Shown here: in pieces, positions 1 to 43,945 of the stretch | Layout of the letters: each line of letters opens with the position of its first letter | Numbering within the stretch: the stretch's first letter is position 1 | IMG/VR virus record: IMGVR_UViG_3300044627_001811 | Span: 1 to 43,945 of that record | From: a virus | Length of the DNA stretch: 43,945 bases | Reading direction: 5' to 3' (one strand) | Position numbers and translations under genes: made by a program | Notes under the pieces: generated by a model | What the model was told of the DNA's origin: nothing | Databases searched by the model: none | The model's input: only the letters and a program-made list of their open reading frames with translations

Positions 1-91
1 GCCGGCAACGAATACGGAAGCGTGCTGCGCCTCGCGCGCATTGATCTCCAACTGACCCATGATCTGTTTCAGATCACCATCCTGGGTCATC
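1..91. repeat. Terminal near-duplicate, left copy
   Basis: Bases 1-91 repeat at 43855-43945 with four substitutions, all transitions. Both copies encode the same stretch of the holin and all four changes are silent. This is the overlap expected of a circular or circularly permuted genome assembled from a slightly mixed population. Confidence 0.95.
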
Positions 92-198
92 TTCATCAGT
101 TCCAGTTCGGCCGCTGCCTTCTGCGCAGGATCCGGGAAGATGCGGTCGATGATGCCTTTGCCCAATTCAAACAGCGGGCCGAGCAGTAACGGGTTCAT
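1..198 (-). CDS. 3TM holin, N-terminal half (gene runs off the window start)
   Basis: This is the N-terminal 66 residues of a holin whose remainder lies at the other end of the window (43651-43945). The start ATG at 198 follows an AGGGGAAG ribosome binding site and overlaps the endolysin stop as ATGA. The visible part is a soluble amphipathic N-terminus; the membrane segments are in the other half. Joining both parts through the 91-base terminal overlap gives one uninterrupted 133-residue protein of the 3-TM holin type (WRPFFGW hallmark). Such holins permeabilise the inner membrane so the adjacent endolysin can reach the cell wall. The gene is split only because the circular genome is shown linearly. 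Confidence 0.85.
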   Translation of the reverse strand, partial: MNPLLLGPLFELGKGIIDRIFPDPAQKAAAELELMKMTQDGDLKQIMGQLEINAREAQHASVFVAG

Positions 199-530
199 TT
201 CTTCCCCTCATGTTCCAGACTGTAATGATTGCCGTCGTTGAAGCGGCCACCCCATGTGCCGCCCATCTTTTCCCACTGTTCACCCAGCGGCGCGTGACCC
301 TCTGTGGTTTCCAAGAACACCCCGTCCTTGAACAGATTGAAGTCTACCGCCAGACGGATCTTGTGGCAGGAGTTGGCCGAGCCGTAGCCGACCTTCCAAC
401 CAATCTGGCCGTGCAGCCGCGGGTCACGGTAGGCGTCACCGAAGGTCAGTTCGTAGCTGTTGTCATACGCCCAGACGATCAGGTCCGCAATCATGCGGAC
501 GAACTTGCGCTGCTTCTGGCCGAGGGTCAC
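195..530 (-). CDS. Endolysin, M15-family (VanY-like) peptidase
   Basis: A 111-residue single-domain peptidase that should cleave peptide cross-links of peptidoglycan at lysis. The zinc-site pattern of family M15 is visible: H56 and D63 within SCHKIRLAVDF, and a C-terminal histidine (H102, in DGNHYSLEH). The W-x-x-MGGxWGGRF stretch before it is typical of the phage M15_4 group. There is no signal peptide, so export depends on the holin encoded immediately downstream (ATGA overlap at 195-198). The start is GTG at 530, overlapping the upstream stop as GTGA. Length is normal for phage M15 endolysins. Confidence 0.88.
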   Translation of the reverse strand: MTLGQKQRKFVRMIADLIVWAYDNSYELTFGDAYRDPRLHGQIGWKVGYGSANSCHKIRLAVDFNLFKDGVFLETTEGHAPLGEQWEKMGGTWGGRFNDGNHYSLEHEGKK

Positions 531-826
531 AACGTCACCAAAGGCTTGATGGCCTGTGCCGGGATCACCGACACAGTGCCGTCATCGAAGTACAACCCAA
601 TGGCCCCGGCTTCTGTAAAGCCACCGAAGCAACCCTCGTTGGTCTTGCCGTTCTGCGTCCACGTTGCTCGCAGCGGCAGGTTCTTCACCGCTGGCAACCG
701 GCACTTCTCGTCAAACAGCGTGACGGTAACGCCCGGCGCATTGGCCGCGGCGATGGGTGCGGCGTACAGCCCGACCCAAATAAACAGCAACCCGACAGCG
801 ATAACACCTTGCACAATGGTTTTCAT
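527..826 (-). CDS. Small secreted protein of the lysis cluster, unknown function
   Basis: A 99-residue protein with an N-terminal signal peptide: K2, then a hydrophobic run at about residues 5-27 ending in an A-rich region suited to signal peptidase I. The mature part has two cysteines (about 42 and 67) that could form a disulphide in the periplasm, and ends in a YFDDGTVSVIP motif that I associate with small exported phage proteins of unknown role. It starts at ATG 826 behind a GGGAGCG site and is coupled by ATGA to the metallopeptidase gene upstream. An accessory lysis role is suggested by position only. Confidence 0.7.
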   Translation of the reverse strand: MKTIVQGVIAVGLLFIWVGLYAAPIAAANAPGVTVTLFDEKCRLPAVKNLPLRATWTQNGKTNEGCFGGFTEAGAIGLYFDDGTVSVIPAQAIKPLVTL

Positions 827-1164
827 ACGCTCCCCTTTGACCAGCCCATTTCAATCTCAATGGCACGGGCGGCTTCCTTGAAGTCGGTGTCGTGCGCGTA
901 CTTGTTTGGCACCTGGTCGTGACCGAGAGCCGCGTGCAGCATTTCATGCGCTAGGATGCGGAGCAGCATGTCCAGTGATTTTGTGTCGGTGGTGTCTACC
1001 CAGATACAGTGGTTGTCGCCAGCCTTGCCATGGTAGCCATGGGCTTTGAGCGGCTTGGCCACGAACACCATCTTGTTGACCGAGGGCAGGCGGCGGTCAC
1101 TGCTGAACGCAATCTTTTTGAGGAAGCAGTAACCCGCGCGCAGGTCACTCTCGTCAAAGTTCAT
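823..1164 (-). CDS. SprT-like zinc metallopeptidase-fold protein
   Basis: A 113-residue protein with an HEMLH zincin motif at H73-H77 followed by GHD and a further histidine near 91, as in SprT-like domains. No signal peptide is seen, so it probably acts in the cytoplasm or virion. It is translationally coupled on both sides (ATGA with the small membrane protein upstream and with the secreted protein downstream), placing it in the lysis/tail-end cluster. The substrate is unknown. A second, different HExxH protein is encoded at 30190-30543. Assignment rests on the motif and the length. Confidence 0.75.
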   Translation of the reverse strand: MNFDESDLRAGYCFLKKIAFSSDRRLPSVNKMVFVAKPLKAHGYHGKAGDNHCIWVDTTDTKSLDMLLRILAHEMLHAALGHDQVPNKYAHDTDFKEAARAIEIEMGWSKGSV

Positions 1165-1346
1165 TTTTTGCGCAGCCAGTCCTGCACAGTCTGCGTTTCG
1201 TATATCCTAATGCACGTCCAGACAATAGCGGCAATGGTGGCGATGATGGTCAGCGCGGTAGAGAACACCCCGAGCCACGCAGCGAATACCGTACCATAAG
1301 CCGCTGCGTCGGCTAGGTGCTTAACTTGATCCGTTTGCTGCACCAT
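1161..1346 (-). CDS. Small membrane protein, possible second holin
   Basis: A 61-residue protein with one or two closely spaced hydrophobic segments (about residues 17-50) and a basic C-terminus (WLRKK). I chose the ATG at 1346 rather than 1364 because an AGGGGCGG ribosome binding site lies just before it. Its place directly after the tailspike is that of the class II holin gene in T7-like phages, but a 3TM holin also exists here, so this could be a second holin, an antiholin or an unrelated membrane peptide. It is coupled by ATGA to the SprT-like gene. Confidence 0.6.
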   Translation of the reverse strand: MVQQTDQVKHLADAAAYGTVFAAWLGVFSTALTIIATIAAIVWTCIRIYETQTVQDWLRKK

Positions 1347-1374
1347 TTTACCGCCCCTTGTCATGTTGTTGTGT

Positions 1375-1431
1375 TTACCGCGGTGACTTTCCGCGTGCGG
1401 CGTTCTGTCTTGCTTTAGAAAGTGTTGTCAT
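1375..1431 (-). CDS. 18-residue basic peptide ORF
   Basis: ATG at 1431 shares its A with the stop of the preceding 33-residue ORF (TAATG) and encodes 18 residues rich in R and K, ending at a TAA at 1375. There is no independent ribosome binding site, so expression would depend on reinitiation. I do not recognise it. It may be only a re-initiation relay or chance. Confidence 0.3.
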   Translation of the reverse strand: MTTLSKARQNAARGKSPR

Positions 1432-1532
1432 TACTCAATCCTTTTCACAGTAAGCCTGTTATAACTTCCGTCAGTTACGACGGTGACGGCCTCTCCCATA
1501 AACGCTTCGACTTTTATCGTAATTGAGGCCAT
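1431..1532 (-). CDS. 33-residue peptide ORF coupled to the tailspike
   Basis: The ORF starts with an ATG that overlaps the tailspike TAA stop (TAATG at 1530-1534) and encodes 33 residues alternating hydrophobic and polar, with a basic C-terminus (RLTVKRIE). It ends in another TAATG junction. The coupling on both sides and clean coding between them suggest a real small gene in the late operon. Its function is unknown; a small tail or lysis accessory protein is possible. Confidence 0.45.
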   Translation of the reverse strand: MASITIKVEAFMGEAVTVVTDGSYNRLTVKRIE

Positions 1533-4000
1533 TACGTAAGCCTGTTCTGGTGAACGTATACATAATCCACGGTCACGTTCCTTGTGGCGGTCGAACGCGA
1601 TATCGCTGCAACAACCGGAGTCATCGGCGTGTTTGGTGTAACAGCCCCAGCAACAGTAACTCCAACAAGAACGCCGTTTCTGTAAAAGGTTGCGGCGCCG
1701 GTGCCGTCATCTACTTCAATTCGCCACGTCTCGTAAGTTGCTGCAGCAGGCGCTACACCCATGTTCTGCTGGACCGCATCAACATCCGTGGCGACCCCCA
1801 CAGCCCACCAGTTATCCGTAGACATCGACGTGTCAAACATGACCCCGAAGGCATTAGACGCGTTGGTATTGATCGTGTCCGCAGACGCCGCAGACTCGAT
1901 GGGGAATTCCAAAGCAGCGATCTGGTCCGTCATCCCGACGAACACGGCGACGTTCGTAATGGCGCTAATTTGCAGTCGAAACTCGCAAGCGAAGCCGCCT
2001 TGCGCGGGACGCCATGTAAGTTGAGAATGAAGTTGCACTCCGTTCGTCGCCATCGTCCCGGCCGCGTCGTCCCCGGTAGTCATTCGCATGGTTCCGTGAG
2101 TCGCAATCACAACAGCAGGAGCCACAACTTGCGGGTCACTGCCTATTTGCGAACCCCACTCGTCGGCCAGAAAATCGCCAAGGAAGTCGTCAAAATGCTC
2201 TACGCGCTTCGTGATCGCTCGGCTGATGCGGTGGCGTTCATTGCTACCGTAGGCAACTAACTCGATGTGTCCTCGTCCAGCGTCCTCTAAAATAAGGCCA
2301 CCGCTTCTCCCGGTTAGTGGTGCTGGCAGATCGGCGCTTACAACAAGCGCGTGTCGCATCAGCGGCGAGTTGCCGTTGTAACAATAGACCGCGTACTCCC
2401 CAAGCGGGGAGTTTGTGGACGTTGGCATCGACTCAAACAGTCGCGTAAAAGTCGTCAACGTAACCGTGGCCAAGTCTTGAATCTGCACGTTCTCACACAC
2501 CAACAACGAACGCGCTTGTGCGGTAATGTCAAGAGCAGTTTTTCCTGCCCCGCCACCGGAGCTGATATTCCTAAGTGAAATGTTGCTGACGTTCCTGAGA
2601 TAAATTCCGTTCTCGTTACCCAGGTAAGAATCCGACAAAGCAAAAGATCGCAGAAGTTGCGCTGCTGATAGGTCAATGTAGATAGGCCAGTACCCTGCGT
2701 TGCCTTGTTCGGTGCGTAAATTTTCTATAGAAAGAGGGTAGGAAATACCAGTCGCCGCTGTGCTGACCCAATACAAACCGTGCGTTCCTCCTACCCATGC
2801 TTGAGTACCGGAAAACTTCACGTTCGACAAATCGACGCCGCTTTCTATTTCGACGGCCTTGGCGGTCGTAATTAGGTAAACATCGTTAAATTCAAAGTGA
2901 TCTATGTCAATCGGAGCGTAATTAGGATTCGTAGAAATCAGCAGAGGCCGCAGGCAGTTGATTGCGATGCGGCTGAAATATGACGCATCTCGTCCATTGG
3001 TCTTTATCCCGATGCTAGACCCCGCCCAAGAATTAACCGCGAAGTCCTCGCATACAAAGAGGTTCACATCAACAACATTGAGCGCGGTTTTGGTTTGCGT
3101 GTTGCCGCCGCCGCTAATAAAGCCGATACCCTTTATAGAGGACTGCACCAACTGAGTCGCCGTGGCTTTTTGGAAGCGAACGCATGTTGCCTCCCCTGAT
3201 GGCCGAAAATCAATGGTGCTGGATTGAGGCCCATCGCCGCGAAGATTTATACGATCATTGCTAATACGTATCTCGGAGGACACAAGATAAGTGCCCGGTG
3301 GAAAGTAGATCAAACCCTTTGTCGCGGTTGAGGCTTCTACCGCGCTGATCGTTCTCTGGATTGCGGCAGTATCATCAGTGACACCATCACCGACAGCACC
3401 AAAGTCTTTGACGCTGACACTCTCGCCAAGTTTTGCGGTAACGCTGCGTTCAACAGCGCCAGTTCCTGATTGTGTAAACGTGCTGGTGTTGGCGTCACCC
3501 ACTGCTAACTCAAAGGCGTTGCCTGCCACATTGCGGCGGAGGTAATAACCTGCTTTGCCTGTAACAGTGATGTCAGTTTGCTCTCCCTCAGATGACGGCA
3601 CTTTCAGTGACCGACCTATTTCTTCATCAATCTGTTGGTCGATCATGGTCAACCGGTCGAGCCGGTCTTCCAGCACTTCCGCGTCGTTGATGTCGTTGTT
3701 CAGGAAGTCGTCGTCTTGTGTCAGGGGCAGCACGCGGCGAATAACCAGCGTAATCCCCGCAGCCGGTGCGCCGTAGGGGCTGGAGCCGCCAGCCAAACTA
3801 ACCGTTCCGGTGGCTCCTGCGCCGCCGGATACCGTGTAGTCCGTGTTTTCGACCAAGGCTTCGGACGCGCCGGTTGAGTCCGTGACCGCCGTGAGCACAA
3901 GGTCACTGGTGTCAAAGAAGACCACTGGCGACGTGGCGAAGCTGGTCGTAACACCGTTGCCAGCGAAGGTCTTGCGGTTAGTTACTGAACTGACAGTCAT
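1532..4000 (-). CDS. Tailspike with pectate-lyase-type beta-helix (receptor binding, probable depolymerase)
   Basis: An 822-residue virion protein. Residues 1 to about 150 resemble the virion-attachment domain of T7-gp17-like fibres, including a helical EDRLDRLTMIDQQIDEEIGR stretch near 110-130. A pectate-lyase-superfamily start (KDFGAVGDGVTDDTAAIQ, about 198-215) opens a right-handed beta-helix. The last 200 or so residues, from about HFDDFLGDF, look like a beta-sandwich C-terminal domain. Such spikes bind and often cleave surface polysaccharide. The gene is first after a small gap in the tail-tip group and is coupled by TAATG to a tiny downstream ORF. The exact glycan and active site cannot be read from sequence. 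Confidence 0.88.
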   Translation of the reverse strand: MTVSSVTNRKTFAGNGVTTSFATSPVVFFDTSDLVLTAVTDSTGASEALVENTDYTVSGGAGATGTVSLAGGSSPYGAPAAGITLVIRRVLPLTQDDDFLNNDINDAEVLEDRLDRLTMIDQQIDEEIGRSLKVPSSEGEQTDITVTGKAGYYLRRNVAGNAFELAVGDANTSTFTQSGTGAVERSVTAKLGESVSVKDFGAVGDGVTDDTAAIQRTISAVEASTATKGLIYFPPGTYLVSSEIRISNDRINLRGDGPQSSTIDFRPSGEATCVRFQKATATQLVQSSIKGIGFISGGGNTQTKTALNVVDVNLFVCEDFAVNSWAGSSIGIKTNGRDASYFSRIAINCLRPLLISTNPNYAPIDIDHFEFNDVYLITTAKAVEIESGVDLSNVKFSGTQAWVGGTHGLYWVSTAATGISYPLSIENLRTEQGNAGYWPIYIDLSAAQLLRSFALSDSYLGNENGIYLRNVSNISLRNISSGGGAGKTALDITAQARSLLVCENVQIQDLATVTLTTFTRLFESMPTSTNSPLGEYAVYCYNGNSPLMRHALVVSADLPAPLTGRSGGLILEDAGRGHIELVAYGSNERHRISRAITKRVEHFDDFLGDFLADEWGSQIGSDPQVVAPAVVIATHGTMRMTTGDDAAGTMATNGVQLHSQLTWRPAQGGFACEFRLQISAITNVAVFVGMTDQIAALEFPIESAASADTINTNASNAFGVMFDTSMSTDNWWAVGVATDVDAVQQNMGVAPAAATYETWRIEVDDGTGAATFYRNGVLVGVTVAGAVTPNTPMTPVVAAISRSTATRNVTVDYVYVHQNRLT

Positions 4001-4022
4001 TTTTAATCCCCTATATTCCAGT

Positions 4023-4553
4023 TTACCCTAAGAGCAGGAACATTGTTTCAAGTTCTTGTTTCCGTTGCTTTTTCTTTGTTGGCGTTTGCACCGACATGGC
4101 CATCACGTCCCAGTATGCGATGGGCGGGGGCAGTCGGGTGACGCTGAGTTCCGCATCCTGCCCCGTCACACTGAACGTGCCGTGCTGCGCCACCAGTTCG
4201 TAACCCGCTGTGACCGGCGTGTATGTGATGTCGATGTCTTGCCCGGCCAGCGCAAAGCTGCCATGCAAAGGCGACAGCGCGCGGTTGCGGGCCAGCGCAG
4301 CATCCTGGCCGGTCAGACTGAACGTGCCATGGTTGGCTTCGATCAGCTTGCTGCGCAGCAGCGTGATGTTCTGCCCTGAAAGGCTGAACGTCCCGTGGGT
4401 CGGCGATAGCGCCCGGTTGCGGCTGATCGTAACCGACTGACCAGTCAGGCTGAACGTGCCGTGCTGCGCCGTGATGTCGTAGTTGACCGGCGCCCCACCG
4501 CTTGCTGGGTTGTCGGCAATCGTGCCGTCGGCTATGGTGCCGTAGGCGATCAT
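4023..4553 (-). CDS. Repeat-built tail-region protein with HGTFSLTGQ modules
   Basis: A 176-residue protein whose middle holds five copies of an HGTFSLTGQ-type module (HGTFSLTGQ, HGTFSLSGQ, HGTFSLTGQ, HGSFALAGQ, HGTFSVTGQ), spaced 24-33 residues apart and joined by short linkers, some reading RNRALSP. The C-terminus is short and basic (PTKKKQRKQ). Short beta-rich repeats of this GTF-LTGQ kind occur in phage tail-associated proteins, whose role is not established. It sits between the glycine-rich adhesin-like protein and the tailspike, so a fibre or tail-tip role is likely. ATG at 4553. Confidence 0.65.
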   Translation of the reverse strand: MIAYGTIADGTIADNPASGGAPVNYDITAQHGTFSLTGQSVTISRNRALSPTHGTFSLSGQNITLLRSKLIEANHGTFSLTGQDAALARNRALSPLHGSFALAGQDIDITYTPVTAGYELVAQHGTFSVTGQDAELSVTRLPPPIAYWDVMAMSVQTPTKKKQRKQELETMFLLLG

Positions 4554-4556
4554 GCG

Positions 4557-5486
4557 TTACCAACACGTCAGGATGGCGAACGCATCGCCGCCGAAGCCCA
4601 CCTGGCCGACGGTAGATGTGGTCAGTGCACCACCCATGCCCCCGCCGCCGCAGCCTGGCGCGCCATGGCCACCACGGCCTTGAACGAGGCCGGTGGTTAA
4701 AGCAGTGCCGTGTGTGGAAGCACTGCCGGTGCCGCCTATGAAGTAGCCAAGATTCGCAACCGGCCGGAAACCAGCATTGCCAAAAGCCGCAGGAACGGTG
4801 GCCGTAGCGGAACCCTGCCCGCCAAGCAGCGTGGGAAAGGCACCCGCGCCCGTTAATTGTCCGCCGTTGGTGCCGGTCGCCGCTGCTGCCGGCAGTCCGC
4901 CGCCGCCCGTGCCGCCCGTAACAAACGCGCCGGTGGTCGGCAGCGTCAGGTTGGCCGCCGCGACAGTCGCACCGCCTGCCGTGCCGACTTGTGACGCCAG
5001 CACTTGAATCGCATACATCCAGCCCAGCGGCATGTTGGTTGCGGCAGCAATCGCCGCAGCGGTGCCGACCGTGCCGCCTGTTGCACCCGAAGCGTTGCCA
5101 CCATGTAAGCCGCCGTTGGCAAACGCGATGACGCCGTTCGCGGCGGTGGCCGGCTCGATCGCCACATAGCTGGCAAAGTTTGCCGTTGCCGTGGGTTTGC
5201 GCCCCGCCAGTGATAAATACAGCCGATCCGGCAATACAGCCAGGGGCATTTGAAGTATCGTGATTGCCCCACTTTGCCCGCCCGCACCACCAGCAGCGGT
5301 TGAGTTCGCGCCGACCACACCAGTGCCGCCATTACCACCGGCGCCAACCAGCACAATGGACAGCATGGACTTGCCACGTGGCTTGGTCCACGTTTTCCAA
5401 GACGTGCCAGCAGTTACCGCGTCGCCAAAGAACCACTGAACATCAGCGGCGCCTGTTGACTTCGGAGTGTGGGAAAAGTCCAGCAT
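4557..5486 (-). CDS. Glycine-rich tail/adhesin-like protein
   Basis: A 309-residue protein with a short N-terminal domain (about 1-45) followed by a long glycine- and alanine-rich region with GGTGGGG-, GGQGS- and GCGGGGMGG-type runs. This composition is seen in phage receptor-binding tips and glycine-rich tail proteins, where glycine-rich loops form the contact surface. It overlaps the upstream gene as TGATG at 5484-5488. Its position among tail-tip genes supports a host-range role. The specific family cannot be named from sequence alone. Confidence 0.65.
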   Translation of the reverse strand: MLDFSHTPKSTGAADVQWFFGDAVTAGTSWKTWTKPRGKSMLSIVLVGAGGNGGTGVVGANSTAAGGAGGQSGAITILQMPLAVLPDRLYLSLAGRKPTATANFASYVAIEPATAANGVIAFANGGLHGGNASGATGGTVGTAAAIAAATNMPLGWMYAIQVLASQVGTAGGATVAAANLTLPTTGAFVTGGTGGGGLPAAAATGTNGGQLTGAGAFPTLLGGQGSATATVPAAFGNAGFRPVANLGYFIGGTGSASTHGTALTTGLVQGRGGHGAPGCGGGGMGGALTTSTVGQVGFGGDAFAILTCW

Positions 5487-5935
5487 CAGTATTTGCCGCC
5501 AATGACTGACACGGCCCAGCCGGTGGTGACTGCCGTGCCAATCCCTCCATAGATGCGATAGCCGGGAGGGATGGCCATGTTCAGCGTGTACTCAATGTCA
5601 GGCGACGCTGCGACGATGCTGTATGCCGTGGCGGGGAGTGTCACTTCACCGATTAGCACGTTGTTGGCCGGGGTGGCCGGGGTGCTGCCGTTGTTCAGGA
5701 ACAGACGCAACACCGATGCGGTGGACGTGCCGGTGATGGCTGCGCACTTGGCGCGCACTCTTTGCACAAAGCCGCCATTGGTGGCGTCCGCCGTGAACAA
5801 CAGCACAGCATTGGCATCGCTGCCGTTAAAACCGGACACGTTGGCGGCGGTCATTGCAGTAGCGATCAGCGCGGACGTGCCGTTCCACTGAATGTCTGCT
5901 ACCTTGCTATAGATTGGGTCATTATTACCGGGCAT
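5486..5935 (-). CDS. Phage tail-region structural protein, unknown
   Basis: A 149-residue protein of predominantly beta character without signal peptide or membrane segment. The N-terminus is MPGNNDPIYSK and the C-terminus GWAVSVIGGKY. It resembles small virion proteins found beside fibre genes in environmental podoviruses, but I recognise no defined domain. It is coupled to the glycine-rich gene downstream by TGATG. Probably a virion or fibre-associated component. Confidence 0.55.
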   Translation of the reverse strand: MPGNNDPIYSKVADIQWNGTSALIATAMTAANVSGFNGSDANAVLLFTADATNGGFVQRVRAKCAAITGTSTASVLRLFLNNGSTPATPANNVLIGEVTLPATAYSIVAASPDIEYTLNMAIPPGYRIYGGIGTAVTTGWAVSVIGGKY

Positions 5936-5946
5936 TGTCTATCTCC

Positions 5947-6297
5947 TTATGGCATTGCCATGCCGTTAAACTGTGCAACTTGGTAGCCTACGTTTGCGTG
6001 GCTGACTGTCTCTGCTGTCGCTGTGCAGTAGACATTCGATGTCCCTGCCAGCGTGATCGCGTTTCCTGAATTAGAACTGCTCCGTATCAAGTCTCTGGTC
6101 AACCCCGTAGTACCGTTGAACACACCTTCACCCACTTCCCACAATGCTCCAGACACCAGCAGGTAGGTCACTTTCAGCGACGCACTGCCGAACGCTGAAG
6201 CAAAGGTGCGGTAGTTGGTGACAGCCCCCGCAAGGGTGACGGCCCCCGTCCCTGTGGTGGCGGTAGTCTCTTGAACCCTGTCAGCGATGTATGGCAT
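5947..6297 (-). CDS. Phage structural protein, unknown
   Basis: A 116-residue, threonine- and alanine-rich protein starting MPYIADRVQETTATTGTG, a beginning I associate with small phage proteins encoded near tail fibres. It is joined to its upstream neighbour by TAATG. No catalytic motif or membrane segment is visible. A virion decoration or tail-associated role is inferred from position. Confidence 0.55.
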   Translation of the reverse strand: MPYIADRVQETTATTGTGAVTLAGAVTNYRTFASAFGSASLKVTYLLVSGALWEVGEGVFNGTTGLTRDLIRSSSNSGNAITLAGTSNVYCTATAETVSHANVGYQVAQFNGMAMP

Positions 6298-6710
6298 TAC
6301 GTGGCCTGGAATACGCCGTTGGTGCCGTCAAGAGTGACGGTAACTGTCTCGCCTGCTGCGACCACTTGGCTGCTGCCGTAGTCCCAGTAGCCAATCACGT
6401 TGTTGTTCGTGCTGTTGACCAGCAAGGCGTAGCGGAAGGTGAAGCCACCGCCACTGGCCGTCCACGCGGTCGGGGAAGTCAGCACCAGTTTGTAGGTGCC
6501 GCCAGATTGCGTGGCGCTGGATACCGCGGCAGAATTGCCGCCCTGCGTGTAGCCGCCGCCAGTGGCCAAGTCCGTGGTGCCCGGCGTGAAGGCGGCGTTG
6601 GCCGGCGCAGCGGCAGACAAGGCAACCGCCCAAGTGTCGGAGCCAGCATTGACGGCTTCAAACAACGGCTCAATCGCCGCGTTGATTTTTACGAATGATG
6701 CGGTTGGCAT
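6297..6710 (-). CDS. Phage structural protein, unknown
   Basis: A 137-residue protein with an N-terminal helix (MPTASFVKINAAIEPLFEAV) and a beta-rich remainder that contains aromatic and glycine patterns typical of small phage virion proteins (ASGGGFTFRYALLVN, VIGYWDYGS). Coupled to the gene downstream by TAATG at 6295-6299. Function unknown; the location in the tail block makes a structural role likely. Confidence 0.55.
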   Translation of the reverse strand: MPTASFVKINAAIEPLFEAVNAGSDTWAVALSAAAPANAAFTPGTTDLATGGGYTQGGNSAAVSSATQSGGTYKLVLTSPTAWTASGGGFTFRYALLVNSTNNNVIGYWDYGSSQVVAAGETVTVTLDGTNGVFQAT

Positions 6711-6722
6711 TGCTGTCTCCGA

Positions 6723-7085
6723 TTAACGTAGTACGGTTCTGGACCGCATGGTGCCGAGTTCATCAGGCACCATCACGCGGTCGGCCAAAGCGGCCTGAAT
6801 CATCTTATCCATGCGCTTCGCCAGCGACACTTCCAACTTCTCAATTGCCGCCACCAGCGCCGCGTCTTCCGGGGCGTCTTCTTCGTCGGCTTCTTCCACT
6901 TCAACGGGCTTACGGACTTCCCGGCGCAGTTCATCAATCTGCGTTTGCAGTTCCGCAGTCATGCGCTCGGCGGCGATGGCGCGGTCTTCCAGCACCAGGA
7001 TCAGCCGCCCGAGTTGCCGCGCGGTTTCGTCTGACGTGTCATCCGGCAGCTTCAATTCCCTGCCATTGCCAAGGTCGAGTATCAT
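6723..7085 (-). CDS. Coiled-coil protein of the tail block, unknown
   Basis: A 120-residue protein. Residues 18-60 and 75-105 are strongly helical with heptad-like leucines and charged residues, separated by an acidic linker (EVEEADEEDAPEDA). This suggests an elongated coiled-coil protein. ATG at 7085 overlaps the upstream stop as ATGA. It could be an assembly factor or chaperone for the internal virion or fibre proteins; nothing in the sequence decides. Confidence 0.5.
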   Translation of the reverse strand: MILDLGNGRELKLPDDTSDETARQLGRLILVLEDRAIAAERMTAELQTQIDELRREVRKPVEVEEADEEDAPEDAALVAAIEKLEVSLAKRMDKMIQAALADRVMVPDELGTMRSRTVLR

Positions 7086-7294
7086 CGGGTTGCCCTAATT
7101 CGCCGTTCAGCTACGGGTGCCGGAGCCGCCACAACGGGCGCCGGTTCCTCTTTCCTAATCACTGGCGGTTGTCTAAAAAACATCTCTTGGTTGATAGCCC
7201 GCTGTGCTTGTTCCAGTATCTCTTGCCGATCTTCTTCGGAGCCAAACCGGTAAGCCGAAGACCGCCGTGCAGACTCCATTATAGCGTCAATCAT
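7082..7294 (-). CDS. Small helical protein, unknown
   Basis: A 70-residue protein starting at ATG 7294 (MIDAIMESARRS), chosen because it gives an ATGA overlap with the large internal virion gene and a GAGG site precedes it. The first 45 residues are helical and charged; the last 25 are a proline/alanine linker (EPAPVVAAPAPV) with a basic end. Unknown function, but its place at the end of the internal-protein genes suggests a virion component. Confidence 0.5.
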   Translation of the reverse strand: MIDAIMESARRSSAYRFGSEEDRQEILEQAQRAINQEMFFRQPPVIRKEEPAPVVAAPAPVAERRIRATR

Positions 7295-9780
7295 CGCGCG
7301 GCCTCGCTGGGTGGCAACCAAAAGGTTTGGCTGTTGTCCTTTTCCACCTGTCGTTCGTAGCGTCGCAAATAGCCAGGGTTCAAGGCTTCCATTGTGCTGT
7401 TCAGGATTAGATGATCCAGTGCTAGGCGGGCGTAAAATATATTAGCAAACGGAGTGGATCCAACCGCCGCCCGGACTGCTTTGGCTCGGGGATCGTCGCC
7501 ATCTCGCGCCGCTTGCAACACCCCTACGTATTGCTCCAGCAATCCAGCAGCGGGACCGGCTAATGTGCCAACAACCCCGCCGCCAAACCGGTTGGTGTTG
7601 CCAAACAAAAAGTCACCGTAGATGCCCACGCCGCCGCCCTGCTGCATGGCCGCCATAGCCAATTTGGCCCAGCCCGCCGCGTCTTCCGGCTCCCGCGGGT
7701 TGCGCCCTTTGGCGTATTCTTTGGCCGTCATGGCCACGTAGCCCAGCGCCGTAGTGCCTACGATCAAGTTTGCCAGCCCGCCGGCGTTTACGGTGTCACC
7801 TCGGTTTAGCTCCCTGCCTAAATGCTTCACTATGTAAGTCACTGGAAACTGTTTGAACTGCATGATGTAGCGCACCGCTTCGCCTAACGGCGTGCCGGAG
7901 GAACTGCCAAAGGTTGTCAACGCCTGCTCCTTGGCGCCGGCAAAGGTCATTGACTCTCGCACTTGGTCGGTGTAGTAGGCTGACAGGCTGGTTTTCAAGT
8001 TGTCGCGGCCTTCGTCTACTGCGCGGGTTGACGCGTCTGCTTTGTCCAAGTAGCTACGGATGGCTGCCTCAGACAAGCCATCAACCGCATCCGGCGTCAG
8101 GAACGTCTGCCCGTCAGCTTCATGCAATTTGGCTTCTTGCAGCGCGCCCCATGCCCGTTCTGATATACCGTAACGGCCAAGGGTGGTGCGCAATAAGGGG
8201 TCAAGATTGGCGTAAGGCACTTTGTTGCCGACTTGGATAGCCATGTTGCGGGAGAGCATTACCCCCATGCCGCGGGACATTGCATCCGTCCACCACGTCA
8301 ACCCTGTGGCTTTAAAGAAAATATTGCTGAGTCGAGTCAGAGTGCCGGGCGCACTGTCTGTGGCATGAAACCGCTCGTAAACGCCGCCAAGAATACCCTG
8401 CGTGCCTGCGTTCAGTAAGTCACCTACCTCCCGTTTACCACTGCCACGGAAATTGCCAAACAGCGAGTCCAGTGAGTTCTTGTATCCCTCAAACAGATTA
8501 ACGCCGTTGTGCCGAAGGACAGAAGCGCGAACCGCAATGTCAGGGAGGGAGGACAGCACCACACCGCCCAGCTTGGCCATTGATATGACCGAACGAATAC
8601 CGCCGTTGATGGCCGCCGCGTTCGGGTTGCCATGCTGCAGAACACCGCCGCTGATCTGATTAAACTCGGCTTCTAGCATAGAACTGCCGAGGGCGTTAAT
8701 CTCTTTAATGTCTGCGGTTTTCTTAGCTGACTCGATAGCGCGGTCAATGTCGGCACGAAACGCCGCTTCCGGGTTGGTGCCAAACGTGCGCATCAACGCC
8801 GTGTTGCGTGCGGCAAAACCCAAACTGTCCAAGACTGATTCGTACAGCGAAGCCCGGCCAAACTCGTTGTTGTAAGCCAGCCATTCGTCCGGGCCTTTAA
8901 ACATCAGCACTCGTTCTTGGCTGATACGTTTGGCTAGATTACCCGACCCCTTGAAGCCCCCCATCCAGTCTGACGCGCCAGTGGCTCTCATGTGGTTGCC
9001 GCTGGCTAAATTGGCGTAAACGGCCGTCAAGAATTTGTCAACATCCAAAGCGTCGTCAAATGTGCGCACATCCAGCAGCGGCGTGATCTTGGCTTTCCAA
9101 ACATCGAACCCTGCCTTGGCAATTTTTAGCTGGTCGTGGCTTTGCCGCGCCACGTAACCTTCCATTTTTCTAATGTAGGCGCCTGCCTTGTTCTGCAACG
9201 TGCGGGCGGTTTCCGTGTATTTGGCGAAAATGGCAGCAAGTGCCTGGGCGTTAGAGTCGCCAGTCGGTTGGACATTCTTGGCGCCGTTGGCGATAGCCAT
9301 TTCCCGCGCCACGTTGCGCTCAAAGTCCGGGTCTTTCATTACTGCGGCTTCCAGCAGGTTGGCTCGTTCCAGTTCCACTACCATCGGGCCAAGCATCTCG
9401 GCTTCCAAAGCGTGCTTGACGGCATCTACACTGCGGCCAGCGTCTTGCCACGGCCCTTCCCTACCAACGGTCAGCGCCCGAATAGCCTCTGCTCGTTTGA
9501 CTTTCTTGCCTTCCAATCCCTTGTAGAAATCTTCACGGGACAAGTTACGCATCCGATTAATGGCTTCGTTGCGGCGTTCTATCAGCGCTGCCAGCTTTTT
9601 TTCCGACGCCAGTGACTCCGCGGCGGCGACAATTGCCTGCTCGTTGGTCATCGTTGGGTTGTCACGGAGTTGCGCTTTTGAACGCCGGTCCAGCAACTCA
9701 AAAATATCATTAAGTTGTTTCTCGGTATTGTCTTCCCCGAGTGCTTCTTTTACCGCGTCGATGCAATCCTTGGCGGCCAT
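7291..9780 (-). CDS. Large internal virion (ejection) protein
   Basis: An 829-residue, mostly helical protein, the last and largest of four consecutive internal-virion-type genes. I chose ATG 9780 (MAAKDCIDAV) because it forms a TAATG junction with the upstream gene. The N-terminal 200 residues are charged coiled-coil-like. A hydrophobic stretch near ISMAKLGGVVLSSLPDIAVR and several alanine/glycine-rich segments follow. In T7-like virions the equivalent proteins are ejected to form a channel across the periplasm. No lysozyme or protease motif is evident. The role comes from gene order, size and composition, not a recognised domain. Confidence 0.65.
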   Translation of the reverse strand: MAAKDCIDAVKEALGEDNTEKQLNDIFELLDRRSKAQLRDNPTMTNEQAIVAAAESLASEKKLAALIERRNEAINRMRNLSREDFYKGLEGKKVKRAEAIRALTVGREGPWQDAGRSVDAVKHALEAEMLGPMVVELERANLLEAAVMKDPDFERNVAREMAIANGAKNVQPTGDSNAQALAAIFAKYTETARTLQNKAGAYIRKMEGYVARQSHDQLKIAKAGFDVWKAKITPLLDVRTFDDALDVDKFLTAVYANLASGNHMRATGASDWMGGFKGSGNLAKRISQERVLMFKGPDEWLAYNNEFGRASLYESVLDSLGFAARNTALMRTFGTNPEAAFRADIDRAIESAKKTADIKEINALGSSMLEAEFNQISGGVLQHGNPNAAAINGGIRSVISMAKLGGVVLSSLPDIAVRASVLRHNGVNLFEGYKNSLDSLFGNFRGSGKREVGDLLNAGTQGILGGVYERFHATDSAPGTLTRLSNIFFKATGLTWWTDAMSRGMGVMLSRNMAIQVGNKVPYANLDPLLRTTLGRYGISERAWGALQEAKLHEADGQTFLTPDAVDGLSEAAIRSYLDKADASTRAVDEGRDNLKTSLSAYYTDQVRESMTFAGAKEQALTTFGSSSGTPLGEAVRYIMQFKQFPVTYIVKHLGRELNRGDTVNAGGLANLIVGTTALGYVAMTAKEYAKGRNPREPEDAAGWAKLAMAAMQQGGGVGIYGDFLFGNTNRFGGGVVGTLAGPAAGLLEQYVGVLQAARDGDDPRAKAVRAAVGSTPFANIFYARLALDHLILNSTMEALNPGYLRRYERQVEKDNSQTFWLPPSEAAR

Positions 9781-11354
9781 TAGGCTTTCCTCATTCCACA
9801 GGCGGCGGCGGCTTTCCAAGCACGCGCATACAGCGACGCTTCTTTGGCCGCGTCCTTGACGGCTTGGCTTGGCTCAATGCCTTCAGGGGAGTAGGCTTCC
9901 AGTTCTGTAACTTCTTCTTGCATCCGGGTCGCCTCGTCGTCTATGGTTTTTACATTAGCTTCGTCAGCCACGCGCTGATCTGCAGCCGCTATGCCATCCG
10001 AGTCTGCTTTATCAACGTGCGGCTCTTGCGCTTTAGCGACGGCTTCTTTGATAGCCGCTTCGCGTTCCGGCGCGATCACTTTCGGCTGGGTGTCGATCAA
10101 TGCAGTGTTTAACTCATCAGCAACTTCTGCCAATGTTTTAAATATTTCCGGTTTAGATCTTGCTGCCTCAAACATTTTAGCGGGGTCAGCTTGCATCTCT
10201 TTTATTGCAGCGCGGAACTGCTGCTCAGATGTCAGCGCTGGCGCCCCTTTCGGCTCCGGCTGCGGGAATATAGCTTTCAGGTCAGGCTCAAGACTGTCGA
10301 TCTTTTTTGCCAATGTCCCGGCCAATCCGCGGTCTGTCTCGTCAGCGACTCGGGCTACCAACTGCGCCAGCGGCGAGTCTTCGGCCATTGCTGTTGGCAA
10401 CCCTGCGGCACGGTCGCCCGTTATCCGGGCCAATTCGTTGTCCACATCCCGCGCCCATTCTCGGCGCAGCCCGCCAATGAAGTCAAGATTAGTTTGCGGG
10501 CTGCGATTGCCAGCGGCAACTTCCATCAGCACTCGAATGTCAATTGGCCGCCCCTCAAGCGCCTGCGCCACCGCAGTTCGCATTAACGCGGCTTGATCTT
10601 GGTGAGGCAGGCTGTCGATGGTTTTTGCCAAGGGGCCGGCTTCTGCGCGCGCTTTAAACCGATCCCCTATGTAGCCTGCGCTGAAGTGTAGCCCGCCGCC
10701 GATGGCGGTGCCAAACACAATGTTGGCCAAACTGTCAACCGCAGTGTAGTCAGCCTGTTCTTCCCTAGCTACCCCCAGCACCAGCGGCTCAATAATCGCC
10801 GCGCCAACCGCACCCTCAATTGCCCCGGTGGCTGCCCGCCCGCCGCCGACGCCCAGCCGAGCAGCCAACGCTGTCTGCCGTGCGGGACCTACAATCGGCA
10901 CAAAGGCCAGCGCCACGTTTAACGGATCCAGCAACGACCCCAAGATACCCGCAGTTAGCGCAGTGCCTAGCCCCGCATTAGCGCGGCGCTTGGTGTCTTG
11001 CAATTCCAGTTCACGCACTTTCAACCGATACAGGCTTTCCGCTATCGGTTCCGGCGTCGGTGCATCAAACTTTAATCGGCCTTGTAGTCCATATTTTGAA
11101 CTGGCTTCTTCTGACGACAAAATATTTGATGGCAGCCGCCCGGCGGTTTGTTCGTTGCCGAATTCGTCAACGTAAGCCCCGTCGCGGTATCGCGCCCGCG
11201 CAGTTGCCCGGAAAGCGGAGGGTATAGGATTGCGGGTCAGGGTTTCTTCAAACGCCGCACCAAAACCCTCTCCAAATGTGGCGGGCATGATCTCCAGCCC
11301 CAGCGCCGTTGCCCGCTGGTTGACTGGGACTTCGGGGAAAAAGAGATCAGCCAT
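9780..11354 (-). CDS. Internal virion protein with hydrophobic core
   Basis: A 524-residue protein. After about 125 residues of soluble sequence comes a small-residue-rich hydrophobic region (about 125-240: TALTAGILGSLLDPLNVALAF, then GAVGAAII, then IVFGTAIGGGLHF) that could insert in membrane during ejection. A long charged helical C-terminal half follows. TAATG couples it to the next gene. Position between two other internal-protein-like genes and directly downstream of the nozzle/gp13/core group supports an ejection-protein role like T7 gp15. Confidence 0.6.
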   Translation of the reverse strand: MADLFFPEVPVNQRATALGLEIMPATFGEGFGAAFEETLTRNPIPSAFRATARARYRDGAYVDEFGNEQTAGRLPSNILSSEEASSKYGLQGRLKFDAPTPEPIAESLYRLKVRELELQDTKRRANAGLGTALTAGILGSLLDPLNVALAFVPIVGPARQTALAARLGVGGGRAATGAIEGAVGAAIIEPLVLGVAREEQADYTAVDSLANIVFGTAIGGGLHFSAGYIGDRFKARAEAGPLAKTIDSLPHQDQAALMRTAVAQALEGRPIDIRVLMEVAAGNRSPQTNLDFIGGLRREWARDVDNELARITGDRAAGLPTAMAEDSPLAQLVARVADETDRGLAGTLAKKIDSLEPDLKAIFPQPEPKGAPALTSEQQFRAAIKEMQADPAKMFEAARSKPEIFKTLAEVADELNTALIDTQPKVIAPEREAAIKEAVAKAQEPHVDKADSDGIAAADQRVADEANVKTIDDEATRMQEEVTELEAYSPEGIEPSQAVKDAAKEASLYARAWKAAAACGMRKA

Positions 11355-13477
11355 TATCGCGCCCGAACGGCTGCGCCGCCAGGGGTGGTATTGACGCCAG
11401 CCGGTAGCGCCCCGCGTGTTGCTTGCGGCGGCAGGTTTTTCAAGTCGTCAAAGTAAAGGCGAACCCGCTCACCGGAATCCAGCGTAACGGGGGTGCCGTC
11501 ACTGTTGCGCCATTCAATGCCAAGTCTGCTGGTGCTCTGGTCAGTGACGTTGGCCCAGAAGCCCCGCATAGCTTCGCGCCGGTTGGCGTCACGCCGGTAG
11601 GTGTCGGACAGCGCCGCGTCGCCGCCGGCCGCAGGCACAAACGCGCTGGCGGGGGTGTTCTGCATAATTCGCGCTGCTTCCCGCTGCGCCGCCCCTATCT
11701 CGCCTTTCGGTGCCAAGAAGGTGGCGCCCGCGTCGTAGCGGTCAAACACCAATGCAGCCGTCGCTCTTTTGGCAGCCGCAGCCGGGCTTTCCCCCTTGGC
11801 AACCGACTGATAAGCCAACGCTTTAGCCGCTGCGAATTCTTCGCGCAAAACGGCTTGCGCACCGGGACCGGCTTGCGACAGGATACGCGCATAGGGCTGC
11901 AGCGCCTGTTCCACTTTGGCGTCAATATCTTTGGCGTCGGTGTCCAAAATGTTCTTGCGCAAGTCAGGGCCAGCCTTTAATGCGTTGGCTAATTCGGTGC
12001 GGGTGCGTGCGTCGCTTGGCGCGGTTAGCCGGCCAATTGTGGCGTAGCCGGGAGCTATTTTTCCGTGCATTTCGCCTAGCACTTCTGCCCACATCGGGCC
12101 GAACTGCTTTTGCAAACTTTCCATTTTGTTTGCCGCTTGCTCCGGGGCCAAGCTGGCTACGTCCGCTACCGTTTGGTCAATTAGTGATTTTGGCAGCAGA
12201 CGCGGCGTGTGTCCCGGCCCGCCAAGATCCCGTTGGGCTTCAGTGGCAACCGTCGAATACCTGCGCACGGCTTCCGGGGCAAAATTTGACTGTACCATGG
12301 CGTCAAAGGCTTTACGTGCCGGGTTAGAGTTTTGCACTGCGTAGCTGGCCGGGTCTTCCTTTAAAGCCCGGTCACGTTCGCGCGCGGCGGACTGCAAGGC
12401 TTCCATGTAGGCTGCGTCACCTTTGAAGTTGCCGGGCTGCGCAATTGCTGCCTGCGCTTCTTGCATCTTCTTGGTAAGGTCGGCATAAGGCATACTGCGC
12501 ACCTCCACCCGCGCGCGCCCGATGCTATCGGCGCTTTTGATGGCCGCAGCTAATTTGGCGTCGCCGCCAGCTTCCCGCACTGACAGCCCGTTTTCTACGC
12601 CGGCCGCGCGTTCGGCAATGCGTTCGCTAACAACAGCAGCACGTTGTTGCCTCTCGGCGTTTTCGTACTGGCGGATGTCCGTGTTAAGCGCGTTCAGCGC
12701 CCGCCCGTATTGTTCACCGGACAGCAATTGCTGCCAGCGGTTGTTGGTTTCTAATTCTGACTTTAGGGCTTTTGCGCCGCGGCTGTCACTAATGGAGGCA
12801 ATGCGCGCACCCAGCGCCATGCCAGGCAATACGTGGCGGCGTTCTTCAGACAGGCGCTGTCGTTGCGCTTCAGTCAACCCGGTCAGGTTTAACCCTGCCA
12901 TTAGATTTTGCTCTTGCACCATCAAGGCTTCAAGCTGGTTCGGGTCTTTTTGCACTGCAATAGCGTTTTGGTCAAACACTGTTTTGACTGCTGACTGCGC
13001 TGCCGCACCAGCGCGGGACGACTGCAAACGCATGGCGTTGTCAATCAGTCCAGCGCGCATGTTGTCCAGATCAATTTCAAGTTGCCGGCGACCCATCGGG
13101 TGCTGCTGCCCGACAACGGCTTTGTCTTTGAAGTCCTCAAACTCTTTGGTAAACTGCGCCACAACGTCAGGCGCCTCTGCCATTGGCTTTTGAGCAGCGT
13201 TATCCAACCACGTCAGCCACTCGTTTCGCCCTTTTGCCACAACAGAAGCGTTATTGATATTGGCGTCACGTTCTGCTTGCGCTTCGGCAATGCGTTGCAA
13301 ACGCTCGGCTTCTTTGGCACGGGTTTCTTGCCCTTGCATCAGCAATTCGGCGCTACCTTGCATGGCCCGCCCAACGGGAGCCATGTCCACAAAATTCGTG
13401 TCTTCAACACCGGCACGCCGCCCGCCGGAGATGGCACCCGGCTGAATGTCGGCACTACGAGTAGGCAGTCTTGGCAT
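11354..13477 (-). CDS. Internal virion protein, coiled-coil rich
   Basis: A 707-residue, very alanine-, arginine- and glutamate-rich protein that is almost entirely helical. An N-terminal linker with MPRLPTRSADIQPGAISGG is followed by a long coiled-coil-like segment at about 45-90. No enzyme motif is visible. Together with the genes on both sides it forms the internal-protein set expected under the portal of a podovirus head. It overlaps the downstream gene at 11354 and is 2 bases from the upstream one. Function by context only. Confidence 0.6.
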   Translation of the reverse strand: MPRLPTRSADIQPGAISGGRRAGVEDTNFVDMAPVGRAMQGSAELLMQGQETRAKEAERLQRIAEAQAERDANINNASVVAKGRNEWLTWLDNAAQKPMAEAPDVVAQFTKEFEDFKDKAVVGQQHPMGRRQLEIDLDNMRAGLIDNAMRLQSSRAGAAAQSAVKTVFDQNAIAVQKDPNQLEALMVQEQNLMAGLNLTGLTEAQRQRLSEERRHVLPGMALGARIASISDSRGAKALKSELETNNRWQQLLSGEQYGRALNALNTDIRQYENAERQQRAAVVSERIAERAAGVENGLSVREAGGDAKLAAAIKSADSIGRARVEVRSMPYADLTKKMQEAQAAIAQPGNFKGDAAYMEALQSAARERDRALKEDPASYAVQNSNPARKAFDAMVQSNFAPEAVRRYSTVATEAQRDLGGPGHTPRLLPKSLIDQTVADVASLAPEQAANKMESLQKQFGPMWAEVLGEMHGKIAPGYATIGRLTAPSDARTRTELANALKAGPDLRKNILDTDAKDIDAKVEQALQPYARILSQAGPGAQAVLREEFAAAKALAYQSVAKGESPAAAAKRATAALVFDRYDAGATFLAPKGEIGAAQREAARIMQNTPASAFVPAAGGDAALSDTYRRDANRREAMRGFWANVTDQSTSRLGIEWRNSDGTPVTLDSGERVRLYFDDLKNLPPQATRGALPAGVNTTPGGAAVRAR

Positions 13478-13479
13478 GG

Positions 13480-14070
13480 TTAATATCCGGGGTCGTCGTA
13501 AGAACTGACAGAGATACCGCCAGTGCGGGTCAGCCTGCCTTGGTTCATGTTGTAAGCCGCAGCACCGCCTTTAAGCAGTTCGCCGCCGGCCTTCATGTAG
13601 CCCGCAGTCCGCGCGGCCTTGCCGCTGGCCGTGTCCAGATTGGCCGTATTCACAAAGCCACGCGCACGCTGTTCGCCCTGGTAGACCGCGTATTGCTTCT
13701 CCAGTTCGCCTTGTGCCGCTTGGTCGCCCAGCACGTCCAGCACCGAGCCGGAGTCTGCCGCGCCGCCGCTCTTGCCCTGCGCCGCCCGAATGGAACCCAG
13801 CCGCAGCGCGTTCTCACGTTCAATCTGGCTTGCCTGCGCCGCCGCGTCACCCCGCGCAATCTCGGCGTTCTGCATACCGACTGCCGCGTTGAAGTCTGCA
13901 GCGGCCTTGGCAGCGTTACCCTGTTGGATGGCGCTGACCGCCTGTACGCCAGCGCCAACAGCCGCCATAATTGCCAGCGTGCCGGGGTCTTCGCGCAGCC
14001 CGTAAGCCGGGCCGCCGAACGGATTACCGGCTGGAATCTCAAACGCCCAAAGTTTGTCTGCCCGTGACAT
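13480..14070 (-). CDS. Internal core protein, T7 gp14-like
   Basis: A 196-residue protein with an alanine-rich hydrophobic segment (about 32-50: LAIMAAVGAGVQAVSAIQQG) and a helical middle with AAADFNAAV and QASQIERENALRLGSIRA, the pattern of gp14-type internal virion protein B in T7-like phages. Those are ejected first and form the outer-membrane part of the DNA channel. It lies between the gp13-like gene and the larger internal proteins, the same order as in T7. Confidence 0.7.
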   Translation of the reverse strand: MSRADKLWAFEIPAGNPFGGPAYGLREDPGTLAIMAAVGAGVQAVSAIQQGNAAKAAADFNAAVGMQNAEIARGDAAAQASQIERENALRLGSIRAAQGKSGGAADSGSVLDVLGDQAAQGELEKQYAVYQGEQRARGFVNTANLDTASGKAARTAGYMKAGGELLKGGAAAYNMNQGRLTRTGGISVSSYDDPGY

Positions 14071-14073
14071 GCT

Positions 14074-14508
14074 CTACCCCGTAATCCTCACGTACCCCGT
14101 GTGGTCTTCCCCTTCCGGGCCGAAGCGTTCCATCCGCTCAGTCTCCACCCGGAACCCCAGCATCTTTGCCCACTTGTGGCCCAGCGCAAAATCACGCCGA
14201 ACACTGATCTCCAGCCGCCCTTCTACCTTGGCCATGTGCTTTACCGCGGCCATGGTAATGAACCGCATGTACTTGCCACTGGCCTTGTTCAGATACATCC
14301 ATCCTTGATGCCGCCCTGGCCAGTGCTGGATCGTCCCGCCGCACGCCACCGGCGTTCCGTCAACCACTGCCGTCCAACTGTTCTGCTTCTCCAGCGCCAT
14401 CAGGGTTTCCACATCCAACGGCATGAAACCGCTTTCCGGCTTCCCCGCTCCCACCAGCCACGCAATGTGCCAGCGGCGAAACGGCACCACTTGTCTAGTC
14501 CGAGACAT
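14074..14508 (-). CDS. gp13-like (GNAT-fold) virion assembly protein
   Basis: A 144-residue protein resembling the phage gp13/internal-virion-protein-A family, which has an acetyltransferase-like fold and helps assembly of internal proteins. Visible support is the FRRWHIAWL start, a central WTAVVDGTPVACGGT strand pair, WMYLNKASGKYM, and an RFGPEGEDHTGYVR end. I chose ATG 14508, which overlaps the nozzle gene end by 14 bases; the longer upstream reading would be antisense-like proline/cysteine noise. Its place between nozzle and gp14-like genes matches T7-like order. Confidence 0.72.
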   Translation of the reverse strand: MSRTRQVVPFRRWHIAWLVGAGKPESGFMPLDVETLMALEKQNSWTAVVDGTPVACGGTIQHWPGRHQGWMYLNKASGKYMRFITMAAVKHMAKVEGRLEISVRRDFALGHKWAKMLGFRVETERMERFGPEGEDHTGYVRITG

Positions 14509-17017
14509 TGATCTTCGGCATGATGGCCAGCACGGTTGCCGGGAACGGGCCGTCAGCCCGCCAGTAGACTTGCCCACGCCTGTTAAAGTCGTCTTCCATT
14601 CGTTCGCTGATAACGTCAGTCACAAGCGCGGTTGCCTCACCAAAGTTTTGCCCCCATGTCGTTGCAAGAATCTCAGTTAGATTAGCAGAATCCGGGCCAA
14701 ATTTCAAGCCCAACGTATCCATCAGCCAAAACCCTACAAGGTGAATTCGCTTAGTTTTGCCCTGCGAGGTGCCATCCTGCGACCCCCCTTCCAGTGGCAT
14801 GGTCTGCCCGTCGCTTTGGTAGCTGTAACCCAGCGTGACGACCGTGGCGGTGTGGTTCAGGGTGACGGTGCCATTGGTGACGGTCACGGCCGGGTGCTTG
14901 GCGCCGTCCACGTAAGGGGTGATGCTCTGCCCTTCCAAGTGCCACAGGCCCGTCACGGTGCTGCTGGGCGACGCGTTGGTGATGGTGTAGCCACAATCCA
15001 GATGGAAAGCGTCAACCTGCGTGTCGCCGTATTCCCAGATTTTGCTCATGTATTCAATGTAGCGTTTGGTGGCTCCATTGATGTAACGCTTGACTACCAT
15101 GTAGAGTTCATCCCGGCTGGCGGACGGGTTCGGCACCACGGCCACGGATTCGACCAGCGGGATGGCGGTGCTGCCGGCGTTGCTGTAGCCGCCAAGTTCG
15201 TGCCGGTGCCAGGCCACTACGTCTTGATCGCGCTCGTAGGTGAAGCCCAGCAGCACGCCGTCTGACCGGACAGCCCAGACAATAGCCTGCGGCTGGGTCT
15301 GGTAGGCCAGTTCGGTGATTGACGGGCGGGTGATGTGCTCGGCCAGCATGGTCATGTCAGGGGCTTTAAAGCCATCGACTTCAAATACGTAAGCCAGTTC
15401 CCGCAGCTTGCGACCCGCGCGCTGGACGAACAGCACGGCGTTGCCCGCGGACACGGGCGCCACATCGGCGCTGCCGTGGCGAGTGGACGGTTTGCCTGTA
15501 ATGTTGGTAGGGGTAATGGCTTCGTTCAATGCCGAAGGCTTTACCTGCCATTCGCCGCGGGTGGTGCCGACCAGCAAGCCCTTCTCGTTGGTGGCCAGCC
15601 ACTTGACCGCATTGACATCATCTGCGTTCAAAGTGAACGACACGGCGTTGTCATCTGCCACCACGCCCGCCGTGCTGGTCGGGGCGAAGTTGGAATACAG
15701 CCCGGTCTTGGAGCCATCAATACGCTGCGGCGACGTGGCCGAGCCAGCAAAGAACAGCCGGTCTTCATGGAACGTGGCGCAGGTCGGGTAGCCCGTGGTG
15801 TCTGACCACAGGCCCATGCGCCAGTCGGTCTTGGAAGTGGCGTCGGTCAAGGTGCTGTAGACATGCCCAATCACCACGGTAGTCGAAACGAAGTGGACGA
15901 TTTCAACGTAGCCCCAGACAGAACCTTCCCGGATGCGGATCAACCGGCCAACGTCGGTGCTCAGAAAGCCTTGCCCGCCGTTGATGCCAGTGATGGCACT
16001 GGCCGTGATGAACGGGTGCCGGCTTGAAGTGCCGCCGCTGACGTAGGCGTTGGTGTAGACGGAGCCTTGCAAGTCAAAGTCGTTGGCATTAATTCGGGTG
16101 ACAACCCAGTGCTCGTTGGCTTCAGTCGTGCCAAGCACGTTTTCAATTTCGGTGCCTTCGCCAGTCAGCAGGCCGTGGCCCGCCGCCGTGATGCGGATAA
16201 GACCTGAACCATTATTTGCCGCGTTAGTAATGGCGACCGGCGTGCCATTCGTTGCGGTGTCCGGGGTCAGGGTCGTGGTGCCGGTGTTCATTGACTCATA
16301 CGGCCCATCGGCAAACGTGATGTCAGCCAGCGTCCAGGACGTAGCGGACACACGCACCAGCGTTGCCGGCGGGAAGTCGGGGTGCAGAATATACAACGTA
16401 TCGGCAGATTGGACGATACGCAGATCAACCAAGTCAGCTTCGGCGTAAGTCGTCGTCACCTGGTAGATTTCCGCCACCGTGCCGCCGGACGACCATGTGC
16501 CATAGCCCGTGCTGTTGACCGCGGTGCCATCGCTGTTGTAGAGTTCAAACGTATTGGCGCCGGTGTTGATGTTGGTCACAACGAACTCGCGGCGGTTCAC
16601 CTGCGTCATACCGACAACGCCAGAGACATACACACGGTCGCCGTTGGCGTAAGTGTCGCTGCCAGAATAAGTCAATACCGCTGTTGCGGCTTTAGTGATG
16701 CCGGTGATATTTTGGCCGGTTGCCGTCAGCGGCGCGTTGCCGGTAAAGAACCGGATGTAATACTCCCCAAACTCCAGCACGTAGGTCTGGGTGACGGAGA
16801 ATTGAAACGGGAACAGGCGGCACTCTTTGTCGTGATGCCGCGCCTGCTGTTGGTAGACGGTGCCGGGGCGGCGGGTCCACGCGCCCTGGGTCAGCGGGAT
16901 GGCGTTCTTGCAGACTTGCAGACCATTCTTGTACTTGGCGATGTCTTGCCGGCCAAGCAAAAGAGGGCTGAGTTCGCCCGCGTTACAGGTATTCTGAATC
17001 AGGCTGGCACGGGCCAT
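14495..17017 (-). CDS. Tail tubular protein B (nozzle), T7 gp12-like
   Basis: An 840-residue beta-rich protein, close in size to T7 gp12 (about 790). The N-terminus ARASLIQNTCNAGELSPLLL followed by GRQDIAKYKNGLQVCKN, ending in TRRPGT, is the diagnostic start of phage nozzle proteins: a signature of stabilisation by strap-like N-terminal segments. It forms the lower tail tube. The ATG at 17017 lies 2 bases after the adaptor gene stop. The C-terminus carries domain-like segments with GFTYERDQDVVAWHRHELGG, also seen in this family. Confidence 0.9.
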   Translation of the reverse strand: MARASLIQNTCNAGELSPLLLGRQDIAKYKNGLQVCKNAIPLTQGAWTRRPGTVYQQQARHHDKECRLFPFQFSVTQTYVLEFGEYYIRFFTGNAPLTATGQNITGITKAATAVLTYSGSDTYANGDRVYVSGVVGMTQVNRREFVVTNINTGANTFELYNSDGTAVNSTGYGTWSSGGTVAEIYQVTTTYAEADLVDLRIVQSADTLYILHPDFPPATLVRVSATSWTLADITFADGPYESMNTGTTTLTPDTATNGTPVAITNAANNGSGLIRITAAGHGLLTGEGTEIENVLGTTEANEHWVVTRINANDFDLQGSVYTNAYVSGGTSSRHPFITASAITGINGGQGFLSTDVGRLIRIREGSVWGYVEIVHFVSTTVVIGHVYSTLTDATSKTDWRMGLWSDTTGYPTCATFHEDRLFFAGSATSPQRIDGSKTGLYSNFAPTSTAGVVADDNAVSFTLNADDVNAVKWLATNEKGLLVGTTRGEWQVKPSALNEAITPTNITGKPSTRHGSADVAPVSAGNAVLFVQRAGRKLRELAYVFEVDGFKAPDMTMLAEHITRPSITELAYQTQPQAIVWAVRSDGVLLGFTYERDQDVVAWHRHELGGYSNAGSTAIPLVESVAVVPNPSASRDELYMVVKRYINGATKRYIEYMSKIWEYGDTQVDAFHLDCGYTITNASPSSTVTGLWHLEGQSITPYVDGAKHPAVTVTNGTVTLNHTATVVTLGYSYQSDGQTMPLEGGSQDGTSQGKTKRIHLVGFWLMDTLGLKFGPDSANLTEILATTWGQNFGEATALVTDVISERMEDDFNRRGQVYWRADGPFPATVLAIMPKINVSD

Positions 17018-17018
17018 G

Positions 17019-17588
17019 TCAGTACCTAGCTGCCAGCCACGGGTCTTCCGGGAACTCCTGTGCGGCTTTCTCAATCGCCCCTACGCGGCGGGCTTCTGCG
17101 ATGTCGGCCTTGTAGTCGTCCTTGACGCTTTCCTTGTCCGAAGTGCTGTCCGTGATTTCCTTGGCGCACTCCATGGCTAGGCGACCAGCGAAGGCTTCCA
17201 CAAACAATGGGTCGTAGTAGTTCGGATCTTCAATGCGGGCGATGTATTTGATTTCCAGCGGTGCCGCATCTGTGCTGAGAATGTAAATGCCCTCGATTTT
17301 CCAGTCCACCGCAGCGCCCGACTCGTCATCCCGCAACAGGCGGATGAAGTCGTTGGGCAGGCCGTAACGGTTATAGTCGCCCCACACCGGGTCGTCGCCA
17401 TCGGCGGCGATTGAATCGCGTTTGATGGCGAAAGACCAGTCGTAGCGGCGCAGTTCTGCGTCACGGACACGTTCAAAAGCCGCGTTCATGCTGCGTGCGT
17501 TTGGCGTGTCCTGATCCAGACTGGAGATGCGTTTCGCGCCCAGCTTTTGCAAGGCGCGATTGGCAATGGCGACATTACTAATCGCCAT
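17019..17588 (-). CDS. Tail tubular protein A (head-tail adaptor), T7 gp11-like
   Basis: A 189-residue protein of the gp11 adaptor family, which forms a ring under the portal. The start (NVAIANRALQKLGAKRI), the central RRYDWSFAIKR, PNDFIRLLRDD, and the helical C-terminus with FVEAFAGRLAMECAKEIT are characteristic. It is followed immediately by the nozzle gene, as usual. ATG at 17588. Confidence 0.92.
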   Translation of the reverse strand: MAISNVAIANRALQKLGAKRISSLDQDTPNARSMNAAFERVRDAELRRYDWSFAIKRDSIAADGDDPVWGDYNRYGLPNDFIRLLRDDESGAAVDWKIEGIYILSTDAAPLEIKYIARIEDPNYYDPLFVEAFAGRLAMECAKEITDSTSDKESVKDDYKADIAEARRVGAIEKAAQEFPEDPWLAARY

Positions 17589-17593
17589 GGCTT

Positions 17594-18169
17594 CTACTCA
17601 GCTTCCAGATCTAACGTGATCCCAATAGTGTTGTTGACTGCCAGCGGCGTCCAGGCAGCAAGTGCGCGAAGCACCACTGTGAACTCGCGTTGCGCCAGCG
17701 TCTGCCCTTCAAAGTTGAAGTGGAAGCCGTTGGACCACGGGGCTTGGAGCACGTTGGTCGCCAGCGGCTGAACCAGATGCGCCATGACCGCTTGGAACTG
17801 TGACGTGCCTGCCGCAACGGTGCCGAGCGGCCCAGTCCAGCCAGTGTCATCAAAGCGAAACGCCGCAACCGCTTTGGCGCGAACGCTTGCCTCAAACGGA
17901 TGGGTGACGTTATCACCAACAGCTGCCGGCGCGTCCGGCGTCCTGAACAGCAAAAGTTCTAAGTCGCAGACAGTGGTGACTACATCACTGGAAGCGGCCG
18001 TCAGGTCTATGGCTGCTGCGTAAATGCGTCCGCGGGTGAAGCCACTCATGTCAAACGTGGCGCGGACAACAGACCCCGCAGTTTGGCTGCTGCTTATTTC
18101 ATCACCGGCACCGTATGCGCCAGCAACGCACGGCACAAGGATCGAACTACGCTTACGCATCACTTGCAT
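17594..18169 (-). CDS. Virion protein of the head-tail region, unknown
   Basis: A 191-residue beta-rich protein without signal peptide. Segments such as ATFDMSGFTRGRIYAAAIDL and WSNGFHFNFEGQTLAQREF suggest a capsid- or tail-decorating structural protein. It sits between capsid genes and the adaptor, only 5 bases from the adaptor start. I recognise no named family. A head-fibre, decoration or head-completion role is possible. Confidence 0.5.
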   Translation of the reverse strand: MQVMRKRSSILVPCVAGAYGAGDEISSSQTAGSVVRATFDMSGFTRGRIYAAAIDLTAASSDVVTTVCDLELLLFRTPDAPAAVGDNVTHPFEASVRAKAVAAFRFDDTGWTGPLGTVAAGTSQFQAVMAHLVQPLATNVLQAPWSNGFHFNFEGQTLAQREFTVVLRALAAWTPLAVNNTIGITLDLEAE

Positions 18170-18178
18170 GACGGCTCC

Positions 18179-18412
18179 TTACGACGCAGCCGTTACGGGC
18201 CACAGTTTTGCGGTCGAAATACGATCGTAAACGATTTTCAGCTGGGCCAGCAAACGCTGCTTGCCTTCCATGCCGACAAATACCGTGTCATCCCAGTTGA
18301 ATTGGCAAACACTGGCGTTGTCCAGCGTGCCGCCGGTAACGTCAAACGTAACATCGTTGCCGTTGACGTGCGGGCCGTTGGTGCCGGTGACTTGAACAGA
18401 GGCTACTGCCAT
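18179..18412 (-). CDS. Small head-region protein, unknown
   Basis: A 77-residue protein: beta-rich N-terminus with VTGTNGPHVNGNDVTFDVTG, then a short helix (GKQRLLAQLKIVYDRI). It lies immediately downstream of a strong intrinsic terminator, so its transcription needs either terminator readthrough or a promoter in the gap. Unknown function, probably structural. Confidence 0.5.
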   Translation of the reverse strand: MAVASVQVTGTNGPHVNGNDVTFDVTGGTLDNASVCQFNWDDTVFVGMEGKQRLLAQLKIVYDRISTAKLWPVTAAS

Positions 18413-18423
18413 GTGCTTCTCCC

Positions 18424-18457
18424 GAAAAAGGAACCCCGAGGGCCGAAGCCCCCGAGG
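18424..18457 (-). terminator. Intrinsic terminator after the capsid group
   Basis: In the leftward RNA, 18457-18434 forms a 10-bp stem closed by a UUCG tetraloop and followed by UUCCUUUUU (18431-18425). The stem pairs perfectly only on the minus strand because two positions are G-U wobbles; the plus-strand version has two A-C mismatches. This shows direction and probably limits the amount of tail transcripts relative to capsid. Confidence 0.85.
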
Positions 18458-18467
18458 TCAGTCGCCG

Positions 18468-18971
18468 TTATTCCGGCAGAACGTAGTCCACTTCCATCAG
18501 GTGCGCAATACCTGCACCCAGTGCCGTCACAACCGTCAAGGCGATGTCAAACTCAACATCAGCCGTGGCGCCGGCGGTGCCGACGGCCGTCACATAGGCG
18601 GTTGCCAGGTCGCTTGCGCGTTCCAGGGCGGTCTGCGTCACGTCGATCTGCGTGCGATCTTTTTCAGCGGACATCACATACAGCGTGGCGAACACGTCGT
18701 CATCAATGGCGATGCCGTCGGTGCGATACAGGCCGCATTTGACTGCGCCCGAGGTCGTGGTGGCGCCGGTCAGGAAGATGCCGGTGATACGCGCGCGCGC
18801 CGGAAGGCGAACGAACGTGTACCACTGACCAGCGGTGCCGCCGGTGAACGACGCAGCAGCCAGATAGCCTTGCGCCGTGCGGTGGATGCCGCCCTTTTCC
18901 AGCTGGTTGGTCTTGACCGCCGGGCTTGCCGACTGGTCGGTAACAACTTGCGAGCTTGATACGAGTGCCAT
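18468..18971 (-). CDS. Capsid-associated (decoration-like) structural protein
   Basis: A 167-residue beta-rich protein encoded between the capsid gene and a strong terminator, so co-expressed at capsid level. The middle (TFVRLPARARITGIFLTGATT, then KCGLYRTD) resembles small beta-sandwich virion proteins found next to phage capsid genes. I infer a decoration or head protein; no named family is certain. ATG at 18971 lies 12 bases after the capsid stop. Confidence 0.6.
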   Translation of the reverse strand: MALVSSSQVVTDQSASPAVKTNQLEKGGIHRTAQGYLAAASFTGGTAGQWYTFVRLPARARITGIFLTGATTTSGAVKCGLYRTDGIAIDDDVFATLYVMSAEKDRTQIDVTQTALERASDLATAYVTAVGTAGATADVEFDIALTVVTALGAGIAHLMEVDYVLPE

Positions 18972-18983
18972 GTCAGCTTCTCC

Positions 18984-19877
18984 TTAGATCTGGTCGTCGC
19001 ACTGGATGCGGATTTGCTTGCCCAGTTGCGTGCGGGTTGCGCCGAGGGTCATGGCGAGGTAGACCTGGGTTGCGTAACCCTTGTCTGCGCGCGGGCCAAT
19101 CTCAGCCCGAACTTCGTCCCACATGCCCAGATGCATACCTGACTTGAGCCACAGCGGGATCAGGCGGTTGCCGGAGGTAATGGTCAGGCGCTCAGTGATG
19201 ATGAAGTCCACACCCATGAACCGCTTGACTTTGCCGTCCACCAGAACTGCGCTGTTACCGTAGTCCTTGTTGACGACTTGCATTTCCTTCAGCAGCGCAT
19301 CGTGCTCGTAGCTGGAGATGGCGCCGTAGACGGACTCGTTCAGTTCGCCCTTGTTCGCCAGCATCAGCTTCTGAATGGCCGACTGCAGCTTGGCCACGTT
19401 CAGCGCCGAAGCGGTGCCGCCCGTGTTGACGCCCACGTCGTAGGTGCCGGAACCCAGCGTGCCGAACGACTCAGAGGTCGTACCGTTCTCGCCGGTGTAG
19501 TTGGTGCCGAAGATCGCGGCCAGGATGATGTCATCCTTGACACGCTGCATTGAAGCGGCGCCGGCCATGGCATACGGGCTGGTCAGTTCAACGATGGCGC
19601 GCAGTTGGTCTTGCTTGTCAACCAGCGAGGCCCATTCGTAGTCGGTCGGGAAAACCCAACGCTTGTCTTGCGAGAGATCGAGCAGCGGGGTGTCAGCGTG
19701 ACGGCTGGTACGCTGGACAGCCGTAGCGGAACCAAACTGTTCGACAGTGCTGGCGGCTTTGCCAACGTAACTGCCAACGGTGACGGCACCGGCAAGGCGG
19801 GAATCGGTTTGTTGCAGCAGAAGCTCTACGTTGGCCTTGTACTGCTGTACTGAGGCAACTGTGATGTTATCCGGCAT
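18984..19877 (-). CDS. Major capsid protein
   Basis: A 297-residue protein in the canonical scaffold-capsid position. The start DNITVASVQQYKANVELLLQ, the internal segment SRHADTPLLDLSQDKRW and the C-terminal LGATRTQLGKQIRIQ match the capsid family common in environmental podoviruses, presumed HK97 fold. The ribosome binding site GGAG at about 19885-19888 lies in a 158-nt leader able to base-pair over it. A strong terminator follows the next gene, giving a capsid-level transcript. Confidence 0.85.
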   Translation of the reverse strand: MPDNITVASVQQYKANVELLLQQTDSRLAGAVTVGSYVGKAASTVEQFGSATAVQRTSRHADTPLLDLSQDKRWVFPTDYEWASLVDKQDQLRAIVELTSPYAMAGAASMQRVKDDIILAAIFGTNYTGENGTTSESFGTLGSGTYDVGVNTGGTASALNVAKLQSAIQKLMLANKGELNESVYGAISSYEHDALLKEMQVVNKDYGNSAVLVDGKVKRFMGVDFIITERLTITSGNRLIPLWLKSGMHLGMWDEVRAEIGPRADKGYATQVYLAMTLGATRTQLGKQIRIQCDDQI

Positions 19878-20035
19878 GATTTACTCCGTAAGTGTTTAAT
19901 TTCAAGTCAGTTTGTCCAATCTGGCTGGACTTCGCCGGCTTGTCCCTTACGGGGGCCATGCAGGTCAATCACACTGCGGGGGCTTTCACCTTGTCCGCGC
20001 GACTTCCCTACAACTCCATATTACCACACTGCACG
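19878..20035 (-). promoter_or_regulatory. Capsid leader able to sequester the capsid ribosome binding site
   Basis: This gap is unusual in an otherwise packed block. In the leftward RNA, CCGTAAG (plus coordinates 19952-19946) is perfectly complementary to CUUACGG (19892-19886), which contains part of the GGAG site before the capsid ATG at 19877. A smaller GUCCA/UGGAC hairpin lies between them (about 19932-19916). No ORF of convincing quality is present; a 21-codon GTG-started frame exists on the minus strand. The pairing suggests translational control, but I cannot compute energies. Confidence 0.5.
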
Positions 20036-20212
20036 CTACTTTTTCCCAGGCAACCCCAAAGGCTTAACAGGCTCCCCTTTCGGTGAAGAAATAATCCAAT
20101 TAAACCAAGCACTTGCAATTTCAACTACCCCTTCGGCCTGCCCTTTGAGGTGGACCGTAGGGGTTCTGGCTGCGGCTTCGATGCACCGCAGTTTGATTTC
20201 GCGTTCGTCCAT
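20036..20212 (-). CDS. Small conserved-looking protein between scaffold and capsid
   Basis: A 58-residue protein (MDEREIKLRCIEAAARTP...), too short for many gene callers. ATG at 20212 overlaps the scaffold stop as TGATG. The first 45 residues are helical and ambiguous in function (EGVVEIASAWFNWI), followed by a basic glycine/proline tail ending PGKK. Clean coding from the coupled start to a TAG makes it a credible gene. Possibly a head assembly accessory protein; I do not recognise a family. Confidence 0.65.
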   Translation of the reverse strand: MDEREIKLRCIEAAARTPTVHLKGQAEGVVEIASAWFNWIISSPKGEPVKPLGLPGKK

Positions 20213-21057
20213 CACTTACTGCCCGGGTACATAATGGAAAAAAGTTTGTTCTCTTTTTCCTGCGCCATCTTGTGACCGGGGTGGCTCTTGTCCTTCAGCG
20301 CGGCGATATGGTTCGGGTCGCTGCGCGCGGTCGCCAGTTGGTTCTTGGCCTCGTCCGGGGTCAGGGTGGTGCCGAAGTCGGTGTTCTTGTTCGGCGTGAC
20401 CAGCGTGTCTTCGCCCAGCTTGCCGCCCATCTCGGCCAGCAGTTTGTAGGTGCCGGCGTAGCCCAGACTCTTTTCAATGGAGTCAATTAATTCCGGCGTG
20501 AAGCCCAGCGTGGTGGCGGCGGTCTTGGCCCGGTTCATCATCCGGTCATGCCCGCCACGCCATTCGTCCAGCAGAGATTGCTTGTCGGCCGCCACGTTCA
20601 GGTCGTAGTCCTTGGCTGCCTGTTCGCGCGCGGCCGTCTGCATGGTGTTCCACTCGGCCACCAGCGTCTTGGCCTGGCTGTCCGTCACGTTTGACTTGTG
20701 CAGGATACTCTGCATGGTCTTGGCAAAGCCCTCGTCCGCCTTGGCGCCTTTCGGCAGGCCAACAGTCATGTCATATTTGTCCGGCGACTCGGGCAGGCCC
20801 AGCTTCTGAAACACGGACTTGACACCTTCCGGGTCGTCCATGCGCGGCATGGTAATCAGGGTTGACGGGTCACGTCCAATCAGTTTCTCGACTCCTTGGT
20901 AAGACTTCACGATGTCCGCCGGCGCGGTCCAGCCTTTGTTGGAGATGTAAGCGGCGGCGTCCGGGTCGGTCAGACCATGCCACGGGGCAGCAGCATCAGG
21001 CGCAGGGGTAGATGCGGGGGCGGGTGCAGGGGTAGATGCGGGGGCGGTGTCGGTCAT
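20212..21057 (-). CDS. Scaffolding (head assembly) protein
   Basis: A 281-residue acidic, helical protein immediately before the capsid gene. An alanine/proline-rich N-terminus (residues 4-24, coded by a tandem direct repeat) is followed by HGLTDPDAAAYISNKGW, GVEKLIGRDPSTLI and a glutamine/lysine-rich helical C-terminus with HPGHKMAQEKENKLFSIMYP. These are features of phage scaffold proteins, which organise capsid assembly and leave the prohead. ATG 21057 overlaps the GT9 stop as ATGA. Confidence 0.8.
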   Translation of the reverse strand: MTDTAPASTPAPAPASTPAPDAAAPWHGLTDPDAAAYISNKGWTAPADIVKSYQGVEKLIGRDPSTLITMPRMDDPEGVKSVFQKLGLPESPDKYDMTVGLPKGAKADEGFAKTMQSILHKSNVTDSQAKTLVAEWNTMQTAAREQAAKDYDLNVAADKQSLLDEWRGGHDRMMNRAKTAATTLGFTPELIDSIEKSLGYAGTYKLLAEMGGKLGEDTLVTPNKNTDFGTTLTPDEAKNQLATARSDPNHIAALKDKSHPGHKMAQEKENKLFSIMYPGSK

Positions 21058-22046
21058 AGTCCAAGCTCCTTCAGTCCATTGATGAAATCGTCACAGTGTA
21101 TCTGCTCCATGCACTTGGAATCGCCGTACGGGCAATTCCGGAAATCATGTCTGCTCATGCGCCACTTCGATTGGCAACCGGTACACTCCAAGTCACGCGG
21201 GCCGACGTAACGTATCTTGTAGCTTGGGTCGCCGTTGCGGGCGATGAACCGGTGGCGCGGTATCGTCGCCCCCATGGCGTAGATGATGTTGGTGTCGGTC
21301 GTCCCGGCCAAGTGCAGCGTGCCACCGTCAACGCCAACCACCGCTTCCGCGTAGCCCAGCAAGTCGCGTAGTTCCAGCAGCGTCGTTTTCTCCCGCAGAT
21401 CAATGCACTCTACGCGCAGGGAAGGCGGCAGCTTGTCTACTTCGTCAATGATTGTGATTGGCGTCAGCACGCCGCCAGCTTCGGCTTGCGTGTGGCTGGT
21501 CTTGGTGCCGACCAGCACCGGCACGTAGCCTTGCTCGTTGACCCACTCAATTACCGGTGCCATGACGCTGGCGCGGAATAGCTTGTTGTCGGATGTAGCC
21601 CCTACCGGGAACACCACGTAAGGTTCATCGAACCGACGCTTGCCCAAGGGCGCCTGCGTAGGGTAGCTGCGTTCCAGCATGTTCTCCGGGCGCGAGTCCA
21701 GCAGACAACCAAAAGCGTAGTCAACCATGTGGACACGGTTGCGGGTGTGCGTGTTGAACGGCATTTGGTTCAATGCCACATGGCCGGGGTTGCGTTCTTC
21801 CCGTTCGGCCTTGGTCTTGGGAAAGTCCTCAAAGTTGCGGATCTCAAACTCGCCGTAGGGCTTCAGCAGGTGCTCCAGCAATTCGTGCTGCCACGACGGT
21901 CCCCACACCCGGATAACGGAAAATGGGTCGGCTACGCGCCCGGCAATCACTGCCGGCAGCGAACAGATCACGTCACCCAATGCGCCGTGGTTCAACACGA
22001 AGTTCATCGGCAGTCCATCACCAATCATCTTGCCGTCACGATACAT
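21054..22046 (-). CDS. GT9-family glycosyltransferase (heptosyltransferase-like)
   Basis: A 330-residue protein with the glycosyltransferase family 9 pattern: N-terminal NHGALGDVICSLPAVIAG donor-domain start (about 18-35) and C-terminal GVDGGTLHLAGTTDTNIIYAMG, equivalent to the G-D-[ST]-G-x-H-x-A nucleotide-sugar motif. A cysteine cluster ends the protein (CTGCQSKW, NCPYGDSKC, CDDF), possibly metal-binding. I chose ATG 22046, which has a GCGGAG site; the ORF is open to 22091 but has no good site there. It lies inside the head gene block next to a methyltransferase, which is odd for a LPS enzyme. Confidence 0.82.
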   Translation of the reverse strand: MYRDGKMIGDGLPMNFVLNHGALGDVICSLPAVIAGRVADPFSVIRVWGPSWQHELLEHLLKPYGEFEIRNFEDFPKTKAEREERNPGHVALNQMPFNTHTRNRVHMVDYAFGCLLDSRPENMLERSYPTQAPLGKRRFDEPYVVFPVGATSDNKLFRASVMAPVIEWVNEQGYVPVLVGTKTSHTQAEAGGVLTPITIIDEVDKLPPSLRVECIDLREKTTLLELRDLLGYAEAVVGVDGGTLHLAGTTDTNIIYAMGATIPRHRFIARNGDPSYKIRYVGPRDLECTGCQSKWRMSRHDFRNCPYGDSKCMEQIHCDDFINGLKELGL

Positions 22047-22323
22047 TCGTATCTCCGCTCGGTCGTCCAGAGTAAAGCTGCCACAGTTCATCGGGCGACA
22101 AATTTAAATGGTTTTGCACTCTCAACCACACTTCCCGGCGGCCTTCTGCCATGGCGTGCGCGCGGTCGTCTGCGTGGAACGTGGACTCATGCGCCCGGCA
22201 AAACCGCGCCAGGTCGCGCAACACTTCTTCGCCCAACGGCGAACGGAACGTGGTGTTGTAAGCGTGGCGCCGGCGCATCAACACCCGGCGTACCTGCTCC
22301 CACCAATCGGTCAGGACTTGCAT
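22036..22323 (-). CDS. Bbp19-like phage protein
   Basis: A 95-residue protein that matches what I know as the Bbp19-like family, named from Bordetella phage and encoded in podovirus head regions: YNTTFRSPLGEEVLRDLARF, then CRAHESTFH and AEGRREVWLRVQNHLNLS. The function is unknown. ATG 22323 is used because it overlaps the methyltransferase 3' end by 13 bases; the reading further upstream is unlikely. The gene ends inside the start region of the GT9 gene. Confidence 0.75.
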   Translation of the reverse strand: MQVLTDWWEQVRRVLMRRRHAYNTTFRSPLGEEVLRDLARFCRAHESTFHADDRAHAMAEGRREVWLRVQNHLNLSPDELWQLYSGRPSGDTNVS

Positions 22324-22850
22324 ACGACCATAGTTGTTTCCCACTCCTTGATGATGTTGCGGCAATGCCGGGCTTTGTATTCCAAGTCCGGGTCGCTGCC
22401 GTCTACAGCCGGGTCAAACGTATACCGCACCGGCCCCATATCAAAGTCTATATTAAAGTATTTCCAGAACGGTGTCAACTGGTGGCCGTGTTTGGCCAGC
22501 ATGTCGGAATATTTCTTGGAGAACATCGCCAACGTGCCGGGCAGAATGGCGTGCTGGTGGGTCGGGTCTTGCAAAAAAATATCGTGGCTCGGGTGCGGCA
22601 AGGTGACATGGACGCGGGCGCCGTGGGCGCAGACACGGTGCAGTTCCCGCATGAAGTGGAAGAACGGCTCGACGGGAGCGATGTGTTCAATGACGTGCGA
22701 CGCCTCCACGGCTTCGACGGAGTTGTCATCCCACGGCCACCGATCAACGTCCAGCCGGACAACCACGTCCGGGTCTTCCATCGGCTGGGAATCGACGTTG
22801 ACGAAGCCGGGCAGCTTCTTGCTGCCGCATCCAAGGTTAAGTTTTATCAA
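22311..22850 (-). CDS. Class I SAM-dependent methyltransferase
   Basis: A 179-residue Rossmann-fold methyltransferase of the type 11 kind: LNLGCGSKKLPGFVNVD at residues 4-20 is motif I, D33-V-D acidic post-I strand, SHVIEHI is motif III/IV-like. The start is TTG at 22850, overlapping the portal stop as TTGA, with no strong independent site, so it is probably coupled to portal translation. Small SAM methyltransferases of this type often act with glycosyltransferases on sugars; the GT9 neighbour fits, but the substrate is unknown. Confidence 0.82.
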   Translation of the reverse strand: MIKLNLGCGSKKLPGFVNVDSQPMEDPDVVVRLDVDRWPWDDNSVEAVEASHVIEHIAPVEPFFHFMRELHRVCAHGARVHVTLPHPSHDIFLQDPTHQHAILPGTLAMFSKKYSDMLAKHGHQLTPFWKYFNIDFDMGPVRYTFDPAVDGSDPDLEYKARHCRNIIKEWETTMVVCKS

Positions 22851-24490
22851 GCAGCGGGTGCTGACTTCATCAGGCCGGCGACGGCGGGGGCTGCTTCAAT
22901 CATCTGTTGTGTCTGGGCTTGTTGCGCGCGACCGGCACGCATGGCTTCTACGTCCTGCATTGAACGAGTCCATGCGGTCGGCGCACCCTGGATGTCCAGA
23001 ATCTCCGGCATGGCGGTATCAAAATTGAAAAAGTCAAGAGGCGACGGGTCGCCGGTGTTCTTGGCGTAGTTGGCCGCCACGTCCAGCGCCCGCATGAAGC
23101 CAGCGGCTTTCTCCGACCGCTGCATCCGCGACATCGGGCTGTCGTACTCAATGAAGTATTCTGCTGCCTCGGTGTTGCGCAGGATCGACGGCATCTCCGG
23201 CACCAGCCCTTGCTGGAACAGGAGATCAAGTTCGCGTTCGATCATGCGGCCAAGGAACTCGGCTTGCAGACGGCCAGCGGTCGGGGCGATTAGCATCCCC
23301 TTCTCGCGCGCCCGCTCCAGCACTTCGGTCGCCGTCATCTGCGGCGTGTCGATCAGAATCTGGAACAGCGTAATCAGGAAGGCGTCATTGATGACATCCT
23401 TCTCCATCTGCATCATCTTGTCGCCAACCGCAATGTTGCCGGTCGGCAGCACGTCGATCATGCGTTTGCCATCTTTGTTCAGACCGCCGGCGTTCAGCGC
23501 GCCGGGCTTCAGGCTAAAGGAACCAAGGTTGCCGTCGTCGTGCGCCAGCAGGACCGGATCCACAACACGGTGGCCTTGCTTCAGCACGGTCTTCTTTTGC
23601 TCGTTCAGCACCTTGATGGCGGGCAGCACCCACTGCGCCGGGCCGCGACCGTAAATCTCACCGGATACCTGGGTGTAGCGGGCCACCGGCAGCGGGAAGC
23701 TGTTGTAGCCTGACTCCCGAATTTCCTCTTGGTTCTGCGCAAAAATGTAGAGCGAAGCGTAACGCATCCCCTTCGGGTCAACCCTGCGCGGATCAAAGTC
23801 TTGCCGCGGGTAGACGCAGTGCAGGACTTCAAACTTCTTCTCGGCCTGCTGCGGGTTCTTCAACGCTTCGGTCACGGCTTCCGGCACCTTGTCGCCGGAG
23901 GCATTGAACTGCTGCGAAATCTGGCGCGCGGTCATAAACCACGAACGGTAAAACGTGTCTACGACGCCAGCGTGGTTCTCGACAAAGTAGACTTCACCCA
24001 AATGGAAGTTGCGATAGCGTAAGCCACGGGTGCCGTCTTCCGGCTTGTCCACATACAAGGCGCCGTTGCCGTAGGTGCCCAGCCCCATGTAGGTTTGCTG
24101 GCTGTTGCCCACGAAGTTGGCCATGGGGCGATAACGATGACTGAACAGAATCTCGTTCAGGTCATCAAAGAACAGGCGCACGGCGCGGTTGCGTTTCAGC
24201 ATCTTGTCCGCCGGCACCAGCCGGTGCCACACGGATGCTTGCGGGGTTGCCAGTGATTCAATCACGCTGGAGAAGCGTTGCGCAGCAACACCCACCGACG
24301 AGTCGTACTGCAGTTCGGTTTTCTTCTGGCCCTGCGCGCCGAAGGCGTTGTCAGACCCGCGGCCCTGAAAAGAGTTGCGGTGCGCCGGGATGATCAGCGA
24401 CGCCGCTTCTTCCCATTGCGTATCGAAGTTGGCCCGGTCAGACCTGAGTTGCCCCAGCTTCTGAATGTGATACTGCGTCTTCTCGCTCAA
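22847..24490 (-). CDS. Portal (head-to-tail connector) protein
   Basis: A 547-residue member of the podovirus head-to-tail connector family. The signature helical start (QLRSDRANFDTQWEEAASLI, P-x-R), the TPQASVWHRL and LGTYGNGALYVDK region, HRVVDPVLLAHDDG and a final helical MQDVEAMRAGRAQQAQTQQM segment are characteristic. Twelve copies form the vertex through which DNA is packaged by the terminase. It begins with TTG (24490), overlapping the upstream stop as TTGA. Confidence 0.93.
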   Translation of the reverse strand: MSEKTQYHIQKLGQLRSDRANFDTQWEEAASLIIPAHRNSFQGRGSDNAFGAQGQKKTELQYDSSVGVAAQRFSSVIESLATPQASVWHRLVPADKMLKRNRAVRLFFDDLNEILFSHRYRPMANFVGNSQQTYMGLGTYGNGALYVDKPEDGTRGLRYRNFHLGEVYFVENHAGVVDTFYRSWFMTARQISQQFNASGDKVPEAVTEALKNPQQAEKKFEVLHCVYPRQDFDPRRVDPKGMRYASLYIFAQNQEEIRESGYNSFPLPVARYTQVSGEIYGRGPAQWVLPAIKVLNEQKKTVLKQGHRVVDPVLLAHDDGNLGSFSLKPGALNAGGLNKDGKRMIDVLPTGNIAVGDKMMQMEKDVINDAFLITLFQILIDTPQMTATEVLERAREKGMLIAPTAGRLQAEFLGRMIERELDLLFQQGLVPEMPSILRNTEAAEYFIEYDSPMSRMQRSEKAAGFMRALDVAANYAKNTGDPSPLDFFNFDTAMPEILDIQGAPTAWTRSMQDVEAMRAGRAQQAQTQQMIEAAPAVAGLMKSAPAA

Positions 24491-24720
24491 CCGAGCATCT
24501 CCGAAGACGCGCGCTTACGCATCAGCCCGCGTTCGGCTTGCATGGTTGATGCCAGTTCGCCACCGGCGGCGACGGTGCCAGCACGGCCAGCACCTTTGCG
24601 CTCGGCCAATGCCGCCCGCTCGGCGTCCAGCCGTGACTTTTCTGCGGCCGGATCGTTGACGGGGTTTACCGGCACCGGCTGCGGTGCGGGCATGGAAGGC
24701 TTACTCAGGATGCCACTCAT
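24487..24720 (-). CDS. Small head-region protein, unknown
   Basis: A 77-residue protein with a proline-rich start (SKPSMPAPQPVPVNPVN) and a helical charged middle rich in A, E and R. Small proteins of this composition precede the connector gene in many podoviruses and their role is unknown. It begins at ATG 24720 and overlaps the portal start as TTGA. Confidence 0.6.
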   Translation of the reverse strand: MSGILSKPSMPAPQPVPVNPVNDPAAEKSRLDAERAALAERKGAGRAGTVAAGGELASTMQAERGLMRKRASSEMLG

Positions 24721-24761
24721 TGCGTTTCTCCTATGCCTACATCATATCACGTAACCATGGT

Positions 24762-24789
24762 GTCAGGAAAACAGGGGTGTTTTCCTGAC
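24762..24789 (-). terminator. Perfect hairpin between terL and the portal group
   Basis: GTCAGGAAAAC (24762-24772) and GTTTTCCTGAC (24779-24789) form an 11-bp perfect stem with a 6-nt loop directly after the terL stop. There is no U-tract beyond the stem, so it could be a partial terminator, RNA stabiliser or RNase III processing site. Confidence 0.55.
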
Positions 24790-24793
24790 AAGA

Positions 24794-26368
24794 TCACGAC
24801 TCGCCCATCCAAGACGAAGTGCCTTCGACCACCCGCGCGCCAGAAGCCCGCCGGTCATCACGACGAGGCGGGTTGACTTCAAAGGTGCAAGCCAGGGCGT
24901 CCGCGTCGTCAGGCGACTTAACCCCACGGCTTTGCAGGTCTTCCTTGGTTTCCAGAATCTTTTTGTTTTCCTCCCGCCCGCTCCACTTCCAACCCCGGTC
25001 GGTCAACTGGTGTGACAGCGAACCCTTCTCGCCTCCGTCCTTCTCCACCATGCCACCCGGCAGCCAGTCGCGCACCTGCCCCCACAGTTCAGCCGCGTGG
25101 GTGGCGAACTCGCCGTCCTTGATGTGGGGTGAAGAACCAAACTTGACTTCATGCATCTTGTGCCGTATCCGGTTGTTCCGTTTCAGGATGTCGATGACAC
25201 CGGTTCCCATTCCAAAGTCAATGCAGATGGCGTCCGGGTTGTATCGCATGTCCAGCTTGACGATCTCGGCGGCGATCTGCACATTGTCCTGCGCCAGCCA
25301 CGCCCCCTTTGTTGCGGTTCCGCAACAGTCCCGCGCATTACGCCCTTGGCGAAACCGCCAGGAGGTCTTGCCGCGGGGCGCTGGGTCCACGCCCAAAATC
25401 AACGGTTCGCCGTGATCCTGCGCCAGCGCGTTCTGCTGCGCTGCACGAACTGCGTCCCACGGGATGAACTGGTCTTCGGATGTCTGCGGCGGCAGGCCCA
25501 TGATCTCGACCCGCACGAAGTCAGAGTCAATGCCGTAGCGTTTGATCTGATCTTCTACGACGGCCTGGTCAACCCCCTCCATGCCACGGGTGGACAGGGT
25601 GCGCAAGTCCCAGCCATCCCCCATCTGGGCGTCATTAAACAGTTCAAAGAACCGCCCGGAGCGACCCCGCATCTGTGAGGCGGCCATCCAATAGCGGTAG
25701 GGGTTCTGCTCGGTGAAGAAGCCCTCGGACACTTCCCAGATTTTGCTTGGGATACCCGCCGCCTCGTCAAACTGCAGCAGCAAACCGTAAGGGTTGTGTA
25801 CACCAGCAAAGGCGTTGGGGTTGTCTTCACTCCACGTTTGGCCAGCACAGAACCAATACTTCGGATCCACACCCAGGCCGCCATCCTCCGGCAGTTTCTT
25901 GACGGTGTTCATCAGCCACGGGGCCGGCACGATGCGCATGGTTTCCAGTTCAAACCAATGAGCGTTGATGGCGGCACCGAACCAAACTGCGTACTCCGGA
26001 AACGTGCGACTGCGCAACTGGCCTTCCGTGTTAGCGGTCACTATCGTTGTGGAACCAATGCGGGTGCTCATGTGCCAGTGGGCAACCATGCCGAACTTGG
26101 CAGACTTACCTGGGCCACGGCCAGATGACCGGGCTTCCTTCCAGACCTTCAGTGGCAGGCCATTCTCATGACGGAAGGCTTGCTCTTGGGTGTGCGCTGC
26201 CAACCGCTTGATGTCCTCCATCTGCCAGCGGCGGGGGCCGGTGAACTTCTCGAACGGCGTGCCCTTGCGGCCCCACGGATAGGCGTAGCTGACGAAGCCA
26301 ACCGGGTCGTCCCGCAGCGCCAGCACCTGCGCCAGTATCTCAGACTCTTGCTCGACGTTACCGCGCAT
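24794..26368 (-). CDS. terL: Terminase large subunit (packaging ATPase/nuclease)
   Basis: A 524-residue terminase. The ATPase domain has Walker A-like GRGPGKSA (about 83-90) and Walker B LLLQFDEAAG (about 206-215). The RNaseH-fold nuclease domain has LGVDPA (about 320), an acidic strand ICIDFGMGTG, and the late SPDDADALA motif. I chose ATG 26368 (MRGNVEQ), preceded by GGAGAG; the open frame continues upstream to a GTG at 26428 but that region is a hairpin and repeat leader. It is separated from its likely partner terS by a non-coding control region. Confidence 0.93.
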   Translation of the reverse strand: MRGNVEQESEILAQVLALRDDPVGFVSYAYPWGRKGTPFEKFTGPRRWQMEDIKRLAAHTQEQAFRHENGLPLKVWKEARSSGRGPGKSAKFGMVAHWHMSTRIGSTTIVTANTEGQLRSRTFPEYAVWFGAAINAHWFELETMRIVPAPWLMNTVKKLPEDGGLGVDPKYWFCAGQTWSEDNPNAFAGVHNPYGLLLQFDEAAGIPSKIWEVSEGFFTEQNPYRYWMAASQMRGRSGRFFELFNDAQMGDGWDLRTLSTRGMEGVDQAVVEDQIKRYGIDSDFVRVEIMGLPPQTSEDQFIPWDAVRAAQQNALAQDHGEPLILGVDPAPRGKTSWRFRQGRNARDCCGTATKGAWLAQDNVQIAAEIVKLDMRYNPDAICIDFGMGTGVIDILKRNNRIRHKMHEVKFGSSPHIKDGEFATHAAELWGQVRDWLPGGMVEKDGGEKGSLSHQLTDRGWKWSGREENKKILETKEDLQSRGVKSPDDADALACTFEVNPPRRDDRRASGARVVEGTSSWMGES

Positions 26369-26389
26369 CTGCTCTCCGGTTGTACGTTG

Positions 26390-26426
26390 GATTACGCTTC
26401 CCTGTTTCACTAGGGAAAGCGTAATC
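26390..26426 (-). promoter_or_regulatory. Long hairpin in the terL leader
   Basis: GATTACGCTTCCCT (26390-26403) and AGGGAAAGCGTAATC (26412-26426) pair over 14 bp with one bulged base and an 8-nt loop, 22 bases upstream of the terL ATG. No U-tract follows. It could be an attenuator, mRNA stabiliser or protein-binding site. Confidence 0.6.
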
Positions 26427-26466
26427 ACCGTAACACTGGCAAACCGTAACGAAACCGTACCGTAAC
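26427..26466 (-). repeat. GTTACGG repeat cluster upstream of terL
   Basis: ACCGTAAC occurs at 26427, 26443 and 26459 on the plus strand, a 16-base spacing, plus a partial ACCGTAC at 26454. On the minus strand these read GTTACGGT toward terL. The same element occurs in the other orientation upstream of the early block (27418-27594). CTGGCA/TGCCAG flank part of the cluster. Confidence 0.7.
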
Positions 26467-26798
26467 GTAATGCCAGAGATATTTAATAATTAATTATGGC
26501 ACAAAATTTTTTGCATATTTTTGCGCGCGGTCGGCTTCTACAACCCCGCACCGGTGCTCGGCGCCGGATCTTGGCCCCTACCCCCTCCGTACGCCCCCCT
26601 CTGAAAAATTCATGCACCAGGCCGGGCGCAAAACACCTATGTCCTTGATTCTACACGCATTACCTATTACCTGCGCAATTTGACATAATACACGTTATAC
26701 GTATGGTGCAATGCACATACTAACAGAATCAATGACTTAGTGTGTTAGCGCCTGCTCTGTGTGGGTCATTATCTGGCGTGAGCAGTGCAACATGGATG
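26467..26798. other. Gap between terL leader and terS: AT-rich, C-run and dyad elements
   Basis: No convincing gene. It holds an AT-rich stretch (26480-26520), C-runs at 26543-26546, 26575-26578, 26581-26585 and 26594-26599 (G-runs on the minus strand), a GTGCA-A-TGCAC dyad at about 26705-26715, and TTGACA at 26680 with a weak rightward -10 (TATGGT). An inverted repeat of GCCTGCTCTG at 26750-26759 and 26800-26809 spans the terS stop. These could be packaging (pac/cos), promoter or operator sites. Confidence 0.5.
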
Positions 26799-27317
26799 TC
26801 AGAGCAGGCCTGCAGCTTCTAGTGTTGCGTGAGTGATTACCTGCTGAGTGCGCGCACGGGCGTCGCCGGCGTCTGCAGTATTAATCCTTTCACCCTCAAT
26901 CAATCTAGGCTCTTTGGCTGCAGCTAGGCGCGCATTAGCATCGCGGATGATTGCTGTTAGGTCCACAGTCTTTACATTGATGTCGGCACGCGTACGCTGA
27001 CCATAGCGATCAGGATCCCGTTTTTCTGCTATCCATTGGAGGATCCCGGCTTTAACCCTTGCACCTTTAGCATTGCCATCAGCCTGGCCCATTACATCGA
27101 CCATTTGATCGACGAATGAATCCGCTGAATCCTTTATGGCGTCATACCATGCGGCCACAAGATCCGGCTTGCCATGGCGATATGCCCAAAGGTCCGCGCG
27201 CGTCAATTCATACGCGGCCGCCGTGTGGTCAATCCTGGCGCCGTCGCGGATTGCCTGAAGGATTGCTGGCCATATGCCATCAATCTTCGCCCTTTTCTCT
27301 ACGCTTATTCCAGCCAT
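26799..27317 (-). CDS. terS: Terminase small subunit
   Basis: A 172-residue DNA-recognition subunit of the packaging machine. Residues 1-60 form a helix-turn-helix-like module (IDHTAAAYELTRADLWAYRHG), then a helical oligomerisation segment (FVDQMVDVMGQADGNAKGARVKAGILQWIAEKRDPDRYG), which is a hallmark of phage TerS. A disordered C-terminal tail ends in ATLEAAGLL. I chose ATG 27317 (MAGISVEKR); the open frame reaches 27368 but starts with unrelated aromatic residues. It is isolated between two repeat-rich control regions instead of being adjacent to terL. Confidence 0.85.
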   Translation of the reverse strand: MAGISVEKRAKIDGIWPAILQAIRDGARIDHTAAAYELTRADLWAYRHGKPDLVAAWYDAIKDSADSFVDQMVDVMGQADGNAKGARVKAGILQWIAEKRDPDRYGQRTRADINVKTVDLTAIIRDANARLAAAKEPRLIEGERINTADAGDARARTQQVITHATLEAAGLL

Positions 27318-27417
27318 GTATTCAGAATACCACACACCACAAAAGCCAAAGCGAAACGCCCGGCACAATAATTATCTGCCAGCAGGTTTAATTCTGTACG
27401 CTGTACGGATACGATAC

Positions 27418-27594
27418 GTTACGGTATTACGGTGTCCTACGGACACACCGTAATGACCGTATCGGTACGGAATCGTTACGGTTCGTTACGGTTCGTTACG
27501 GTTTCGCTATCGTAAGTCATTGATTCTTGGCAAACGAGTACGGTTTTGTTACGGTTTTTGAATACCCTTACATTACGTAAGGGCATACCGTAAT
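27418..27594 (+). repeat. GTTACGG repeat array upstream of the early block
   Basis: GTTACGGT occurs at 27418, 27475, 27485, 27495 and 27548, the middle three as a perfect 10-base tandem. Inverted copies (ACCGTAAT) lie at 27447 and 27587. ATTACGGTGT (27426-27435) and ACACCGTAAT (27445-27454) form a 10-bp dyad, and CCCTTAC/GTAAGGG form another at about 27565-27583. A 10-base period places copies on one DNA face. Operator, iteron-like origin or terminase-binding functions are all possible. Confidence 0.75.
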
Positions 27595-27666
27595 GGCCTC
27601 CGGAATACGTAACGATTAGTTCACACTCTGGACTAAAATAAACAATTAAATAATTAATTAAACCCC

Positions 27667-27695
27667 TTGACAGCGAATTAATGGGGGTTTAGCCT
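27667..27695 (+). promoter_or_regulatory. Probable early promoter with UP-like AT tract
   Basis: TTGACA (27667-27672), 17-base spacer and a weak -10 TAGCCT (27690-27695), preceded by a long AT-rich stretch (about 27633-27662) like an UP element. AAACCCC (27660-27666) and GGGGTTT (27684-27690) form an inverted repeat around the core. It would start the whole rightward block. Confidence 0.5.
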
Positions 27696-27730
27696 TGGCA
27701 ACAGTAAACAACAAACGAAAGGGGCGAAAA

Positions 27731-27898
27731 ATGGACATTCAACAGATACCAACAGCGATCATTCTGCAGGATATCGCCAAGTTTCAAAATGCGCAGAAAC
27801 GCTATGCACCCAGCACACATACGCACCAGCAATGCAGCGTGCAGCTTGCGCCTTTGTTCGCTGAGATGGCACGTCGTCAAAAAGAGGGCACAAAATGA
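27731..27898 (+). CDS. First early protein, unknown
   Basis: A 55-residue protein starting at ATG 27731 behind AAAGGGGCG. The open frame extends to a TTG at 27695 without a site, so the shorter form is chosen. It is helical with histidine/glutamine-rich middle (STHTHQQC) and a basic end. As the promoter-proximal gene of the early block it could act in host takeover, but there is no recognisable domain. Confidence 0.6.
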   Translation: MDIQQIPTAIILQDIAKFQNAQKRYAPSTHTHQQCSVQLAPLFAEMARRQKEGTK

Positions 27899-28128
27899 AA
27901 ATCAAATTCAAATGCTATGCCGTCAAACACGAATGGAAGCGCAACGGCGCACCGGCCAATTCACCCTTCGCCACCTTAGCCCAGGCGCGCAAATATGCCG
28001 AACGTATCACACGGCCCGATGGCGAAGCGAAAGCGCACGCGACGGTGGAGCGGGAAGTGTGGATTGCCGGCAATATTTTTCCCGTTTACACTCCGATTGT
28101 GACCTACCTTAAAGGGCAATCATGCTAA
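27895..28128 (+). CDS. Small early protein, unknown
   Basis: A 77-residue basic protein (MKIKFKCYAVKHEWKRNG...) coupled to the first early gene by ATGA. It has a strand-rich start, a helical middle (FATLAQARKYAERI) and a GNIFPVYTPIVTYL end. No domain recognised. Confidence 0.6.
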   Translation: MKIKFKCYAVKHEWKRNGAPANSPFATLAQARKYAERITRPDGEAKAHATVEREVWIAGNIFPVYTPIVTYLKGQSC

Positions 28129-28214
28129 TCCTGATCCTGCTGTCTTGCGTTATCACTGGCGCGTTAATATCGCGCCCTGTTATTCACACACTTCGCCAAC
28201 TGGCGATAATCTGA
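28122..28214 (+). CDS. 30-residue membrane peptide
   Basis: ATG at 28122 follows AAAGGG and overlaps the previous gene by 7 bases. It encodes MLILILLSCVITGALIS plus a short basic tail, a single hydrophobic segment with an LLSC lipobox-like sequence. Probably a membrane-inserted micropeptide; function unknown. Confidence 0.5.
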   Translation: MLILILLSCVITGALISRPVIHTLRQLAII

Positions 28215-28226
28215 AAAGGAAATATC

Positions 28227-28673
28227 ATGGAAAAGAACAAAGAGAATCTATTAAACGCCCTTGGCGCCTTTGTGCGCCAACGTCCGGGCTTGGAATTTGG
28301 CAATTACGGCGACGTCACCGCGTACCGCTCAGAATTGCGCAGTATCACAAAATCACGGCATCATGCCGAAACCCTGATAAATGCCGTAGCATGGCGCGAT
28401 AGCCTCACGGCGGACGACATTATCAAGGCGTCGCAATCCGCCTATTCCGGGTGCCTCACGATTGTGCGCACCGACACCGGCGGATTCAAGATTGATTACT
28501 GCGCGGGCCAATACTTCCCCACAGAATACCGTAACGCGGTCTGCGCCGTGCTGTCCGCGGCACTGTGGGATTACTGGCGCACCGATACCGTTAGCGGGGA
28601 CGGCGCCTGGGACAGGATACGTAATACCGCGCGTAAAGAGTTAGGTCGGAGCATTGCGCAAGTCTGGTTTTGA
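28227..28673 (+). CDS. Conserved-type early phage protein, unknown
   Basis: A 148-residue protein with an AAAAGGAAAT site. Segments such as KASQSAYSGCLTIV, YCAGQYFPTEYRNAVCAVL and LWDYWR are of a type I associate with a recurring phage early protein of unknown function. No catalytic motif, membrane or signal segment. The 77 bases after it hold a small AGCGCC/GGCGCT hairpin and no gene. Confidence 0.65.
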   Translation: MEKNKENLLNALGAFVRQRPGLEFGNYGDVTAYRSELRSITKSRHHAETLINAVAWRDSLTADDIIKASQSAYSGCLTIVRTDTGGFKIDYCAGQYFPTEYRNAVCAVLSAALWDYWRTDTVSGDGAWDRIRNTARKELGRSIAQVWF

Positions 28674-28750
28674 TAAACCCCCAACGGCCAGCGCCTTAGT
28701 AATAGGGCGCTAGGCGGTGCGGGTTTCGCACTATCTGAATGGAGAACAAA

Positions 28751-28963
28751 TTGACCCCCCTCAACAAGACAGTAAACCGCCGGACCATTGGCACGCATCG
28801 CGGCCGGCGGTTTATCGTGATCCTGGAGCCTGGCGACGTTATCGGGTTTCGGCCTGAACGCACGCGCACCGTATTTTATACGACGTTAGCAGCATGTTTT
28901 GACATGGCAGTCCGGCAACATGTCGCCGCTAAACGTGCAGCGAAAAAGAAAGGTAAACAATGA
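28751..28963 (+). CDS. Small basic early protein, unknown
   Basis: A 70-residue, strongly basic protein with a lysine-rich C-terminus (AAKRAAKKKGKQ). I place the start at TTG 28751 because GGAG lies 6 bases upstream, whereas the in-frame ATG at 28739 itself contains that site. The compact core (RRFIVILEPGDVIGFRPERT) is beta-like. A nucleic-acid-binding role is conceivable from charge only. Confidence 0.55.
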   Translation: MTPLNKTVNRRTIGTHRGRRFIVILEPGDVIGFRPERTRTVFYTTLAACFDMAVRQHVAAKRAAKKKGKQ

Positions 28964-29070
28964 AACCGGAAACCCTCTACGAATGGCTAGGCGAATGCCT
29001 GGCGGCCGCATGCGTGATTGCCTTGCCTTTTGTTTTGCTGTTTATTGGCGCAGCTCTAGGGCTGTCCTAA
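28960..29070 (+). CDS. 36-residue membrane peptide
   Basis: ATG at 28960 overlaps the preceding stop (ATGA). It encodes MKPETLYEWLGECLAAA followed by a hydrophobic segment (VIALPFVLLFIGAALGL) spanning a membrane once. It ends in a TAATG junction with the next gene. Function unknown. Confidence 0.55.
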   Translation: MKPETLYEWLGECLAAACVIALPFVLLFIGAALGLS

Positions 29071-29231
29071 TGCTCTGGCGTAACCTGTCGGCGCTACGGC
29101 GCCGGCGATTACTTAACCTGCAGGCTCATGCCGAGGTGGCGGCCGCGCATGGCGATACGGCGTACAGCCGGAAAGCCCTGCGCATTTATTGGCGTTTTAA
29201 CCCGGCCGTAAAGCCCTGGAATCTATGGTAA
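29070..29231 (+). CDS. 53-residue basic protein, unknown
   Basis: Starts at the ATG of a TAATG junction. The arginine-rich start (RNLSALRRRRLLNLQ) and tryptophan-rich end (YWRFNPAVKPWNLW) are notable. No family recognised. It overlaps the next ORF by 7 bases. Confidence 0.5.
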   Translation: MLWRNLSALRRRRLLNLQAHAEVAAAHGDTAYSRKALRIYWRFNPAVKPWNLW

Positions 29232-29416
29232 ATCTGCCCGAATCCTGGCCATTTCCTGATGCGGTAATCGCGCCTGATCCATCGGATCCGCCGGTAATCG
29301 CGGATAAAAGTATTGACACGGCCAAAAAGCCCAGTATTATGGGCCTGCGTGGTAATCGCGGCAGGTCTGTGAAACCCCCGGTAATCGCCGGGGATATTGA
29401 TGATGCACCTTTTTAA
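29225..29416 (+). CDS. 63-residue ORF carrying the GGTAATCGCG repeats
   Basis: A proline-rich ORF whose apparent VIA repeats (AVIAP, PVIAD, PVIAG) come from GGTAATCGCG DNA elements; one further element is read in another frame (RGNRG). It also contains a promoter (29313-29340). This suggests the DNA elements, not the protein, are the main constraint. It may be a genuine short protein or a non-coding control segment that happens to be open. Confidence 0.4.
   Translation: MVNLPESWPFPDAVIAPDPSDPPVIADKSIDTAKKPSIMGLRGNRGRSVKPPVIAGDIDDAPF
29313..29340 (+). promoter_or_regulatory. Sigma70-type promoter flanked by GGTAATCGCG
   Basis: TTGACA (29313-29318), 16-base spacer, TATTAT (29335-29340). GGTAATCGCG copies lie 10 bases upstream of the -35 and about 10 bases after the -10. 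It would transcribe the 29429 gene onward. Confidence 0.65.
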
Positions 29417-29428
29417 TTGGAGATTGAC

Positions 29429-29758
29429 ATGACCACCTTGAATAAACTCGACTCGTTTGAAGTAATCGCGGAGCAAGAGCGCCAGGCATGGATTGCTGGC
29501 GATACAGTAAAGGCCACGATGCTGGCCAGACTGGCGGATGCCGTCGAAACCACGGAAGGTGAAGACGATCGCCTTGGCGAAAGTTATGCCGATGGTGAAA
29601 AGACAGGCCGGGCTGACGGTATTTGCACGGTGCGCGAAGCTATCCAGCCGGTTATGGACGAGCTGGAGGAACTGGCCTACGGCAAAGGCGCCATCAAGAA
29701 AGCCGAATTCGTGGCCGTGTTTGAGCGGCTTACCAAGGCATTGGATGATGCCGAATGA
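29429..29758 (+). CDS. Acidic early protein, unknown
   Basis: A 109-residue acidic, helical protein. Start ATG 29429 follows GGAG at 29418-29421. Contains GESYADGEKTGRADGICTVR and a charged helical C-terminus ending ALDDAE. It is coupled by ATGA to the next gene. No domain recognised. Confidence 0.6.
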   Translation: MTTLNKLDSFEVIAEQERQAWIAGDTVKATMLARLADAVETTEGEDDRLGESYADGEKTGRADGICTVREAIQPVMDELEELAYGKGAIKKAEFVAVFERLTKALDDAE

Positions 29759-29952
29759 GCTACCATATCAAACCCCAGGGCGACAGCTTTCTGGTCATCA
29801 AGACCGCGGATCCGAGTAACCCGAAGGACCGCATGGCCGAGCGGATTGTCGCAGTGTGCGGTAATCTGCCCGACGCGACCGCCGTATTGAAGGGGTTGTA
29901 CTGGGTGGCGGCTGCGGAAAATACGCAAGTCAACGCCCGCGGACAACATTGA
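29755..29952 (+). CDS. Small early protein, unknown
   Basis: A 65-residue protein with a beta-rich start (MSYHIKPQGDSFLVIKTAD) and short helix. Coupled by ATGA to the preceding gene; its last codons overlap the -35 of the next promoter. Function unknown. Confidence 0.55.
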   Translation: MSYHIKPQGDSFLVIKTADPSNPKDRMAERIVAVCGNLPDATAVLKGLYWVAAAENTQVNARGQH

Positions 29953-29977
29953 CAGTCCTGCGGTAATCGCGTATCCT
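29949..29977 (+). promoter_or_regulatory. Sigma70-type promoter with GGTAATCGCG in the spacer
   Basis: TTGACA (29949-29954), 17-base spacer, TATCCT (29972-29977). GGTAATCGCG fills the last ten spacer bases, so any protein bound there would directly control RNA polymerase access. It serves the gene at 29999 and those downstream. Confidence 0.65.
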
Positions 29978-29998
29978 TTGACAATTGGAGGCAACATT

Positions 29999-30193
29999 AT
30001 GGGCCTGAAAAAAGTCGTTCGGTTTATCTCGCAAGCTGAAAAACCAGTGAGCCAGGTGTTCGATACTGGCCGGCGTGGCAATCCAATGATGGGCTGCGAC
30101 TGCGTGCAGTGCTTCGGCTATTGTTCGGTCAATTTTGAAATAGCGGAGCGAGAGAAAGCGGAGAAACGGCAGGCACCGGGAGATGACGAATGA
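29999..30193 (+). CDS. Small cysteine-rich protein, unknown
   Basis: A 64-residue protein with ATG 29999 behind GGAGG. The middle CDCVQCFGYC could bind zinc or form disulphides. The C-terminus is helical and charged. It is coupled by ATGA to the lipoprotein gene. No family recognised. Confidence 0.6.
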   Translation: MGLKKVVRFISQAEKPVSQVFDTGRRGNPMMGCDCVQCFGYCSVNFEIAEREKAEKRQAPGDDE

Positions 30194-30543
30194 AACGCGC
30201 GGTAATCGCGGCTGCTTTACTGGCGCTGACCGGCTGCACAGTTGTCAACGAGCATAAGCTGCCGCCGGCTGATTGGCCCGCGCTGGAAATAACTGTTGAG
30301 CGCAATGGCTTTTGGGAAACTCAGGAAAAGTGCGGACGCAACGTGGCCGAAGTGCTGTTAATTGGGCCTGCGCTTGGCTGCATGTGGGTCAATTTTGACG
30401 AGATGCGCTGCCGGATATACCTGTGGCTTGATGTATTGGAGCATGAAATGCTGCATTGCCGGGGGTATGACCATTACGGATCGTCCGACCTGGCTGACTA
30501 TTGGGAACAGTGGAAAAAGGATAATCAAAATGTGCAACGGTAA
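30190..30543 (+). CDS. Lipoprotein with metzincin-like zinc site
   Basis: A 117-residue protein with a lipoprotein signal (LALTGC, Cys16) and the motif HEMLHCRGYDH at 85-95, which fits HExxHxxGxxH with three histidine ligands. It would sit on the periplasmic side of the inner membrane or on the outer membrane. An early-expressed exported peptidase could act on cell-envelope proteins, perhaps in superinfection exclusion, but this is inference. ATGA overlaps on the upstream side; its first codons include a GGTAATCGCG copy. Confidence 0.7.
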   Translation: MKRAVIAAALLALTGCTVVNEHKLPPADWPALEITVERNGFWETQEKCGRNVAEVLLIGPALGCMWVNFDEMRCRIYLWLDVLEHEMLHCRGYDHYGSSDLADYWEQWKKDNQNVQR

Positions 30544-30679
30544 TTGCGATCAGGGTCGGCGCTGCGACTGCGTAACCAGCGATTTTCTTGACGGACTGAT
30601 TACGTTGGGCTTTGCGGTGGCAATGCTGGCGGCTGGCGGCGTTATTGGGTTTCTTGTTGGCTTTTTGGTGGGGGAGTGA
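30530..30679 (+). CDS. 49-residue membrane protein with cysteine-rich head
   Basis: ATG 30530 lies inside the end of the lipoprotein gene. The N-terminus MCNGNCDQGRRCDC has four cysteines, followed by a glycine-rich hydrophobic segment (ITLGFAVAMLAAGGVIGFLVG). Function unknown; it could be a partner of the lipoprotein. Confidence 0.5.
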   Translation: MCNGNCDQGRRCDCVTSDFLDGLITLGFAVAMLAAGGVIGFLVGFLVGE

Positions 30680-30680
30680 A

Positions 30681-30917
30681 ATGACCTTCCTAACCGAACT
30701 AGCCGAAGTCCTAGCAAACGCTAATAACGCAATGGCTGGAGTATTCCTCCGCAGTCACGCCAAAGAAATCGTCGCGCTGGTCGAGGCTGTGCAGCAGGAA
30801 CACGGGGGAGAAATCAACAATCCCCGATGCCCGATCTGCAACGCCCTCGCCGCGCTGGACAAGGAGCCAATAGACCCCAACAAATGGGCCTTTGACCGCG
30901 GGCTGGAGAGCTACTGA
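30681..30917 (+). CDS. Small early protein with CxxC, unknown
   Basis: A 78-residue helical protein with RCPICNALAALDKEP near residue 50, a possible half zinc site. ATG 30681 follows GGGGAG. It ends a base before the RuvC-like start. Function unknown. Confidence 0.55.
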   Translation: MTFLTELAEVLANANNAMAGVFLRSHAKEIVALVEAVQQEHGGEINNPRCPICNALAALDKEPIDPNKWAFDRGLESY

Positions 30918-30918
30918 T

Positions 30919-31398
30919 ATGAACAATTGGATCCTCGGGGTAGACCCTGGCCTGTCTGGCTGCATGGCGATGCTCCACAAAGGCGCCGTTGATGTGTTCG
31001 ACATTCCGACCACCACGCGCACGGTCAACAAGAAAGAGAAACGCCAGATTGACCCGTATCAACTGGCTGCCTGGCTGGAGATACAGCGCCCGCTAATCAA
31101 ATTCGCCGTGGTTGAACAGGTTGGTACCATGCCCGACCAGGGTATCACGTCCGCATTTAATTTTGGCTTTACAACAGGTTGTATTCACGGTATTATTGCA
31201 GCCTGTGGTATTAAAATACGTACGGTACCGCCGCAGGTGTGGAAACGAAAATATGGGCTGCTCGGCCAGAACAAGGACGCCAGCCGCGGGGAAGCAAGTC
31301 GCAGGTTCCCCGAGTTCACCCACCTGTGGCCATTAAAGAAGCACGATGGCCGGGCAGAAGCGGCGCTGCTGGCACTTTATGGGAGTGAGACGACATGA
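30919..31398 (+). CDS. RuvC-like Holliday-junction resolvase
   Basis: A 159-residue RNaseH-fold nuclease. Motif I is ILGVDPGLSG (catalytic D9), the second acidic residue is in AVVEQVG (about 66), and the C-terminal HDGRAEAALLA (about 143-153) holds the last acidic residues. Such enzymes resolve branched DNA in replication and before packaging. I chose ATG 30919. A stretch of low-GC sequence inside it contains a near-consensus promoter (31168-31196). Confidence 0.85.
   Translation: MNNWILGVDPGLSGCMAMLHKGAVDVFDIPTTTRTVNKKEKRQIDPYQLAAWLEIQRPLIKFAVVEQVGTMPDQGITSAFNFGFTTGCIHGIIAACGIKIRTVPPQVWKRKYGLLGQNKDASRGEASRRFPEFTHLWPLKKHDGRAEAALLALYGSETT
31168..31196 (+). promoter_or_regulatory. Promoter-like sequence inside the RuvC-like gene
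   Basis: TTTACA (31168-31173), 17-base spacer, TATTAT (31191-31196), in a locally AT-rich stretch of an otherwise GC-rich gene. Confidence 0.45.
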
Positions 31399-31553
31399 TC
31401 CCCTCGATTGCAGATCAGTTGCTGTACATGGGCCTGGGCGCCGGCATTATGCAACTAATCCATGAATACTACGCTTTCAAACCTGACCATGGCCGGGTGT
31501 TCGGTGCCATCCAGATGGTGTTGTTCTGGACTTACTTGTTGGTGAAGACGTGA
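31395..31553 (+). CDS. 52-residue membrane protein, unknown
   Basis: ATG 31395 overlaps the resolvase stop by 4 bases (ATGA). Two hydrophobic stretches (LLYMGLGAGIMQLI and GAIQMVLFWTYLLV) flank a polar loop. It overlaps the next gene by GTGA. Unknown function. Confidence 0.55.
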   Translation: MIPSIADQLLYMGLGAGIMQLIHEYYAFKPDHGRVFGAIQMVLFWTYLLVKT

Positions 31554-31792
31554 GTTACCTCGCCGCCTTCGCTGCATCCTTCGTCTATATCTGTTTGAAG
31601 GCCATGCAGCAGATCAACGTGGTGCGGGACGCGCAGCGGTGGATCCTGCCCACATCCTTGGGTATGACGGCGTGCGAGTTCTACATCGTAGGCTACATCG
31701 CCGCGGTCGGGCCGACGCTGCCGGGCATCATGGCTATTGGTATTGGCTCCGGCCTGGGCTGCCTGCTGGCTATGCGGATACATCGCAAGTGA
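31550..31792 (+). CDS. Three-segment membrane protein, unknown
   Basis: An 80-residue membrane protein starting with GTG at 31550 (GTGA overlap). Hydrophobic segments at about 3-17, 33-52 and 55-75 separated by short loops, with a charged end (RIHRK). Function unknown. Confidence 0.6.
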   Translation: MSYLAAFAASFVYICLKAMQQINVVRDAQRWILPTSLGMTACEFYIVGYIAAVGPTLPGIMAIGIGSGLGCLLAMRIHRK

Positions 31793-31992
31793 TCTACATC
31801 CTGTACGTCGCCTACATTGTCACGGCATCCGGCGTGCCGCACCCGCAGCAGATCGGGCCGTTCAAAGGCATTATCGCCTGTGAACACGCTGCCGCTCAAG
31901 TCCAAGCAGTTGACAACCGCATCCGATCCACGGTATGCTTATCGTTGAACCATAAACCAATGCACTGGAATGGAAAGGAACTCCCAAAATGA
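31789..31992 (+). CDS. 67-residue protein, unknown
   Basis: GTG 31789 overlaps the preceding stop (GTGA). The N-terminal 15 residues are hydrophobic (IYILYVAYIVTASG), then PFKGIIACEHAAAQVQAV. Its 3' end overlaps the next start and contains a promoter-like sequence at 31910-31939. Function unknown. Confidence 0.5.
   Translation: MIYILYVAYIVTASGVPHPQQIGPFKGIIACEHAAAQVQAVDNRIRSTVCLSLNHKPMHWNGKELPK
31910..31939 (+). promoter_or_regulatory. Promoter-like sequence before the 31989 gene
   Basis: TTGACA (31910-31915), 18-base spacer, TATGCT (31934-31939), 50 bases upstream of the ATG at 31989. Confidence 0.5.
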
Positions 31993-32318
31993 CCCTCCCG
32001 ACCGACGCTGCCGCCCGCAAAGCCATTCCGGTGTACAGCGGGTTCATCAAATATTTCCCCCGCGGCATGATCGCCGTGGCCCAGTTGTCCAAGATCGGTA
32101 ACGAACAGCACAACCCTGGCCAGCCTCTTTACTGGGATCGGTCGAAGTCCGGTGACGAGATGGACGCACTGGTGCGGCACATGCTGGACGACGCCATGGG
32201 CGTGCCAGTGGACACTGACGGGGTGCTGCACGCCACCAAGCTGGCCTGGCGCGCGATGGGCAATCTGGAGAAGCTGCTGGAGAATAAAGCGGCAAATACC
32301 CGGAACGGGGTGAAATGA
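31989..32318 (+). CDS. dATP/dGTP diphosphohydrolase N-terminal (DUF5664-like) protein
   Basis: A 109-residue protein matching the family known as the N-terminal domain of phage dATP/dGTP diphosphohydrolases: PVYSGFIKYFPRGMIAVAQLS, then GNEQHNPGQPLYWDR, then D-x-x-D-A-L-x-R-H. The C-terminal catalytic partner is absent, and only this domain remains. It may act alone on nucleotides or be a remnant. AAAGGAACT precedes ATG 31989. Confidence 0.75.
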   Translation: MTLPTDAAARKAIPVYSGFIKYFPRGMIAVAQLSKIGNEQHNPGQPLYWDRSKSGDEMDALVRHMLDDAMGVPVDTDGVLHATKLAWRAMGNLEKLLENKAANTRNGVK

Positions 32319-33202
32319 TGCCCTATAAAGACGTTACCAAGAAACGGGAGAATGACCGCAAGTATTGGCTGAAGGTCAAGGGCGCCGGCCCTTTGCCGGT
32401 ATCAACCGCCATGAACCGAGCCATAGATGTGGTACAACACATTAAGATCAAGGTGCCGAAGCACGGACTAAAGATTGCCTACATCCCGGACGCGCAGGTC
32501 ATGCCGGGCGTTGACATGCGGCACCTGTTCTGGTGCGGGCAGTATCTGGCAGAGAAGCGCCCGGACGTGATTGTCTGTGGTGGCGACTTTGGCGACTTTC
32601 CCAGCCTGTCACGCTTTGGCCGCGGGGAACGCAAGTTTGAAGGGCTGCGCTACCGCCGGGACATTGACGCTTTCCATCAAGGCATGGAACTGTTGATGAC
32701 ACCGATTGCGCTGGCCAAGAACTACAAGCCGGCGCTGCACTTCACCCTTGGCAACCATGAAGACCACATCAATCGCATCACGCAGGAGCACTCCTTTCTG
32801 GAAGGGCTGATCTCGCAAGACGACCTGCACTTGGCTGACTATGGCTGGAACGTTCACCCGTTCATGCAGCCTATTGCCATTGCCGGCGTGGCCTTCTGCC
32901 ACTACTTCCCGAGCGGCGGCCTGGGTCGCCCAATCACGACCGCGCGCGACATCCTGAACAAGCTGCACATGAGCGCCATTGCCGGCCACCAGCAGGGCCG
33001 GGACATTGCGTACGGCAAGCGGGCTGACGGGCGCCAGATGACGGCGATCATCAGCGGTAGCTTCTACCAGCACGACATGAGCTACCTGTCGCCATTTACC
33101 AACGCCCACTGGCGCGGTATGTGGCTTCTCCATCAAGTTAAAAATGGCGAATTTGACGAGATGGCACTTTCAATCGACTACCTGAAACGGAGATATGCGT
33201 GA
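32315..33202 (+). CDS. Metallophosphoesterase
   Basis: A 295-residue calcineurin-like phosphoesterase. The metal-site blocks are present in order: D-x-Q (IPDAQ, about 58), GGDFGD (about 89-94), GNHED (about 147-151), a CHYF histidine and GHQ (about 223). Phage members of this family act as DNA-end or nucleotide phosphatases or nucleases in DNA metabolism; the substrate is not visible. It overlaps its neighbours by ATGA and GTGA. Confidence 0.85.
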   Translation: MMPYKDVTKKRENDRKYWLKVKGAGPLPVSTAMNRAIDVVQHIKIKVPKHGLKIAYIPDAQVMPGVDMRHLFWCGQYLAEKRPDVIVCGGDFGDFPSLSRFGRGERKFEGLRYRRDIDAFHQGMELLMTPIALAKNYKPALHFTLGNHEDHINRITQEHSFLEGLISQDDLHLADYGWNVHPFMQPIAIAGVAFCHYFPSGGLGRPITTARDILNKLHMSAIAGHQQGRDIAYGKRADGRQMTAIISGSFYQHDMSYLSPFTNAHWRGMWLLHQVKNGEFDEMALSIDYLKRRYA

Positions 33203-33429
33203 GCAACACCGTAGACGCAAACGTGTTACGAGCGGTGTTCGCCGCGCGCGTGTCGCTGGCCAAGCTGACCAAGGCCGAAGCGGTAACGCACGCGAAGGAT
33301 GAATGGGAAAAGACCCAACGCTGGGTCGCGTCTGCCAGCAGCAAGGAAGGGTCGTTCGTCTGGTTCTGCCAGGAGTTTGACTTGGACGAGTCCGCAGTCC
33401 TGCGGGCAATACGGGAGCGGCGGAAATGA
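33199..33429 (+). CDS. Small early protein, unknown
   Basis: A 76-residue helical protein with GTG at 33199 (GTGA overlap). Charged helices (AKLTKAEAVTHAKDEWEK) and a C-terminal DESAVLRAIRERRK. It may be a DNA-binding or partner protein; no family recognised. Confidence 0.55.
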   Translation: MSNTVDANVLRAVFAARVSLAKLTKAEAVTHAKDEWEKTQRWVASASSKEGSFVWFCQEFDLDESAVLRAIRERRK

Positions 33430-34295
33430 GTGGCGCGGATAAAGAATACAAGTTCGGTCCAAAAAATAACTGGCGGCGCTCAGTGTGGAACCAAATTAAA
33501 GCAAGGCTCAGGGTTCCCGCCAAAGACGCGCTTGTGCTGTACTTGGCCGGCCCCGGTGATTATGACCGCGAGGTAGCAGTAAGCAAAGGGTTCAGGGCAG
33601 ACAATCTAATATCAGTGGAGCGCAACAGCGCCGTGCTGTCACAGTTGCGAGAGAAAGACGTGCTGACGATCCGAGGCGATTTTGTGGATGCCGTAAGAAC
33701 GTGGCCCGCAAAAAAGCCGTTTGATGTGGTGTTTGGCGACTTCTGCGGCGACTTGTCGCAAGGTCTGCTTGACGCCATAGGTTGTTTTGCGGTGGTTCGG
33801 CAAACCCAACGCAGTGTATTTGCGTTTAACTTTCAGCGCGGGCGGGACGCGACGCTACGCAATTTACGGGCAAAGACCCCCCACATTAAACACCGAGGCG
33901 AGTTGCTGGCCGAGGCGTTAGCCTGCGTCGAGTCTCCTTCCTATTTATCTTATCGGAGTGGAACGCTTTTGTTTGATTCCGTCGTGTATTTGTCTGTTTT
34001 AGAGGCTAGGCGCCGCTTTACAGATGATTACCGGGCGGACGCTTTTGCCTTTCTCGCAAAGTCGCGGCGCCGTATCGCAACAAGCCCACTAGGGGCCACC
34101 CATCCGTTGTGTTTAAAGGAGTTAGAAGCTGCCCAAGAGTATTTGAATGCGGCTACTGTGTTTGAGCCTTACGACGCAGCCTTGCAGCCGCTTGTCGCGC
34201 AAAACACTAAAGAATGGCGGGGTGATGTTCCGACGCGGACTAAACGCAGTGCGGCTGCGATAAGTGCCATTCACACCCGCAGAGCGGCGTGCTAA
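33426..34295 (+). CDS. Methyltransferase-fold protein, atypical composition
   Basis: A 289-residue protein with a Rossmann-type start: VLYLAGPGDYDREVAVSKGF (about 38-57) as motif I, NLISVERN as the acidic strand and FDVVFGDFCGDLS (about 100-112) as motif IV. No DPPY-type catalytic motif is seen, so the target is unknown. Its codon use is more AT-rich and irregular than neighbours, especially around 33940-34110, which suggests recent transfer. It ends overlapping the helicase start. Confidence 0.55.
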   Translation: MSGADKEYKFGPKNNWRRSVWNQIKARLRVPAKDALVLYLAGPGDYDREVAVSKGFRADNLISVERNSAVLSQLREKDVLTIRGDFVDAVRTWPAKKPFDVVFGDFCGDLSQGLLDAIGCFAVVRQTQRSVFAFNFQRGRDATLRNLRAKTPHIKHRGELLAEALACVESPSYLSYRSGTLLFDSVVYLSVLEARRRFTDDYRADAFAFLAKSRRRIATSPLGATHPLCLKELEAAQEYLNAATVFEPYDAALQPLVAQNTKEWRGDVPTRTKRSAAAISAIHTRRAAC

Positions 34296-35494
34296 CTCCC
34301 CGCCCATATCAGATCGAAGGCCGGGATTTTCTGGCCAGCCGCACACGCGCCCTGCTGGCCGATGAAATGAGGGTCGGCAAGTCCTGCCAGGCGATCATGG
34401 CTGCGCACAAGCTGGGCGCGCAGTCCATGTTGGTGACGTGCCCTGCCATCGCCGTGCCCCACTGGCACCGGGAGATCGAAAAGTGGTGGCCGTCGGGTCC
34501 GCTGCCGAAAGCGCAGGTGCTGTCCTACAACAAGGCCACGACCCTGTGGGAAGAAGGGTTCAGTCAGCCCCGGTTCGACGTGTTCATCCCGGACGAAGCA
34601 CATTTTGCTAAGACACCAACCGCCAAGCGCACACGCATGGTCTACGGCAAGACCGGGTTTGGTCAAGCCGCCGGCGCCATCTGGCCGCTGTCCGGCACAC
34701 CCGCACCGAAGCACGCCGCCGAACTCTGGCCGATGCTGAAAGCCTTTGGCGTGGTCGGCATGGATTACCAGGCGTTCATCGAACGCTACTGCGTATACGA
34801 CAAGTGGGCCGACAAGATCCGCGGCACCAAGCAGTCCATGATCCCGGAACTGCGCACCCTGCTGGCGACCGTGATGCTGCGCCGCACCCGCAAGGATGTG
34901 GCACCGGACATGCCGGCCATTGACTTTCAGTTCCTTGAGATCACACCGACCACCGCGGCTGACCTGCCGGCGGGCATTGACACCGAGCACCTGGAAGACA
35001 ACCCGACTTCGATGCAGGCCGAGCGTATTGCCGTGGCGCAGTCCAAGGTGCTGCCGCTGGCCAAGAACATCGACTTTGCCATCAGCAACGAACTGCTGAA
35101 GCAGACCGTGGTGTTCGGCTGGCACACCGAGCCACTGGAGCACTTGACACGGCTGCTGAATTCTCTTAATATAAAGACCGAACTGATTACCGGCAAGACG
35201 ACGCCGGTGCAGCGGGAGCGGATACAAAATAATTTTCGTAGTGGCTTGACACAAGTTATTGCCGGGAATATTATGAGTTGTGGCACGGCGATTGATCTTA
35301 GTTCCGCCAGTCACGGCCACTTTTTAGAGCTAGATTGGGTCAGTGGTAACAATGTGCAGGCCGCCAACCGGCTGGTCAGCATGGAGAAAAAAGAGAAGGT
35401 CACGATTGACGTGGCCACGGTGCCGGGAACGATTGATGACGGCGTGCAGCAAGTGTTAATGCGTCGAGTTAAAGAGTTGTCAGCGTTGTATTAA
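34289..35494 (+). CDS. SNF2-family helicase/translocase
   Basis: A 401-residue DEXH ATPase with GTG start at 34289 overlapping the previous stop. Motifs: LLADEMRVGKS (Walker A, about 22-31), LVTCPAIAVPHW (Ia), PDEAH (about 102-106), WPLSGTP (III), and a C-terminal helicase lobe with VVFGWHTEPL and QAANRL. Phage SNF2-like proteins remodel replication or recombination intermediates. The last third is unusually AT-rich and holds two near-consensus promoters. Confidence 0.88.
   Translation: MLTPRPYQIEGRDFLASRTRALLADEMRVGKSCQAIMAAHKLGAQSMLVTCPAIAVPHWHREIEKWWPSGPLPKAQVLSYNKATTLWEEGFSQPRFDVFIPDEAHFAKTPTAKRTRMVYGKTGFGQAAGAIWPLSGTPAPKHAAELWPMLKAFGVVGMDYQAFIERYCVYDKWADKIRGTKQSMIPELRTLLATVMLRRTRKDVAPDMPAIDFQFLEITPTTAADLPAGIDTEHLEDNPTSMQAERIAVAQSKVLPLAKNIDFAISNELLKQTVVFGWHTEPLEHLTRLLNSLNIKTELITGKTTPVQRERIQNNFRSGLTQVIAGNIMSCGTAIDLSSASHGHFLELDWVSGNNVQAANRLVSMEKKEKVTIDVATVPGTIDDGVQQVLMRRVKELSALY
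35144..35172 (+). promoter_or_regulatory. Near-consensus sigma70 promoter inside the SNF2 gene
   Basis: TTGACA (35144-35149), 17-base spacer, TAATAT (35167-35172), in the coding sequence about 350 bases upstream of the endonuclease VII gene. Confidence 0.6.
35246..35274 (+). promoter_or_regulatory. Second near-consensus promoter inside the SNF2 gene
   Basis: TTGACA (35246-35251), 17-base spacer, TATTAT (35269-35274), about 100 bases after the first. With the first it could drive the downstream recombination and replication genes. Confidence 0.6.
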
Positions 35495-35501
35495 TTAAAA
35501 C

Positions 35502-35906
35502 ATGGCTTATAAAAATCACGAAGATTTACTTGAGTATCGGCGTCAATACCGCATTAAGAATCGAAAACGGATGAACGCATACGCCCGCCAATGGCAAAAA
35601 AATTACCGCATAAAAAACGGAGAAGCCGTTAGCGCGTATAAATCCGAATACGATTTGAAACGAAAGTATGGGATAAGCTCTGCCGAGCGCGACGCAATGC
35701 TGCAGGAACAGGGCGGGGCGTGCGCCGTATGCAAAACAAAAGAACCAGACGGAAACGGCCGGTGGCGGGTAGATCATTGCCACGTTTCTGGAAAAGTACG
35801 AGGGATACTGTGCTCTTCGTGCAACTTGGCATTAGGGCTTATGAAGGACAACATTGCTTCGTTTCGCAGAGCCATTATCTATTTAAATAAGGAAAACAAC
35901 GAATGA
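35502..35906 (+). CDS. Recombination endonuclease VII-like HNH nuclease
   Basis: A 134-residue protein of the T4 endonuclease VII family: C-x-x-C (CAVC, about 73-76), DHCH (about 91-94), CSSCN (about 104-108) with the LG-L-x-D end. A basic, tyrosine-rich helical extension forms the first 55 residues, as in mobile HNH endonucleases. Lower GC than neighbours suggests a free-standing mobile nuclease. It may cleave branched DNA or act as a homing nuclease. Confidence 0.85.
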   Translation: MAYKNHEDLLEYRRQYRIKNRKRMNAYARQWQKNYRIKNGEAVSAYKSEYDLKRKYGISSAERDAMLQEQGGACAVCKTKEPDGNGRWRVDHCHVSGKVRGILCSSCNLALGLMKDNIASFRRAIIYLNKENNE

Positions 35907-36412
35907 TCGAAGTCACATTTAAGTTTGACAGCATTGAGAAAGCTATCGCTACACTGGGTTCGCTGATGAAGGGCGCCGCACCGGTGCCGAACATTGAGAA
36001 TCCGGCGAAGCCCGAAGGCGCACTCGCTGGCAAACAACGTAAACCCCGTGCGGATGCAGGCAAGGCGCGCGGGCCGTACAAAGACAATGGGGTGGCTACG
36101 CCGCCGGCGCCCGCCGAAGCGGACAATGCCCAACCGTCGGGAGAAGTGCCTGCGGAAGTCACCCCGCCCGAAACCGCAGCGCCGAAGGAGACTACAATCG
36201 CAGCTGACTCCGTGCAACAGCCGACGGAACCCGCTTCGGCCGCTGCGGCCACCCAAGAGCAAGCCCAGGCTGCATTGGAATCTTTGTTCGCAACCAAAGG
36301 GCTGCCAACGGCGCAGGCCACAATGGCACTGTTTGGCGTGTCGCGGCTGCGTGACATGAAGCCGGAAGACTACGGCCAGTTCGTGATTGCGGCGCAGGAG
36401 GCAACCAAGTGA
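35903..36412 (+). CDS. Protein with disordered Pro/Ala linker, unknown
   Basis: A 169-residue protein: a short folded N-terminus (MIEVTFKFDSIEKAIATLGSL), a long disordered proline-, alanine- and threonine-rich middle (about 28-118), and a helical C-terminus (QAQAALESLFATKG...DYGQFVIAAQ). I recognise similar architecture in phage genes preceding DUF2800, where it may tether replication partners. ATGA overlap with the nuclease gene. Confidence 0.6.
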   Translation: MIEVTFKFDSIEKAIATLGSLMKGAAPVPNIENPAKPEGALAGKQRKPRADAGKARGPYKDNGVATPPAPAEADNAQPSGEVPAEVTPPETAAPKETTIAADSVQQPTEPASAAAATQEQAQAALESLFATKGLPTAQATMALFGVSRLRDMKPEDYGQFVIAAQEATK

Positions 36413-36531
36413 ACTACCGCCCGCAATATCCGATGGCTAACTACTTCTACTGCTTGTCCGAACTGGTCGCCTTTGACCTGCCGGTGGACACATTCATCTT
36501 GGGCTGGATCGCCAACGAGGAAAACCAGTAA
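36409..36531 (+). CDS. 40-residue protein before the DUF2800 gene
   Basis: Begins with GTG at 36409 (GTGA overlap) and ends in a TAATG junction with the DUF2800 gene. Aromatic-rich (QYPMANYFYCLSELVAF) and acidic at the end. Coupled on both sides, so likely translated. No family recognised. Confidence 0.5.
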   Translation: MNYRPQYPMANYFYCLSELVAFDLPVDTFILGWIANEENQ

Positions 36532-37268
36532 TGGCGTTTCACGCCAAGCTGTCAGCGTCAGCCGCACACCGCTGGATGAACTGTCCAGCTAGTGTGCGGC
36601 TGTCAGAAGGGGTGCCGCACGTTGAAAGCCCGCACGCCAGTCTTGGCACCATGGCGCACTCAGTGGCGGCGTATTGTTTGAAGCATAAGCTGCCGGCCAG
36701 CGCCATCTTGGACGATCATGCCGACAGCGTGCAGTTCTACCTAGACTTCTGCCGTAAACAGAAAGGCACACACGCGATTGAGATTGACTTAGCGCCTGCC
36801 TTGGCCCGCATCGACCCGGACACTGGCGGCACGGCGGACTTCGTATGCTGGACGGAAGACGGCAAGCACCTGCTGGTGGCCGACTTCAAGTTCGGGACTG
36901 GCGTGCCGGTAGCGGCGGAAGACAACAAGCAGTTGAAAATGTACGCGCTTGGCGCTATGCTGTCCCTGTTCCTTTGCCCGGAAACTGTGGAAGTGGCCAT
37001 TGTGCAGCCCCGGCTGGAGGATCCAGAGCAGTGGGTCAAGCGCAGCACCTTTCGGGCCATTGATCTCTTGGACTTCGCCGCGGATGTGCAGGAAGCGGCA
37101 GTGAAGGCGCGGCTACCGGACGCGGAGCCAGTGCCGGGCGAAGAACAATGCCGTTGGTGCCAGGCGGCGAAGGCGAAGCGGTGTTCGGTGGCCGTCAAGA
37201 CTGGCTACCGCAAACCCGCTGGCGCCAAGATTAAAGCAGATGACTTTGCGGTAATGACGGGACCGTGA
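36531..37268 (+). CDS. DUF2800 RecB-like nuclease
   Basis: A 245-residue PD-(D/E)XK-type protein of the DUF2800 family. Visible blocks: KLSASAAHRWMNCPAS, GTMAHSVAAYCL, GGTADFVCW (first acidic residue), LLVADFKFGTG (D-x-K), QLKMYALGAM, and the C-terminal C-x-x-C cluster (CRWCQAAKAKRC) characteristic of RecB/Cas4-like iron-sulphur nucleases. It is somewhat short for the family. It precedes the SSB-like gene and probably serves recombination or replication. Confidence 0.85.
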   Translation: MAFHAKLSASAAHRWMNCPASVRLSEGVPHVESPHASLGTMAHSVAAYCLKHKLPASAILDDHADSVQFYLDFCRKQKGTHAIEIDLAPALARIDPDTGGTADFVCWTEDGKHLLVADFKFGTGVPVAAEDNKQLKMYALGAMLSLFLCPETVEVAIVQPRLEDPEQWVKRSTFRAIDLLDFAADVQEAAVKARLPDAEPVPGEEQCRWCQAAKAKRCSVAVKTGYRKPAGAKIKADDFAVMTGP

Positions 37269-37312
37269 GCCTGACGTAATTTTCTCCCCCGTCACTTTAG
37301 GAGTAACACACT

Positions 37313-37906
37313 ATGGGTACCCGAGTTCGTATCAACGATGTCCGTTTCAACTTCACCAACAACCTGTTCACCGCCGGCAAGGCCAAAGGCAACGACAGTG
37401 GCAAAGAGAAGTTCAGTGTCGTCGCCATCTTCGGACGTGAGCATCCGCAGATTGCCGAGATCAAGGCGGCACTGCTGGAAGCTGCAACCGCCAAGTGGGC
37501 GGCCAAAGCGCCAGAAGTGCTGAAGCAACTGGCGGCTGGCGACCGCATCTGCCTGCACGACGGCGATGCCAAGAGCGACCACGCGGGCTACGCGGGCAAC
37601 TACTTCATCAATGCCAGCAACGAACTGCGCCCGCTGGTCATCGGCCCGAACCGGGAGAACCTGGTGGTGGCGGACGGCAAGCCCTACTCCGGGTCTTACG
37701 GCAACATCATCCTGGAGTTCTGGGCGCAGGACAACCAGTTCGGCAAGCGCGTGAACGCTTCGCTGCTGGGTGTGCAGCACACCAAGGACGGCGAACGCCT
37801 GTCCGGTGGCGGGATTGCCGCGGCGGATGACTTCGAAGCCATCCAGATGCCGCCCCCGGCTGCAGGTTCCGGCGGTGGCAGCAGCGGCGCAGCAGCACTG
37901 TTCTAA
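37313..37906 (+). CDS. DUF2815 ssDNA-binding-like protein
   Basis: A 197-residue protein of DUF2815, thought to be an OB-fold single-strand-binding protein. Blocks: RVRFNF-type start (VRINDVRFNFTNNLF), KFSVVAIF, AGNYFINAS, RPLVIGPNRENL, and a flexible glycine-rich C-terminus (AAGSGGGSSG) ending in a hydrophobic AAALF. TAGGAG precedes ATG 37313. A strong terminator follows. Confidence 0.82.
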   Translation: MGTRVRINDVRFNFTNNLFTAGKAKGNDSGKEKFSVVAIFGREHPQIAEIKAALLEAATAKWAAKAPEVLKQLAAGDRICLHDGDAKSDHAGYAGNYFINASNELRPLVIGPNRENLVVADGKPYSGSYGNIILEFWAQDNQFGKRVNASLLGVQHTKDGERLSGGGIAAADDFEAIQMPPPAAGSGGGSSGAAALF

Positions 37907-37918
37907 AAGACGGCCCTT

Positions 37919-37954
37919 CCCCGCCGGCGCTGTGTGGGCTGGCGGGGTCTTTTT
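37919..37954 (+). terminator. Intrinsic terminator after the SSB-like gene
   Basis: CCCCGCCGGC (37919-37928) and GCTGGCGGGG (37938-37947) form a 10-bp stem with one G-U pair and a 9-nt loop, followed by TCTTTTTCTT. It should end much of the upstream transcript, so the methyltransferase and polymerase genes need readthrough or their own promoter. Confidence 0.85.
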
Positions 37955-37969
37955 CTTCTGGAGAATTCA

Positions 37970-39022
37970 ATGGCCGCTTACTACAACGAGATTGATCCCT
38001 ACGCCGCCCAGTGGCTGCGTAACCTGATCGCCGCGGGGCACATTGCGCCGGGCGACGTGGACGAAAGGAGCATCAACGATGTCAAAGCCGACGACCTTAA
38101 AAACTACACCCAGTGCCACTTCTTCGCCGGCATCGGGGTCTAGTCTTATGCCCTCCGACTCGCAGGCTGGCCCGACGACCGGCCTGTGTGGACTGGAAGC
38201 TGCCCCTGCCAGCCATTCAGCGCAGCAGGAAAGCAGCAAGGAACCGCAGACGACCGGCACCTCTGGCCAGTCTGGTCAGAACTTATCCGCCAGCGAAAGC
38301 CTGCGGTTGTCTTTGGTGAACAGGTTGAAGCAGCAATCCGCCACGGCTGGCTCGACCTTGTTCAAGCTGACCTGGAAGGAATCGACTACGCCTTCGCAGC
38401 GGCCGGTATCCCTGCTGCGGGCTTCGGTGCGCCGCACATCCGACAGCGATTGTGGTTCGTGGCTGAGTCCAACCAGTTGCAGTCCGAACAGTTTGCGCGG
38501 TCAGGGGCAAGACCCGGAGTTGCGGAAGGCGCAGGGTCATGCGGTGAACCTGCAAGATCAGGTACGCCTCGCCGGCTGGGTAACAACAACAACAACAACA
38601 AGGGACTGGAAGGACACTGCGGCGGACATCAAGCCGAGGGAGGATGGGACGGAGCGGTTCGATCAGCTGCCGCGGCAGGCGAATCTGGCGGGGTGGCAGA
38701 CTCCGAAAGCGATGGACGGGGTGTTCTCGACACCACGAACGTCGGATCGTCCGATGCACCGAGCAACGCATCTGCAAACGCAGACGATGGCGCAACTGTC
38801 CGACAAGAGCGACCTCCCGGCCAACGGGCCGGCCCGACTAACGGCCACTGGCGAAATGCTGATTGGCTCCACTGCCGGGATGGAAAGTGGCGGCCAGTTG
38901 AACCCGGCACATTCCCGCTGGCTCATGGGGCTGCCAGCCGAGTGGGACGCCTGCGCGCCTACGGCAACGCGATCGTCCCGCAGGTCGCCGCAGAAGTCAT
39001 CTCAGCCTACATGCTTGGCTGA
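37970..39022 (+). pseudogene. C5 cytosine DNA methyltransferase frame interrupted by an in-frame TAG
   Basis: ATG 37970 follows CTTCTGGAG. The frame encodes a recognisable C5 methyltransferase: motif I FFAGIGV at about 51-57, then TAG at 38141-38143 (codon 58). Reading past the stop gives [16 protein letters not shown], motif [10 protein letters not shown] (catalytic cysteine), VVFGEQV (motif VI-like), [10 protein letters not shown] (motif VIII) and [15 protein letters not shown] (motif X), a complete set. In homologues I recall, codon 58 is tryptophan; one base change makes TGG into TAG. Without readthrough only 57 residues are made. A GTG restart at 38186 lacks motif I. Confidence 0.8.
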
Positions 39023-39032
39023 TCTCCTGTGA
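38079..39032 (+). CDS. Long ORF overprinting the methyltransferase gene
   Basis: A 317-residue ORF in another frame of the methyltransferase DNA. ATG 38079 follows a strong GAAAGGAG site; its TGA overlaps the polymerase GTG start (GTGA), so it fits the operon better than the methyltransferase frame. It is serine/threonine-rich, with an ordered C-terminal part: [50 protein letters not shown] recall similar WLMGxPxxW proteins in other phages encoded beside or over cytosine methyltransferases. Function unknown; specificity or partner subunit of the methyltransferase are possibilities. Confidence 0.7.
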
Positions 39033-41056
39033 CCGAACCCGTCGCCCACGGTGACTTTGAAACCCGCAGCGCCGTTGACCTGCGGGAAGTCGGGTTGCAC
39101 AACTACGCCCGCCATGAATCCACGGATGCGTGGTGCTTCTCCTGGGCCATCGGGGATATGGAGCCGGAAGTCTGGGTGCCCGGCGACAAGTTCCCTGACG
39201 TAATGCGGCGACACATTGAATCCGGCCGGCAGTTCCATGCCTGGAACGCACCTTTTGAATTGGCGATCTGGAGCGAAGTCATGCGCCGTCGTTACAATTG
39301 GCCCGCCATTCGGCCCGAGCAGACGCATTGTGTGATGGCCCGCGCCTACGCAATGGGGTTGCCTGGGGCGCTGGAAGATGCCGCTCTGGCGCTGGGCCTT
39401 CCGCTGCTGAAGGATACTGAAGGTAGAGCGCTTATGCTTCGCATGTGTAGGCCGCGCAGCAAGCCCAACCAGCCGATTGCATGGTGGGATGATCTGGATA
39501 AGCAAGAACGACTGCGCACGTATTGCCAGCAAGACGTTCGTGTCGAACGTGAAGTTGGCCGCCGCGTGCTTCCGCTCTCGGACAAGGAACGCCAAGTCTG
39601 GTTGCTGGACTACCAGATCAACCAGCGTGGCGTGATGATTGACGTGCCCACGGCCAAGGCAGCGATCACCCTGGCTGATACCATGAAGGTGAAATATGAC
39701 GAACAGATGGCCGAAGCCACCAATGGTGCCGCGACTTCATGCACGGCGCTTGCTCCGATCAAGGAGTGGCTTAATCAACAAGGCTGCCACAAAGCACTCG
39801 TTGGCTTGGCTAAAGCGGATGTCACGGAACTGCTGGCCGACGATACCTTACCCGCTGCTGCCCGACGTGTCCTGACACTGCGGCAAGAGGCGGGCAAGGC
39901 CAGCAATGCCAAGTTCAACGTCATGGTCAACCAAGCCGGCGACGATAACCGGCTGCGCAATCTAGTCCAGTATCATGGTGCCGCCACCGGGCGCTGGGCT
40001 GGCCGCGCGGTGCAAGTCCACAATCTAGTCCGTGATATGCCGAAGGCTCACATCATTGAGCACGTATTGGAACTGGTGCGGGGCGGGCAGCATGAAGCTA
40101 TCGACATGATCTACGGGCCGCCACTGTCCATGGTGTCCCGGTGTATGCGGTCGTTCTTTACGGCAGCGCCCGGCAAGATGCTGCTGGCGGCGGACTTCTC
40201 AAACGTCGAAGGGCGGGGCGCTGCGTGGTTCGCTGGCGAACACTGGAAGATCGAAGCCTTCCGCGCAGCCGACGCCAAGACAGGGCCGGGCATCTACGAG
40301 TTGGCCTATGCCAAGTCGTTCAACGTGCCGGTGGAGTCTGTCAAGAATCCCTCGGAAGAACGGCAGGTCGGCAAGACGATGGAGTTGGCTTTCGGCTACC
40401 AGGGTGGGGCCGGCAGCTTTCATGTGATGGGCAAAACTTACGGAGTGAAAGTCACCGATGAAAAAGCAGACGAGTTCAAAAACGCCTGGCGCTCGGCGCA
40501 CCCGCGCATCGTCGGCACGTGGTATGGCATCCAAAGGGCGGCAATCAGCGCCGTCAAAAACCCCGGCGAAGTCTACGCTTGCGGCCACCCCGGTCGCCAA
40601 GCCAAGTTTAAAGTGGCCGGTTCGTTTCTATGGTGCCTGCTGCCAAGCGGTCGCGCAATTTGCTATCCGTATCCGAAATTGCTGGAAGGCGAATACGGGC
40701 CGCAGCTGACCTACATGACCAACCCTTCCCCGGACGACCGGAAGAAGGGCAAGGTCATCAAGGATCCGCAGAACTCGGCCAACTGGGCGCGGGTCGGCAC
40801 CTACGGCGGCAGCCTGTTCAACAACATTATCCAAGGCACCTGCCGTGACCTGCTGGCGGATTGCATGTTGCGTTTGTCCGCCCTTGGTGCTAACATAGTT
40901 CTTCACGTCCATGACGAAGCGGTTGTGGAAGTTGACGCGGACAAGGCAGAAGCCGCGCGCCAGAAGATGCAGGAGATCATGCGAACCCCGCCCGAGTGGG
41001 CTGCCGGGTTCCCCCTTTGGGCTGACTGCGGAGCGATGAAACGATATGGTAAGTAA
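39029..41056 (+). CDS. polA: Family A DNA polymerase with 3'-5' exonuclease
   Basis: A 675-residue replicative polymerase. The exonuclease domain starts with DFET (D9, E11) and includes HAWNAPFE and a later CQQDVRVE. The polymerase domain has motif A DFSNVEGR (about 389-396), the O-helix [13 protein letters not shown] (about 446-458) and motif [10 protein letters not shown] (about 625-633). The start is GTG 39029, overlapping the overprinted ORF stop. It overlaps the PrimPol-helicase start by 11 bases. Confidence 0.94.
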
Positions 41057-42851
41057 ACTTGACGCCGCCATCGCCCTTGCAGCCAAGGGCTTTGAGGTGT
41101 TCCCGATCAAGCCGGGGGCGAAGTTCCCGCCCTTGGTCAAGGACTGGCCCAATAAGGCATCCAATATTGTCCAATTCTTTGGCCCGTGGTGGGACAAGAA
41201 CCCGGACGCGAACATCGGGATCCACGCCAAAGGCATGATTGTCATTGACGTTGACGTCAACAAGGGCGGTGACGACTCGCTGGCCCTACTGGAGATGACG
41301 CACGGGTTTCCTGAAACCCTTACAACGATCACCCCAACTGGCGGGCGCCACCTGTTCTACCGCACCGACGCGCCGGTCGCCAACGGGGTGGACTGCCTTG
41401 GCCGAGGGGTGGACATCCGTGGGCAGAACGGCTACGTTGTAGCCCCTGGCTCAGAGGTCGAAGCCGGGCGCTACCGGTTCGACAAGGACATCCCGATAGC
41501 CGACGCGCCCGACTGGCTTGTGCTAAAACTTGGCACGGTCGTACACAAAACCAGCACGTCCACCACCGATGTACAGGATGCGCCAGTGGACGTGGTGGCG
41601 CGGGCGCGGGAGTGGCTGGCCAAGCAACCCGGCGCCGTCGAAGGCGAGGGTGGCGACGCGCAGACCTTCAAGGTCATCTGCGCCCTACGGGATCTGGGGC
41701 CGTCAGCCGAGCAGGCCGGCGAACTGCTGGCGGAGTGGAACGATCGCTGTTCCCCGCCGTGGACGCCCAACGAATTAGGCGTTAGGGTGGGTAACGCCTA
41801 CCGCTATGCACAGAACGACGCTGGCGCGCGCGCCGCCATGCCGGATGACTTCCCAGTCATGGATGTGCCGCCGGCGCCACCCCGCAAGCCCACCAAGGTC
41901 ACTCGCCTTTCTCAATTCGCGAATCAAGAATCCAAGGGCGCGGGCTACTTGGCCAAGGGGTTGCTGCAGAAGGCATCCTACGCCATCGCCTACGGCCCCC
42001 CTGGCGGCGGCAAGACCTTCACCCTGCTGGACTTGGCCTACAACATTGCCGCCGGCAAGGACTGGATGGGTCATAAAGTCCACGGCGGGCCGGTGCTCTA
42101 CCTGCCTTTTGAGGGTGGTGGCGGGCTAATCAAGCGCGCCCAGGCGCTGCGCCAGAAGTATGGCAACGAGGACGTGCCGTTCTTCATCGCCCCTGCCAGC
42201 TTCAATCTGCGGGAGCAGACTGGCCGCAAGGAACTGGGTGCCGTCATTGCTGACCTGCCGGAGAAGCCGGTGCTGATCGTGATCGACACCTTGGCGCGTG
42301 CGCTGATGGGCGGGGACGAGAATTCCGCACAGGACGTAGGGGCTTTCAACAGCGCGGTGGCGGCCCTGATCGAATCGACCGGCGCCTGTGTGCTGATCGT
42401 CCACCACTCCGGCAAGAACCAGAACGCCGGGGCGCGCGGGTCGTCAGCCCTCTTGGGCGCTATTGACACGGAGTTGCAGATCAGCGACAATAGAGTGACT
42501 GCCAGCAAGCAGCGGGACGTGGAGATTGGCGCCCCGATTGGCTTCAAGCTGGTGCCCGTGGTAGTGGGGCTGGACTCCGATGGCGACGAGATGACGAGTT
42601 GTGTGGTGGAGCCGGACGCCGTAGGCACAGGCCCGACTGGCAGACTGGCCGGCCACGCCAAGCGGGGGTTTGATGTGCTGTGCCGGCTGCGGCCGGACAA
42701 CACTTCAATCAGCGACATCGAATGGAAGGAAGCGTGCCTAGAGTTCCTGCCGGCGCGCAAGGCTTCGTTCTATGACATGAAGAATGTGCTTCTGAAGAAG
42801 CGATACATTGTGGTTGACAACGAAGGGCTGGTAACACGGAGGATGGAATAA
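41046..42851 (+). CDS. PrimPol-helicase fusion (primase/polymerase plus RepA-like ATPase)
   Basis: A 601-residue bifunctional replication protein. The N-terminal bifunctional primase-polymerase domain has GFEVFPIKPGAKFP, the catalytic DVD within VIDVDVNKGG (about 64-73), and TPTGGRHLFY. The C-terminal RepA/DnaB-like ATPase has Walker A AYGPPGGGKT (about 315-324), VLIVIDTLAR (Walker B, about 408-417) and VLIVHHSGKN (sensor, H-H). It should unwind and prime for the polymerase encoded just upstream. Confidence 0.92.
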   Translation: MVSKLDAAIALAAKGFEVFPIKPGAKFPPLVKDWPNKASNIVQFFGPWWDKNPDANIGIHAKGMIVIDVDVNKGGDDSLALLEMTHGFPETLTTITPTGGRHLFYRTDAPVANGVDCLGRGVDIRGQNGYVVAPGSEVEAGRYRFDKDIPIADAPDWLVLKLGTVVHKTSTSTTDVQDAPVDVVARAREWLAKQPGAVEGEGGDAQTFKVICALRDLGPSAEQAGELLAEWNDRCSPPWTPNELGVRVGNAYRYAQNDAGARAAMPDDFPVMDVPPAPPRKPTKVTRLSQFANQESKGAGYLAKGLLQKASYAIAYGPPGGGKTFTLLDLAYNIAAGKDWMGHKVHGGPVLYLPFEGGGGLIKRAQALRQKYGNEDVPFFIAPASFNLREQTGRKELGAVIADLPEKPVLIVIDTLARALMGGDENSAQDVGAFNSAVAALIESTGACVLIVHHSGKNQNAGARGSSALLGAIDTELQISDNRVTASKQRDVEIGAPIGFKLVPVVVGLDSDGDEMTSCVVEPDAVGTGPTGRLAGHAKRGFDVLCRLRPDNTSISDIEWKEACLEFLPARKASFYDMKNVLLKKRYIVVDNEGLVTRRME

Positions 42852-43093
42852 TGCCGTTATACGATTTGTTCTGCCCCACCTGCCACCGCACGGTCGAACG
42901 CCAGTGCAAGATTGACGACCGGTTAAGCCAACGCTGCTACCACGATGGCGATGTGTTGACCGTAAAGGTGGCACCTGTCTACGGCAAGATGGCGGGCACG
43001 GTGCTGAAAGGTGGCGGACCTGATCGGTTCACCGCGGACGTGCTCGGTGTGCGGCTGGACGAACTGCCTAGCGGATTGCGGACAACCAAATGA
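42851..43093 (+). CDS. Small zinc-ribbon protein (FmdB-like)
   Basis: An 80-residue protein beginning MPLYDLFCPTCHRTVE, the start of FmdB-type zinc-ribbon regulators, but only one clear C-x-x-C pair plus C19 and C29 are visible. ATG shares the A of the preceding stop (TAATG). It could regulate transcription or bind a partner; the C-terminal half is unknown. Confidence 0.65.
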   Translation: MPLYDLFCPTCHRTVERQCKIDDRLSQRCYHDGDVLTVKVAPVYGKMAGTVLKGGGPDRFTADVLGVRLDELPSGLRTTK

Positions 43094-43530
43094 GTTTCAC
43101 CGACGGCAACAAAGCGGACGGCAAGCACTACTGGCTTACGCCACCGGAATTGATGGACCGGTTGCAGTTAGAGTTCGACTTCAACTACGACCCCTGCCCT
43201 TTCCCTAAGCCCGAGGACTACGACGGACTGGACGCTGAGTGGGGGTCGCGCAGTTACGTCAACCCGCCATTCGGCGTCGTCATGCATAAAGGCAAAAAGA
43301 AAGGCGCCACTGCTTGGGCGCGGAAGTGCATCGAAGAACACCGCAAGGGCAAGACCGTGGTGATGGTCTATCCGATTGACAAGTGGGTGTTGATGCTGCT
43401 GGACGCCGGCGCCAAGGTGCGCAACCTAAAGGACGTGAAGTGGTGCGCCACTGAGGACGGGACGCCCGGCAAAGGCACCGGACGGCATGTTGCTATGTTC
43501 GTGCTAGAGGCCGAACAGCCGCCCAAATAA
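43090..43530 (+). CDS. dam: Phage N6-adenine DNA methyltransferase
   Basis: A 146-residue member of the phage DNA N-6-adenine methyltransferase family: DPCPFP (about 34-39), catalytic NPPF (58-61), WARKCIEEHRKG, VVMVYPIDKW and a C-terminal GTGRHVAMFVL. It likely protects phage DNA from restriction. ATGA overlap with the zinc-ribbon gene. Its 3' end overlaps, antisense, the last 38 bases of a leftward membrane gene. Confidence 0.85.
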   Translation: MSFTDGNKADGKHYWLTPPELMDRLQLEFDFNYDPCPFPKPEDYDGLDAEWGSRSYVNPPFGVVMHKGKKKGATAWARKCIEEHRKGKTVVMVYPIDKWVLMLLDAGAKVRNLKDVKWCATEDGTPGKGTGRHVAMFVLEAEQPPK

Positions 43531-43654
43531 ATCCGATGTTGGCCACGGCGTACGCAGCCCACGCCATGGCCATGCCCGGATCACCGGCTTTGCCGTAGCG
43601 CACCGCCACCGACAGATACAGGCCGGCGGCGATGATCAGTTCCCAAGGTGTCAC
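43493..43654 (-). CDS. 53-residue membrane protein of the lysis cluster
   Basis: GTG at 43654 overlaps the holin stop (GTGA). Hydrophobic segments at about 4-18 and 29-46 separated by YGKAGDPG. It is the last leftward gene before the convergent early block and overlaps the adenine methyltransferase 3' end. Possibly a spanin-like or holin partner; no family recognised. Confidence 0.6.
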   Translation of the reverse strand: MTPWELIIAAGLYLSVAVRYGKAGDPGMAMAWAAYAVANIGFIWAAVRPLART

Positions 43655-43945
43655 TTGCTAACGCCCTTCGACTTCTCCACAGAGCGCAGGGTGCCGAGGC
43701 CCAGCATACCGGTCACAACGACCCACAGGAGGTCGATGTTGACATCCGGCGGCGCTGGCCAGCCCTTGGCCGCACCAACCCACACCAGCACTGGTTGGAC
43801 AATCGTAGCGTAAACAAAGCCTGCGCCGCCCGCCCAGCCAAAGAACGGCCGCCAGCCGGCAACGAATACGGAAGCGTGCTGCGCCTCGCGCGCATTGATC
43901 TCCAGTTGGCCCATGATCTGCTTCAGATCACCATCCTGGGTCATC
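43651..43945 (-). CDS. 3TM holin, C-terminal part (gene continues at window start)
   Basis: This open frame runs in from the window end. It covers the 91-base duplicate of the window start and then the membrane part: WRPFFGWAGGAGFVYATIV, a hydrophobic segment with LVWVGAAKGW, and DLLWVVVTGMLGLGTLRS. The hallmark WRPFFGWAGG and two to three hydrophobic segments identify the 3TM (GTA-type) holin family. Together with bases 1-198 it encodes 133 residues. Confidence 0.85.
   Translation of the reverse strand, partial: MTQDGDLKQIMGQLEINAREAQHASVFVAGWRPFFGWAGGAGFVYATIVQPVLVWVGAAKGWPAPPDVNIDLLWVVVTGMLGLGTLRSVEKSKGVSK
43855..43945. repeat. Terminal near-duplicate, right copy
   Basis: Repeats bases 1-91 with four transitions, all in synonymous positions of the holin frame. 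Confidence 0.95.

Follow-up and report, generated by a model that had tools for sequence, protein, structure and literature searches.

A conserved, single-orientation cluster of a short repeat in the early region of an uncultured podovirus-like phage: candidate binding sites for a regulator

Why should one short asymmetric repeat recur eight times, always on the same strand, in the opening genes of a phage early region? The window analysed here comprises positions 1-43,945 of the IMG/VR record IMGVR_UViG_3300044627_001811, from an uncultured virus that looks like a podovirus. Its structural genes, including a T7-type tail protein, portal and terminase, occupy the minus strand up to ~26.4 kb. 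The early/replication block runs on the plus strand from ~27.8 kb and codes for a RuvC-like resolvase, a phosphoesterase, a helicase, endonuclease VII, an exonuclease, a Gp2.5-like single-strand binding protein, a methyltransferase, a family A DNA polymerase and a primase-helicase. The motif cluster is placed in the run of small genes without annotated function, ~1.3 kb long, that opens this block.

The cluster of GGTAATCGCG spans 29263-30548 and contains five exact and three one-mismatch copies with an asymmetric consensus of about 11 letters, approximately CRGTAATCGCG. The copies and the elements around them are as follows (window positions).

29225..29416, plus strand: 63-aa ORF, conserved (97% and 87% identity); contains copies 1-4 and P1
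29263..29272, plus strand: copy 1, exact; Val-Ile-Ala (VIA) frame in the 63-aa ORF, 38 bases after its ATG
29293..29302, plus strand: copy 2, exact; VIA frame, 10 bp ahead of the P1 -35 element
29313..29340, plus strand: putative promoter P1, TTGACA-16-TATTAT, consensus; inside the 63-aa ORF
29351..29360, plus strand: copy 3, exact; Gly-Asn-Arg frame, at about +5 from the presumed P1 start
29380..29389, plus strand: copy 4, one mismatch (GGTAATCGCC); VIA frame
29461..29470, plus strand: copy 5, one mismatch (AGTAATCGCG); in gene 29429-29758, 32 bases past its ATG, VIA frame
29860..29869, plus strand: degenerate copy (GGTAATCTGC); exact (GGTAATCGCG) in G002 and G003
29949..29977, plus strand: putative promoter P2, TTGACA-17-TATCCT, consensus; overlaps the upstream gene's stop codon, mostly intergenic
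29962..29971, plus strand: copy 6, exact; intergenic, within the P2 spacer and next to the -10 element; CAGTAATCGCG in lineage B
30201..30210, plus strand: copy 7, exact; VIA frame, 11 bases after the ATG of lipoprotein-like gene 30190-30543
30539..30548, plus strand: copy 8, one mismatch (GGTAATTGCG); Gly-Asn-Cys frame, in the next small gene, 9 bases past its ATG

Seven of the eight copies thus fall within ORFs and all eight within 1.3 kb, and relative to gene starts they are found 9-38 bases past an ATG, in mid-gene, or 37 bases ahead of a start. A previous sequence-only reading had reported the five exact and two of the one-mismatch copies, all recovered here, and had missed the third one-mismatch copy at 30539. 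It had also placed one copy inside a TTGACA-17-TATCCT spacer and two copies around a second promoter, and both arrangements are present, the first at 29949 and the second as TTGACA-16-TATTAT at 29313 with one copy upstream and one just downstream. Its proposed spacing by multiples of about 29 bases describes three of the copy-to-copy distances (30, 58 and 29), whose four copies all belong to one 63-codon ORF; the other distances (81, 501, 239 and 338) do not follow it, and there is no helical phasing.

The clustering exceeds what composition or coding produced in simulations. The core TAATCGCG occurs six times in 29250-30560 and nowhere else in the window on either strand, the shorter GTAATCG occurs seven times there vs once elsewhere, and the sole further one-mismatch match in the window is at 5327 on the minus strand; a motif equally frequent throughout the window, which would have spoken against the earlier reading, is therefore not what the count gave. 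With a position weight matrix derived from all copies, the eight copies score at least 14.7 bits vs 12.7 for the best site elsewhere in 44 kb. Sixty order-2 Markov simulations of the whole window gave no 10-mer with eight copies in 1.3 kb (maximum 7), and 3000 synonymous-codon randomisations gave at most six copies and at most three exact ones, vs the eight and five observed, with eight copies in 0 of 3000. All eight copies are on the plus strand and none on the minus strand, and those in the clusters of relatives likewise share one orientation. A chance origin of the repeats is not supported.

The available relatives comprise near-identical IMG/VR records (L014, L021), slightly diverged ones (L016, L017, L022) and a sister lineage B consisting of G002 (3300017780_002673) and G003 (3300020044_005319). 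The motif cluster is absent from the wider relatives L025, L026 and L018-L020. No cultured relatives were found at the DNA level for a 5.5 kb region, nor for the 63-aa, lipoprotein-like or alternative-slot proteins described here. Paired motif copies were found in 99 stretches of other viruses, where the dense ones outside this phage group are tandem peptide-repeat genes, and matches to the promoter-spacer pattern across viral contigs were confined to this phage group. The literal string GGTAATCGCG appears once each in nine papers, none of which is about phages by title.

Comparison of the two lineages indicates the level at which the repeat is maintained. The window and G003 differ at 1 of 70 motif bases, vs 204 of 925 (22%) outside the motif, and at third codon positions the counts are 0 of 20 inside vs 132 of 343 (38%) outside. 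Random 10-mers of the region match this motif conservation with P ~1e-4, in what amounts to one deep comparison, since just two lineages are known; the copies were picked from the window only, so the test is not circular. The 63-aa ORF, which holds four copies and is free of indels between the lineages, evolves slowly at its third positions as a whole (10 of 63 changed), probably because P1 also lies inside it. The five Val-Ile-Ala copies all use GTA ATC, although GTA accounts for just 12.7% of Val codons and is absent from the seven other VIA triplets in the proteins scanned; of the remaining copies, two read Gly-Asn-Arg/Cys and one is intergenic. Together with the synonymous randomisations, the conserved promoter copy and the presence of a copy in either of two unrelated genes occupying one slot (see below), the GTA ATC use and the frozen third positions show that the constraint works on DNA or RNA and not on the peptide.

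P1 and P2 look like sigma-70 promoters. Their hexamers are identical in both lineages, and from consensus and conservation we infer that they are active promoters. Non-motif bases of the P2 spacer differ between lineages (GTCCTGCG to ACCCCGCA), and the motif there changed once, to CAGTAATCGCG, a variant also found among other copies. The promoter copies, whose loss in relatives would have counted against the earlier proposal, are thus conserved. Promoter overlap by two of the eight copies is not significant on its own, given the copy density. Copy 1 (29263) is unaltered in G002, G003 and L016, and the copy 8 variant GGTAATTGCG is identical across all relatives. Elsewhere the set turns over. 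The slot 29417-29754 contains unrelated genes in the window (gene 29429-29758) and in L016, G002 and G003, yet each alternative gene has an AGTAATCGCR copy near its 5' end, the alternative to the window gene having its own AGTAATCGCA 14 bases after the ATG. An extra copy at 1607 is restricted to L016 and L017 (GGTAATCGCC in L016), an extra GGTAATCGTG (position 3537 of L028) occurs in lineage B only, and the 29860 copy is exact in that lineage alone. Binding sites evolve in this way, being gained and lost while the copies at promoters stay fixed.

The explanation we favour, at about an even chance, is that a single sequence-specific regulator, encoded by phage or host, binds the copies as asymmetric one-direction sites, which serve as operators at P1 and P2 and perhaps as roadblocks within genes. 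Protein binding to DNA, with repression as its effect, is what we infer from this arrangement. Such a regulator would control transcription across these 1.3 kb of small early genes. Bound protein would occupy the spacer between -35 and -10 at P2, while P1 would offer one site immediately past the start and another ahead of its -35 element. From these positions the regulator would block or modulate initiation. By analogy with the operators and stoperators of L5, the copies within genes, which face the direction of transcription, may hinder elongation or reinforce occupancy. The regulon of a DNA-binding protein envisaged in the sequence-only reading fits these data, in that the sites are conserved, all point one way and overlap two promoters that are themselves conserved; the binding protein itself did not emerge from the searches. 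The early proteins tried matched no DNA-binding regulator family, and the predicted structure of a basic 74-aa protein (28739-28963) is of low confidence (mean pLDDT 56).

In phage P1, several asymmetric operators dispersed over the genome serve one repressor, C1. Those operators are longer than the copies here and genome-dispersed, and no C1-like gene was found in the window. The closest analogy is the L5 system. The sites of L5 are 13-bp, asymmetric and orientation-dependent, lie in promoters and in transcribed DNA, and lose repression when reversed (PMC9283540). Like the copies here, the stoperators and operators of the cluster A mycobacteriophages L5 and Bxb1 are short, asymmetric and numerous, keep one orientation relative to transcription, and occur within transcribed DNA as well as at early promoters (PMC9283540, PMC6550527), promoter activity being presumed in our case. 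However, the sequence differs, the copies here are clustered in 1.3 kb and mostly in coding sequence, whereas the L5 and Bxb1 sites are genome-wide and in short intergenic gaps, and no repressor or integrase was found (HTH_3, HTH_17, RHH and integrase had no match anywhere in the window, where other folds are possible and the record may be incomplete). Because of these differences, namely sites that are not genome-wide and mainly in genes and the lack of a match to such a repressor or integrase, membership in the L5 type is not claimed. The start-associated sequences (SAS) of cluster K mycobacteriophages are likewise asymmetric repeats (13-bp), mostly in one orientation, and they accompany non-structural genes (PMC3203893). 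They sit 3-7 bases ahead of start codons and partly pair with 16S rRNA, whereas the copies here are in genes or a promoter and none lies 3-7 bases upstream of a start.

Directional multi-copy control sites are well studied in few phage groups only, mycobacteriophages above all. If an unrelated and apparently repressor-less podovirus keeps a conserved set within its genes, where it constrains codon choice, this would point to a new regulator, and the consensus together with the two promoters makes the proposal directly testable. More tentatively, this podovirus without a detectable repressor may time or silence its early block via stoperator-like sites, mostly in coding sequence at a cost in codon choice, through an uncharacterised DNA- or RNA-binding protein.

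An RNA-level element, in which an RNA-binding protein or small RNA recognises GGUAAUCGC in early mRNA and thereby sets how the small genes are translated or how stable their message is, is rather unlikely. In its favour, the single orientation in transcribed DNA, with every copy on the sense strand, suits RNA recognition equally well, and several copies lie within ~40 bases of starts (38, 32, 11 and 9 after the ATG, and 14 in the alternative gene). It would also accommodate copy 3, which lies within a strong conserved hairpin (CCUGCGYG GUAAU CGCGGCAGG, 29341-29375) with a GUAAU pentaloop whose closing pair has P 0.97. The copies as a group, however, share no common structure: no RNA hairpin common to all of them was found, the closing pair is missing in the AGTAATC copies and in window copies 4, 7 and 8, and a search of Rfam families gave nothing significant. 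Moreover, the P2-spacer copy is upstream of P2's own transcript. The hairpin is placed at the presumed 5' end of the P1 transcript, and its stem shows a C-G to U-G change in the window.

Direct repeats in one orientation, grouped at one place in the genome, might also form an array of the iteron, origin or centromere type to which a replication or partition protein binds. This is improbable given the irregular spacing and the spread across several genes, with no initiator or par gene found nearby and no initiator family among the neighbouring small genes; the iteron or origin-like set also offered by the sequence-only reading thus obtained no positive support. A better candidate for that role is a GTTACGG array at ~26427-27593, whose units are regularly spaced by 10 and 16 bases. 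Its GTTACGGT / ACCGTAAC repeats (26427-26465 and 27418-27593) flank the terminase small subunit gene (26799-27368, minus strand) and recur with the same 10-/16-base spacing in the relative L133, as a candidate origin, pac or operator array.

There is likewise a slim chance that the phage has adopted the site of a host regulator, as the sigma-70-like P1 and P2 and the lack of a phage RNA polymerase among the large ORFs scanned might suggest; against this, the promoter-with-motif pattern occurs in six contigs of an 84,980-species collection, as scattered, single, chance-like matches. Finally, a V-I-A peptide motif or recent duplications as the source of the repeats, suggested by the VIA reading of five of the seven in-ORF copies and by three (PP)VIA(x)D units in the 63-aa protein, is a highly improbable reading and already contradicted, by the two copies reading G-N-[RC] and the intergenic one, by the fixed, rare codon choice and frozen third positions, and by flanking sequences unlike each other, while the 5:2 split of usable frames needs no peptide cause because the third frame has a stop (TAA).

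Several proteins of the region carry features of their own. The 63-aa protein, for which no homologues were found outside this phage group, ends in DIDDAPF, a tail that resembles the acidic tip seen in single-strand binding proteins. No family matched the lipoprotein-like early protein (30190-30543) above threshold and no relatives of it were found in the bacterial genomes searched; it has an LTGC lipobox and a HEMLHCRGYDH motif that suggests a metal-binding, protease-like site. Two DNA methyltransferase-like genes are located at 38043-39032 and 43090-43530, the second short and Dam-like.
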